From positions 1 to 64,000 of the forward strand of contig ML769496.1 of assembly GCA_009733575.1 (NCBI GenBank): a stretch of DNA of 64,000 nucleotides, read 5' to 3'. Under the pieces are notes generated by a model. The model was not told the DNA's origin. It saw nothing but the letters and a program-made list of their open reading frames with translations, and searched no databases. Within the stretch, counting starts at the first letter, position 1. Each line of letters opens with the position of its first letter. The stretch comes from Gymnopus androsaceus JB14. Lineage: Eukaryota > Basidiomycota > Agaricomycetes > Agaricales > Omphalotaceae. Shown here in pieces: positions 1-64,000 of the stretch. The position numbers and the translations under genes were made by a program.

Positions 1-719
1 TCTGTCACTACAGGGGTTGTTCTTTCTACAGTTTCTCTTGAAGTTGGAGGCTTCAATCTAGGAGGCTTGACCATCTCTGGCGCTGAACAAGATTTCACCA
101 CTATCGCTCTCGTAGGGATTAGCTCTGGAACAGATTCCAACGGAAACAGCGTCAGCCAGACGACCTACTCAAGAGAGATCATCAACAGCGATGCTCTAGC
201 ATTCACCACGACGACAGACGGTGAAATAATTATTAATACACTCGTTCCTGGGACCTTGTATACAGAGATTGGTGAGTTTTATTTTTGAAAAGCAGAAAAG
301 CTCTGAACTCTCCCGTAGACACAATAGTCGAAAGTGCTTCTGGGTATTACATGTCAGGATCGCAATTTCTCGGCGGACCAGAGGAATACACAACCTGCTC
401 GCTCGCGTCTGATGGGACTGGAGGATGTTCATACGCTGATTTTTTCCTGGAGTCAACGACGAACGGAATTTCATCCGATACGGTCTCTCAAGGCCAGTTT
501 TCTGGTAGCGTGGTGGCGGCGACGGTTACGCTAGTGGATCAGGCTGTGGCTACCGGTAGTACAACAAGTGCTGGTACTGCTTCTGCAGCTACTAGTGGCA
601 CTGTATCTGGTAGTAATCCTGGAGCAGCGTCTAACGGCGGAGTATCGCAGAAGATAAATTTCTTGGGACTGGTTTATCTCCTAACCGCCCCTGTCATACT
701 CGTTTTCGGGGCCATATGA
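1..719 (+). CDS. Secreted Ser/Thr-rich GPI-type surface protein, 3' part
   Basis: The reading frame is open from base 1, so the gene starts before the window. Exons 1-271 and 319-719 join through a 47-bp GT-AG intron (272-318). The joined frame runs without stops, reading ..YTEI-D-TIVESASGYY... The visible protein has a beta-rich ectodomain with Cys pairs (TTCSLAS.., GGCSY). A Ser/Thr/Gly/Ala-rich linker of about 50 residues follows, and then a C-terminal hydrophobic stretch (LGLVYLLTAPVILVFGAI) right at the stop, which is the usual GPI-attachment layout. The same layout recurs in the gene at 31583-32319, and the two share a V-x-SASG(Y/F) segment followed by a Cys pair. The function is unknown; a cell-wall or surface role is inferred from the architecture only. 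Confidence 0.7.
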
Positions 720-1626
720 TTCCAACTTTTTAATTTTGGAAATAAGTGTAGGATTGAAGTCGATAATGGTTAAATCATCATTATTTTGTAGTGGTATGTG
801 TTATGAACCAGTGTCTAGTCAGGTGTAATGTTGCACTAAAGTCTTCACCTTCACTTCGAGGGGAGTATGACTGAGCTCAGAAAAACTATGACAATGAAAA
901 AATACAGAATATCAGTGGCAACTTCGTATGCGAGCTGAGATCAAGACTCAAGGATCGCATCCCGTACTTTCTTCAGTCGGATTAACAAACGCTCAATCTG
1001 TAGTCGCATTTTCGTGTTCGGAAAGGTTTTCTGAGACGCCAGAGAGGAAAGAGATCTGCAGTTTCATTGAATGCTGGGATGACATCGAAGCCGAGACTGA
1101 GTCCTGCGTCCGTCACTTTAGGATTCAAAAAGTAGTCAAATTTTGAGAGACAATCGGTGCATAGAAGAGGAGATTTGCGAGAGACATAAGATGCTGGCGA
1201 TTCCACATTTGTTGGAAGCTCAGAAAAGAGAATTGACGCTTAAGAAACTTTATCAAACATGTACAACATGAATACGTCACACCTTGGGTTAACACTTTAC
1301 TATCACCATCGAATCCAAATCGAATCCTTTCAGCATCGAAAGCTTTGCTTGTGAAACTCAGTGGACAGTGAACTAGAGGAACACGGGCTCTCTCAAAACT
1401 TAGTATCGCCAGGATTGGGGGCGATTTCTGGCTTGAATTATTTCCCAATTGTGGGTCGGTTGAGTCTTGCCTGCGGGCGACAATAATCATTTCAAGACTT
1501 ATAGGCATTGAATATCGATTATCCTGCGTCTTTCTCGTACGCAAAAATGGCAAGTACTTATCTCTTTCCTGCAATCGCCCGGTAACTAACAACCGATGTA
1601 CTTAGGCTACAATTATCCAAGACCCA
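720..1626. other. Intergenic region, no gene recognised
   Basis: No spliced or unspliced reading frame here resembles a known protein. Short ORFs on both strands (for example 1125-1592 minus) have no family motif. The part from about 1214 on is the left end of the tandem duplication, since a GAGAATTGACGCTTA stretch here recurs near 4562. Confidence 0.5.
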
Positions 1627-2213
1627 ATGTCAGCACCCGACCCTTCGACCCTTCCTGCAGACACTATCATGTTTGCAACTCGAATGTTTGATGCTGCCCG
1701 TGCTGGAGACCCCGATGGGTCCCTCGTTGCTGCTGTCGAAGCTGGGCTACCAGCTAATCTCACTAATCACCAAGGTTCGCTCGATACTCCATGGATGTTT
1801 CTTGATGTTTCAAGTTGACTTCTTCTTCCCAAGGTAATACCCTCCTAATGCTCTGTGCATATTCTTCTCCACCGGAAAACACCATTGCACTATCTCGTAC
1901 CCTTCTTGACCGCGGAGCAGATCCTAATCGATTAAATGATTCTGGCCAGTCTATCCTGGCCGGAGTCGTTTTCAAACGTATCGCTTCGCAGGTCCGAGAC
2001 GATCTTGTGCAACTTCTTCTCGAGCGGGATGCAGATCCACGGTTGGGTAAGCCGAATGCGATTGAGTGCACATTGATGTTTGTTAGAGATACCCCGGATG
2101 GTAATGGTGAGGGGATGGGGAGAGATACATTGTTGGAATTGTTTGGTGCGACGGAGGATGACAAGAAGAGAATGGAGAGTGAGGGAGTGCGTGTGCCCAT
2201 TCCGGGACATTAA
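1627..2213 (+). CDS. Small ankyrin-repeat protein
   Basis: Two exons, 1627-1774 and 1834-2213, with a 59-bp intron give 175 residues. The N-terminal helix pair (TIMFATRMFDAARAGDPDG) leads into ankyrin repeats with the usual LLDRGADPN and LLLERDADPR signatures. The protein belongs to a widespread family of single-domain ankyrin proteins of about 160-180 residues, whose members act as binding scaffolds with no known enzyme activity. The start is the ATG at 1627, which aligns with TTG at 4651 in the broken second copy. It sits upstream of the secreted peroxygenase on the same strand; whether the two are functionally linked is not shown by the sequence, only that they were duplicated together. 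Confidence 0.8.
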
Positions 2214-2854
2214 TGCTCCATTACTTTGTATATGGAAAGAAATCTGATTTCCACTTGAGCTCCTGGTCGTTTTTTCTTTCTTTTTATTTCCTTGCTGTCC
2301 AAGGCATACGTAGATCGCTTCCTCTTCTCGACTATGCGGTTGGAGCCAATTTGAATCACCCTCTCCCCGTACTGGCCTCTTCATCCTTCCGATTCTACCC
2401 TCCAATTCAGTCGCAGCCTTTTTCCTCAAAGTGTGATGACGGTCATCCATCCAATATACTTTGCGCGATTTTTGCTTTTCTTCCTTGCGGTTCCGGGTCT
2501 AAAGGGAAGTAATTTTGTCCTTACTTGATTCAGGACTTGCTCTTGTGGAAGCCCCTACCTGACCGTCACGTCGAATTAGCTTGAAAGGCACCTGAAGCTG
2601 CATGTTGTGGCGTAGCGCGCACCAGTACTACGAGGCCCTCAACTCCACCCAGTTCAACGGCAATTCTAGTCCCCGACCCAGTTCGCCTTCAAACCCTGCG
2701 CGCGCGGCCAAGATTTGAGGGGGATCTAGGAAAATCACCAACTGTCACGGTGATTCTTTCCTCTCTTGCTCTACCGAGTTACTCATAGTCATAGAGGACT
2801 CTTTCTGGTCCGATTACTACCTGCTTCCGATTAGCTCATTCTGAAATCAAAGCG

Positions 2855-2860
2855 TATAAA
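2855..2860 (+). promoter_or_regulatory. TATA box of peroxygenase copy 1
   Basis: TATAAA lies about 60 bp before a 5'-UTR GT-AG intron (2916-2969) that ends 9 bp before the ATG at 2979. The same arrangement is present before copy 2 (5833-5838), so box, leader and UTR intron are conserved. Confidence 0.65.
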
Positions 2861-2978
2861 GGCGCTATGGATCTGCGAGCTTTTTCCCTCATCTCGCCTC
2901 ACTATCAAGCCTCAGGTATGCATAGTCTCTTATTTGAACCCTGTTTCTGCCGCTAAAGCTTGTCACCAGTCCAACGCC

Positions 2979-4463
2979 ATGAGGATCCTCCTTGAGCTCA
3001 TGTTCTTCCTCTTTCTCTTCGGATATGTGAATGCTCTGTGTCCAATGGCAATGAAGATGCTCGCTGCACGCGGGCCGAATAATTCCTCACTTTCCGATGC
3101 ATATGCAAATGCGCATCCTCCAGATAAGCGAGCAGCTACTATTCCCTTTGATCCTGCTACACAGTATGTTTCGACAACTGGAGATTACGAGTTTGTTCCT
3201 CCTGGTGAAGGCGATCTTCGTGGTCCATGTCCTGGTCTAAACGCTATGGCGAATCAGTGAATCATGTCATCAAAACTTTCTTCCCCCCGGTACTCACTCG
3301 ACGCTTTTAGTGGCTACATTCCCCATAACGGTGTCGCAACCATCCAGCAATTTATCACCGGTACTTATCAAGGTAATGATATTCCATTCTCCCGCCGTCT
3401 GTGTACCAACGATTTTCTGGTAGTATTCGGCATGGGTTTTGATCTGGCCTTATTCCTCTCTCTATATGGTACTTTAATGGATGGCAGCGCGATCACCGGG
3501 TCCTTCTCTATCGGTGGAACGCCTCCACTAGGCGTCGGCTCTATCATCCCCCAGAATGGGCTGACTGGCTCGCACAACAATTACGAAGGGGACGCGTCGC
3601 CTACGAGAGGAGACTTGTATCAATAGTGAGCCGTTTCATGCGATTGGGATGCGTTATGCTTCACTTTGTTTCAGTGGTGACAACTATAGAGTTCAACTCT
3701 CTCAATTCCAACAGCTTTACGATCTAGACCCTACTAGATCCAACTACACCCTACCTCTCCTCACCGATTTTCGCCGTACACGATTCAGCCAATCCATTGC
3801 CAATAACCGATACTTTTGTAATGTCCCATTTGGTGTAGTCGCAGGGCCCGCCACGTATCTGTTCACCTTCCACTTCATGGCAAACCACAGCGCAGAATAC
3901 CCCCAAGGATTATTGGATGGTGAGATGCTCAAGTCATTCTTTTCGATTACAGGCCCTGATGAGAATTTAACTTATGTGAGTTTCTTGTCGGAACCTGCGC
4001 TACTTGTACTCAACTTCAAGTCATCCATATTTCTGACGATTTTTCTACTACTTAGATCGAAGGAAATGAACGCATTCCCAAAAACTGGTACAAAATCGGT
4101 TACGAATACGGGATAGTAGACTTCGAAGTGGATGCCGTTTCCATGAACCTTGCCAACCCGCAGTTTCTCTCTCTTGGCTGCAATACCGGCACGGTCAACA
4201 CATTCACAGCAATTAATGTGACCGACCTTACTAGTGGAGTGTACAGTGCGCAAACGTTACTAGAAGGCAATAATCTTGCATGCTTTATCCTTCAGCTTGT
4301 CGTTATGGTGCTCCCGACTCCCGTAGGTGTGCTGGCGGGATTCATCTCACAGTTGCTTGATACGGTGAATCCGATATTGAAGCAGTTCACCTGTCCTCAG
4401 TTACTGGAGATTAATGAGAGCGTGCTGGAACAGTTTCCTGGGTGGTTGGGTCCGGGAGCGTAG
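2979..4463 (+). CDS. Secreted heme-thiolate peroxygenase/chloroperoxidase-type enzyme, copy 1
   Basis: Five exons (2979-3256, 3311-3372, 3424-3625, 3675-3975, 4056-4463) give 416 residues. The N-terminus MRILLELMFFLFLFGYVNA is a signal peptide. Family hallmarks are the PCP motif (RGPCPGLNAMANHGYIPHNG), whose Cys is the expected heme-thiolate ligand, and YEGDASPTRGD, the acidic metal/heme-pocket motif of unspecific peroxygenases. An SAEYP segment further on may carry the distal acid-base Glu (inferred). The long C-terminal part (LGCNTGTVNTFT, QTLLEGNNLACF, FPGW) is typical of the roughly 400-residue agaricomycete branch of the peroxidase family 2. Such enzymes use H2O2 to oxygenate or halogenate organic substrates outside the cell. 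The His of MANH is created by the first splice junction, which supports the model. Confidence 0.88.
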
Positions 4464-4650
4464 TAGCGCTGCTGTTAATCAATCTGCATTCAGTCTACCA
4501 TCTGTACTACATAGATATGATCGTTCTTTTTGTACCCTTTCTTAATCTAACAGCTTAGGAAAGAGAATTGACGCTTAGAAGAAGTCATAACACTTTACTA
4601 ATACGCAATGATGGTAAGGACTTATCTATTCCCCGCAATCGCTCAGCGAC

Positions 4651-5222
4651 TTGTCAGCACCTGACCTTTCGACCCTTCCTGCAGACACTATCATACTATT
4701 TGCATCCCGAATCTTCGATGCTTCTCGTGCTGGGAACCCAGATGGGTCCCTGTCGAAGCTGGCCTACCAGCTAATCTTACTAATCACCAAGGTTCGCTCG
4801 ATACTCCCTGGATGCTTTCTTGATCTTTCAAGTTTACTGCTTCTTTCTAAGGTAACATCTCCTAATGCTCTGTGCATATTCTTCTCCACCGGAAAAGACC
4901 CTCGCACTGTCTCGCACCCTTCTCGACCGCGGAGCAGATCCTAATCGACTCTGGCCAGTCCATCTGGCCGGAGTCGTTTTCAAACGCATCGCTTCGCAGG
5001 TCGAGACGATCTGTTGCAGCTTCTCTCGAACGCGATGCATATCCACGGTTGAGCAAGTCGAATGCGATTGAGTGCACGTTGATGTTTGTTAAAGATACCG
5101 TCGGATGGTCAATGGTGAGAGGACTGGGAAGAGATATGTTGCTGACATTGTTTGGTGCGACGGAGGATGATCAAAAGAGGACGGAGAGCGAGGGAGTGCG
5201 TGTGCCTATTTCGGGTCATTAG
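4651..5222 (+). pseudogene. Broken second copy of the ankyrin gene
   Basis: This aligns base for base with 1627-2213 but cannot encode the protein. The start codon is TTG instead of ATG. Ten bases are missing after GGGTCCCT near 4750, the second exon has lost a base right after its splice site, and a further gap lies near 4945 where copy 1 has ATTAAATGATT. Short alternative-frame ORFs in this stretch are by-products. The 3' end (ATEDDQKRTESEGVRVPISGH) is still recognisable. Loss of this copy beside an intact peroxygenase suggests that only the enzyme gene is kept in unit B. Confidence 0.85.
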
Positions 5223-5832
5223 TGCTCGAATATTTGTATATGGAAAGAAATCTAACATCCACTGGAGCCTGATCGTTTTTGGCTTTTGCTTTCTTGCTGT
5301 CCAAGTTGCTCCAACTATGCAGTTGAAGCCAATCTGAATCCTCCTCTTCTCACGATCTTTCCTCTCCACTGTATATTGTATTCCTTCTCCTTCAGACTCT
5401 CTACTTCATTCGTTGGTCTATTGCTGTCAATGAGTCTGGCCATCACAGGCAAAGTGTGTGATGATCCATCCATCCCCTCTAGCTCGTCTCCTAAATGTAC
5501 TGGACGTGATTTTCGCTTGTCCTCCTTGAGGTTCCGGATCCAATGAAGGCTTGTCAGAGTAATTTTGTTGCGTACTTACCTGACAATGGTCGAACTGAAG
5601 TTGCATGCTGTGGCGTTTAGCGCGTACTGCTATTGCCGAAGCCGGACGCAATTCCATTCAACGGCGATTCTACCCAATTCGCCTCCGATGCGCCCCAAGA
5701 ATTGATATGAGGACGGGGATCTCGGACAAGGTGACGACCAGGTGACGATATGACATTTTCCATTTTGCATTCCTCCTCATAGAGGGTTCTTTCTTGTCCG
5801 ATTCTGATTAGCTCATTCTGAAAATCGAGTGG

Positions 5833-5838
5833 TATAAA
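5833..5838 (+). promoter_or_regulatory. TATA box of peroxygenase copy 2
   Basis: TATAAA lies in the same context as in copy 1: GCTATGGATCTGCGAGC follows it, then a 5'-UTR intron that ends just before the ATG at 5954. Confidence 0.65.
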
Positions 5839-5953
5839 GGTGCTATGGATCTGCGAGCTTTTTCCCTCATCTCGCCTCACTATCAAGCCTCAGGTATGCA
5901 TAGTTTCTTTTTCTGCTTTTTCTGTTATTGACGCTTGTCATCAGTCCAACGCC

Positions 5954-7432
5954 ATGAAGATCGCCTTTTTCCCCCTTCTCTTTGGATATGCGAACGCTCT
6001 GTGTCCAATGGCGATGAAGATGCTCGCTGCACGCGGTCTGAATAATGCCTCATTCTCCGATGCATATGCAAATGCGCATCCTAAGCGAGCCGCTACTATT
6101 CCTTTCGATCCTGCGACACAGTACGTTTCGACAACTGGAGTCCACGAGTTTGTTCCTCCTGGCGAAGGTGATCTTCGTGGTCCGTGTCCTGGTCTAAACG
6201 CAATGGCGAATCAGTGAGTGACAGTGAAATTTTCTTTCCGACCGGTATTCACCCAATTCTTTCAGTGGCTACATTCCCCACAACGGTGTCGCAACCATTG
6301 ACGAGTTTGTCGACGGCACTGATCAAGGTAATGACATTCCATTATCTCGCCGTTCTGCGTACCAATGATTCTTCCGGTAGTATTCGGCATGGGTTTTGAT
6401 CTGGCCTTATTCCTCTCTGTATATGGTACTGCAATGGATGGCGACTTGCTTACAGGGACCTTCTCCATCGGCGGGCCCACTGCAATCGGCGCTCTCCTCG
6501 GCGAAAATGGACTTACGGGTTCCCACAACAATTATGAAGCAGACGTGTCGCCCACGAGAGGAGACTTGTATCAATAGTGAGTCGTTCATGCGATTGGGAT
6601 GCGTATGCTGATCTTCGTATGCTGATCTTGTTCCAGCGGTAACAACTATCAAGTCCAACTCTCCCAATTTCAACAACTCTACGACCTAGACCCTACCAGA
6701 TCCAGCTACACTGTTGATCTCCTTACTGATTATCGCCGTACACGATTCCAACAATCCATCACCAACAACCCATACTTTTGCAACGGTCCCGTCAGTGGTA
6801 TAGCAGTCCAACCCGCCGCGTACCTGTTCATCTTCCACTTCATGGCAAACAAGAGCGCAGAATACCCTGAAGGATTATTGAATGGCGATGTGCTCAAGTC
6901 ATTCTATTCGATTACAGGCCCGGATGAGAATTTAGTTTATGTGAGTTTTTTTTTACTTCGGAACCTACATGTTCAACTTGCAAGTCGTCCTACATTTCTG
7001 ACAATTTTTATACTTTAGACCCCCGGAAATGAACGCATCCCCGACAACTGGTACAAAAACGCCATCGGTTTCGAATATGGGCTAGTACAATTTGTCGTCG
7101 ATCTCAATCTCATTGCCCTCGCCAACCCGCAGTTTCTCTCTATCGGCTGCAATACTGGTACGGTCAACACATTCACCCCAGTCGACGTGGCCGACATTAC
7201 TGGTGGAGTGTACAATGCGCAAACGTTACTAGAAGGCAATAATCTTGCATGCTTTGTCCTTGAACTCGTCGTTATGGCCCTCCCGACTCCTGTGGGCGCA
7301 CTGGTGGGATTAATCTCGCAGCTGCTTGATGCGGTGAATCCGATATTGGAGCAGTTCACCTGTCCGAAGTTGCTGGAGATTAATGAGAGTGTGCTGGAAC
7401 AGTTTCCTGGGTGGTCGGGTCCGGGGGCGTAG
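5954..7432 (+). CDS. Secreted heme-thiolate peroxygenase/chloroperoxidase-type enzyme, copy 2
   Basis: Five exons (5954-6213, 6266-6327, 6381-6576, 6637-6940, 7019-7432) give 411 residues, with splice phases identical to copy 1. A signal peptide (MKIAFFPLLFGYANA) and the PCP heme-ligand motif are intact. The metal-site motif reads YEADVSPTRGD, so the Gly of EGD is Ala here, and the following YGDNY of copy 1 is YGNNY. SAEYP and the Cys-rich C-terminal region are conserved. The frame is open throughout, and most differences from copy 1 are substitutions or in-frame indels, so the gene looks functional. The motif changes may alter the heme pocket. It is the downstream member of a tandem pair. 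Confidence 0.87.
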
Positions 7433-7719
7433 TAGTGCTGCTGAATGCTGTTCGGTTTACGACTCTGTACATACTGCATGATACATTGTTTATTTGTACC
7501 CTTTAGTTGTATCATACACACATTGAATATTTCATTGAGCAGTATCTACTACAATGATACAACATACAACTGGTACGAAGGTAGCAAACTATGATCGATA
7601 TAATATATGCACACAACATCGAATTATGTAGATAGTACAGATACAGCACGCAATGTAGAAGACCCAGACTATGAGCGTTCAGAGCGAGAGGGTCTGGACA
7701 GAAGGCGCCTTCGAACGAA

Positions 7720-9993
7720 TCATATCATGTCGCTCTTCTCGAGGTTATCCCGGATGATTCCGTCGTGCACTGTGAAAGGAACTGTCAGATGAAGTAGAAA
7801 GAAAAGAAATCGATTCGGAGCTCATCACTCACCTGCAACTACAAGTGCTGTCGTTGAACGGATGTCCTGCGAAACGAAAAAAACATGAGCATCGTGAATT
7901 TGAGCTTTAGATGTTTCCGCACTCACAATAGCGGAAGTTTCGTACGACATGAAGACACGCGGCTTTGGGGACAGTTTCTTCTGGGTTTACGCGATAAATA
8001 AGATACATACGCAAGGGAGGGGAGGGAACGGCACGAACATGATAGGTCTTAAATCTGTCTTTGAAGTCTGCGAGAAAAGGAAAATGTGAATTATACGATC
8101 GAATACAGAGCTATCCTCACATTTCGTAACACTCTGCACATCGTTTGGCAGATCGCCATAGCTTGGCACGTATTTTTGCACCCTGACTCCACTTTCCAGT
8201 GTACGTCGTAGGATATCCATCTATGAGATAGCATCAAATCGAACCGTCATATATCGAATGTCATTTTGTACAGACTTTGTTGAAAAAGAGGATGATATTG
8301 CAATTAGCGAGGAGGACGTTGGTGCAAATTTCTTTCCACAGCAGCAGTGAATCTTCCTGTAACACAGTGAGATACACTCTTCATGGCAAGGACGGAGAGT
8401 AGGACGTACAAGTCGGTTAACACGATGATCTTCTTCCAGCATCTGATTGAAAGCAAGAGGAACGAGAAACACTATCGCCTGGGCTAAAGAGGAGCGTCAT
8501 AATCAGTCTCGAATAATTCAGCTCCGTCTAGAAAACAAAGTTACAATCCTCGAAATAGGAAACCCAAGCATGCCGCTACAGTTAAGAATATATTTAGGAT
8601 TCACGTTGACCAGTCCCCGTTAAACACTCACAGCACTACGCATGCCGCTGACATCGGTTATATAGAATTCATTATGGACCCCCAAGGCAGCTTGACGTGC
8701 AAGTGTGTCAGTATTTTCTGTATCTTGAGACAGGAAGGATGTAACAACGTACCGGATTCAGCCACTAAGATGATGCTCCTCAACACCAACAGTTCTCACT
8801 CTGGCGCGGACGATATCGTCTGTTTGACGCTTTGTGTGTTAGACAGGAAAGTCAGAGAAGGAGGGTGCACTTGCAATCTGTCGGCTCATAAGAGGAGCAA
8901 GCTATCCGTTCAACGTCATCCAAGAAACTAAATCGTGAAGCATCAACAATAAGCTCGGGAAAGTTAAATGAAATCGTTACAATCCAGGCGTGTCCCTCAA
9001 GTGAACGTCACGCTCATCTAAAGCTTGCTGACATCCTCGTTTCGCCACAATGACATGATATCCTCCTTCGACGCCTCCAGCAACCGAGCAAAGTCATCCT
9101 TTATTGCGTTTTGAGCTGTCGTCAGGTCGGACTCTGAGTCGTAGGACCGACGCGAAGTGGAGTCCCGGAAACCGAGCTTGAATTTCCACTTACTCCCCGC
9201 TGGGACGCATATTTCTCGCGAGGAGCCCGAGCCCGAGTTGGAGAACAGAATTCTGTTAAGATCGTTTTCCATTGAGAATAAAGGTGAAAGGCCAAGGTGA
9301 ATCCTTCGAAGATTGCTCTTGTTGATGGAATTGGAGTAGGGTCCAGGGGATTGCGGAGGCGTAAGAGGAAGCTGCACGTCGGGATCGGTTTCGCTGAGGA
9401 CATTCAGTATTGATTTAATAGATCTGGTTTAAAACCCCGAAAGTAGTTGAGTAAAAGAGCAGCGAAGGAACTAATAGTGCGCACCCAATCAAGTTAAGCT
9501 GAATGATCGTCTTCCATACACCTCTCTCCTTCTGAAATTGTTGCGGTGTGAAGGCCAATTGGAAGTCTGCCAGTGTGTGTCATCAGATGTCGTCCGGACT
9601 CGGGTAGGGATTATGAGTGCCTACTTTTCAGAACAGCACTCTATACGAGTTGTAGAAGCCAGCTTAATGAAAGCACAGCTACGAGAGCAAACTGAAGAAC
9701 AAACCTTGCCCGATTCAGCCTGTCCTGAAAAATAAAATCAGACTAAAAGATAACATGAAAGATGACGATCCCGGCCTACCTAAAAGTAATATCTTGACTG
9801 CTTTTCTTCTTCTATCCAGCAACCTTTTCGTCTCTTGTAGACTCTCGTCGATTTGCCTAGAAACCCGCTGTGCGTCTTGTAGTGCTCGAGCTCGGCTTGC
9901 CCTTTCTTCCTCCGTTTCATTTGCAGGCGCTTTAAAGGTCACAATGAACGGGTTTTCGGACTCCATGTTGGGCCTGTTTGTTTGGCTTTCCAA
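7720..9993 (-). CDS. Heterotrimeric G-protein alpha subunit, divergent, with a frameshift
   Basis: I assembled sixteen exons: 9993-9780, 9724-9705, 9640-9625, 9566-9485, 9423-8981, 8927-8875, 8819-8753, 8690-8632, 8575-8545, 8483-8410, 8356-8276, 8220-8121, 8067-8039, 7980-7927, 7866-7833 and 7769-7720. Their products follow the G-alpha order: P-loop GQAESGKSAVLKNFQL, helical domain, switch I DIVRARVRTVGV, FLVPL and NRLEDSLLLWKEI, NKMD guanine-specificity motif, YVPSYGD, and a C-terminal IIRDNLEKSDMI. Exons of 16 and 20 nt encode the P-loop. Oddities: switch II reads DVSGMR instead of DVGGQR, so the catalytic Gln is missing. A one-base frameshift lies near 9030 between RNEDV and QQALDERD. A second frame break near 8777 can be bypassed by an alternative splice. 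Either the gene is a decaying member of the expanded agaricomycete G-alpha set, or there is an assembly error. An alternative start is the ATG at 9966. Confidence 0.75.
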
Positions 9994-10467
9994 TGTAATG
10001 GGTGAGAGATGACAAGGGGAAAAAAATCAATACGCGTCCACTTGTTATATGTAGTTCAGCCGAAAAAGCAGGGCTGATTTGATCACGGTCACCGTACCGA
10101 TAACAGCAATGTAGTCACCGTACTGTCAAGTATTTTTTATCAAACGCCTATAATACCGTCTCGGGAGGTGCTTCGAGAATTCAGATGTCGCGCGCGCGGA
10201 GAAGTGAGTGGGAGGTCGGGTAGGCTAAGGTCTAGCTCGGACGAACAATTTGAAATTGAGGATAACGTCAGAGGATAGACGTCGACGTCGACGGACGGTA
10301 TGTTCACTTCTATAAATGACAAGCCAAACGTCCGTTGCCATAGGTCAGGCTTTAGTACGAGTAGAGTCGGAAAAATTCATCGATCCTTATAATCCAGGCA
10401 TTAACACACAGTCACAGACGCATCAGGTAAGTAAGTAACCACAAGCTCCCACTCAACACTTTGCAGA
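9994..10467. other. Intergenic region between two minus-strand genes
   Basis: This holds the promoter side of the G-alpha gene and the 3' side of the acetamidase gene. I see no supported coding frame or RNA gene. GTCGACGTCGACG near 10280 is a short palindromic run. Confidence 0.4.
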
Positions 10468-11801
10468 TCACTTCGAAAATATTGACCTCGGCATCATCAT
10501 TCCCACCTGGATGAGGAGCATTGCATATCAACGAAGTGTAAGATGATCAAAAAAAACCAGCAACTCACGAGATAATTAGGCATGTCAACCTGTAAGAAAT
10601 ACGCGTCAGGATGGTCATGCAGCTCTTACATATGAATATCACGAACCACTTCGTGCATCCTCAAGTCTCCCGCTACGCTGCACAGCATATAAGCATCGAC
10701 GGGGTTCATCTCATGTTCTTGGCTAAGATATTGTATCATATGGCGGAGAGCTGAACGGGCTGCATCTCGAAGATCAGGTTCGACTCCTGTTGTGCAGTAA
10801 TACTCTTCGTTGGAGATGTTAATGGGAGGTGTTTTGAAATGGGGGGTTTTCGTGTAGGGACGGTCTTTCACGACAGTGAGACGCAGTTCTGCAACTATGG
10901 GAGTCTCGATGGCGGTCCCTAGGAAAAATGGTGATGTCAAGCTTTTCACTCGAGGATTTAAAGGGAGAAACCGCGTACCACAAACCTCTAATGCACAGGA
11001 CATTCAATTCAATTCCACTATTCACATTGACATTGGTTCAAAGACTCACCTCCATCTCCTTGTGCAGCATGTCCATCCTACAGAAGCTCTTAGTCAAGAT
11101 CAACTTCCAAATCCATGATGAGATGCGTACTCCCACAGAAAAAAGAGCCCCCTCTACTTGAACCGGCAGATATAATGTTGCCTAGACCAATAATTATTTC
11201 AGGAAAAGCCATCCGAGTCTCTGAACGTAGATTACAAACCCCAGCGGTGACATGTCTCGTATCAATGTTACCACCTGTAGCGTAAGGAGGAATAGTGGAA
11301 AATGGTCCCTTTTCCTTTCGAGCGACCCCCATTTCACCAGCGAACGGTTTCAGAGGTATTTTAATACCCTTTTCCTCGTCGAAATAGGCAAAACCTTCTT
11401 CCTTGTTTAGCTTCCAAATTTTCAAGGAAGGCTCGAGAAATTCGTCGCTCAGTAGACCAAAGCCCGGAATGCAGGCGGTCCATCCCCAATCCGCAGTTTC
11501 AATTGAGATAACTTCTACCTTCAGCGTATCCCCAGGTAGAGCACCCTTGACGAAAATCGGGCCATTGACTTGATCAAGGGAGGAGAAAACAAGGGAAGTA
11601 AGGCTCGTCGCAGTGGAATCTGGGGTGATCTGTCCATTCGATGCATCAAGACAGTCAAACTTGATTGTGTCGCCTGATTCGACTCGCAGGATAGGTTGGA
11701 TACTGGTAAGTTATCAACAACCATCTAGATGTGATAAATACTACTTGCCTGTGATCCCAAACGAGGTGACATTGGTTTCTTTTTACCGAGTGTATGGACA
11801 T
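10468..11801 (-). CDS. Acetamidase/formamidase family amidohydrolase
   Basis: Eight exons (11801-11749, 11702-11240, 11181-11131, 11077-11050, 10987-10979, 10918-10647, 10589-10569, 10506-10468) give 311 residues in one continuous frame. Family landmarks, in order: DCLDASNGQ, GPIFVKGALPGD, DWGWTACIPGFG, FSTIPPYATGGNIDTRH, LYLPVQVEGALFSVGDGHAAQGDGEVCGTAIETP, DAYMLCSVAGDLR and EVVDMPNYLV. These metal-dependent enzymes hydrolyse short-chain amides (acetamide, formamide) to the acid and ammonia, so a nitrogen-scavenging role is likely. The length fits the shorter acetamidase branch. Exon 5 is only 9 nt long and supplies the E-V-C of GEVCGT. Intron 1 starts with GC instead of GT (GCAAGT). The tail after MPNYLV is short. 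Confidence 0.88.
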
Positions 11802-12145
11802 CGCACTGAGGGCTAAGGCTATATTGAGGAGGACAAGGTGACGGTTAGAGTTATAAATCCATTATCCGGTGGCGTGTGTGAAGACAGGAACCAGCTGTGA
11901 TCAGGTGGCAAGGTCAAGTCGTGGCATAGCCCCTATGTAATGTTAGGTAGGAGGAAGAGATATACCTGCAATAAAAGAGCTCCCAATGGTTAGTCGTGTA
12001 CAAACTACTTATAATAGCTCTGAGCGGGCAAATCGGGCACGTGCTATGCACGTGATACGCGTTGTCGGTCCGAGCGGAGTCTAAATTGCACACTGCTTTA
12101 CCTTGGTACTCCTTTGCATGATACCACCATTGCGATCCACATTCC
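11802..12145. promoter_or_regulatory. Divergent intergenic region between the acetamidase and TPR-like genes
   Basis: The 344 bp between the ATG codons of two divergent genes must hold both promoters. CACGTGCTATGCACGTG near 12039-12055 carries two CACGTG (E-box) cores within 17 bp, a possible bHLH-factor site for one or both genes. Binding is inferred. Confidence 0.4.
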
Positions 12146-13353
12146 ATGGCCCACGCGCGCGATTCTACTTTTTTCAGGTAAGTATATTCTGCTATGCAAT
12201 ACTACCCTCACAACGTATTCTCCGTTCTAGATACTCTTTGCTCAATGTGAAGGATGTGATTTTGGGTCCAGCTCAATTACATAGAGGGGAAGAGGACCTA
12301 TCGTCCATACCAGAAGATCTTTCCGAATCACGGCACCTCACCGACTCCGTGGTTCTTTTATACTCGCATGTATGTGATCTCCGGGAGCAGTTTTTCATCA
12401 GTAAAGATGAGGACACGCTCCACAAGGTGATCACACTGGACCGGCAGGGATTGGCTCTTACTTCAGAGCGATCTTCCCTCAGTTCTAGAATCTCCGAAGG
12501 ATCATCCCAAACACCTTTCCCAACCTATTCAGGCCCGGCACACTTGTCTCACTTCCACTCTTACTTTCTCTATTCTTTGGCATACGACTTATGCACACAA
12601 TATGAAGAGCTAGGATCTGATCCTTCTGTTGTGCAGGATGCCGTAGATCATCTCCAGGAGTTGTTAAAATCACCGACTCTGGATGATACTCTCCGTCATT
12701 TTGCGCTAGAAGTATTGTCTTATGATCTTCACATATTACACAAAGTTGGTCTTGACGAGGAGGGGCTGTCAAGGGCAATCGATTATAGCCGGACAGCTCG
12801 AGATTTGGTGCGCTACTCGACAAACCCAGTTTCGTTTTCTCCCGAATCAAACCTTGTCTTCTATCTTGGGACTCGGTACGGGATTAAGCATCAACCCAAG
12901 GACCTAGACGAAGCCATCGATGTTTCCCGGCAAGATCTAGAATCCAGGATACCTCTTCCTGATGAACGGAGGTTCAAAATCCTCGCCATTCATACAGTGA
13001 ATCTCCGTGAGCGATATCGCCTTGACCACTCTCTAACGAATCTCGAGGAAGCGATCAATTATGACCGAGAGCTGTTGGAGTATACTGTCACCGGCTCGGA
13101 ACGAGCAGTATGGCTCAGTCTTCTTGCTAATGATTTATATCAACATTTTCAACACCAGCGAGACCTGGCCCTCTTGCAAGAGGCGATTGCTATAGATCGT
13201 GAAATCCTACAGCTACTTCCTGTTGGCCACGAACAATACGAACAGTCCTTAAAGAATCTCTTGTTGGATCTCAATGAATCATTCACCCAGGTTTCGGATG
13301 CGGAGACGCTGGTTGAGATTATTCAGTGTGATAAGCAGATGCTGAAGCAGTAA
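12146..13353 (+). CDS. TPR-like helical repeat protein
   Basis: Exons 12146-12177 and 12231-13353 with a 53-bp intron give 384 residues. The ATG at 12146 is the one in frame across the splice, whereas upstream ATGs need the intron to be translated. The protein is all-helical, with repeated units of the type L-x-EAI-x-x-(D/S)R-x-(L/I)L-x-x-x-P (LDEAIDVSRQDLESRIP, LEEAINYDRELLEYT, LQEAIAIDREILQLLP). These resemble the TPR arrays of agaricomycete TPR-CHAT and TPR-kinase proteins. The stop at 13353 overlaps a good 5' splice site (CA|GTAAGT), so the true transcript may continue into the kinase exons that start near 13946. Alone, the protein would be a scaffold of unknown partner. Confidence 0.65.
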
Positions 13354-13945
13354 GTTCATTCCAATGTTCATTGAAAGACAGAGATGATACATTATTCAAG
13401 GGAGATAGATAAAACCCTTTTTGATAAAGCCTCAAAATGCTTTAGAGGATTCCATCGAGAACCTCTTTTTCTGCAACTTATCTTGATCTGGTGGCAAGGA
13501 AGGTACTGTGACGTCCAATAACATTTTCATTACATCTTTCTGAAAGCTCCGCTAGAGCATCAACAAACGATCTGATAAGAGAAATGGCGCCAATCCTACA
13601 CAAAAAACCGCACTTGTATGAAAATTTGGTTGCCCTTCTAGAAATCAAAGAGTCAGAACCGAAACATCAAATCTTGACTGATAGTGGAGAAGGACAGTCA
13701 ATGACCCATTTTGTCACTTCATATCATCCGAGGGCGACGGCGAAATTTTTCCTGCTTCTCCACAAGCTAAGGATATATCATCCACCATAATGACAAGTAA
13801 AGCCCTTCGTAATTTTCTCCAAGATTATGATAGTGTGGCAAGCTTGATCTCAATGGATGTGCTTTTGGTACCTTCAATAATGCAACTACTCCAATTGGAA
13901 AGTTTCTGCCATTATTACATTCCTTTCCTTATGCTGATTTTTTAG

Positions 13946-15117
13946 ACAGGAGCTTGACTCTGCTGCATCTGATGCAGAGTATCGAAGAGTATGTTTACAA
14001 ACACTACAAAAGCTCTCTAAAATGCATCATGTCCTGCCTCCATCATTATTCCTGAAAAATATCACCCTGAACAGCAATTCAGCATCCGGAGGTGGAGGAT
14101 TTGCGGTTTGTCTTTTCTGCATCTTGAGTAGTACAAAGATTGAAGGTCATTTAGGACATATGGAAAGGCACTTTAGGGCAGCAGACTGTATGTCTAAAGG
14201 TACTTCGAATGTTCCTTGACAGCGATGCGAAGTTGCGAAGCAAAGTATTACATGTCAGTTAGCGAAAGACTAGACGATGCTGTTGTCTCGATGCTGACCT
14301 TCAGCTATACAGGCGTTTTGCAACGAGGCGCTTTTGTGGCGACAACTCAAGCATCAGAATGTTCACCCTCTGTTGGGTGTCAGCACATCACTCTTCGCAC
14401 CGTCATTCTGCTTTATTTCACCCTGGATGCAAAACGGAGATATCAACCAGCATATGAGAGTGAATCCCGCTTTTGACAAACTCACTGCTGTGAGCGAGTC
14501 CCTTATTAAACCGATTCCTCATGTTAAATTGACAACCACAGCTTACCGAAATTATGGCTGGCCTGAATTATCTCCATGGGCTAACGCCCCCAGTCGTACA
14601 CGGAGATCTCAGAGGAGCTAATATACTCGTCACCTCGAATGAGCCGCCACGATGTTGCCTGGCGGACTTTGGTCTCGCGCTTGTGGCGGAAACACAGACA
14701 TTGACCAGTACTTCGGAGATGAGGGGTGCATCGCGATGGCTTTCTCCGGAACACATAGATCCCAGTGCGTTTCGAGATCACGACTTGAATTACGACAGGC
14801 GACCGAGGGATATATATGCATTTGCATGCACGGTGGTCGAGGTGATTTTACTTTCCTTACATGTATGTCCTTGGACTAATGACAATGTCAAGATAATAAC
14901 CGAAAAACCTCCATTTTCTGGTCAGCTCTTGACCGATTCGGCCGTTATCATTCAGGTATTAAATGGAGCGAGGCCCTCTCGTCCAGAGAGTGTATGGTGT
15001 TCTGAGAAGTTATGGGACCTTGTCAAAAAATCCTGGGGCCAAGAACCTCGAGACAGGCCTTCTGCAGCCTTTATTCATGCGAGTTTACAGTCAATCTTGC
15101 TGAGCCGGCAGCACTGA
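13946..15117 (+). CDS. Tyrosine-kinase-like (TKL) Ser/Thr protein kinase, 5' end uncertain
   Basis: Five exons join in one frame: 13946-14105, 14155-14253, 14313-14489, 14542-14841 and 14893-15117. In order they encode a short helical lead, a glycine-rich loop GGGGFADIWKG, the lysine strand TVCLKVLRMF, ALLWRQLKHQNVHPLLG, a hinge SPWMQNGD, the catalytic loop VVHGDLRGANILV, the metal motif LADFGLAL, WLSPEHI, and SWGQEPRDRPSA near the end. All catalytic residues (Lys, Asp, Asn, DFG) are present, so the domain should be active. It belongs to the large agaricomycete group of TKL-like kinases. Upstream coding sequence exists: 13584-13670 (REMAPILHKKPHLYENLVALLEI) resembles the helical segment that precedes such kinases. 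I could not fix the intervening junction, nor decide whether the gene is fused to the TPR gene upstream. Confidence 0.78.
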
Positions 15118-15285
15118 TTTGGGCGCAGAGGCGGGTCCCCATGTATAGCGGCGCAACTCGGGGGCTTTCGGTTTCGGCTTTATTCGGAAATTCAAACATG
15201 CGCGGGAGTTCGGCTCGGGTAAACTGCCATGTTTTATCAGATAAAAATTATCCTTCCCTTCCCCACCATCTCTACGCGATTTTCG

Positions 15286-17274
15286 ATGACATTCGATGAA
15301 AAGACAGCCATAAAGACTGTTCTTGTCCTTGGCGGTGCTTATGCTGGCATGTACACTCTTTTGGCAGTGTGCATTACATTTACTTGCCAATACTTATAGG
15401 TTCTAGGGCCATCCGAATCCTATCGGAAGGGATTCCGAAGGGATGGAGGATCGTTCTTGTGGATAGAAACACGTATGCTCTCTCCCCACCTTGCACTTAC
15501 TGTTCTCTCATAACTATCCTTTGTTAGACATATCAACCGTGAGTTGACGAAGTTACTGCTCCGCGTCCTGACACCGACTATGTTCAGACGTGTACATCTT
15601 CCCTAGGCTTGCGGTGCTGCCCGGCCATGAGCAAAAAGGCTGTACGTTTTCCCCAAAGTCCCCAACCCTCATCTCAACTAAATCTTATCCCAGTCGTTCC
15701 CCTTGACAAATTACTTGATTCAGAAAGGAAGCAAGACCTTTACTTGCACGCCGCTGTACAATCTGTTCATTCGTCCCACGTCGTTCTAGATAGATCATTC
15801 CCCAACAAAGGCATACCTACGCAGGAACTTCATTTTGATTACCTCATCTACGCCTTAGGAAGTAGACTTCCTGCTCCGTTGGATCTTTGGGGCTCTCATC
15901 CAGGATCTGGTAGCATGTCCTACAAAGCCCCTGCAATGTTACGGCCATATAACGGCACCAAGAAGGAGGGTATGGCGTGGTTGAAGGCGCATCAGGATGT
16001 AATCAAGGGCTCCGGAAGTGTGTTGGTTGTTGGCGGCGGTGCTTTAGGCATACGTGGGTGATTCGTCTCTCTTGTATTTTTACTTGCGCTGAACACATAA
16101 ACGCGTAGAATTTGCGGCCGACATCTCCGCAATATATCCTGACAAAACGATCACTTTACTACACTCGCGCCAACGGTTACTTCCTCGATTCGACGAAAAA
16201 ATGCACACGGAAAGTACGCGACTCATTCTCGTTACTTGATTCTCCTATCAATCTAAACAATATAACAGTCCTTGATACACTGCAGGCTTCAGATATCCAG
16301 GTAATTCTCGGTGAACGACTCGACATGAATTCTACTTCCGATACCGTGATCAAAACCAATGAACAAGGTCAACGTATAGTTCGTACGATGCAAGGAAGAG
16401 AGGTGGTTGCTGATCTCATTGTATGTTTATCTTTCCTTTTTCCTCTGTAGAGCTCAAAATTGGCCCAATTAGCTTTTATGCACCGGTCAAAAACCTAACA
16501 CTCATTTTATCTCTGAGATGGATTCGCGCTGTGTTAACCCTCGTGACGGACTCGCGCATGTGCTTTCGACAATGCAACTGGGTGTGCTATCGCCTCCTTC
16601 TGCCTTTTCCTCAGAATGCACTACACCAGCCATGTCCGAATCATCTTCCTTGTCCAACTCAGATATCCTTTCACCAGAGAAAGAACTCGAAGAAGCTCTG
16701 GCCCAAGTTGCCTTAGCAGAGGCAGATGAAAATAATGCCGGCTTTGCTCCCTCCGACTTGCCTAAAGACTCTGAAGAGACGGTCGAGAAGGAAATAACAC
16801 CTTACCCAAACATCTTTGTCATCGGTGATGCTGCAGATGCGTTTGGTGCGATTCCTGCTGGACATACGGCGTATTATCAGGTACGTCTAAACTTGATATT
16901 TTACCCAATTAGCTCAGTATTTAACGTTCGCCTCTTTAGGGTGAAGTAGCTGCGAGAAACATCCTACGGCTTATTCGGCGTTCGAAACATGAAGTGAACT
17001 CATCGGAGATGAATATTCTTAAGGAAGAGCCCATGGAAAGCTATGAACCTGGCTTACCTGTTATCAAAGTTTCCCTTGGTCTGGTAGGTGTAGATATTGA
17101 TTCATCCTCGAACGAACGAACGTCCGCCTGATCTTGCATTTAAAGATAAAATCCGTATACCAGGTCAACGGGGTTGTAGGAACTTCGAACGACGGCATCC
17201 CGGACTTGAATGCTGCGGCAATATGGGGCTGCTTTGGATATGAGGTGAATGGGGATGAGGAGATGTATATTTGA
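15286..17274 (+). CDS. AIF/FSP1(AMID)-like FAD-dependent NAD(P)H oxidoreductase
   Basis: Ten exons (15286-15346, 15400-15472, 15528-15538, 15588-15641, 15694-16053, 16109-16213, 16269-16420, 16473-16880, 16940-17083, 17146-17274) give 498 residues. The N-terminal FAD dinucleotide fold (VLVLGGAYAGSRA) is followed by RIVLVDRNTHINHVY. A central second Rossmann motif (VLVVGGGALGIQFAADI) binds NAD(P)H. LLCTGQKPNT and the C-terminal FAD motif NIFVIGDAAD close the fold. This is the layout of apoptosis-inducing-factor-like or type-II NADH-dehydrogenase-like enzymes that reduce quinones. A Ser/Glu-rich insert of about 70 residues sits before NIFVIGD. Intron 1 starts with GC (GCATGT), and one exon is only 11 nt. 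The gene converges on the phospholipase D gene. Confidence 0.87.
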
Positions 17275-17608
17275 AGGATGTTTGTTCGTGGCTTGAAGGG
17301 TACTAGTGCGGTACAGTATATACTTTCCCTATTAATACACGAATGTAATGGATGGGTGGACTTATAACTAAACTTGAAAAGACTAGACAAAGAGACAAAG
17401 ACAGTCATTCCACACAAAGGAATCCTTCTGCGCACTCACCATCTAGACATGAGATCGCTAATGTGAATTCGAAAAAAACTGAGATAAATTATGGAAAGTA
17501 TATCCAGCATACGTAGTAGAAGCCTTGAGCATTGATATATGTACAGTATATACAGCAGATTTAGATGTTTCCTTCCACGGTAGATTAAATCATTGTCGCC
17601 ACTTTCTT
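17275..17608. other. Convergent intergenic region
   Basis: 334 bp lie between the stop codons of the oxidoreductase (+) and phospholipase D (-) genes. They presumably hold both 3' UTRs and poly(A) sites. No other feature is seen. Confidence 0.4.
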
Positions 17609-20600
17609 CTAGATATAAATTGGCAAAGTTGGGTTGAGCCCTACCCAATCGACACCTTCGACGAAGCTCTTGTCGTCGATGAGGAAGTCCTGCAAGCAAG
17701 TCAGTTAATCTGAAGCATAAACACCGATGGACAAATTGCTGAGCATGGAAAGAAGTAAAAAAAGGGGAGGGGCGAATGCGAAGGATACAGAAGTATAGAG
17801 AGTGGACATACAATCGGAGCTTCTACCAGCGCACCCTTGACCTTTGAGAGTCGATCTTTAACACGATCGAGCGGAATTTCAGGAACAACATGTCCAGTTT
17901 TGACCTTGGGGACGTAGCGCTGGGAAGAGGAGGAACTCAGCATATATCATTAATATAAGCAGATTCAAAATCACATCATATGCATCCCAATCCCTGACCA
18001 GATTGGTCGGAACGGGTCTAAACACCTCTGTGAAGATCTCCCTATTCTTACGGGCGGTATCTGTCCACAAGTCGACCGTCTCTTTTGCGAGGGGATCCGC
18101 AACCATCTGATCTTCTTTTGAATTGAGCTGGTCGGGGTTTGGATACGGAGCGGGACGCATGAAGGCTGTTGGATGGTCGTCATCCAGATCCGCGTCTTGA
18201 GGAGGAATGAGACCGAGATGTTCTACATAAGGGAAAAGGGGAAAAAACACTTTAGATACATGATCAGGAGAAAACCATAACATACCTTTATACAACTGTC
18301 TCCTTAATGACGCTGCGAATCTCGACACCATATATGGACGCCCATCCATCGTAGACTGCACAAGATCTGTATCCTCCACAACCAGCGCGATTTCAGAGTC
18401 ACCAGAACCCTGAGCAATAAATAAATATGGCAAGTACATCAGAAGCGCATCATGGAGAGCGCAAAAAACGTACTTTCTGGCTCCTATCGTTCAGATTTGC
18501 AGAACCCATCTATACAAACAAACAATCGTTGGCAATTGAATGGATGGAAAGACAAAAACACCTTACAATAACCCTCTTATCATCCACAATCATCAACTTG
18601 GAATGGATGTATACCAATTCCGAGACGTATCTAAGACCCGCTGTTCAGCGATATTCAATCATCCAAGCTAAATAAAACACACTCACGCATCCAACTCCTC
18701 CTTCTCACTTCCTAGCCATTTCTCCTGCAGAAGACCAGTCCGGTCGGAAAGCATGTGTTGAACTACGTTGTCAGACACATCCTCATCTCCCCTCACCGCC
18801 TCCGCAGCCCGTTCGAACCGCTCGATGATACTTCGGGCTTCTTCAGCACTCGCTGGGACAGCGACAGCCTCTTCTTTGACGGGTGTCTTTTCTGTGACAA
18901 CGACACCCTCCTTAAGGTTGGGGAACGCAAGGTCGGTATTAGGTGATAGCAATACCTATATGGAAAGACTAACCTTCGTCATCTCTGGACTTTTAATGGT
19001 CACTTTCACGGGGCCACCATCTCCAGTAGTAGCTTGGTCACCGAGCCACTGCCTAGCGAGAGCCACCTGCGCCTCATGGAATGATATACCAGAGTCTTGC
19101 TGGATGCGTTCAAGGTAGGATGCTGCGAGGAAGAGAAAAGTCGTAAGCTTCATCTCGCTGCAACGAAGGAACTCACGCTGAGGAGCATTAATTCTATCAT
19201 ATGCCCTCAAATGATAGAACCTGATGAAATCCATTGGCTCGAACCCAGCCTTGCGCACGGTCTCGTAGATACTGGCCCCGCCACGGTTGATCGTTCGGTA
19301 CTGGGCCGCCATAATAGTCTTGAGTGCAGTTTCATCCTTGATGTTACCAGAGAAGGCGGGTAGTTCGGGAATGATAACGACGACCTGCGTAGAGGGAAAA
19401 AATGGCAAGAATGAGTGGAAGCTCAACAATCTACTCTGAAATGCACCTTGAAATTCTTTCCTTCCCTTGCAGCTCTGATGATCCTGTTCGCCAGAGCCCC
19501 AGCGATCTGGTTGGTCACGACATCACCTTTGTGCGTCGAGGAGATGCTGGTGAGAGGATTAGTTTGGAAGAAGAAAAACAAGGCGAAGCCTGAATAAAAC
19601 TCACAAGAACTGATTCTCGATATAGATGTAATGGCTCGATTCGTTGATCAGCTGGATGTCTATAAAACAGTTATTAGCATCACCATCACTATCATACTAA
19701 TCTTCAATGGTACTCACAAGCATTCTGAACACTATGCTCTGTCAACACTCCATGACTCCAATCGCTAACGCTCCGTACAGCTTGTACACGCATGGTCGCG
19801 GGAATTGGGCGACGATAATAACGCCCGTCGGCGCTATCATCGTCCTCCTGATCTTGGTCGGAGGAGCCTATGCGTAGGGTCAGTCACACTCAGTCATGCA
19901 AAGCCAATGCGGATAAAATGAGATTCCTTACCCTGCCCCATCCAATCATGCCAATGCTGCTTGTATTTCTTCCCAATAGCATGCCACAACTCCCTGTGAG
20001 GGTGACGAGAGATAGACTCGTTTGGCGCGGTTTCAACATTATGGGGGAACGCGAGCCAATCAAATGCACTGTATCCAACGTGCAATCAGTCAAAAAGGTT
20101 AAACAGAAAGAAACCGTACTTACGCGTTATCTTTATACTTTCTCTTCTTTATCTCATTCCACCGCTCAACGAAATGTTGCACAATGTCCAGAACGACGGG
20201 TCCAGATAGGGACATATGGGTCTATTCGAGGGGAGTCAGTATGATAAGAAAGGGTAGAGCTAGATAATACGAACATCGTGCCAGGGCATTCTCGCGCTCT
20301 CTAGAATATTAACTTGGTTGCTAGCATAGTCACCGACGGCTTGGAAATCCATGATCCGCGCGTTGTTATAATCTTGGCCAGGGAACAGGGTTTTGTACCA
20401 GTGCGTGGGATGGACATCAGCAAGAGGGTGTGAATGGGTGTCCCATCTAAAAGGAAAGAACAGTGTAAGATTGGGACGGAGGAGGTAAAGCACCGACAGC
20501 CCCACCTTCCGAAACATAGATCCAAGCCGCCAATACAGGCATAGTGATTGTCAACGACAACGACTTTCTCGTGGTGGCTCCAAAATTCGACGGTGTCCTT

Positions 20601-21219
20601 GGCGCCGATGTGGTCTGGATGACGCATACATTGGATTTGGTGAGTACCTGGCGCGTTGAGCGCCTCAAGCGCCGACTGGGTTGGGTTAGTTAGAGTACTC
20701 ATGATACATAAGAGACAGTTACCTTGGTATGCTTTGAGCTCATGCTCATAGTTTGCGTGACCTCTTTGTACACTACGACGTACACCTTGACTCCCTGTTC
20801 GGCTTTGCGTTTGAGCACCTTGTCCAATCTCCACTCGGGATGTTTTGCAGGGGGTCGTCGGAGGTACAACTCGGGCGTCAACCACCAATCGAGAATGAAG
20901 ATGCATTGCTTAGCGTTGTCAAGCATTTCCGAGACCGCCCACATATAATCATGGCCGTCAACGTGCCATTTGACGACGTTGTCCGCCCTCTCTTCTGCAA
21001 AGCTATCGAATCGATGGCTAGCATTGATTTGTGCTCGTAGCTGATCCTCAGCTTTCTCCGCAGGCGTGTCGTGTCTACGGTTAGGATTCAAGATACCTGG
21101 ACACAAGAAGTTGGTACAAGTTAAAGGGGGGACCTCGATAACTCACCAACAATCTGATCTTCCGCATGCTTAAACCCTTCCTCTGCTTTATCAAGAATCT
21201 TGTCAAGGAATCTAGACAT
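17609..21219 (-). CDS. Phospholipase D with two HKD motifs
   Basis: The start is the ATG at 21219 ([15 protein letters not shown]) and the stop lies at 17609-17611. The gene has many introns and encodes roughly 830-850 residues. The first catalytic motif, near 20550-20580, reads [19 protein letters not shown]. The second, near 18590-18620, reads [13 protein letters not shown] and is followed by GSANLNDRS. The sequence between them includes the typical YIYIENQFF and an IIPELPAF strand. The C-terminal [19 protein letters not shown] is a family signature. The enzyme hydrolyses phosphatidylcholine to phosphatidic acid and choline at membranes and acts in vesic trafficking and signalling. There is no sign of PX or PH domains before the catalytic core, as in the shorter fungal PLDs. 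I did not fix every exon border. Confidence 0.9.
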
Positions 21220-22161
21220 TGCGCTCAAGTCGTTACTACGTCTGCTTTGACTGTAGTAGTTTGAGGTACGAAATCTCCTTCCCTGAATCGATAAATATAC
21301 TGCGCACAGACATGCATCGCCACAGGAGGTTCTGTGCCGCCGGTTACAATCGGTCTCCCTTAACCCCTGTTTCTACTTTTCGTACTAGAAAACTCAATTC
21401 GGTACACCTGTCGACCTCTGTCGACCCCCTCGAAGTTTCGAGCGGCTGGGGTGAACTTCGACTGGACACTGGCGTGAAGAAGGTTTCGGTTGCCGCCGCC
21501 TTAGTACTTACACGGAAGTATATTAAAAATAACTCTTCTAGTATGCATTCTACTTACTTTAATTTAGCCCATCCTCGCTCGATGACCAAACAGTTCATTG
21601 AGTTCTATGTATCTCGTTGCTTGTGGCTTTATCTCATTCCAGCGTTGGTTCAGTATTGTTGATCTAACTAATCCAAGTACAGCATCTCAGCTGGCCTATG
21701 TGCGGAGGATATTAGCAACTTGCAAGGTACTACGGGCTCGAATACTGACTTGAAGAGAATTTCGTTCGAAAGATCATGAATATGACTGTCGTGAGCCGGG
21801 AGTAGTTCATTTAATCCATAGCGAACGATAAGTTGGTGAGAAAAAGGAATAGGAATCTTCAGACTTTGAGAGTATGTAGTTGACTCAACGACATGAATAT
21901 TTCGTCTCGGCATTTGCAGGCAATACTGACGAGAAAATTCGTATCTTGGCTATAGATTCTGTTAGGACGCGTAGCGGATAAGGTTGGAAAGAAAGCATGC
22001 ATGCGCCACCTCAAATGAGCGCGTATTTTGTGTTAGATACAGTGCTTACTTGAACCAGAATCTACACTAATATACATGGGGCATCAACATTGTTATACAG
22101 TCCAACATAGAAAATCTAGAATCTCCCCGCCTCTAAAAGGTTCGGAAAGAATATCAGCCTA
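21220..22161. other. Intergenic region, PLD promoter side
   Basis: 942 bp lie between the start of PLD and the end of the Atg14-like gene, both on the minus strand. The plus-strand ORF 21219-21662 has no motif and overlaps the PLD start. Nothing else is supported. Confidence 0.4.
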
Positions 22162-23898
22162 TTAGAGCATATCCCACTCATCCTCCGAATGTTTTCCACC
22201 TTCTTCATCTTCAAACACCTGACTGAGATCATTTTCATCAGCCCCGACACCTCTCATCTTCACGATGTCCTTTGCCAATGAAACATCCGACACACGACGT
22301 CTATCCTTGCCAGATCGTCCAGGCCTAGTTTGAGAGTGCGTATCGGATGTAGTCCGAGCGCGAGTATGGGACGACGAGCGGTCTTGGCTCGATGCGGTAT
22401 CTCTAACTGTAGTATTCTCGTTCGCAGAATTCACCCTTTGCGTTGGCATTGGTTGAGTCGCAGCAGCTCTCGGCCGGGACGCAGCCTGCAACAGCTGTCC
22501 AAACTCGAGACGGAAACCATGAGGAGTCGGCGGAGGAAGATGCGGCAGAGGGAACGAAGATGGATGGGGGATGAGGGATGAAGTGGTTTCGTGTGAAAGT
22601 CTAATAAGAGAAAGAAAGCTCGGTAAGCATATGGAAAGAAACGAGTTGAAAAGGTAAACTCACCTCCCCAGCCCATTGCTAGCAAGGCAAACAGTCCACA
22701 GATTACTCAGCACGTCTCCTGCTGCTACCTGGTGTAGTGGAATGTTTACGTGCTGGGTGTAGGCAAGATATGCAACGTTATACAGAAGCATAGCGATACC
22801 TGTCGCAAAGGATGGAGTAGATTGGATTGTTGCGGTTGAAGATGGATTTGTAGGAGATTTTTCGAGTATCGTGGAATCCGCTTCAGTGATGGAGGCAGAA
22901 GAAGATCCTGCGTCAGAACGCGATGGCGAAGCCAAACCAGGAAGGGTTATAGATGTGAACGGAGATGATGGTGCTGACTGAGCTGACGTCGTAGAAGCAG
23001 AGACATGTAGAGGATGCGTATAATGCCACCTGTGTAATTGATTATAAGAAAATAAAAATAGAGAGAAGAACATAAAGGCATGCCTAGCCCAACCGCCGTT
23101 CTCGCCTCCGATTCCTTTCACAGCACCGATATACGGAATACCAACACCCAACTTGCCCTTGCCCCACGTAACGTGAAAAGGCAACTTGACACCAAGATAA
23201 AATGCAAGCAAGTTTACAAAGTGGATTGTATGAGTCAGTACAGCGTTTATATGGTCTGGAGGATATCTGCGCATGTCGCCTGGCACTGGCAGTATCAGAT
23301 TGCCAATTGTCCAATGAATGTTGTCTTGAGCTATGCCAAAGACTTCGACGAGCTCCTGAACCAGTCCGATTCGAGCTTGAGCGATAGAAGAGGAAAGGGA
23401 AGCCAGAGAAGAATGCGCGGAAAGAATAGCAGGAGAAACTGACGATGCTTGCGAAGACACTAGTTTCGCAGCCGCCAACGTCTGCCTCCGTTCAGCTAGC
23501 GAATTACGAAGATTTTGTAGTCTTTCTCGTTCTAGATAAAGTAGGCTCAGCTACCAAAATTAAATAAACCAAAAAAAACTAACTTTGTTCATTGTCCTTT
23601 CTCAATGAAGCCAAACCGTCCATTAGCTCTGAAACTCGGCGCTGCATCGATGAAACGTCTGGCGCGACGAGTACGCGCAGATTCCATTCCTCCTGATCTT
23701 CCAATAGCAAGTGCAGTAGCAGCTTTAGCAACGGCTGCATCTCGTTCAAGAGCAAAATGACTCGTTTGTTTTTTGAAATCTTGAAGGCTAAACTGGTTGG
23801 TCATTGTGCAATAAACATCGAAACAAGACTCACTGGTTCTTTATACAATTATCGCAAAAGAATTTTCGTTGCTGGAGCTGGCAGTTCCTGCATTCCAT
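22162..23898 (-). CDS. Atg14/Vps38 (UVRAG)-like subunit of the Vps34 PI3-kinase complex
   Basis: Five exons (23898-23834, 23792-23584, 23531-23084, 23029-22664, 22600-22162) give 508 residues. The N-terminus MECRNCQLQQRKFFCDNC has the paired Cys motifs typical of Atg14/Barkor proteins. A coiled coil follows (about residues 30-150, SLRKDNEQKRERLQNLRNSL). The UVRAG/Atg14 domain then holds RRYPPDHINAVLTHTIHFVN and LAFYLGVKLPF, and later LLYNVAYLAYTQ. A Ser/Arg-rich, probably disordered tail ends in an acidic EDEWDML. Such subunits direct Vps34 to autophagosome or endosome membranes. Intron 3 begins with GC (GCATGC), is 54 nt long and has no stop in frame. Splicing it joins GGWAR to WHYTHPLHV, and retention would insert 18 mostly hydrophobic residues. 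Confidence 0.83.
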
Positions 23899-24413
23899 CT
23901 CGACATGGGTGTATGAGTTCGAGAAAATTTGATCTAATCTAATCTGAGCATCAACTACTGCAACACTGCCTTCGTTCCCTTCCCGAAATGAAGCTCAAAT
24001 GCGTTGTGGGCGTCTGAATTGCTCTCTTGTTCGTCGACTGTTCATTCATGTGCGGAGCTCTTTTCTCCTCAAACTCCAAGCCTTGCGACGCGACTGTCCT
24101 CGAGAACGTAGAAAAATGGCACTTGTGACACCATCCTAGTATACTCGTTCAGCGATCAGTTCTTCTTGCCCTGTTTCACAGCCGAACGCCGCAATAAGTA
24201 GCTCCTGAATCGCAAAATGAAAAGAGTTGTGGCAACAAGAGCGTCTCTTTCAGAGCGGTGCTTGATCATCTCCCAACGCGCAATATCCAGCATCTTTCCG
24301 TCTTTGATTGTTGTTCGACAGACGGGTAGCACAGTCTAGCAGCTACCTTCTACTTAAATTATCATCGACAACAGGTAGTCCCAACTTTCTTTTACCCCAC
24401 TGCTTCTCCCTGG
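23899..24413. promoter_or_regulatory. Divergent promoter region, Atg14-like / mucin-like gene
   Basis: 515 bp separate the ATG codons of two divergent genes. No distinct TATA box stands out; the region holds both 5' ends. Confidence 0.4.
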
Positions 24414-25917
24414 ATGGTGTTCCCCCTGCTTGTGTAGGTAACTCCTTACTTTCTGTGTGCTTCAAAGGCTAACTGCGGCGCACAGGGTGCTTTGTATCAA
24501 AGCCGTCGCTGCACAGACTGTACCTGTGACCGAGTCCACACCCGAACCGACTAGTACTGGAGCAGGAATCCTGACACCGGGGCAGACTATAACTTTGACT
24601 GTTAACGAAACTGCTCCTCTCAGTCAATTCGCAGTGGGCTTTGGGTCCGGTAGTGCATTCAGCGCCGTAACCACAGTCTTCCCTGGACCAGGCGTCTCTT
24701 CAACTAGTTTTGATTTAATCATCCCTTCATTAAGGTAAATGGATTGTTCGGTAGAATCAGTCAAACATTCTTACCGTCACCTTCAGCGCAACCACAGCCG
24801 AAGTGTTTATTAGTTTTTTTGGCTCTACTACACTGTAAGTACTTCCGAGTCCTCCCTCAAAACGGATGTTTATCGTGAATAATCTTAGGAGTGCTATCGC
24901 AACTGTGACATTGGCGCCAGAAACTTCCAAGCAGGTTAGTAGAATCGGAATTTCATGAAACACCTCACTTAAAAAGGTATTAGTGGTAATTCCGAGATAG
25001 CAACAACTTCCACAGATATTAACACTACCTCGACATCGACTGCTACAAGCTTCCAGCAGGTCAGTCGAAATCGAAATTCATGAAACACCTCACTTCAAAG
25101 GTATTAGTAGTAGCTCCGAGACATCAACGACTTCCACAGATATCAGTAGTACCTCAGCCATCTTAATAACGGAGTGCGGGTTCTCAAACATCAATGCAGA
25201 TACTCCAACACCTACTGATACGGTGACAACAAATCCTTCACTCTCCTCGTTAGTCTCCCATTTTTCCACACAAACTATGGAACTGATCGAAAAAATAGGA
25301 CCAGCCTGAGTGCATCTGCAACTGCATTGTAAGTGTAACAGTACATCCTATGCTTTATCATCATATGGGTATTCAAAACTCCTTTGAAGCATCTCAAACT
25401 CACCTTCATCACTTTCGAGAACGAAGAATATCAGAGCGATCATTGGTGGAACCATTGGCGCCGTTTTATTAGTTCTTTTGACTCTCATTGCTCTCTTTTT
25501 ATGGATCAAACGTCGCCACAAACCAGAGCCAATGACGTTCCGTGGTGATATAATGGTCAGAGCTAGCCATAATGGTTCCACAACTTCTAGCCCGTACGAA
25601 ACAATGCCGGTGTTGGGAGCATACAACCTCCTGCGAGCTTCGTTTCCTCGCAGGAGGAGGATGCAGAATCCGCTGGCGCCAATAGCATGGATAGTAGGAT
25701 TGAAGGCAGCAGTGGGATACGGTCAAACCGACAGTCACAGCCAATCACGAATCGCCAAAGCGAGCTTGAGGAAAAAATATATCACCTCAACACCCTATTG
25801 ATGTCACTGGAGGACGGAAGCTCAAGCAGTGATCGTAGCTACCAGATCAAACAAGTTGAAGCAAGGATAGAGTACCTGGAGAGGTTGAAACCAGTGTCGG
25901 GCGCTGGGGCTCAATAA
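24414..25917 (+). CDS. Mucin-like single-pass membrane protein with cytoplasmic coiled coil
   Basis: Exons 1-3 are 24414-24433, 24486-24734 and 24787-24834, and the last is 25654-25917. Several short exons lie between. The first splice creates a clean signal peptide (MVFPLLVVLCIKAVAA, cut before Q). The ectodomain begins TPGQTITLTVNETAPLSQFA and passes into Ser/Thr-rich sequence. A transmembrane helix near 25440-25505 (GAVLLVLLTLIALFLW) is followed by the stop-transfer IKRRHK. The cytoplasmic tail ends in a predicted coiled coil (SELEEKIYHLNTLLMSLE). This architecture, a wall-facing mucin-like domain plus one helix and a tail, resembles fungal wall-stress sensors in layout only; I see no WSC or known receptor domain. 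The middle exons include an internal duplication (separate entry). Confidence 0.6.
24925..25165 (+). repeat. Internal tandem duplication of an intron-exon unit
   Basis: Two adjacent copies, about 24925-25048 and 25049-25165, each contain a (T)CCA(A)GCAG|GT splice junction, a 41-44 nt intron with TTCATGAAACACCTCACTT, and an exon starting GTATTAGT and rich in Ser/Thr codons (ACTTCCACAGATAT). The duplication lengthens the mucin-like ectodomain by one exon. Confidence 0.7.
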
Positions 25918-26083
25918 CGAGCCACCGCCCAGTAATACTTATTTTGAAATATTTATACCCCACTAGTGTATTAGTGAGCTAGAGAGTTTCATATTAGGTG
26001 GGAATACAGTAAAAAGCACTGGAGACATTGCAAACGATTTCCGAGCCTCAATACGCGGATAATATTCATTCATCATTCATTCA

Positions 26084-26631
26084 TCACTCTCCCCTGCTCA
26101 GACGCTGCTGTTCGCGTTCTTGTCGCTGTTGAATGACTTTCTGCAGGCAAAATGATATTAGCACGCATATCTCAAAAGTCGGAAAGTAAAAGGACGACGT
26201 ACAGCTTTCATACTCTCGATGCTTGACAAAAATGTGTCGAGCGTGCTCTCCGAAAGCTCCCCTACCTCGAATGTGTGGCTTTCGATTAGCTGAGACCGAA
26301 CGACCGAAAGATAAACGATACACACATTTACCCCAACTTGGTTCCCGATCTCCTGTAAACGTTCCTTCTCTGCAGCCCAAGGATCCAATAGCGACGGGGA
26401 GGTACCAGAGCTCGTATTAGTAGGGACGGCACCCTGAGGTGGCGCTACCGGACTGGACGTAGAAAGGTTGGGAGGGATTGTAAGAGGGCCAAAAGAGAAA
26501 TAAGCATCGTAGTGACACTGATACGACCCACCCCAGTGAGAGCCTTGACCCTGATACTGGAGACGATTACGGCGTTTAGCGTACATAGTCGCGACACCAA
26601 CACCGAGGAGAAACCAGAGAAGATTGCCCAT
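26084..26631 (-). CDS. Small membrane-anchored protein of unknown function
   Basis: Exons 26631-26332, 26289-26203 and 26140-26084 give 147 residues. The N-terminus MGNLLWFLLGVGVATMYAKR is an uncleaved signal-anchor or single transmembrane helix followed by basic residues. A Pro/Ser-rich middle and a helical C-terminal half follow (DPWAAEKERLQEIG, STLDTFLSSIESMKAKV, QQRQEREQQRL), probably a short coiled coil. All three frames join cleanly. I do not recognise the family. Small anchored proteins of this layout are often mitochondrial or ER, but the sequence does not decide. Confidence 0.6.
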
Positions 26632-26909
26632 GGTGTCCTATGTGTATATGAAGAAGCGGATTAATCTGCGCGAAGGTGTGTTCGAGTAATTAATGCTGAA
26701 CGTAGCGATGGATGATGATTTTTACTTCGAAAACATGCCCTTTTATCCCAACTCACGATGGGAAAAGACGGACAGACGGAAGTGAAGGCGGTCAGATTCG
26801 TCACTATTCATCAGACGGCAGCACTGAGCGCAGTATACTACAGTATCATTGTATACTTGCGCAGAATTGGCTGAAAACCAGATTGCGTGTCTATTCGGCG
26901 GCATGATTC

Positions 26910-27002
26910 TATAGTTCAGCCTAAGCTGCGGCAACGTGTCTACAGTTCAGCCTAAGCTGCACCGGCGTGTCTACAGTTTAGTCTAAGCTGCGGCGACGTG
27001 TC
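26910..27002 (+). repeat. 31-bp tandem repeat, three units
   Basis: The units at 26910-26940, 26941-26971 and 26972-27002 share TAcAGTTcAGcCTAAGCTGC and an ACGTGTC end. They lie upstream of the small membrane-protein gene (-) and downstream of the esterase gene's 3' end. Function unknown. Confidence 0.75.
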
Positions 27003-27420
27003 AGTCGTTCTAGCTCAGAAATTGCACCGACAACGGTGAGTCTGAGACTGGGAAACAGTGATCCTTGGATACACGGGTCCTCGAATCAGCTTAATAGAAC
27101 GATATCAAATCTAAATATATTTTCGCCTCTCTGAAATCTAGCTCCTGCCCCCACTCTCCTATTGCTGTACAATGTATGCAGATAGTACTGAGGAAAGAGA
27201 GAGTTCCATACTTCCGAGTCCACTTGGCCCTGCAGGGACTCAACGCGCTTATAGATTCGTTCACGAAATCGACGCTGTTGACGTGTGTGTAAGATAGCAG
27301 GCGCGACTTTTGTCGATAAAAGGATCGATACACTTTTGTAGAATACAGTAGTACAAAGCTACAATTTTTTAAAACATCCATAACGAGTCGTTAAGTTCAC
27401 CGAATATCCATATGTCCTTC

Positions 27421-29165
27421 CTAAGGCGTGGTATTATACGTATCACCAGGAATATGACAAGCTCCTTCAACCGTATTCCCGTCCACGAACTGCACTACCT
27501 GTCCGTCCGCTCCAAATTGCGCCAAAGTTCCACCAGTCGTCGCATTATCAACCTGATAACTCCGGCCACCCATTCGCCGGCAACGACATCGGATCCTTGA
27601 TGAAATCCAACAAATAATTCTGCATGGTCACCGATGTCTGGACTTCCAAATCCGTAATCTCACCCGGCGCAATGACATACGAACCAAAGAACATGTAGAG
27701 GTCAGAATAGTGGTATGCACCGAGCCACGTAACGGGAGCAATGTTGCTGAAATTACCGGCCCATTCGTAACGGTAGGTGGTGAGACCAAGTTCCTCCCGA
27801 AGAACACTAGTGTTGTAGGCATGACAGACGGTAGCGAGGGTGTTAATGACGACTAGTGTCTCATTTGGTCCTGCGGCAACGTCGTCAATGGGGTAGGGGT
27901 CTAGGGCGGAGGCTTCACGGGCAGTGGTGCCGAGTATTTTGGGAAGTTTGGCGATTTGATCATTGAGGTAGCGTTCGGTGTAGTTGGCGAAGACGAATTT
28001 GCCGTCAACTAGAGAGAGAGTTGCTTAGCAGATACCTCGTTACGATTAGAAGGCTTATTTACCTTGTCTCGTGAATGATATCGCGGGCTGGGACGTGTTT
28101 ACCAAAGTCGAGTTATCCTGATATTGGCCTACAAAGTTCTCGATACGATCCATAGGAATACGGCGCATGCACTGGAGCTCAGTTTCCGCATTCTCAAAAT
28201 CGCACCCCATGTTCTTTGCGACAAAGGTGAAGTTGGAACCAGCGAAGTCTGGGTCAGTTGGATTACCAATTGCAAAGCCAGAACTCGATACAGTAGCACG
28301 AACGATGGGGTCCTCGTAGAATGCAAAGAGATACATGTCTGTCGCAGCAGCTCCCGCAGACTGACCCCAGAGAGTGATTCTTGGAATAATACGGTCAATT
28401 AGATGATGGAAGAAAAAAACCTTTCACTTACTTTGAAGGATCGCCACCAAAAGCAGCGATGTTCTCGCTAACCCACTCGATAGCTAGACGTTGGTCCTGG
28501 AGTCCAAAGTTGGTGGATCCATTCAAACCACGGGCATTGGGGTAGCTGAAGATGTTTACGCGGTAATTGGTGGTAACGACAATATGACTTTGCGAGAGGG
28601 AAACCCAATGCGCAGGAAGCTGAGTAGGAATATTAATGCCACCAGTCACATCCCCGCCGCCAGTGAGGAAGTGGATAACAGGGAGTTTTGAGTCTGCCGT
28701 GGCATTGGAAGGGGTCCAGATCGCAATGGTTAGACAGTCTTCAGCAGAGTTTTGCGCGACTTGTCCGGCAAGCAAGCTTTCGCCAAAGTTGACGATGAGG
28801 TTGCCCGTGATGTTGAGTGCCCAAGCTGTGGGGATAGCAGAGACATATTGTGCGCACTGAGGACCGAAGACGGTGGAGTCAATAACTTCGGAAGAGTTGT
28901 CGAGAGCCTCGGGGGAAGTCCATCGTCGACTACCCACAGGAGGCTGGGGAAAGACTAATCAATATCCACCGAGTTAAGGATGGGATTGTGCAGGGAGTAC
29001 CTTCGCGTATGGGATATACTTGAATTGTCTGACGTCGGGGTATGTGTCATTGAGATCACCAGTGAAAGTACCGGTGCGAGTGGTTACGGTCAAGCTGTCC
29101 GCAGCCGACCAGGCGAAACTGGCCAGACTGGCGAGAAAAAGGATAGTCGCAGCTCTTTTGAGCAT
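27421..29165 (-). CDS. Secreted type-B carboxylesterase/lipase, 3' frameshift
   Basis: Exons are 29165-29001, 28943-28432, 28379-28063 and 28008-27548. The N-terminus MLKRAATILFLASLASFAWS is a signal peptide. Family motifs: EDCLTIAIWTP, the oxyanion segment TGGGDVTGG (Thr where most members have His or Tyr), NYRVNIFSYPNA, NFGLQDQRLAIEWV, AAFGGDPSKITLWGQSAGA with the nucleophile Ser, and AYHYSDLYMFFGSY with the expected catalytic His. Read to the first stop (27548-27550) the protein has 484 residues. The next frame continues the family-like sequence VDNATTGGTLAQFGADGQVV down to 27421. A one-base shift near 27560 therefore truncates the last 40 or so residues, or the assembly has an error. These enzymes hydrolyse ester bonds of lipids or xenobiotics outside the cell. 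Confidence 0.83.
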
Positions 29166-29659
29166 AGAGGGCAGTGGCGTAATGGAGAGAAGGAGTCGTA
29201 GTCATATAGCCTGCACTCCAACTGTTCCTGAAGCTGGCCATCGACTCGGCATAATTTTGTGCGCAGGTCAGCGGGGCAATATTGAACATTTGGACAAGGA
29301 AAAACATGCGGAATAACAGCAGTCCTTCTTCACACAACTCCACTCAGGCGACATCTCGAGAACCAGATGTCATGCAGAACTATAAAAGTGCGAGGTGGTT
29401 CAGATGGCACGGAACTCGTCACAGTGGGTCGTTCCTGATGCACGTTGTCTTCGCCATTGGACGACGCTCCTGTGGAACAATTTATAACGCGCAAAGTGCT
29501 GGAGGAGTACTGAATGTCAGATAATTTACTGTAAGAGACGTCCGAGGCCAAGACGGCGCGCAGAGTCCACGTTTCGACATGAGAGTACAAATTTAAGAGC
29601 GGTTCTTGATCTTATCTAATCTAATCGAGGGCGTCGATCAGCTCTTAACCTCGAACCCC
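29166..29659. promoter_or_regulatory. Divergent promoter region, esterase / dehydratase-like gene
   Basis: About 494 bp between two divergent start codons hold both 5' ends. TATAAA at 29381-29386 (AACTATAAAAGTGCG) is a plausible TATA box. Confidence 0.4.
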
Positions 29660-30605
29660 ATGTTCTTAAACTCTAGGCCATTTCGGGTACTCAGACAATC
29701 TGGATACCAAAGCTTGTACAGCACCAATATATCGAACATTACCCAGACGCACTTGGCCTCCCTTCCTTCAATTCCATCTAGACCAACAACTACACCTACG
29801 CCATGGTTATCGCCCGAAGAGATTGAAGCATATCTTTTTCCACTAGTGGAGATAATCCCTTGGAGGTTTATATCTAAGAAGGGGAGACTGGCCGAGTTTA
29901 TTTCTCGTCGGAAGGATGATAAGAGAGCGATGATGATAATGCAGGGTCTCAGCGCGAATTCTAAACATAGTTGGAATGGTCTGTTGTACTTTGCCAGCTA
30001 CGACTTTACTACACCAGCTGCAGCAGCAGAATTCTTGTAGGTATATCTGAAATCGCAAAAGAGGAGGAGGTACGTACATGGCGCTATTCTTTCCTGTCTT
30101 TTACTTATGGGATATTGCAATAGCACGAACCCCTTTTCCTCAGACTCCACACTGATGCTCAATCCGCGCGTATACATCGAATTAACAACACGAGATGCCT
30201 ACATCCCGAAGGAAGTAGCTGATCTTCGCGTGAAGAGAAAGCCAAATATCCGTAAGTTTACTAGCCTTCATCCTGCATACATTCATCTATGTATCTGTAT
30301 AGCCATACCTGAAACCCTCGTTACGCCGGGGCTCACCCTGCGTGATGTGCGACTCGCTATGCTAATGGATGGGTTTTTCCGTGAACGATTCCTCTTTGGT
30401 TCCCAAACTGGTATCTTCCGGATGCCAGTCAAAACTGAAGAATCTAGGCAGCGGGACCCACTCACGGCGAAGGATGTTATCCGCGAAGTATTTCAAAAGC
30501 GATATTGGGAACAATATGTAGGTAGACTGTCTTTCATGGCCCATTTCCTCTAATGATTATCTTCGATTCCAATAGATCAAGCATGTAACCGCTCAAATTC
30601 AGTAG
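29660..30605 (+). CDS. Pterin-4a-carbinolamine dehydratase-like protein, frame uncertain
   Basis: The first ATG of the frame is 29660; the N-terminus MFLNSRPFRVLRQSGYQ is basic and Ser-rich, like a mitochondrial presequence. WLSPEEIEAYLFPL, YFASYDFTTPAAAAEFL, ISEIAKEEEHEP and PGLTLRDVRLAMLMD follow the order of the PCD/DCoH family, which recycles tetrahydrobiopterin or acts as a small dimerisation protein. The family-like segment at 30037-30069 is out of frame with the flanks. Two readings are possible: an intron 30037-30123 skips it and keeps one frame, or the gene carries compensating frameshifts. Later exons run to about 30246, then 30298-30517, then a last exon 30576-30605 ending AQIQ-stop. 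That stop was created by the downstream tandem duplication. Confidence 0.55.
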
Positions 30606-30680
30606 ACTGTCTTTCATGGCCATTTCCTCTAATGATTATCTTCGATTCCAATAGATCAAGCATGTAACCGCTCAAATTCA
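30522..30680 (+). repeat. 80-bp tandem duplication at the end of the dehydratase-like gene
   Basis: 30522-30601 and 30602-30680 are identical except for one missing C (CATGGCCCAT versus CATGGCCAT). The unit spans most of the last intron and the last exon. In the unduplicated arrangement the protein would read AQIQKNES-stop; the duplication puts TAG right after AQIQ. Confidence 0.9.
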
Positions 30681-31582
30681 GAAGAATGAAAGTTGAAGTT
30701 AGGAATTACTGTATTATATACTATTTAAAGGTGCAGAATGCCGCAGCGTATACGTAGTCAACCAAGTTGGTGTTATCTCCGATTTGAATGTTTGTTGCAG
30801 GTCTCTGCGAGGCATCGCGTTCGCTGGAAACACCAATACCCAAGTAAGTAACTAAGGGGGGACCGGGTGAGTTCATTTGCCCCAGTCCATACGACAACAG
30901 TAGAAGACGTGTAGACGATGTTCTTGACTGAAGCTTGCTGCATTATATTGCGGGTACCAGTCTAGTTAACGTCGTAATAGATCTTCAGGCGCAGACCATG
31001 AACTGTGGGAGGCTGTATGAATGACTCGTGGGCCCGGGGTGTTTGTTCGATAAAGCAGAAATATCAACTATCCCGGAGGGCCTCACTACGCGTGGTTTGA
31101 TCTGCAGCAGAAAAAAAGGCAAAACACGGATAGATTAGTGAGTCAAAATCTGAGTCTAGCGTCTCATATCTCTCGTCACATACCTGTATCACAACATCGC
31201 AAAGGCTTTTAGAATCGAAAATACCTCCCTTGAAATTCTATACTCCAGAAACTCTTTCATCGTCCGAAGGATCGACCAACTTTCAGAACCGTGACTGTTT
31301 CGTTGATGTTGGCGTGCGCGGCTACATATCTCAGATCTGGCTTACAATTATGAGAGCCGAGAAATCCGGTCCTTCAGCGCTTCAGCCTTGGCTTTCACCG
31401 CCGTATCATAGAACTTCTTCGGACAGGCCATAGCAAAGTCAATGGCATGATGCACGGTGAGTCTCGTCGGGACTTCAGCAACGTTGTCGGGCTTCCGAAT
31501 CCTTAGGTTGATGTTGGTTCCCTTGATCACTGTTTCATAGACGTTCAATGGGTTCTGAACCCTGAACATAATAAATTGGCCC
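30681..31582. other. Intergenic region
   Basis: No gene is supported on the plus strand. On the minus strand the frame 31348-31725 is open for 125 codons; its last 65 or so lie in this gap and have a protein-like composition (GTNINLRIRKPDNVAEV), but they have no start of their own and no family motif that I know. Confidence 0.35.
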
Positions 31583-32319
31583 TTATAGTAGTACGACAGA
31601 AACCCCAACCAATAACCCTGCTGAAACAAATCCAAGGAATCTTGGGCCAAGCCCAAGTTGTACTGCTCCATTTTTAGCTCCAGCAGTGGACGAAGGAGAG
31701 CTTGATCCAGATGATCCACTTCCACCAGTCGCTGCCTGCGTGGGAGCAGAGATGGACACCTCGAGTGCGGAGGCGCTTCCAGTCTCGGTAAAGGTGACTA
31801 AATCGGTTTGGTTTACATCAGCCTGGCCGACTTCGACACACCCTACACTGCTCGAGGGCCCCAAGGTGCAGTCACCACTTATAGATGCAATATTCGTGAA
31901 CCTGAATCCAGATGCAGATGCAACCACGGTGAAGGCTACAACTAGCGTCAAAAAAGGTAGAATTCCGGCCAGTGTTCGACTTACAAGTTGTTACGACCGT
32001 TGTTCCCGATTGAACATCACCAAACAACGCAGCGTCTCCACTGTCGATCTCATTGATGACATAACGTTGTCTCGCTCCCACCAGAGGCAGTTCCGATAGG
32101 GTCTGCCCAGACAGTGGGGGTAGGGCAGAGGTGAACTATCATCAGATCCAGAGTCGGGATCAGCAGGGAAAAAGAGTGACAAGCTACTCTGGCCTTGCAC
32201 GAGCGCTGCCAAAGGATTAGTTTTACCTGAATAGTGAAATAGCTGGCACGAGAAAAGACCGACTTACTGAAGAGAGTAGGCAGAGAAGCAAATGAAAGTG
32301 CGAAAAGAGTGAGCTTCAT
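31583..32319 (-). CDS. Secreted GPI-type surface protein
   Basis: The start ATG at 32319 gives a signal peptide (MKLTLFALSFASLPTLF) with a splice site inside its codon 18. Further exons encode SSLSLFFPAD, then VGARQRYVINEIDSGDAALFGDVQSGTTVV, and the last exon (about 31948-31583) encodes a Cys pair (GDCTLG..GCVEV), a Ser/Gly/Ala-rich linker and a C-terminal hydrophobic tail (FVSAGLLVGVSVVLL) fit for GPI attachment. The layout matches the partial gene at 1-719. The junction after DPDSGSDD does not keep phase with any GT-AG pair that I can find, so either a small frameshift or an unusual splice lies near 32135. Function unknown. Confidence 0.65.
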
Positions 32320-33033
32320 GATGTGGTAAGGAAAGAGAAAAATGGGAGAAAGTTTAAACACGCGATCCCATTTTATACCGACGACTCGAATTCCTGGCAG
32401 TCTAGGCTGTTGAGTTGTTCAGTGATCATATTGACAGACGGAATCAAAAGTAAATCGGACAAACGGTGTACAGTATAGTGAAAACTGAACGGTGCGAGAT
32501 GAACGATGGATTAAAATTAACCTACTAAAACAGAATAGAACTCTTAGACAAATCCTGCAACTGCGCTTTTCCAGGCTTTGCCCCACTGAACGTCGTTCAA
32601 GTATTGCCAAGCTCTTTCGATGGCTACCAAATTTCGCGTACCTTGTTTCGTGTTTCGAACTTTCAATGCGCATGAAATCACAGCTCAGGGCTCTTGCCAT
32701 TGGTTCTTGACGTTCCTTGAGGAAGGGTATATTGAATACACCTCGAGACTCGCGTTGGTGGTTGTCATCGAAAAAAAGTTGTGTTACTTGGCGGTAACAA
32801 GTTGAGACGACACATCCCCGGTCGAAAGGCCGAGCCGTCAGGCGATTGAATTAAGCGCTCGTTCTGTTTTTTTTTGTGATCTTCGAATTCGCCCATATGC
32901 TTCTCAAAACTTCCATTCTCTCTGTTGTAACCAAGAGGAATACTGCTACATTATATTATGAACCTACATATTGCTACACAAGACTTGGTGTGTATCTGTT
33001 TCCATTGTCCGATATTCTCCTTGTCCTGATAAA
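32320..33033. other. Intergenic region
   Basis: 714 bp lie between two minus-strand genes. TTTTATACC near 32370, about 45 bp upstream of the ATG at 32319, is a weak TATA-like site. No coding frame is supported. Confidence 0.35.
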
Positions 33034-33966
33034 TTACTTTCCGCCGTACAGTTTTCCCATACCTAAACCTGCATAAATCTTGTCGAGACCCTGTTACAGC
33101 AACATACCTTTAGCTCGCAACTTTATATCACAATATACGCGAAACTTACCGTCGCAGAGACAATACCCTTCAAGAGCGAATCCAAACCAAGACCACTAAG
33201 GAGGTTCCCAACGAGATTGAGGACACCTGCAAGTAACATTCCGACACCAGCTACAATCTGTGTCAAAGGTTCTATGTAGAGGATTAATTGGTTAGCTTGA
33301 TTGTTATACAACTTTCACAAGAGACTTACGACCCAGAGCATCTAGCAGCGGTCCAAGGTCCTTCTTCGCCTTTGGGAAGCTATCGAGCTTGTTCCTTGCC
33401 CATTCGATTGTTCCGCCAACTTCCTCGACCATCTATTGGAGACACCCATTCAATCTACAATTACAGAACCAACAACGACAGTCAACTTACTACTTTCAGA
33501 GCCTCCGCCAGCCTCTGCTCCTCTGGGGTTGCCTTGTGTGCCTGCTGGTGCTGTTTCGCCTTGTTGGAGATCTTGTTATCAGGGTCAGCGCCTTTAATCA
33601 ACCCTTGCGTCTCGTTCATGATCTTCTCTGCCTGCTGCAAGAGAGGTTTAACCTGCTGGACGAGCTCATCCTCGTTCCGGTCTTCTTCTTTCCGAGCATC
33701 CATCCCCTCGATATGCTACGAGGAAAAAGTTCAGTTATTGTTCGTGCTGTAGAGGCTAAAATGCTCACTTTACGAATCATTCTACAGAGCGGGACCACTC
33801 TCGAATTTGCATCCTCGATGAGGGATGATAGACGTTCTGCAATCTCGGCGTCCTGTTTTTTCTGGTCGTCGTCGCGAGCGTCGGTGGTGTCACTAGGAGC
33901 TACTTGGCTTTTATTACCTCCATCGAGGCGAAGGTCTCCTGGGTGGCCAATATCGATTTCGGACAT
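33034..33966 (-). CDS. DUF6987/LEA-like hydrophilic protein, copy 1
   Basis: Five exons (33966-33769, 33715-33491, 33432-33330, 33271-33150, 33090-33034) give 234 residues. The N-terminal two thirds is highly charged and helical (DAEIAERLSSLIEDANSRVV, KPLLQQAEKIMNETQGL). A glycine/leucine-rich amphipathic segment follows (IVAGVGMLLAGVLNLVGNLL) and then GLDKIYAGLGMGKLYGGK. It resembles the C-terminal module of fungal proteins that I know as DUF6987 or LEA-domain proteins, which are linked to desiccation or stress; that name is from memory. Exon structure and phases are identical to the neighbour at 34540-35455, so the two are tandem duplicates. Confidence 0.75.
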
Positions 33967-34539
33967 GATGTTTTTCTGGTAGAGTTATGAGTTATGAGTT
34001 ATGAGTATGTGATAGGAACGGTATTTTTAATCTTGATTTTCGTAGGCCCTGTTACTTATATGAATCGCGAAGAAGCTCTACTCCATCGACGAGGAAGTGA
34101 TATCATGGTGAGTACATATGATGTTTGTTATTGCGATGACTACATGCTTCAGGTTTGCGCGATAGTTTCCACCAGGAACCGTGTTGCTACGCCATTGGGG
34201 GAAAACACCTTGTTTTTGAGATTGACGAATGTGGCGCCAGCACTCCATGCACCATATTTTCTCGGGCCGTGCAGCTGGAGTAACATCGTCATTATTACTG
34301 TAGCCAGTTCTGGACAACAGGCACGCAATTTATTTTGGTGCGTATGAACTTTCGATAAAATAAGGCGTCTATTAAGTATTTGTTGTTACAGGTGACAGAG
34401 TTTAGTTTGCACATTCGTGTCTTACCAAGCTATATTACAGGCTACATACGGTATACGATTCTGAGTGAATATGGATACAACCTACGCTATATTACGACTA
34501 TGGAGATTCACCGTTCAAAAACTACATCTCCTGATTTAT

Positions 34540-35455
34540 TCATTTCTTCGAATTCGGGAATAAGTGACCCATACCCAGCCCGGAGAAGATCTTGTCAAGG
34601 CCCTGTAATTTTGATCGTTAACTAGGGTGACGACTGCTTTCAAAGAAACTTACAGTGGCACCCATAATACCTTTCAACAACGAGTCCAGGCCGAGACCAC
34701 TCAGGAGGTTACCGACGAGATTGAGAACTCCTGCAAGGAGCATTCCGACGCCGGCTACAATCTGGGTCAAGGGTTCTACAAAGAAATGAATAGTGAGTAC
34801 AGCATATGAAATGGTAACACTCGATTAACTTACGGCCAAGAGCGTCTAGAAGGGGACCAAGATCTTTCTTTGCTTTGGGGAAGCTGTCGAGCTTGTTACG
34901 GGCCCATTCAATGGTTCCGCCTACTTCTTCAATCATCTGGAAACAGTGTCAGGTCGAACCGAAACCGAGGACATAAACTGTAGGTTACTCACAATTTTCA
35001 GCGCTTCCGCGAGCCTTTGCTCCTCAGGCGTCGCTTTGTGAGCTTTCTGGTGGTTCTGGGCTCGATTCGAGACTTTGCTGTCTGGGTCGGCGCCTTTCAT
35101 CATCCCTTGTGTCTCGTTCATGATTTGCTCGGCCTGCTGTAAAAGAGGCTTGACCTGTTGGATGAGCTCGTCCTCGTTACGATCTTCCTCTTTCTTGGCG
35201 TCCATACTCTCAATGTGCTGTCATTGATATTAGTCTTTCCGACTGAATATAATTGACAATACTACTTACTTTGCGAATCATTTTACAGAGTGGAACGACT
35301 CGAGAGTTGGCATCCTCGATGAGGCGGGAGAGACGCTCGGCGATCTCAGCGTCCTTTTGCTTGTCCTCATCGGTACGGTCAGGGTTGGTGGTGCTCGGTG
35401 GGGGTGCATTCTTGAGTTGTTCACCGATACCGAAGTTTTCTCCCATTTGTGACAT
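34540..35455 (-). CDS. DUF6987/LEA-like hydrophilic protein, copy 2
   Basis: Five exons (35455-35270, 35217-34993, 34936-34834, 34775-34654, 34602-34540) give 232 residues. Exons 2, 3 and 4 have the same lengths as in copy 1 (225, 103 and 122 nt). I chose MSQMGENFGIG at 35455 as the start because the frame upstream of it lies in the promoter. The charged helical part and the amphipathic LTQIVAGVGMLLAGVLNLVG are nearly identical to copy 1, while the N-terminal 25 residues and the last 10 differ most. It is transcribed away from the LEA-like gene at 35994, with about 540 bp between the two starts, which suits shared stress regulation (inferred). Confidence 0.75.
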
Positions 35456-35993
35456 GATTTGATTTGGTTTTAGAGAGTAGAGAGTTTGGTTTCTTTTGCC
35501 TCGAGCTCCCAAGTTCGAATGGTTTTAAAAGCCTGCTGGAGCCAAGCTCCGCAATATGAGCACGACACGCAAGTGATATCATAGAACATCATGGGGAACA
35601 GGCACAGACGATTATGTTCTGATGGTGGTTTTCCTTTTCAGTAAATCTGTATTTGAGTGGCAGTGTACTTATCATGCGCAGCATCCTGTTAACTTTTCTG
35701 AGTCTCAGGAAAGCTGGGGACTGCTGGGGAACCTCGAACCTCTTCTCCACATACAGCACTCTTTTTCTCAACGATTCCTTGACTGCTCTCGTCTGGTTGA
35801 GTACCAGACCAAAAGAATCATCCTTTTCTCATGAATACACATTTCAAGTTTCGTTATTAATATCATCGCCATCACTTCCGCCATCACTTCAAGTGGCAAC
35901 GATGAGCTCATTGAAGAAAATCGTCATAGGTTTGGAGCTGTTATAAAGAACTAAATCTGCTCAACGCGTCCCGAACTCTCATACGCATCTTCC
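35456..35993. promoter_or_regulatory. Divergent promoter between two LEA-like genes
   Basis: 538 bp lie between the ATG codons of copy 2 (-) and the 125-residue LEA-like gene (+). No coding frame is supported. The 5' UTRs probably lie at the two ends. Confidence 0.4.
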
Positions 35994-36420
35994 ATGGCTG
36001 GCGGCAACTCTCGCTCTCCTTCTGCAGGTCCTCCTCCTCAGCGCTCTCGTCGTCGTGCTTCGCGGAGTCCATCTGTAGCAAGCGATTCAGGTTCTCGGCC
36101 GCCTCGTAATCGTCGTCGTGGAGGGCAACAGCAAAAGGGTGGCGTTGGGGGACTGCCAGGTGTAGACGAAGTCGGTGATACTGCGACTGGAGCTGTGGGC
36201 ACTGTTGGTGACACAGTAGGTGGATTGGCAGGCGGACTTACAGGAGGAGGCGACAAAGACAAAGAAGAGGGCGGTGATAAGCCATTGAAGTTGCGACTTG
36301 ACCTCAACCTTGACGTTGCTGTCGAGTTAAAGGTAAACACTCTTCCGAACTCGCTATCTACAGTTCTTAATAGCTTTGTAGGCCCGTGTCCACGGTGACT
36401 TGACGCTTTCATTGCTGTGA
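35994..36420 (+). CDS. Small LEA-like basic protein with LRLDLNLDV C-terminus
   Basis: Exons 35994-36332 and 36382-36420 give 125 residues. The first half is Ser/Arg/Pro-rich and disordered (RSRRRASRSPSVASDSGS). A Gly/Thr/Val repeat-like stretch follows (GVGGLPGVDEVGDTATGAVGTVGDTVGG). The spliced end reads KLRLDLNLDVAVELKARVHG-DLTLSLL. This last motif is one I know from the ends of fungal LEA-like proteins, some of which also carry the DUF6987 module found in the two genes opposite. If so, the modules are here split over separate divergent genes. Function unknown; a stress-protective role is inferred. Confidence 0.7.
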
Positions 36421-38361
36421 GTGTTTCGCTTTTCTCATTGAAGACTAGATCTGAATCGCGTTGGGCAGACGATAACTATGGAATCTATCCTCTCTTTATG
36501 GAGTGGAAATCAATTTCTATCCTCATGTGCGCATCCCTTTTTGTTTTTTTTTTCCTCGACTAACCTCCCCCATAAACTCATCCAGCAGCGACACATAGGA
36601 CGCTTGCAGATTGGCAGATTTATGTTTATGACATTTCTCATGATTTTGTACATCCATGGACGCATTCTATCGGTATCTAAGTAATTGCTACTGCAAAGCA
36701 TCTATTCCCACTCAATATACCTGCGTACTATTCAGGCATTTCTACCCCAGGCGAATAAATAGCAAAATCATAACTAAAATAGTTTTGGCTTATGTTGAGA
36801 AACCGCATTTGCTATTTAGCAAGAGGAGACGGAGACGAAATTTCCGATCGCTGAGGTAGGTAGGTAAACCGGCGCGGTCCCATTGAGAAACAGCCGGGTT
36901 CCGCACTACACGCATACTATCGATACCCCAGTAGTGCAAAAGCGCCCAGAAGTGCATAAATCACAGTATATGGGCTGTAGCTCTTGCAGTTCCTAATAGC
37001 TGCTCTTCAAACTTTTAATGTAAGGTCTTCTACATGTTCCAAAGACATCTATCTCCTTAATTTGAGCAAAAAGTATAAGCAAAAAATTCAGGAATTTTGA
37101 ACTTGTGCGAAATCACACTTTTTTCAGGTTTGCACGAGATAGGGACTAGCATGGTCTTCCCGGGAGCTTCCCGGGAGCGGACTTTGAAATCCATACGGAT
37201 TTGAGTCTACTGATAAACTATATTGAGTAACACATTCACAGGCTACCAGGCAAGGGAGTCTCCAGAAGAGCAGAAAGCCTTTAAATGAAGCTGAAACTGT
37301 CCTTATAGATATTAGAGATGAAGATTATTGTGTTCTCTTTGAAAATGAGTGATCTTTCCCAGTTCAAACCAACTTAATGGCCAAGTGTTTATCATGCAAG
37401 CATTTATCACAAATTTTTGCCTTAAATAACTATTCAGCAATATGTAAAAGCATTCTGGTACGTAGAGGCTCTGATTTATGGATAGAGCTGCAAAATCGGT
37501 ACGGTACAAGCTTGTTCGAGATGGTTCAGTACAGGGATCTCCCCTGATCTCCCTGTTTCGGGAAATGCTATGCTCAAACGTGACAGTCCGTGGTCATCTG
37601 TAACCGTCCCATACCCGTGGAAAAGTTCCCGTCCCGTATCCGTCCGCAAATTTACGGTGGATACGGGTGGGTGCGTGGAATGTCAAATCCATGGCAGTCC
37701 CTAGCACGAGATCCTTGATTTTTAGAGCCATAAATACTGCACATATAAGTATAAGGTTTTGACAGTAGCTTTAGTACATATATTAAACTGGTACTGCCAA
37801 CCCATTAAGGTGTCCGACAGCTGGTTGTCGTTTCGCAAAAGGTGAAAAAGTGCAGTTTTGGGCACTGCTAAATTGCCGTTAAGCGCTCATTGCACTTCTC
37901 TGCCATTTCGAAGGGTCTCGTCGGTTCCCTCTGGTATCTTTTTAAACGTCTCTTAAAAATCGCCAAAGTTGACGAGAAGACACTCTGACATCTTAAATAT
38001 GGCCTCCCAAAATCCGAGAGCCATCCGTCAAAAATTGCAAAACCTTTTCTATGGTGACATTTTTTTTTGCACTTCTGGGGTAACGATAGTAGCGCCTGCA
38101 TGCGCGCTGCGGGCACCTAATGCTCCCGCCATTGTGGCAAGCAATCGAGACCCCTACTTCAGGCAGCCTTGACCACTCGGCTCGCGACGTTTGCATTAGG
38201 CACGAAGGAGACCCATTGCATCCAGTGTAAGCTTCGTTGTAGCAAGTAGGTATACTTGTTATGCAACGTTTGCACTAGGTACAGAGGAAACCCAGAGTTA
38301 TAGGCGCTAATTTAAGAGCTTAATGTGACAGAGAGACTCAGCGGTGAGAAACCCATATATA
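36421..38361. other. Gene-poor stretch
   Basis: Nearly 2 kb without a supported gene. It holds a perfect short palindrome tandem (CCCGGGAGCTTCCCGGGAG near 37160) and related inverted words AGGGACTAGCATGG near 37141 and CCATGGCAGTCCCT near 37692, possibly the ends of a decayed element. No ORF above 100 codons has a family motif. Confidence 0.4.
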
Positions 38362-39600
38362 TTAATTCCCAGTAGGTAAAAGCTGGTAGAGTTCAGGTGC
38401 AGGAATCCAGGCTTCCTTGCCTGCAAAGATATTCAGTACATTGTAAATAAACTTGGCCAGTATAGGTAGTGTCCGATTCCTGAATAGAATGTCTCGCAGG
38501 AAGTCTGAGGAGCACAGGGTTGGATAAGTTGTCCTTAGAGAAGGCCCTTTCTCAAACGGGTCCTCTAGGAAGCAATGGCAAAGATAGAGTAGAGTGCTGC
38601 TGCCCATGCACATAAGTAAGGCATGGCATTCATCTTTGATTCCTGATTGACAGAAGCAACACAACCTCCAATCATGGGGAATGTGAGGGCGGTACCTTTC
38701 TGCATAATGAAGACGTTCAATGGAAAATGCGTGGGTGGAAGTGATGAAACATGTAAACACATGACAATGTTTTGGCACTGTGATACAGGCGCTAGCCATC
38801 GGGGAACTCGGTGACTCCAACCTCTGTATCAAAATGTTCCCATGCCTTCCCGTTTTGACTAACCTCTGGGCATTGGCCGAGATGCCAATGACAAGTTGAT
38901 TGGCTTGAACATATTGATTCTGAGTCGTGCGCAATGTATACCACTGGTTTTGCATGCCACTAACATTGTACTTCACTTGGAAATTCACTTATAGAAATTT
39001 GAGTGGAATATGTCCTGGATATGTCGTGCGCCACCCAAAATCGATAATCAGCCTGACGTCGGCATCTCGGCCAATGCCAAAGGTTTTGCTGAAACGTAAG
39101 TTTTTGATACAGACGTTGAAGCCACAGCATTCTCCGACGGCTACCCCCTGCTGTGATAACATGTAGGTATGGCCTCAGGGTCATGATGGGCACGTTCAGC
39201 CGCTGGCGATCTTGGTCATTGAATTCAACTCTATTACAGAGGAAGTGGGCACGGATGTGTGTCTACAGCAATGTTTGAATGGAAGTTTCGCAGGACTTCA
39301 GAATGTTGTCCATGAGCTTTTTGATTGTTTAGGATCGCGCAAGTCAGGTAGTGAGCACACCACGGGAACTGGGAGACAATAGAGTACCGTAACAAGATCG
39401 TTAATCCAGTTTGAATGTCCACGATTTGATAAGGAGAATGCATTTTTGAGTGCAGCGTTTGCAAGATGGGCCCAGGGAAGACCGATGAGGTAGAGAAGGA
39501 AGCCCAGGGCAAGTGTAATCCTGCAGTACCTGATGGGTATGAGACCGGTCTCGGAGAAAAGGAACACCAGAATTGACCTTCTGTGCAAGCCAAGAAGTCT
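38362..39600 (-). mobile_element. Decayed LINE-like reverse transcriptase, C-terminal part
   Basis: Three minus-strand pieces in different frames follow the order of the C-terminal region of fungal non-LTR reverse transcriptases: 39588-39300 (FSETGLIPIRYCRITLALGF), 39193-38960, and 38988-38362 (ERLHYAERYRPHIP-HDWRLCCFCQSG, DECHALLMC). The last has the Cys-rich C-x2-C and H-x4-C end seen in these elements. Frame changes between the pieces show the element is dead. No poly(A) tail or target-site duplication was identified. Confidence 0.6.
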
Positions 39601-40560
39601 GCGCAGAAACAGCTGTTGAACGTGTTCCAGGCATTGGGGACAAGGCTATTTCGCGGAAAGCAGCAAGGATTACTGCAGGTTTGAGCAGGCTTGAGAGGAC
39701 CAACGGGAAGGAAAGGGATGAGTTAGGCATTTGCAATGTAATTGAATTGTACATCACTGCTATTTTCAGTAGCGGGTTTTTGTCTGTCTGAGTCAATCCA
39801 GTCCTGGGTACTAGCTTTAGATCTTCTGTACGCTTAGCTGAGTCGATAGCCATTTCAAGAGTGGTGGGTCAAGAATTGAGAGTTGAGGATAAACAATGTG
39901 ATGGTGGTGGTAACAAGCTAACCAGTGGTGCTAATTGTTGTAGGACAAACAGCGACTTTGTGCACTTTAAGCATGTATATGGCTTGTAGACTATCTCATA
40001 GCTTACTCACAGGTGGTCAACGCACCAAGTAAGTGACCCAAGTAGCGTTCATTGACACATTGCGCAATGGAAAACACGAAAGGGGCGATATTGACCGTAA
40101 CGGTGGAATGGCATACATGTTTTGATGTACATTATTTAGCATCATGTCAGCACAATCAACCCAATAGCTTTATTCCTATTGGCAGAGAGGCCGTAGCAGT
40201 TCAGTCATATGCATTTGCCTTGTTCATCGAAGGCAGTTTATAGAGGAGACATTGACAAGAGCGACCTGAGTTACGAATATGGTTCGAGATTCATGTTTCA
40301 TTGTGTTCTGACCTCAGGGCCCCACTTCTCGCACCATTTATGCAGGCAAAGTGGCCTGGGTGGATACGGTGTATATCTCTGGATAGGGGTAACAATGACG
40401 ACAACAACCTAAATCATATTTCGGCTCAAGAACTACATTTCATAGTGTTCTGACCTCATAATCCTACTCAATGCTCCTTTTATGTGGGCTGAGTGGCATG
40501 GGTGGACACGGTATATGTGCTCAGCATGTTCATGATGGTGGTTGAGTGGTTCCATAGATG
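39601..40560. other. Gene-poor stretch with a diverged direct repeat
   Basis: Around 40285-40400 and 40430-40520 a diverged segment recurs (TTTCATtGTGTTCTGACCTCA ... GGGTGGAtACGGTaTAT), a direct repeat with a period of about 145 bp. No gene is supported. Confidence 0.4.
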
Positions 40561-40704
40561 GTCTCACGGTAGGGTATCAAAAAGGAAGGAGTAAGGCCAT
40601 CGGCGCTAAGGAGCTTTAGCACTCTGAAACAGTGTGTCGGTTGCCAGATGCTGAAAGACCTTGCTCTGGACTCCTTCCTTTTTGGTACACCCCTACCGTG
40701 AGAC
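40561..40704. mobile_element. MITE-like inverted repeat, about 144 bp
   Basis: The left arm 40561-40592 begins GTCTCACGGTAGGGT and ends AAAAAGGAAGGAGT. The right arm 40670-40704 is its reverse complement with a 3-base length difference and few mismatches. The loop of about 77 bp is also partly self-complementary. It has no coding capacity. Confidence 0.7.
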
Positions 40705-40800
40705 TATATCAGCGACCAGAATCTTGGTGCTTAGGCACTCTGCCTATTTCCTAAAATGCGTCTTGATATCAATGAAGTGCTCAGTTCATGTTACAGCTCA

Positions 40801-41110
40801 TTAGGTATTTGTAGCATGCATGTTTGAAAAACGCTCACTACTGATCTTGTTTACAACAACATTTCTCAAGGCAGAGAGAATACAATTGACTGTGCCTGGT
40901 GCACAGTCTCAGCAAAACTGTGAGATCCATAGCAGGTCCCTCTGTCAGTCTGTGCAGAGCTGCACAGCAGCTGATGGAGTGATATAGATCAGCTGCTGTG
41001 CAGCTCTGCACAGACTGGACAGAGGGACCTTGCTATGATCTCACAGTTTGCTGAAAATTTTGTTTGGTTGTTAATGAGTACTTTACAAAAAGTATGCTAC
41101 AAATACCTAA
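40801..41110. mobile_element. Long hairpin / MITE-like inverted repeat, about 310 bp
   Basis: The ends are a perfect 17-bp inverted repeat: TTAGGTATTTGTAGCAT at 40801-40817 and its complement at 41094-41110. Inside, 40910-40974 and 40989-41053 form near-perfect 65-bp arms around a 14-bp loop (the arms contain TGTGCAGAGCTGCACAGCAG). The RNA would fold into a long, nearly perfect hairpin. No reading frame is present. Confidence 0.8.
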
Positions 41111-41696
41111 AAAGCTGTATTAGGAGTAGTTCAAGAGGAAAATTTGGTGTGTACTGAGCTGGGTGATTAGAGCACTTCACCTTCAAGTTCCCAATATGGA
41201 ACGCCATACCTCAGTAGGCAATGGTTCAAAGAAAAAGTTAGCATGGCTTAGAGGCGCACAATCCAGATAGACATATTCGAAACAGGTGGATTTCCCCCAT
41301 TCAAGCACAGTGAATCAGACAAAATTTGCATGCTCTAAAATGAAGTTACAAGACTATACTTTGTACCATAAACGGTTAATGAGACTCGGGAGTGAATACA
41401 ATGCAAGGAATCGCAATATGACCAGGATAAACATCATTTGCTTTATCATTTGTTCGCTGTGTTATTAAATAAACGATCTTTGAGCTTAGAGGCTTAGGAG
41501 TTTGGTGAGATTGACTGATATCGTATTTTTAGGGTATAAGATCGAGAAGTAGAAATGTGATGGCGTCTGAGGTTAAACTTCGTAAATGTACATGAATCTT
41601 TAATGCTAATATACAACTTGAAGTAAAATACAAGTCGCCAGGACAAGTCCAAGTCATCAAAGTCATTAAAGTTCATAGAAAAGATGCTGTCGCGAG

Positions 41697-43628
41697 TCAT
41701 GTTCTCCCCTCCAGCAAATGCACGGCCTCTTGCACCGAGCTATCAATGGATGTAGTCCAAGCTAAGCCTCAAGTTAATAATTGGTGAGTAAATTAAAATG
41801 TACGACCTACCCCACTCCCAATTTCTAACCACCGTTTTCCGAATATGTTGTAAGGAATCCCATTGCTGCTTCGGAGGCATAGTATCCAGATCTATGCCGT
41901 CCAACTCGAACGTAAAATACCGCCCATTTATGCGGCTCAACTCCATCACTTTGTAGGCCGCAGGGCACCGAATTGTGTCGTATACGCGTAGGGCACGATG
42001 CACAGTATTTCGATTGGTACCAGGATAGCCAAGGACGGTTGCTAGGATGTATGCGTCCTGATTTTTAAAAAAATGAAGTTAGAAACTCGCTCCGTTAGCT
42101 ACTAGCAAAATTGAACGAGCCTCGATAGCTTGGCCGGCACCCGAACCTTGATGAGGGGTCATTGAATGGGCCTGGAGAAAAGTAGTCGTTCAGTGAAAAG
42201 CACAACAAGAAGTACACGATTTCTTACCGCGTCTCCCAGCAATGCTACACGCCCAGACACAAATGATCTCATTGGCCGTATTGTATGGATTGCCCACTGC
42301 ATCACCTTCTCTTGGATACACTAAGAAAAAAGAGCAGAGTCAATATGATATGTCCTGGATGTCATTTGAATTCGAGACATTGCTTACTGCAATAAGAGCT
42401 TGTACTTCCGGCTCCCAGTGAGCGAACAGAGGGGCAAATGCTGAGGGCTCGACCATTGACATCCATGGACCATTAAACACCGTATTTTCCAAGTGGTGCC
42501 GCGACACGAACGCAACGAAATTGACTAGTGTTCCTCCGGATATTCTATAAGCTAGGATGTACTGAAAGGATAGAAACCAACGAAAATCAGCTTCAAGTAA
42601 GCCAGAAGGAGTAGAATACATACACCATGCTTTCCAAGGTACTGTATATGTTTAGCGACAGGGATGACTAAGAGTTTAACATTCAACTCACTTGCACACC
42701 CGGAGTAGTGAGCACCCGATGGCCAGGCGCCAGAGACATCAGTTTCTCGACCGGAATTAAGGCTCTATACGCATTTGTTCCAGACCAAACTGGATTCACA
42801 TGCGTAAGAATTTGCGAAGCTTCCTTCCAGCGTCCTTCAGATTGTGCCAACTGCGCCTTCTCCCCTAGAACTCCCGCACGCACGGCGGATTTCAGCCCAT
42901 CAGCGCCGATGAGTATATCACAGTGTGTCTTGGTGCCATCCTCAAACAAAAGCTCAATAGGATTTGACTGGCGTTGCACATATGATCGCAGGCGTTTCGA
43001 GCACTGGATGCGACATCGTTTCGGAAGATGATTGAGCAAAGTTTGTTGGTAGTCGGCTCGGTGGAAAAGAGCCAATGAGCCTAGGAGTCTCCTGTGAGCA
43101 CAGCACATAACGACTATAGGTAAATTGCCACCGAAGGTTTCCTACTCACCTTGAGTTACCAAAGTGAAGATTTCCACGCCTTCGCGTTGATCGCTCTTGC
43201 GGTACCGAAAGGCAGCCACTAGATACCTTGGAGGTTATCGACAGTTTAAGATTGCAGAGCACACTAGTAATGCGTACCTGGACCGTCAGTAACTTTTGTC
43301 TCGGTGACCTTGAGCAGATCAGCTTCGACACCGAGCATTTGGAGGATCTTCCATGGACCTAAAGATAGCAAGAACTCAAATGACAAGGCCAGGATATAAT
43401 GATGAATGTCTTACGAGGAAATATTCCAATGCCTGCTCCAATTTCCGCTAGCGCTTGTGCGCCTTCGTAAATATCGATATCAATATCTGGATACCGCGAC
43501 AAAGCCAAGGCAAACGTGAGCCCGCCGATCCCTGCACCGCTGTGAACCGTCCATTAGCTATATCTCACAGGCTATGGGTAGAGTGCATACCAAATAGCTA
43601 CTCGGAGTCGACTTGCAGAAGTAGCCAT
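41697..43628 (-). CDS. FAD-dependent aromatic monooxygenase (salicylate hydroxylase-like)
   Basis: The start ATG is at 43628. The first exon (43628-43591) splices at ATT-TG to give VAICGAGIGGLTFALALSR, the FAD-binding GxGxxG motif, followed by IDIYEGAQ and EIGAGIGIF. Downstream exons carry LFHRADYQQTLL, CDILIGADGLKSAVR (the DG motif), PVWSGTNAYRALI, RVALLGDAAHSMTPHQGSGAGQ (the second FAD motif, GD) and EDAYILA. The C-terminus runs WTSSIDSSVQEAVHLLEG to the stop at 41697-41699. About 430 residues is normal for group A flavoprotein monooxygenases, which hydroxylate phenolic acids with NAD(P)H and O2. The exact substrate cannot be read from the sequence. The gene lies isolated between gene-poor stretches. 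Confidence 0.85.
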
Positions 43629-46600
43629 CTATGAAAGTTAAGAAATATGTCAAGTCGCGTAGAATAGGCGGAGGAAACTTCGAAGGCTATAACACCACAG
43701 AAGACAGAACATAGCTTGCTGCTTTATGAGGAATCCATTTCGTTGCTTTTACACGGTTTGACCGGACTGCATAGCGACTGGTAGTGATAGTATCCCTTGC
43801 CGCAGGGTGGTCCATTAACTCAGGAAGGACCGCCAGATAGACGCCCCGATGTTGTCCCACGATTCGGTCGCCTCCTGGAACTCGGCCCCATCGTGAAATT
43901 TCCGAAATTTCCGTGACTTGAGAGTCCGGGTTCGTGTTCTAGGAACTTTCAACTTTGTGGAACCAATCGTCTGCGTCAACTGACCTAGCGAAGGGAGTGA
44001 AATGAAATCAGAAATGTGTTGAACAGAAGAGACAAACTCACCGAAACAAAGACGCTAGATTCTCAAAAGTTAAAACTATCCTTATCTTTGGACTGTCTGT
44101 GATGAAATGTGGAAGCAGTTCAATAACACACCGACGTTGCAACAATGAGCATCGACATCTTCGATTATGGATCGAGATAGAACACCAAGTTCTCATCTTC
44201 TGCAACTCGGTATCAATGCCTCGAGGTTAATGGCATATTATGAAGTCGTGTCACCTGCAGTACTTCATGGCTACTTACTTAGACTTACTTTTCTTGATTT
44301 TTTCTTGCTCTAAACAAACACTATCGGCTCGCAGGCTACCATACTTTTCGCCAGTTAGATATCGACGGAATCGGAATAGGCTGTTTGACCAAGTCGGAAA
44401 CAAGACTTTCTCCGCCATGATGCTTTGAGCGCGAAGAAAAAACCCAGATAGCATTGCAAAGAAGCGAGTTGAAGGACCGAGAAGAACTTAGCCGGTAGAT
44501 TGGCGCTGAGAACGGCTTTGCTCAATGAAATCATCTCATCTTGGCCGACAACAGATTGGGTTTGAGTTGAATCCCAGGCCAAAACAGGTATAAAGTGCCA
44601 AAGCATGTTGGCAGTAACTGAAAAGATTGACGAGATTCGAGAACTGTGACTGAATTATCAGCTGGGGTTACGTGACACCGTGAGCTGCCGGCATTCCCGG
44701 CTTGTTCGGACACGCGCTTCTAGGCGCTTCCTCATCAGTATCTACACTTCTCATAAGCATATACTTGCCAAAAACTCGTGCCGAAATACGCTATCTCGCC
44801 TGCTTCTATTCTACTATGCTCACTGGAACCGACTCTTAAACAGAGCTATGTGACCCATCGAGTGCATTCACTCGAAAACGCAACGAAAACGCTCTGCTGA
44901 AGAGCTACTTTCGAGGCCATAGTACGTCGATTCAAGTTAACCAACGATTCTATTACTGATAGCTAGTGTGGAGATTGAATACGTTGAGGGAGGAGGATTT
45001 CGGATCTTCTATGAGATTGATTCTCCTTCCAACATTGAGTAATATTGTTCCTAGTAAATGCACCGGCAACCTCAATGGACCGAAAGACAATCTGAACAGA
45101 TGCGATAGATACTCTGGTTAGCAACTTACAGTACGATCTCACTCCAATTCAGCGGTAATGGAGTGTCTTGTCGATATCCTGTTGCAATATCTTCCGAACT
45201 TTTCAGTTTTGGATTCAGCTTTTCTGAGTGTGACAAGCGAGGAGTAGGTAGGTGCTTCTCTTGAGATTTTCGCGGACATGATCATTAAAAGCTACCGCTC
45301 AGCTATAGATCTTGGAAGTTCTACCAATCAATCTGATTGAGATAGCAACATACCGCACCTAACGTGTGCCAGCTTATTCCACCGAACTCTATGGCAGCTG
45401 TAAGGTAAGTTTAGTCTGGTCTCAAGCTTCTAAGATTCCTCAGAACTGTCCCATATAATATACTTACTTCCGTCCTTCCTGGATAACGCTCTTAGCAGAT
45501 TTTTTCCGAATCGATAAATCCACTTTAAAAGCTAGATCTATATGTTTGTAGCGCCTCAACCGATGCTTAATCAAGTAATTGTACAATTTAGGAGTTGTGG
45601 AAACAGAGCGCATGGCGGCGTAAGGGTGCGTATTGAAAGATCATTATCCATGTTCTGAATCTACCACCATCACTGCTAATTACACACACGCTGTGCCTGC
45701 CAAATATCAATTCTTTTACAGTATGTTCTCCGGGCTTGCTTTTGCACATTATATCTTTCACGCGGTCGATGCGGGAGCACTGAGGGCGTCGTTCTCCTCC
45801 GTCCGCTTCATACGTGGGTCGTCCTGCGCCTGCGTCATGACTTGATTTTTTTTCGTTTCATTGGGAAGTGAGAGCTGGATTTTCGGAGGCAATGTCCTAC
45901 TTTTTCGCTCAGATCCACTAAGTAAAATAAGACAGGTAATGGCCGCTTCGTATATGGTCATCCAAATGTACGCGGGAATTTGTAACATCTTCCTAGCATC
46001 TTCTCATTTTTCAAAACCCGAGCATCAGGGTTGCAGGTGGGCCTCGAGTCTGACTCGTGGATTAACACTTATTCAGATTCCAGCCTCACGCATGTTCGAA
46101 CATGAATGGAAAAAAAGTTCCATACTCTTCCGTCGACTCGTCGATACCAAAGATGGCGACCCATCTCTCGTGCTACGGCAGTAAATCAAGCTAATCGATG
46201 GGCCTCTGTCCATGGATTGTTGACATAAATATCGCACATGCATCGGAGCTTTTAAAGATATCGCAGCTTCATCTTCAACTCAACAGGGTTCCGAGCCATT
46301 ACAATCTGAACTCCAATTTTGGTACCTGGAGATAAAGTACGTCGATATCATGCCCTCGAAGGCCGATAGAGAGCTAGTTCAATTTGCACCTGAGGACTAT
46401 GAAGTGTATCTCATTGCTACACTATCCTGATGCACGATCGTAGAAAGAGGAAATAAAGGTACCTCAGAGCCAGGATTCGTTATAGATCAGATTACTTGAG
46501 CAAGAGCGGTACTCATTTGAAACCTGGCAACAGCTGCTTGCTATTTACACGGACTGCTAGATCTATGATTTGGATATATTCATATTTATATGATATTTAA

Positions 46601-46890
46601 TTAAATTAGCATTGAATAACTAAGTACTTAATTGTGTACCAAAGTACTGGTCCGACAGCGTCCAACAAATTCGTCGTCCAGTTTCACTTAAGTATCTATG
46701 CTCACTTACGTTTGGAATGTCTTCAATCCATTCAATGTTCAAGCCAGAGCCCGAATTTCGTTGCAATCGTTCTCCCCCTTGGGCCTTCTAACGATACTCC
46801 CTCCGCATTCAACGCTCAGTGACAACTCGGTCCCGGAAGAGACGCTTGCCCCTCCCTTCTTGTCACATCGGCTCCGCATAAAGCGGCTTC
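43629..46890. other. Gene-poor stretch
   Basis: 3.2 kb in which I can support no gene, tRNA or mobile element. ORFs up to 107 codons (for example 45861-46184) have no motif and no convincing splice partners. The base composition is AT-richer around 46560-46640. Confidence 0.4.
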
Positions 46891-46892
46891 GT

Positions 46893-49800
46893 GCCTTCGT
46901 TCCTGGAATCAAAAGTCCTCGAATTCTGAACTACGAATCCGAGTGGGTCCTCGCGCGCATGAGTATACCTTCCAAATATGGCCTGCCACAACTCGCTTTG
47001 ACCGATGACATCATCATCAGAAGAGTCGGTTTTGCTTTGAACTGAGATGGATGAACGGCAAGTTGAAGTGAAAGGAGGAGCAAGGCAGGGGAACAGGGAC
47101 CGAAGCAACAAGATGGTTGGCAGATGTGTTTAAGCATAAGGTAATAGCTACTAGTAAGGCGAAAGATATAATCGGATATACTTAATCATAATGTAGAGAA
47201 GGAGGAAAGAAATGATTCGAAAGTGTCAGAGAAGGAGTGAAAAGGAGGTGGTAGCATACCGCAGCAAAAAAGATGACAGAACGAGGACGAAAGAAAAGGA
47301 AATGAATAAATGCAACGTGAATGAACCAATTGCTCTGAACGCGGACCCCTACGGGTATTCGTTTGTTTGGTAATATTACAGAGAGAGAGACCGGGGAGGA
47401 AAAAAAATGCAGCGAAATGTGCGAAGAAAAAAGGCAACGTATATGTAACGGTCTCGACTCTCGAATCTCGAAAAAAGACCGTCACCAGGAACAAAACGAA
47501 TATGTCACTCTGGGAGTCCCTCTCTGACAAAAAAGCGCTGCAAAAAGATACATATCTTCCATTGATGTTAGTATTGGCGTTGGCATTATGTCGCTGCTGC
47601 GAGAGGCGGAGTTGGCGTTGGCGTCTTTGGGGTGCGTTCACGCAGATTGCAACATTAGGTAGGGCCATTCCTATTGCCTGAGCACTCCGAGTTCCGCCGC
47701 GTGCGATGCATTTGCAGTGCGAGCTGTCTGTCAATGTGAAAAAGCCTAAGGGTGTCGTCGTCAGTAATTATGATGCAATGAAGGAATACACGTCGAGATT
47801 CGAGAGTAAAGGCCCTTTGATCCAAAGATCCTTCTCCTCCAAGCCCATCGCAGCACCGAATGCCTCATCCATTATATTTCTCGCTCCGTCCGGGGTATTT
47901 TGTTGGCTCCCTATACTATAGAAGTCCTTTGATAGATTTAGTCCACGAATCTAGGGAAGCCTAATGCCGTCCAATGCCATGTGTCCCATACGACAGCAAG
48001 AAACGTAGGACTGCTTGCGCGGAGTCGGTTTACGCCATGCTGTGACGAGTCGACAATGGCGGTGAATTCAACGAAGCCATGAGTAAGGAATGAAAACGGG
48101 CCCTGGTCGCGGCGATAAAATACCATTAGCCTCGTTAAACGGAGGGGGGTCAAATAATGTTTCTGTTAAACATGTTAAACACTACTTGTTTGCACAATCT
48201 ACATAGACTACTCTTTTATAGATTTTGTTAAACACGTTAAACATGTTGAACAGTAGTACCAATCTGTGCAGACCATGCATTCTTGTCCCTTGTTTAACAG
48301 CGTTAAACTGGCCATTAAACCATACTCTGCCTGAACGAAGCTCTCCATCCACAATGGCCAAACGGCCATTAAACCAGGTTGAACGACAGTTCAACAATCA
48401 CGTTCGAGCAACCCAGCTTTTTGTGTTTAATGCGTGTTCAACTGAACAGCGTTAAACCACACATTGCCCGAATAAATCTCCATCGCAACCCACCTCGAAA
48501 TGGCCGAACAATGGTTCAACAATTGCATTCAACCCACCCAACTTTCGCGTTTAATGTGTTTTGGAAAAAATTTTGAGATCCAGGATTCAGACGAGATTTG
48601 ATCAATGAAAAAACACCTAAGCTATAAACGGGTGAAGCTGAGCTGTAATCAGCGAGTGTAAAATCCATGAACAACAAGAGGACTCACTGCAAGCAACTCT
48701 CTAGCAAGGCCTCAAGTATGGCTACATGGTTCAAAACTCTCCCAATAATTCGACACAGCTTCAGATTCGAATGCCTGGCAGCAATAAAACTCTTCTGACA
48801 GACACTGTGGTGAGCGTGCTCATGACCTGACCAATGGTACCTAAGATTAAATCATGTCTGTGCTGGCCGAAATTAGTCGAAAAAAAACAAAAATAGAAGC
48901 AGTAGCAGCAAAGGTCAAGGTCAACTTAGGCTCGTTCTTCTACTAGTAAGAGATTGGTGAGTAAAAGTTGGATTGTCCAAGTTAAAGTAAGTGACATACC
49001 AATTAGTATAAGAGATCACTGTGTAGCATATTGAAGGTGAAAGCGAGAAGGTAAGGGAAAGGAAGAAGGAGGAATAAGGGAGCATTTTATATTTATATAG
49101 TGCAAGGACAAAAGAAGAATAAGGGTCACTCAAGGGCCACCCAAAAGACAATGAATGCCCTGCCCTCGGAGTGCCCCGAGAGGTCAACAATAAGGATGAT
49201 TAAAGCTGGATTTATTGAGGCCTTATTGTTCTACTTGTACTGGTATATATAGCATCGGATGATGGGTGGGTCGCAGACTCGCAATCCCCCCCACCCCTTA
49301 ATAGCTGCTCTTACTTGAACTTCAGTAAGTCCGCCAGTCGCTCGTGTTTGCATTAAGGCTCATTCTACTTATTCTAGTCTACAATGAGTATGAATGTGAA
49401 CCAGCCACATAAGTAAGTATCTCGCATTGTTTCCAGTGCATTTTGTTTTAGTTTGAACTTGTTAAACATGGTTGAACAAACGGTTATGATGTGCAATTGG
49501 CCTAGTTTTGGTATTCAACAGCTGGGTTAAGGACATTCAATGGCTGATTTAACATTGTTGAACAGCTGGCTTAGTGACAAGGCATATTAACTCATTAAAC
49601 GCGGTTTAATCAGCTTGTTATTTGCGCTCGGCCGAGTTTCAGTTGAATAGGGGTTCAATGACTAGGTTTAGTAACATCGTTGAATGACTGGTTTCAGTGA
49701 TAGGCAAAGAGTGCTTGAGTGTTTAACACTGTTAAACACATTATCATTGTGTGTTTAAATGGCGGTGTAGATTCAATGCTTTCATTTACTATACAGGTTC

Positions 49801-50719
49801 AACAACTGGTTTAACATTATTCAACGACTGGCTTGATGACAAGTGGATCGGGCACTCAAGATTGCGTTTAACGACGATTACTCGGTTGGGGATGATCAAC
49901 ATCTGGCTGGGAGCTCAAGATTGCGTTTAACAGCGTTAAACACATTAGGCGGCTGGGGCGAAAGCATGGTGTTTAACCCGCATTAAACCTTGTTAGACTG
50001 TAGTCTATTCTATTTCATTCATAATGTATGGGACTTTTACTTTGTTTAACACGTTTAACAGAAACATTAATTGACCCCCTCATGTTTAACAAGGCTTATC
50101 GGGTTACTGCGCGGCGCGAGGAGGAACAGCCTCTAAGAGTATCGAGTGAAACATCTATCATCTGATAGTAAGAGATAAATTGTGAATCTGAAGGGTAGAA
50201 AGCAACCAACATTCTATCGAATTAATGAATACCATTTCGGTTCTCTATCTGGGTCAGTGTCGAAGACTCAAAATGAACTTCTGCAACGCTTTTACCTGCA
50301 GCAGGACCGAGTCTTTCCATCGCTAACGCTTTGTCTGTGTCCTTGTTTCGCCGAGTGCCAGTTGGATTGGAGATATAAGAGATATAAACGGAATCTAGGG
50401 TTTCTCTGTAACTATGAAAGTCCCGTGCGGAAAATCAAACTGGGACGATCATACTGGAAGTGCAGAGGCAGAGAGAGCAATGTCATGACCGTTCGAGCAA
50501 TCGACGAGACTCGAGAGTAGTCTTAGGCTCCGCAAACAGGGCCTGATTCGTGACATAGCGCGTCGGAATACAGGCCGTCAAGTGACTTCAATGAGATTCT
50601 GAAGAAGCTAAACTGGGTTGAGCTGGAGTCTGAAGATGAAAGCGTCAAATTTCACGCGTTTGAATTGTTTGGTTTAGAATCTCTTGCACCGAGAGCGCTA
50701 AATCAGCGCTTCGTCCAAA
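46893..50719. repeat. Dispersed repeat, copy 1, split by a TIR element
   Basis: 46893-48114 and 50110-50719 align with 54568-56431 in the same orientation, with many substitutions and small indels. The match begins around TCGAATTCTGAA and ends around AAGCGCTTCGTCCAAA. The interruption is the 1995-bp element at 48115-50109. On the minus strand both copies keep some frames (separate finding). No family was recognised. Confidence 0.8.
48115..50109. mobile_element. Non-autonomous TIR DNA transposon, 1995 bp
   Basis: The ends are inverted repeats of about 65-70 bp: left TCGTTAAACGGAGGGGGGTC at 48132, right the complement of GACCCCCTCATGTTTAAC near 50074-50091. The element is flanked by a 7-bp direct repeat CGCGGCG (48108-48114 and 50110-50116), and the paralogous locus at 55763-55769 has a single GGCGGCG, the empty site. 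The terminal 400-650 bp on each side carry more than 20 copies of GTTTAAC/GTTAAAC/GTTGAAC words, often as palindromic pairs, like the subterminal transposase-binding repeats of plant and fungal DNA elements. The centre has a TATATATAG box (49243) and a tiny ATG exon at 49384 with a GTAAGT splice site (49413), but no transposase frame. The superfamily is not resolved. Confidence 0.85.
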
Positions 50720-51162
50720 TGTCCTTTCCCTTACTTCGGACCCAAGCTCCAAGCTCACGGTCTGCTTCTCATTTTCATAAATTTCTTCCTCATTGACCGT
50801 CCTTGCCTTCCGATGGATGTTAGTTTATCTTTGAACCTTTTCAGCACGGTTTGCTCTGTTAACAGTCATGTCTCCAGGCTTTACTTAGGTATGCCTTTCC
50901 GCCACTATTGTATGCCTCCCTCTAATGATTCAATTCTTATCTCAATCCCCAAGTGCGTGCGTTCCGCCAAGAGCTGAAAGATCGCGGCACTATCCCGGAT
51001 CAGTGAGCACTGGCAATATCTGATTCACGTCGATATCTATATCATAGATAGATGGATGGATGATGGATGGATGGATGATGGATGGATGGATTGCCTACGC
51101 GCAGCCTCCACCCCCCTTCCCCCTTCCTTTAATCTCATAGTATGGCATCCACAACGATATAG
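50720..51162. other. Intergenic region upstream of the transporter gene
   Basis: This contains a short GATG microsatellite (51051-51091) about 70 bp before the transporter ATG and is otherwise without features. Confidence 0.4.
51051..51091 (+). repeat. GATG/GATGAT microsatellite
   Basis: About ten GATG units interrupted by two GAT units, directly upstream of the transporter gene. Confidence 0.85.
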
Positions 51163-54100
51163 ATGATCATCTCATCATTCTATCGATATAATCAAAGGCA
51201 TAAAATTGGTGAGGAGAAAAGATCCATTTTTCGAGCTACTTCATTCAAATTTTCGAATCTGAAACTGATGTTTGAGAGCAGGTACATCCGACACGAGACT
51301 ACCAGTTCAGATGTATTAAACCGCCTTTTCGCATCCGGTAAGTGTTTGCGCTCCCTTTCCATATCACCCCTCGGCTGCTTTATGATGAGCGTAGTGGCGT
51401 CCTGCTCTCGCAGGTTATACCGTGCATTACCAGCAGTTATACTTGGGGTATTATTCAATGTCCTCGATGCCGGTAAGGAACTTTATTCAATCCACGCCAT
51501 TAATTCTACGTCGCTTAATCCTATCCACTCTCAAGTCTCAGCCGGATTGCTTGTTTTTCCAACAGATGGATCAGACTCTTCCTTCCAACGTCTACAGCTC
51601 CAGGGAATTTCAATGTTCATCATGAGGTGCAAATTTCCCGAATTTTGTGTTCTCGCTCCGTTCTTATATTCCGCCTTAAAGCACAATGATATCTCAGATA
51701 ATCATTACATGCGGCGGTTCACAGTTTTCTGGGGCGTTGGGCACTATGTTTGTGGAAGTTCTTCCTTTCCTCCGAAGCATAGCCAGTAACATCCGCCACA
51801 ATCTTGGTGAAGGGAACCGGGCCTTGATACCAACGGTAATGGCTGCATATGCTCTTACTAGCATCCTTATCGGAGCAGTATTTGTGCTCATCGGTCTTCT
51901 AAACCTTGGATATTACGTATGGCCACCTCGTTTTACTACCTTCGACATAGATTAAAATCTCTCTTTACTCTGGTTTAAAACCTAGGTTGGCTATTTTCCT
52001 CAGACTGTCCTTACAGGTGCCGTTGGTGCTATTGGTGTCTCTTTATTCACTCTGGGCGTCGGCTTAACTCTTCCACCGTCAACAACCAATCTCACCCTCC
52101 ATTCCGCAAGCGTACTTCTATTTAACAAGAAACATCTTCCATTGATGGCAGCCTCCATAATACCAGCGTTAATCATCTCCATTTCCATCCGTTCTCGAAG
52201 TTGGGAACGGTTGACTCGCGGATTATCGAAAAATGATTACTACATCCCAGGATGTATGCTGCTTATTCCGATCATTTTCTGGATTGTAGTGGCTATTGAG
52301 CATACCTCTAGAGACTCACTTGTCAAAACTGGTTGGCTTTTTCAGATCGCGATTTCCCCCGAGTCACCAACAGACTCACTGAAAGATGCGGTAAACTCAT
52401 GGAACTACTGGATGGAGTTCGATTTCTCAGGAATAGAGTGGCACGCAATTAAAAACTCTAGCAAGGACATCTTGATATTAGTGCTCATTTCAATTTTAAA
52501 CTTGATGATTTACATTCCTTCCTTGGCTTTCAGCCTTGACATTCCGTATAATATGAGCCACGAGTTCTTAGGACAAGGCTTTTCAAACATTATTGCAGGG
52601 CTAACTGGAACCGTTCCTAACCTTCTTGTGAGTCTTTAAGTTGCGACTCAAGTTGTCTACAAGTAGTGTTTGATTTACACTTACAGGTGTACTCTTATTC
52701 ACTATTTTTCAGTCGGGCACAAGGTGGCCGCCTTGAAGCAGTCCTTGTCATTGTGTTCACGCTCGGAATTTTTTTAACTACGGACCTTCTTTTACCATAT
52801 GTTCCGACAATCCTCGCATCAGTCATGGTGCTTTTTTGTGGTACAGAACTCATCTTTGATGCTATATGGGGATGTGCAAAAACGTTGGTGCCACTCGAAT
52901 ACACTACCGTGATAGTGACTGTGGTAGCATGTACTTTCCTGGGATTTGCTGAAGGTCTCGGAGTGGGCATTGGAGCAGCCATAGTAATCTATCTTGTGCA
53001 TGGAGTTGTTGACTCGGTAAGTTTCTGCAGATAATTTCACCTGAACATTAGTTTGATATCATTTCTCAATAGCGTCCTAGAGCAATGCAGTTGGATGCAT
53101 CTTTCCAACCAAATCATATCAGACATGACCGGAATCCGGAAATGCTCAACAATTCAAGTTGTACCGCGCTCCCCAGTGCCCCAATACGGTTCCAATCAGC
53201 ACACTCTACAACAACGCTTGTGAATAGTAATGATCCACAGTGCTATGTGGACATTGAAAACGGCAGAAAACCGATTGACACAAGCATGGATGATATTCTG
53301 CTTAGAATTAACGCTCGTGTCATTGCTTTTAGTGGATATATCTGTATGTATTCTGGTGCTTCGGTCATAACTACTAATATTCAGCTAATATCTGTGCCCC
53401 CCGTAGTCTTTGCTATTATACCTTCACTCGAAAGTAAAATCCTCCGCACATCTAATACGCCTGGACATATAAAGTTCATCATTCTTGATCTTACAATGGT
53501 GTATCGACTCGAAACAGCCGCAGCAATGTCTCTAAACAGGGTAAGGAGAGATTTATTCACCACTCAGACTATTCTCGTCTTTGGTGGTTTGAACTCTGGA
53601 GTACAGGCAGATTTCGAGCGGGCTGGAGTGGAGCTTGCACTTAACTCTAGTCCCGTGGACTTGGGAGACAACTCGAAAGAGATACCTGCGTTCAGAACAT
53701 TCAGCGACGCCGTTTCTTGGTGTCAGGACCGGCATGAGTACGAAATTGCTATGGTGGAGTTGCTCAGAGCTCTCGGACGCATATCAAAATCTCCTCACAA
53801 TTCCTCTGGCAATGGCCAGGAGCGAAAATTGCTTTCAGACAACGATGTCTATGTCGCATTTTGTGCACAGTATGAATTCGATGAAGACATTGTTTTCGCT
53901 CCTATCACCAACGGGCAATTGCATAATCTTTCTGGAATGGATAGATTTCGTTCTTCCGGCGGATGCATCAGATACTATTCCCCCGGACAATTAATCACAC
54001 CTATATGTGGTGAGCTTCCTGCATATCCAAAGCCCTGGCATACAATTAACAAGTATACTGCTTTTTCCAAGGTGAACTTGGACGAATAGTCTTCATCGTC

Positions 54101-54478
54101 GACGGTGAAGCAAACATCATCACAGAACCCATCCCAACACCCTTATCGCATACTACTACCCGTCCCTCGCTTTTAAGTGCTTTGAAAGCGTTTCCAGTGA
54201 AGTTTTCGCTATTTCTTCGGCACATGCGCAGCTCAAGAAAACTTACGACTGTATCTCGTGTCGAATCAGGATCCAAAAACGCTGTTTTGGATTTTAGAAA
54301 TAAAACACTTTGGAGGAGTGAAGCCATCCGTGTAATAGCTCGCTCTATGACTCGATTGGTTACGGTAGAGGTTGAGGTGGAGACAGTACCTTTAGGCGTT
54401 GATGAGAAGGCACTCGTCATGTGGGCAGGATGCAGATTTGGCTCAAAACACCTCACTGAGGAAAGTTCGATTGTATGA
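51163..54478 (+). CDS. SulP (SLC26)-type anion transporter with STAS and cyclic-nucleotide-binding-like domains
   Basis: Exons 51163-51472, 51536-51626, 51682-51916, 51986-52627, 52687-53016, 53073-54009 and 54054-54478 give 989 residues in one frame. Transmembrane part: ALPAVILGVLFNVLDA, SAGLLVFPTDG, GTMFVEVLPF, GYFPQTVLTGAVGAIGVSLF, IYIPSLAFSLDI and FAEGLGVGIGAAIVIYLVHG, all typical of SulP. A STAS domain lies near residues 640-760 (HIKFIILDLTMVYRLETAAA). The tail YYSPGQLITP..FFQGELGRIVFIVDGEANI fits a cyclic-nucleotide-binding beta-roll. This order is that of the fungal vacuolar SulP group (yeast YGR125W/Vsb1 type), whose member transports basic amino acids. Skipping the last intron would end the protein at 54089. 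The start could also be the ATG at 51268. Confidence 0.88.
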
Positions 54479-54567
54479 AGGAAAAGGTACTCGGAAGAAG
54501 AAATCACGACTGCAGAAGATAATCAATAATCAAAGTGTATTAACCTATAATGAGTAGAGCTTTCCTT

Positions 54568-56431
54568 CGTTCCTTGAACCAACAGTTCTCGAATTCTGAA
54601 TTCCGAGTGAGTCCAAATTCGACCGATGACATCAGCCATTAGATCGGTTCAAAGCACTTTGGACCGACATGGACGGTAAGTCGAAGGATCTCCAACAATC
54701 ATTGCAGTTGCCAGGAGCAAGGTAGGAGAACAGGGGCCGCAAAAACAAGATAGTTGGCAATGTGTCTGAGCATAATGTAATATTTACTAGTAAGACGCAG
54801 ATATAATCGAATATAATCATAATGTAAAGGAAGAAAGAAATGATTCAAAAGCGTCGGAGAGCTCGTGAAAAGGAAGTGGAGGAGACTTGTAACGTACCGC
54901 GGCAAAAAAAGATAAACACAACCAGGACGAAAGATAAGGAAGTGAATGAATCAAACGTGAATGAACCAATGGCTCTGAGCGCAGACCCCTAGGGGGTATT
55001 CGCTTGCCTGGAAATAACAGAAAGAGAGAGAGAAAAAATGCAGTGAACTGTGCGAAAAAAGCCAACGTATATGTAGCGGTCTCGACTCTCAAATCTCGAA
55101 AAAAGACCATCACTAGGAACAAAACGAAGATGTCACTCTGGAGTCCCTCTCTGACAAAAGAACGCTGAAACAAGATGTATACATATCATCCTCCGTTGAT
55201 GCTAGTATTGGCGTTGGCATTATTGAAGGTGTCGCTGCTGCCAGAGGTGGAGTTGGTGTTGGCGTCTTTGGGGCGGATCGTAACTTGACATTAGGTAGGG
55301 CCATTCCTAATGCCTGAGCACCCCGAGTTCCGCCTTGTGCGATGTATTTACAGTGTGAGCCGTCTGTCAGTATGAAAAAGCCTGGGCCGCCATCGTCAGT
55401 AATTATGATGCAATGAAATGATTATAACGAATACGCGTCGAGATTCGAGAGTAAAGGTCCCACCTTCGATCCTATCGCAGCACCAAATACCTCATCCGTT
55501 ATATTTCTAGCTCCGTCCAGGGTATTTGTTGGCTCCCTAAATGGTAGAGATCCCTGGATAGATTTAGTCCGCAGATCTAGGGATGGGTCGAGGGAAGCCT
55601 AAATGCCGTCCGATGCCATGTGTCCCGTACGACAGCAAGAAACGAAGGACTGCTTGCGCGGAGTCGGTTTACGCCATGCTGTGACGAGTCGACAATGACG
55701 GTGAATTTAACGAAGCCATGAGAGGGGATTTGAGAATTTGAGGAATGAAAATGAACCCCGGTGGCGGCGCGAGGAGAAATAGCCTCTGAGGATATCGAGT
55801 GAAACATCTATTATCTAATAGTAAGGGATAAATTGATAACCTGAAGGGTAGGAAGCAACCAACGTTGAATATGGATCGAATTAATGATTACCATTTCGAT
55901 TCTTTATCTGCGTCAGTTTTGAGGTGCATTTCTGTAGTGCGACAGTGCCATTACGTCGCTAACGTCTTGTTTGTGTCCTTTTCTTTCGGAATCCTACTTG
56001 GTTCGGAGAAATAAATAGAATCTAGGTTTTCTTTGTGACTGTGATATCCCGCGCAGAATGTCGAACTGGGTGGATCATACGGCTGATCAAGAATTGATTT
56101 AGAGGTGCAGAGGAAGAGAGAGCCTACGATGAGACTCAGATAACATGATGGTTCCAAGTTAAGAGAGCATTCGACGAGACTCGAGAGTACTCCTAGGCTC
56201 CGCAAGTTGATAGTGACATAGCGCGTCGGAATGCAGGCTTTCAAGTGACTTTAATGAGATTCTGAAGAAGCTAAATTGGGTCGAGCTGGAGCCTGTCTGA
56301 AGATGAAAGCGTTATCCAAAACTAAAATTTCTTCACGCGTTTGAATTGTTTGGTTTCCAATCTCTTGCCAAACATTGAGCGCTAAATCGATCTGTGGTAG
56401 CGTTCTAGATCTCAAGCGCTTCGTCCAAACC
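54568..56431. repeat. Dispersed repeat, copy 2, uninterrupted
   Basis: This is the same repeat as 46893-50719 without the TIR element, and it gives the empty insertion site at 55763-55769. The two copies bracket the transporter gene in direct orientation, which would allow unequal exchange deleting or duplicating that gene. Confidence 0.8.
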
Positions 56432-58375
56432 TTGAAAGTATGCCTGCCTCCTGTGATAGTGAGGAATGTTGTTGCAATAAATCAAGCAGAAATCAAGCAT
56501 GTGTTATTGAATGATCCTCCGAGTCCTTTCCTCGCTCCAACCGATTCTATCAATTAACTGTGTTAATATCATTGCTTTTTCTCAACTTTTCCTCTACCAT
56601 TGTTTCAGCCACCGCACTGGGTTTGGAAGCAAATTTTAACGCTTTAAAACTGCAACTTTGCGTCGAATCACCTATCGTCTCGAGTCTCGAGTTTTGATTT
56701 CGTTTCGATGTCAATTCTTCCGGATTACTTCGTTGTAACCTCAGGCTGTTCTAACTTCCCGCTTATTTTCTTGCTGCTGCACGTTTGTGGACCATTCCAC
56801 CCGAGATCGTTGAAAGTCGGTATCAGCGGGGAATTCTCTATTACCGGTTTCTGGTTTATGTGAACTTCGGCGGAGAATGATATCGGTGTTGAATGGGATC
56901 TATGGCGTTATGGCTACATTATCCCTCATACAACACACTTTCGGTCTCATCCATCCCGCTACCCTCACCCGAATACGGTAACTTGCACCTAACAAGGTTT
57001 AATCCTGACTCATAAATCGACTCCACACGTCCATATCCATGTCTTCATTCCTCAGTCTCATCCCACCCATGTATTCACCATCCTCACTCGGCTCCTCCGC
57101 CAACGTCGTTGGTCACCGTCGGGGAATAAAGGGCGGTGCTGGTGTGGATTCTCCTAATACTGGACTTTATTCTGGAACAAGAGCGTGCGGAACCCACCCT
57201 TGATTGGATTCTGGGAGAAGCAGAACCAGTATCGCCAATTATAGTTTGGTTTGCACCCCAAGGAGAGTAGTGGCTACAGGAGGGTCGGATACGCTTGGTT
57301 ACCCAAAGACGTAGGTATTTCGATTGGATACTTATCCTTTGCCCCGTGCGGCATAGGACAAGTCTATGACGAGCAATTTATATGATACGACCATCGTAGC
57401 TGCTACGAGATCTAATTCGTTGCGTCCCGCCCTCCCTCTGACTCTGACTCTTTGGTGGTTTGCTTCCCACTATCCCGATATCTCGATAAACCGTAGGATT
57501 TAGTGACCGGACGTATTCAAGTGAACGTGGCTACACTTTTGCACTGCGATACGAGTAGCATTGGCAAAGCTCTGGTCCGAACCAATGAGGAACCGGTATC
57601 AGCCTCCGCTCTGACGGTTGGTATGAGTTCAAGTGCCACATATATGACCGTAGATGTGGATAGGATAAGATATGAATTATACTGGTCAAAGTCTTCCCGA
57701 ACAACCAGTTTACTGTACCTCTGCCCAATGTACATTCCACGTTACGCCGACTGGAGACTGCTCTCGCTAATGGGAGTTCAACATTGATTTTCTTTGCGCT
57801 ATGTGTCAGGCTCGATCTATAGTGCTCGTAACCCATTTGAACGGGCAGGTCCTCAATGGTAGTCACCGGGCTGACCCTCCATTGAGGGCCTCAGGCAACG
57901 TCTCCCGGCCCATTCAGTATTTTTCAACACTCGCATTTGCTTGGATCTTCCGTCTAACGCCTGGTGCTACGGTGGTTTTGATTTCGAGAGATTTTACCGA
58001 TACCAATACCTATTGTTGAGAGCACTGAGAACGAGCATCGAGCGGTACTATATAGTGGGACGGGTTCTAAGAAGAGACTTGCGACAGGAATGAAATGTAA
58101 ACTGTCGAGTCCTGATGTGGCTTTTTTAATAGTCCTACTCTTTGTCCTCTTCCTCTTGAGTCTTGAAGCTGTAGGGACCAGTCGGAGTATGCTTGCTGAC
58201 TCGGCTTCAGTAGAGTGGCGAGCGGTTAGGATTCTCACTTGGAGGGAGAGAAGATGCTTGTTACATCGAGACGTCTTGCGAGCGTTTGAAACAGCGAGCA
58301 TTGATTGGGTTGGAGTTTATGCTGCCAGATACCGAAAACCAGGATGGTCTTACATTGCATGGATTGTAGAGCTAG

Positions 58376-58482
58376 CTGGCTGCTGGGTGGACATTGCTGG
58401 TGTCGAGGCATTTTGAGCGGTTCATATGGCTGGCTGCTGGATGGACATTGCCGGTGTCGTTGAGGCATTTTGAGCGGTTCAA
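58376..58482 (+). repeat. Tandem duplication of about 53 bp
   Basis: TGGCTGCTGGGTGGACATTG ... GAGGCATTTTGAGCGGTTCA occurs twice in a row with few changes. Confidence 0.8.
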
Positions 58483-58734
58483 ATGAGGTGATTCAAGTCT
58501 GTCGAGACCATTTCAGCGACTTCGACCTAGTCCTTTTCCATCTTTTTGAGTCGGATGATGCCTTCATACGTTTTTTGATTTCGCATTACTCATTCGTATT
58601 CCTACTGTGGCTGATTACTAAGCAGTCTGTCTCATTGCCAGCCTCTCTTAAGTACGGCTTTCAGGACAGAATCGCTCCCGGTAGTAGGCACATCAACCAA
58701 TCAATCAGTCAACAACAGCAAAGCGCACTGTTGG

Positions 58735-58742
58735 TATATAAA
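58735..58742 (+). promoter_or_regulatory. TATA box before the NACHT-ankyrin gene
   Basis: TATATAAA lies 47 bp before the first ATG (58782), whose exon ends at a GTAAGC splice site. This is a normal core-promoter spacing. Confidence 0.5.
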
Positions 58743-58781
58743 CCTACCGGGTTCTGATTGTTCTTTCTTCCTTCCACTACC

Positions 58782-60890
58782 ATGAATGCGGATCAACTCG
58801 TGCTGGGAATAATCCTAGTATGCAGGTAAGCCTCTTTCGATTACTTATAACTGTTTGCTTAATTCGTAATTTCCATAAAGCATGTTCTCAAATGCTCCCA
58901 TTTTGTCATCAATGGTGGTCAGTTTATCAATACAATGTGAGCTGATAACATGTTTCCCAGTCAAATTTTCTCATATTCCTTGTAGCTGGTGATGAGCAGA
59001 AAAAAATTATGGATTGGCTCAAAGCACCTAAATTGTTCCACAAACTACACTGCAGCTAGTGAATAAGAAGTAAAGAACACAGGGAAATGGATACTTGATC
59101 ATCCAGTTTACAAAGAGTGGAAACAAACTGGTGATATTTTGTGGATACAAGGCAAAGGTAAGTTTAGCGATATTCTTCAATGGGAATAGATTTCAGAATT
59201 CTGATAATGATGTCTTGCAGCTGGTTCTGGAAAGACTGTTCTGTCGTGAGCATACTCACAATGCAGAGTCTAGTTAGCTACTGAACATTTAATTTTACTC
59301 ATAGAACAACAATAATGGAAGATATGCACCAGGAGCACTGTTGCCTTGTATCATTACTTTGACTTCCGAGACAACACTGGATCTAAATGCGGATACTCTG
59401 GATTCTTATTGAATCTTTTACAACAAATGGGATCAAATGGAGATTGGCATTCATTCATGCTTTGCAAAATTTGTATAATAACTCCAAGCAAGGTCTTTTA
59501 TATGGTGAGACCAAGCAATACTGAGCTTGAAAAGACCTTGGACACAATTATCCAAGAGTTAAACATTGGTTGTATTGTATTGGATGCCTATGGATGAATG
59601 TGGTCCCAAGGACACAGTGCACATGTTCTCATTTGGCTTTCAGGCTTTCGTACAAAGCTCTGGATTGCTGTTACAAGTCGATATGTCTCAGAAGCCAGAG
59701 CCTTGTCAAACCTTAAGCTGAAGATCACACTGGATAGTGCTCAATCAGCAATGAGTCCACAGATATTGTTCTCTATTTAAATGAACAAATGCTAAATCAT
59801 GACTTTGGGGATTTTCAACAACAGATTGTTGAAACATTGATGAAACAAGCAGAGGACAGTAAGCATAATTCTGCTCATTTCCTTTATTTCTATGCTTATT
59901 TATACTCTTTAGATTCCGCTGGGTAGACTGTCAATTTAACTCATTGATACAATGTGGAACATCCAAAGCTATTAGAGAGACATTACAGAAGCTTCCACAT
60001 GATTTGGAGGAAACATATACAGAAGCTGTTACAAGAGCTAAAGATAGTGTTCCATAGTGAACAGGCACATCTACTTCTTCTGTGGCTCACCTATGCTTTT
60101 GAATCACTGAACCGAGAGCAGGTTCAAGACATTCTAGCAATAGACCTTAATAATCAACAAGTGGATAAAAGATTCCTGCTTTAGACTGCATAGCATTATT
60201 GATTCAAATCTAGTTGCTATTGATGTTCAATGGGGTTGTACAACTAGCCCATAGTTCTGTCAAGGAATTTTTGAATTACACACACACTGTCTACTCATGC
60301 ACCTGGACTGTTTGAGATCAATGAAACACTGGCCCATGACAAAATAGCTCAAGCATGCATTATCTATCTTCTCAATTTGAAAAATGAAGAACTGGACTTG
60401 GTGGCATTCTCATTAGTGCAGATATGCTGCTGATTATTGGCCATGCCATGCTAAGTTTATTGAAGAGCTTGGAATAGAAAGTCCTCTCCACTATTTGACA
60501 AAACTCATTCTGGAAGATGGGAGCATTCAGTTCCAGAAATGGCAAAGAGTGCATGTACATATATATTAACGAGTGTTCTCCTAAAGCCCGTCTACTATGC
60601 AGTCCGTGAAGGTCTAGTGAGAAGTGTTCAAGAGTTGATTTCATGTGACTTTGATCAATTACAAAGTAGATGATGGTATGGTGTGCATTAATTGGAGAGG
60701 CACTACAACGTGGGCATGACAAAATTATTAAGCTTTTATTGGATCATGGGAGGGATAGGATTGGAAATGCTTTACAAACAGCAGCATTGAGGGCAGGAAG
60801 TATTGTTAACTGTCTTGTTGAAATGGCGCAAGATGTTAATGCCAAAGGTGGGAAGGTATGAAATGTTTTACAAGGCAGCAAGCACATTTG
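58782..60890 (+). pseudogene. Broken NACHT (STAND NTPase) part of a NACHT-ankyrin gene
   Basis: The order of motifs is that of agaricomycete NACHT-ankyrin proteins: MDWLKAP, then TGKWILDHPVYKEW, WIQGK|AGSGKTVLS (Walker A, split by an intron), YHYFDFRD, LEKTLDTIIQEL, GCIVLDA..MDECG (Walker B), TKLWIAVTSR (sensor-like), FRWVDCQ, LQKLPHDLEETYTEA, and LLLLWLTYAFE. The frame is broken many times: an extra base after MDWLKAP, a TAA at 59064-59066, an extra T inside LDA-MDECG (near 59592), a stop near 60182 and more up to 60700. Intact homologues act as signal-triggered NTPases in fungal self/non-self recognition and cell death. Here the NTPase cannot be made as one protein. Confidence 0.8.
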
Positions 60891-63560
60891 GAGTATGAAG
60901 ACACTGTCAAACTTCTTCTGGAGAATGGTGCAGATGTTGATGCACAGGGTGGCAGATATGGAAATACTTTACAAGCAGCAATAGCTCAAGACAATGAAGA
61001 CATTGTCAAACTTCTTGTTGAGAATGGTGCAGATGCCAATGTAAAGGGTGGGGAATATGGAAATGCTTTACAGGCAGCAGCATTTGGGGAAATGAAGAGA
61101 ATTGTCAAATTCTTCATGAGAAGGGTGCCAAAGTTAATGCACAGGGTGCAGATATGAAAATGCTTTACAGGCAGCAGCATGTTCAGAAAATAAAGACATT
61201 CAAGTTGTCAAACTTCTTCTTGAGAATGGTGGAGATGTTAATGCACAGGGTGGGAAATATGGAAATGCTTTACAGGCAGCAGCAGCACATCGGGGAAAAG
61301 AAGACATTGTCAAATTTCTTCTTGAGAATTGTGCAGATATTAATGCACAGGGTGGGGAATATGGAAGCGCTTTACAGGCAGTAGCAGCATGTTGGGGAAA
61401 TGAACACATTGTCACACTTCTTCTTGAGAATGGTGCAGATGTTAATGCACAGGGTGGGGAATATGGAAATGCTTTACAGGCAGCAGCATTTTCAAACAAT
61501 AAAGACACCGTCAAACTTCTTCTTGAGAATGGTGCAGATGTTAATGCACAGGGTGGGGAATATGGAAATGCTTTACAGGCAGCAGCAACATATTGGGGAA
61601 AGGAACACATTATCAAACTTCTTCTTGAGAATGGTGCAGCTATTAATGCACAGGGTGGGCAATATGGAAATGCTTTACAGGCAGCAGCATTTTCAGGAAA
61701 TAAAGACACTGTCAAACTTCTTCTTGAGAATGGTGCAGATGTTAATGCACAGGGTGGGCAATATGAAAATGCTTTACAAGCAGCAGCATTTTCAGGAAAG
61801 GAACACATTGTCAAACTTCTTCTTGAGAGTGGTGCAGATATTAATGCACAGGGTGGGGAATATGGAAATGTTTTACAGGTAGCAGCATTTTCAGGAAAGG
61901 AACACATTGTCAAACTTCTTCTTGAGAATGGTGCAGATGTTAATGCGCAGGGTGGGAAATATGGAAATGCTTTACAAGCAGCAGCATTTTCGGGAAATGA
62001 GGTCATTGTCCAACTTCTTCTTAAGAATGATGCAGATGCTAATGCTCAGGGAGGGAAATATGGATATGCTTTACAGGCAGTAGCAGCATCATGTTGGGAG
62101 AATGAAGACATTATCAAACTTCTTCTTGAGAGTGGTGCAGATGTTAATGCACAGGGTGGGGAATATGGAACTGTGTTACAGGTAGCAGCACACTCAGGAA
62201 ATGAAGACATTGTCAAACTTCTTCTTGATAATGGTGCAGATGTTAATGCGCAGGGTGGGGAATATGGAAATGCTTTACAGGCAGCAGCAGCATATTGGGG
62301 AAAGGAACACATTATCAAACTTCTTCTTGAGAATGGTGCAGATATTAATGCACAGGGTGGCAGATATGGAAATGCTTTACAAGCAGCAGCATTTTCAGGA
62401 AAGGAACACATTGTCAAACTTCTTCTTGAGAGTGGTGCAGATATTAATGCACAGGGTGGGGAATATGGAAATGTTTTACAGGTAGCAGCATTTTCAGGAA
62501 AGGAACACATTGTCAAACTTCTTCTTGAGAATGGTGCAGATGTTAATGCGCAGGGTGGGAAATATGGAAATGCTTTACAAGCAGCAGCATTTTCGGGAAA
62601 TGAGGTCATTGTCCAACTTCTTCTTAAGAATGGTGCAGATGCTAATGCTCAGGGAGGGAAATATGGATATGCTTTACAGGCAGTAGCAGCATCATGTTGG
62701 GAGAATGAAGACATTATCAAACTTCTTCTTGAGAGTGGTGCAGATGTTAATGCACAGGGTGGGCAATATGGAAATGCTTTACAGGCAGCAGCACACTCAG
62801 GAAATGAAGACATTGTCGAACTTCTTCTTGATAATGGTGCAGATGTTAATGCGCAGGGTGGGAAATATGGAAATGCTTTACAGGCAGCAGCAACATATTG
62901 GGAAAAGGAACACATTATTAAACTTCTTCTTGAGAATGGTGCAGATATTAATGCACAGGGTGGCAGATATGGAAATGCTTTACAGGCAGCAGCATTTTCA
63001 GGAAAGGAACACATTGTCAAACTTCTTCTTGAGAATGGTGCAGATGTTAATGCACAGGGTGGGGAATATGGAAATGCTTTACAGGCAGCAACATTTTCAG
63101 AAAATAAAGACATTGTCAAACTTCTTCTTGAGAATGGTGCAGATGTTAATGCACAGGGTGGGGAATATGGAAATGCTTTACAAGCAGCAGCAACATATTG
63201 GGGAAAGGAACACATTATCAAACTTCTTCTTGAGAATGGTGCAGCTATTAATGCACAGGGTGGGCAATATGGAAATGCTTTACAGGCAGCAGCATTTTTA
63301 GGAAATAAAGACACTGTCAAACTTCTTCTTGAGAATGGTGCAGATATTAATGCACAGGGTGGGAAATACGGAAATGCTTTACAGGCAGCAGCATTTTCAG
63401 AAAATAAAGACACTGTCCAACTGCTTCTTGAGAATGGTGCAGATATTAATGCACAGGGTGGCAGATATGGAAATGCTTTACAGGCAGCAGCATTTTCAGG
63501 AAAGGAACACATTGTCGAACTTCTTCTAGAGAATGGTGCAGATGTCAATGCAACTCAGGA
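60890..63560 (+). repeat. Ankyrin-coding tandem array, about 26 units of 99-105 bp
   Basis: Each unit encodes one ankyrin repeat with the core HIVKLLLENGADVNAQGG and the link YGNALQAAA. Units are nearly identical at the DNA level, synonymous sites included. Longer blocks recur with a 603-bp period (about 61770-62430 matches 62373-63030), so the array grew in multi-unit steps. Confidence 0.9.
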
Positions 63561-63837
63561 AAATCACAAAAAGATTGTGAAAATCCTATTAAAACATGGT
63601 GCTGAAATGACCTCACATAATTCTAAATCTCTAGCAGCCTTAGGAGTCTCTTATGGATCAATTGAGACCACTCCTGTTGATGATACAGTAGGAGCATCCA
63701 TGAAGCGCAGTCTCAGTTTAGTTGAGTCATCCGGGATTGATGGTTTGGAGCAGTCCATGGAGGATACACTGATGGATCAACCACATGCTGAAGATGAATT
63801 ATCCCTTCACCCCTCCAAGAAACAGAAACTCATCTGA
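61147..63837 (+). CDS. Ankyrin-array open frame (C-terminal part of the NACHT-ankyrin gene)
   Basis: From about 61147 to the stop at 63837 one frame is open for roughly 895 codons; the part from 62173 (a GTG codon) alone is 554 codons. It encodes over 20 uniform 33-35-residue ankyrin repeats. A degenerate repeat follows (HKKIVKILLKHGAEMTSHNS), then an acidic tail ending HPSKKQKLI, a possible nuclear signal. There is no ATG at the open end: a one-base loss near 61148 shifts it from the upstream repeats (60858-61157), and a second set of breaks separates those from the NACHT part. Either it is expressed as an ankyrin-only protein from an internal start, or it is a remnant kept open by repeat homogenisation. 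Confidence 0.65.
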   Translation, partial: CRYENALQAAACSENKDIQVVKLLLENGGDVNAQGGKYGNALQAAAAHRGKEDIVKFLLENCADINAQGGEYGSALQAVAACWGNEHIVTLLLENGADVNAQGGEYGNALQAAAFSNNKDTVKLLLENGADVNAQGGEYGNALQAAATYWGKEHIIKLLLENGAAINAQGGQYGNALQAAAFSGNKDTVKLLLENGADVNAQGGQYENALQAAAFSGKEHIVKLLLESGADINAQGGEYGNVLQVAAFSGKEHIVKLLLENGADVNAQGGKYGNALQAAAFSGNEVIVQLLLKNDADANAQGGKYGYALQAVAASCWENEDIIKLLLESGADVNAQGGEYGTVLQVAAHSGNEDIVKLLLDNGADVNAQGGEYGNALQAAAAYWGKEHIIKLLLENGADINAQGGRYGNALQAAAFSGKEHIVKLLLESGADINAQGGEYGNVLQVAAFSGKEHIVKLLLENGADVNAQGGKYGNALQAAAFSGNEVIVQLLLKNGADANAQGGKYGYALQAVAASCWENEDIIKLLLESGADVNAQGGQYGNALQAAAHSGNEDIVELLLDNGADVNAQGGKYGNALQAAATYWEKEHIIKLLLENGADINAQGGRYGNALQAAAFSGKEHIVKLLLENGADVNAQGGEYGNALQAATFSENKDIVKLLLENGADVNAQGGEYGNALQAAATYWGKEHIIKLLLENGAAINAQGGQYGNALQAAAFLGNKDTVKLLLENGADINAQGGKYGNALQAAAFSENKDTVQLLLENGADINAQGGRYGNALQAAAFSGKEHIVELLLENGADVNATQENHKKIVKILLKHGAEMTSHNSKSLAALGVSYGSIETTPVDDTVGASMKRSLSLVESSGIDGLEQSMEDTLMDQPHAEDELSLHPSKKQKLI

Positions 63838-64000
63838 TATTTGGTACGTATTTCATTTCAATTGTGCATGAAAGTTATACTTACTATTTTGCATTTAGAT
63901 CACCTTTAAGTATTTCAAAAATCTTTATCTATTTCAATATTTTCTTCAAAGGACATATGTATTTACAGTTTTTTCTTGTACCTTGTTCAAGTTCCCAAGA
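63838..64000 (+). other. 3' flank of the ankyrin frame
   Basis: AT-rich sequence after the stop, probably the 3' UTR. No further gene begins before the window ends. Confidence 0.4.

Follow-up and report, generated by a model that had tools for sequence, protein, structure and literature searches.

The window analysed here is a stretch of 64,000 nucleotides from Gymnopus androsaceus JB14 (Omphalotaceae, Marasmiineae; GCA_009733575.1, contig ML769496.1, positions 1 to 64,000). It holds a short insertion with inverted ends, flanked by a 7-bp target-site duplication and filled near both ends with copies of the word GTTNAAC. Its features are the following:

48115..50109, + strand: element of 1,995 bp, very probably a non-autonomous one of KDZ type, with ends common to 22 other delimited copies and a flanking 7-bp duplication
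48108..48114: left target-site duplication CGCGGCG, a perfect 7-bp match to the right one
48115..48181, + strand: left end, consisting of the tip ATAAAATACC and then the inverted repeat, in which end positions 20, 51 and 60 carry words
48134..48520, + strand: left subterminal array of 13 GTTNAAC words
48849..49795: inner part, in which neither a long open frame nor extended similarity to the long coding copies was found
49461..50090, - strand: right subterminal array of 14 GTTNAAC words
50043..50109, - strand: right end, consisting of the tip CAGTAACCCG (read inwards) and then the inverted repeat, in which end positions 20, 51 and 60 carry words
50110..50116: right target-site duplication CGCGGCG, a perfect 7-bp match to the left one
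55763..55769: target site of the paralogue, uninterrupted and reading GGCGGCG, within the paralogous block 54753-56388

These limits, and the perfect duplication on either side of them, are exactly those of the original prediction. Read inwards, the two ends begin ATAAAATACCATTAGCC... and CAGTAACCCGATAAGCC..., and their columns 11-67 (about 57 bp) align with each other at 86%; the length of 65-70 bp first given for the inverted ends is valid only if the imperfect tip is counted, because the outer 10 bases match poorly. With the element removed, the joined flanks align with 54753-56388 at 77% over 1,717 columns and with no break at 55763-55769, so that the uninterrupted host copy proposed for that place is borne out as an alignment, its word GGCGGCG being one substitution away from the duplicated CGCGGCG and not identical to it letter for letter. 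The block is a paralogue of the insertion locus, not the other allele. Inside the element no long open frame was found (the longest, measured from stop to stop, is 92 aa), in agreement with the predicted lack of a transposase. As side observations on the window, the stretch 51986-53843, located after the insertion and before the paralogous block, carries fragments of a sulfate permease gene (38.2 bits) and a STAS-like segment that falls just short of the cut-off, and in 59001-64000 the G+C content goes down to 37-42% and the GC skew up to 0.28.

The element is one of many in its genome (83.3 Mb in 934 contigs). A DNA search with the element gave at least 78 matching pieces, with 40 of 69 candidates scored, including near-full copies on C19, C307 and C37. 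Genome-wide, patterns made for the ends (up to 3 mismatches) matched 25 times on the left and 37 times on the right, and the reversed control patterns matched 0 times each. Twenty-three copies could be delimited at both ends, among them one on C107 and two on C37; 4 of the 25 left-end and 14 of the 37 right-end matches are unpaired and stand outside this set. An exact 7-bp duplication flanks 16 of the 23 copies, and three others (C307, C324 and C174) have one with a single mismatch. The C237 copy has an exact 8-bp duplication and the C60 copy an 8-bp fit with two mismatches, while in two of the 23, the C211 copy and the first C37 copy, a duplication is absent. As a control, left flanks were paired with right flanks of other copies (21 copies), and none of the 420 pairings gave a 7-bp match; in a further test the second C37 copy, read at its right flank, proved to have the exact duplication GCAGAGC. 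The genome search with the ends that had been suggested as a check has thus returned 23 delimited copies, mostly with 7-bp duplications, and long KDZ-coding copies among them; the contrary outcome, of ends found only at this locus or of copies without duplications, was looked for and is not what the genome holds. Other transposons are nested in members of the family: one of about 7 kb, different in its ends (TAGGGTT...) and with the 8-bp duplication TTTAACAC, sits inside a GTTTAAC word of the 9.0-kb copy at C37:12000-21900 (its five long frames gave no Pfam family above cut-off), and a Copia retrotransposon lies in the C237 copy (L024:3942-9532).

The words are the most conspicuous feature of the ends. 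We counted 27 GTTNAAC words in the 1,995 bp, in line with the more than 20 GTTTAAC-type words reported at the outset, against a mean of 0.92 and a maximum of 5 in 1,000 dinucleotide shuffles; the rest of the window (62,006 bp) has 15. For their spacing we used 14 of the 18 element sequences, which provide 279 words in 28 ends, and excluded the near copies C19, C307, C37 and C60. Intervals of 9-12 bp make up 98 of the 251 between neighbours (35, 35, 24 and 4, respectively), compared with 19.1 expected by random placement, and inward-reading GTTAAAC provides 82 of the 140 left-end words and 92 of the 139 right-end words. A word stands at end position 20 in 10 of 14 left and 14 of 14 right ends, at position 51 in 13 and 11, and at position 60 in 6 and 12. 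Many of the pairs had been described as head-to-head; opposed pairs are indeed present, and so are pairs in the same direction. Among six copies (the window copy and five others), scored beyond base 75 only, the words are 86% identical at the left end versus 73% for their surroundings (permutation p 0.0096), and 88% versus 60% at the right end (permutation p 0.0012). Judged by their spacing, the word pairs may resemble sites placed about one helical turn apart for a protein that binds cooperatively.

The words could instead serve another role, as promoter, replication elements or sites for host proteins that are kept because they are useful to the element, and that they reach several hundred bases in from the ends would suit such a role. 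We think this unlikely, since the words point inwards at both ends, recur at the same three end positions, and occur in copies without long genes. Within the openly available main texts that made up our literature search, we found no paper treating subterminal repeats together with a KDZ transposase or Zisupton. The tips add a further regularity: the outermost four bases are ATAA on the left and CAGT on the right in all 23 delimited copies, a constancy that is somewhat biased because some of the copies came from search patterns containing the tips (3 of the 14 unpaired right ends begin otherwise, with GAGT, AAGT and CAGG). With ATAA at one tip and CAGT at the other, the two ends are therefore not equivalent at the cleavage point.

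Which protein might act on these ends is indicated by the long members of the family. Copies of 16,661 bp on C104 (duplication GGAGTTT), 15,380 bp on C118 (GCGCTGC; part of the sequence is N) and 16,054 bp on C107 (TGATAGC) were fully delimited, and a copy on C146 measures 14,001 bp between its ends (TCCATTC). The ends on C107 were sought, as a test, around a set of matches to the KDZ domain and to the genes B and C described below, and both were found, the right one as a match to the end pattern and the left one about 1.2 kb farther out than predicted. The reading covered the two ends plus 3 kb of the C107 copy and the two ends of the C146 copy, the remainder of both resting on protein matches. 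The C104 and C118 copies align in two main blocks, of 3.6 kb (82%) and 4.7 kb (77%), and in several shorter ones.

The KDZ domain (PF18758, cut-off 26.6) scores 77.1 bits in the C211 copy and 78.3 bits in the C104 copy, and it is matched inside the C118 and C107 copies as well, so that it is found in three fully delimited copies of 15.4-16.7 kb (C104, C118 and C107) with 70-86% protein identity to the C104 exon; in C146 the transposase match covers only the stretch after the domain. CxC2 (PF18803, cut-off 27) reaches 87.1 bits in the C211 copy, and its exon is also present in the C104 copy and, with 2 stops, in that of C118. Both domains are thus encoded by the long copies, and KDZ had been among the groups mentioned in the original prediction; the accompanying idea that the group might still be nameless in fungi is not supported, as two published accounts already describe the KDZ superfamily, under that name, from fungi (PMC12730594; PMC12810828). 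Of the features that characterise this superfamily, the long copies have a cysteine-cluster domain before the transposase, and the family has duplications of about 7-8 bp (exact 7 bp in 16 of 23 copies, exact 8 bp in one). In a Pfam scan of 34 open-frame pieces, 33 in long copies and one in a flank, only KDZ, CxC2, a T5orf172 piece and Copia domains came out above cut-off. The T5orf172 frame (L023:5339-5863), which we take to be GIY-YIG-like, scores 20.4 bits against a cut-off of 20 and lies in a part of the C104 copy that is absent from C211 and C118.

We estimated dN/dS with our own Nei-Gojobori script, mainly on one pair of copies (C104 and C118, dS 0.38-0.97). Between these two the KDZ core gives 0.08, three further transposase pieces 0.15-0.35 and CxC2 0.21 (with the 2 stops in the C118 stretch), the other frames of the long copies ranging over 0.23-1.08. 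Relatives of the transposase comprise 28 proteins from Gymnopus, Lentinula, Rhodocollybia, Collybiopsis, Marasmius, Mycena, Ephemerocybe and Armillaria, several of them being proteins of Gymnopus androsaceus JB14 itself.

We assign the family to KDZ because three copies of 15.4-16.7 kb with the same ends and with duplications hold PF18758, and we are confident that 48115-50109 is a non-autonomous DNA transposon of this superfamily, which would be moved in trans by the KDZ protein of a long copy. A non-autonomous member of a multi-copy family with an active partner had been proposed, and long transposase-coding relatives do exist in the same genome; an active partner would fit the conservation of coding exons between the long copies. 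Several findings count against this reading: the transposase exons are split, with stops within the matched stretches of C118 and others; the inner part of the short element, about 950 bp, is not just a leftover of the coding copies examined; over its outer left part, identity with the long coding copies is 76-79%; and 2 of the 23 copies have no duplication. A further copy of 12.4 kb, on C455, has the family ends and a duplication and, with its ends alone read, no listed KDZ, B or C match.

It might be argued that the short elements are dead relics that nothing moves any more, and the stops in the long copies, together with the 2 of 23 delimited copies from which duplications are absent, speak for this. 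We hold it to be improbable, because the window copy and the C19 copy, which occupy different sites with an exact duplication each, show 16 differences in 1,995 aligned bases (0.8%; 14 are transitions) plus 2 indels; with so few differences, movement would be recent on the scale of the family (the window copy and that on C307 show 67 differences in 1,985 aligned bases). Subterminal words are also common in hAT elements. That another cut-and-paste group, such as a hAT with 7-bp duplications, moves the family and carries the KDZ genes as captured passengers has a published parallel in the 7-bp duplications of a fungal hAT7 lineage, as described in PMC12730594, but we regard it as very improbable, given that no hAT or other DNA-transposase domain was found by Pfam in the 33 open-frame pieces of the C104, C118, C211 and C237 copies, and that the KDZ domain is present in all three of the fully delimited coding copies, C104, C118 and C107, with a dN/dS of 0.08 between the first two.

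Two more genes, B (on the opposite strand) and C, recur in the long copies. We searched with a single exon of the transposase and a single piece each of B and C; all three occur together at 7 of the 11 loci having a transposase match of at least 46% identity (C118, C146, C107, C104 at 157-174 kb, C104 at 125-132 kb, C285 and C98); transposase and C only are present at C762 and C784, and transposase only at C211 and at C104 near 26 kb. Matches to B and C also turn up where KDZ is not matched, C263 and C333 being examples. Between ends with 7-bp duplications, the KDZ domain, B and C stand together in the C104, C118 and C107 copies, and B and C accompany the post-domain stretch of the transposase in that of C146. 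Four B pieces give dN/dS values of 0.19-0.45 and three C pieces 0.24-0.37 (C104 versus C118), and as these are well below 1, both proteins would have remained functional within the transposon over a large part of its past. B represents a protein family of about 690 aa with no Pfam match (L050:3557-5808). It has at least 19 relatives among the 7,997 candidates sharing most words that were scored, and the 18 with a source name, from Gymnopus, Lentinula, Rhodocollybia, Dendrothele, Stygiomarasmius, Collybiopsis and Marasmius, are all called "hypothetical protein". In Collybiopsis luxurians a KDZ protein and a B protein both come from contigs of 336,946 bases, which suggests that the pairing of KDZ with B is older than the genus. 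The search with C matched 4 proteins, 3 of them from Gymnopus androsaceus, and a frame near the right end of the C104 copy, taken as part of C, has a weak AT-hook match (13.1 bits, below the cut-off of 17.4). In the published passages that were consulted, no account of this KDZ family or of genes B and C was seen.

How might transposition by KDZ proceed in this family? A KDZ protein made from a long copy would bind the paired GTTAAAC words in the ends, bring the two ends together and excise the element, which would then be joined at a 7-bp staggered break, short copies being moved in trans; proteins B and C may assist, for example by helping to bind the ends or to express the transposase. Going further, and only tentatively, the family may represent a lineage of KDZ elements in the Marasmiineae that needs three proteins (the CxC2-KDZ transposase, B and C), with unequal four-base tips and helically phased GTTAAAC pairs. 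If this were true, B or C would be new transposition factors rather than cargo.

KDZ elements are called understudied in a passage of one fungal study (PMC8290104), and they are abundant in mushrooms, with no fewer than 161 matches to the domain in this one genome (150 of 335 candidates scored). The present family is a clean set of 23 delimited copies, in which a 7-bp duplication goes with inverted repeats and a regularly spaced candidate binding word, and in which two conserved uncharacterised proteins travel with the transposase. The genes B and C are the part most worth following, and a 2-kb substrate makes it possible to test directly which protein reads the ends.

Several published KDZ systems may be compared with this family. 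Zisupton and Dileera are described with 8-bp duplications (PMC12730594), unlike the family here, where 8 bp is exact in 1 of 23 copies and occurs with two mismatches in another. Kyakuja of Laccaria bicolor (Kojima 2025) is described in the same source as having 7-bp duplications, CA..TG termini, no inverted repeats and a TET/JBP gene (PMC12730594). The present family resembles it in the transposase superfamily, in belonging to the Agaricomycetes, in the 7-bp duplications and in a right end that closes with ...TG-3' in 23 of 23 copies; it differs from Kyakuja as so described in its clear inverted repeats, in a left tip of ATA and not CA (23 of 23), and in that the genome has a single TET/JBP match, below the family cut-off. 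KDZ1, KDZ2 and KDZ3 of Cryptococcus neoformans, which have been demonstrated to be mobile, are given as 9-11 kb long with inverted repeats of 139-241 bp, CxC1 and duplications of 8 bp, or 4-8 bp for KDZ2 and KDZ3 (PMC12810828). They share with our family the long KDZ elements, the inverted repeats and the combination of KDZ with a cysteine-cluster domain, whereas here the cluster is CxC2 and not CxC1, the duplications are of 7 bp and the inverted ends of about 57 bp. In Marasmius oreades, another fungus of the Marasmius group, KDZ elements and short non-autonomous relatives have been classified by their ends and duplications (PMC8290104), and our family, compared by that description, is like them in its inverted repeats and short non-autonomous relatives. 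The giant KDZ elements reported from the brown alga Ectocarpus exceed 10 kb, carry extra genes and have been proposed to move in trans (PMC12477816); our family shares these traits, movement in trans being proposed here too. The family combines features of published KDZ groups, agreeing with Kyakuja as described in some of them and departing from it in others: it is a new family of the known KDZ superfamily, in which the paired words at the ends are unusually clear.
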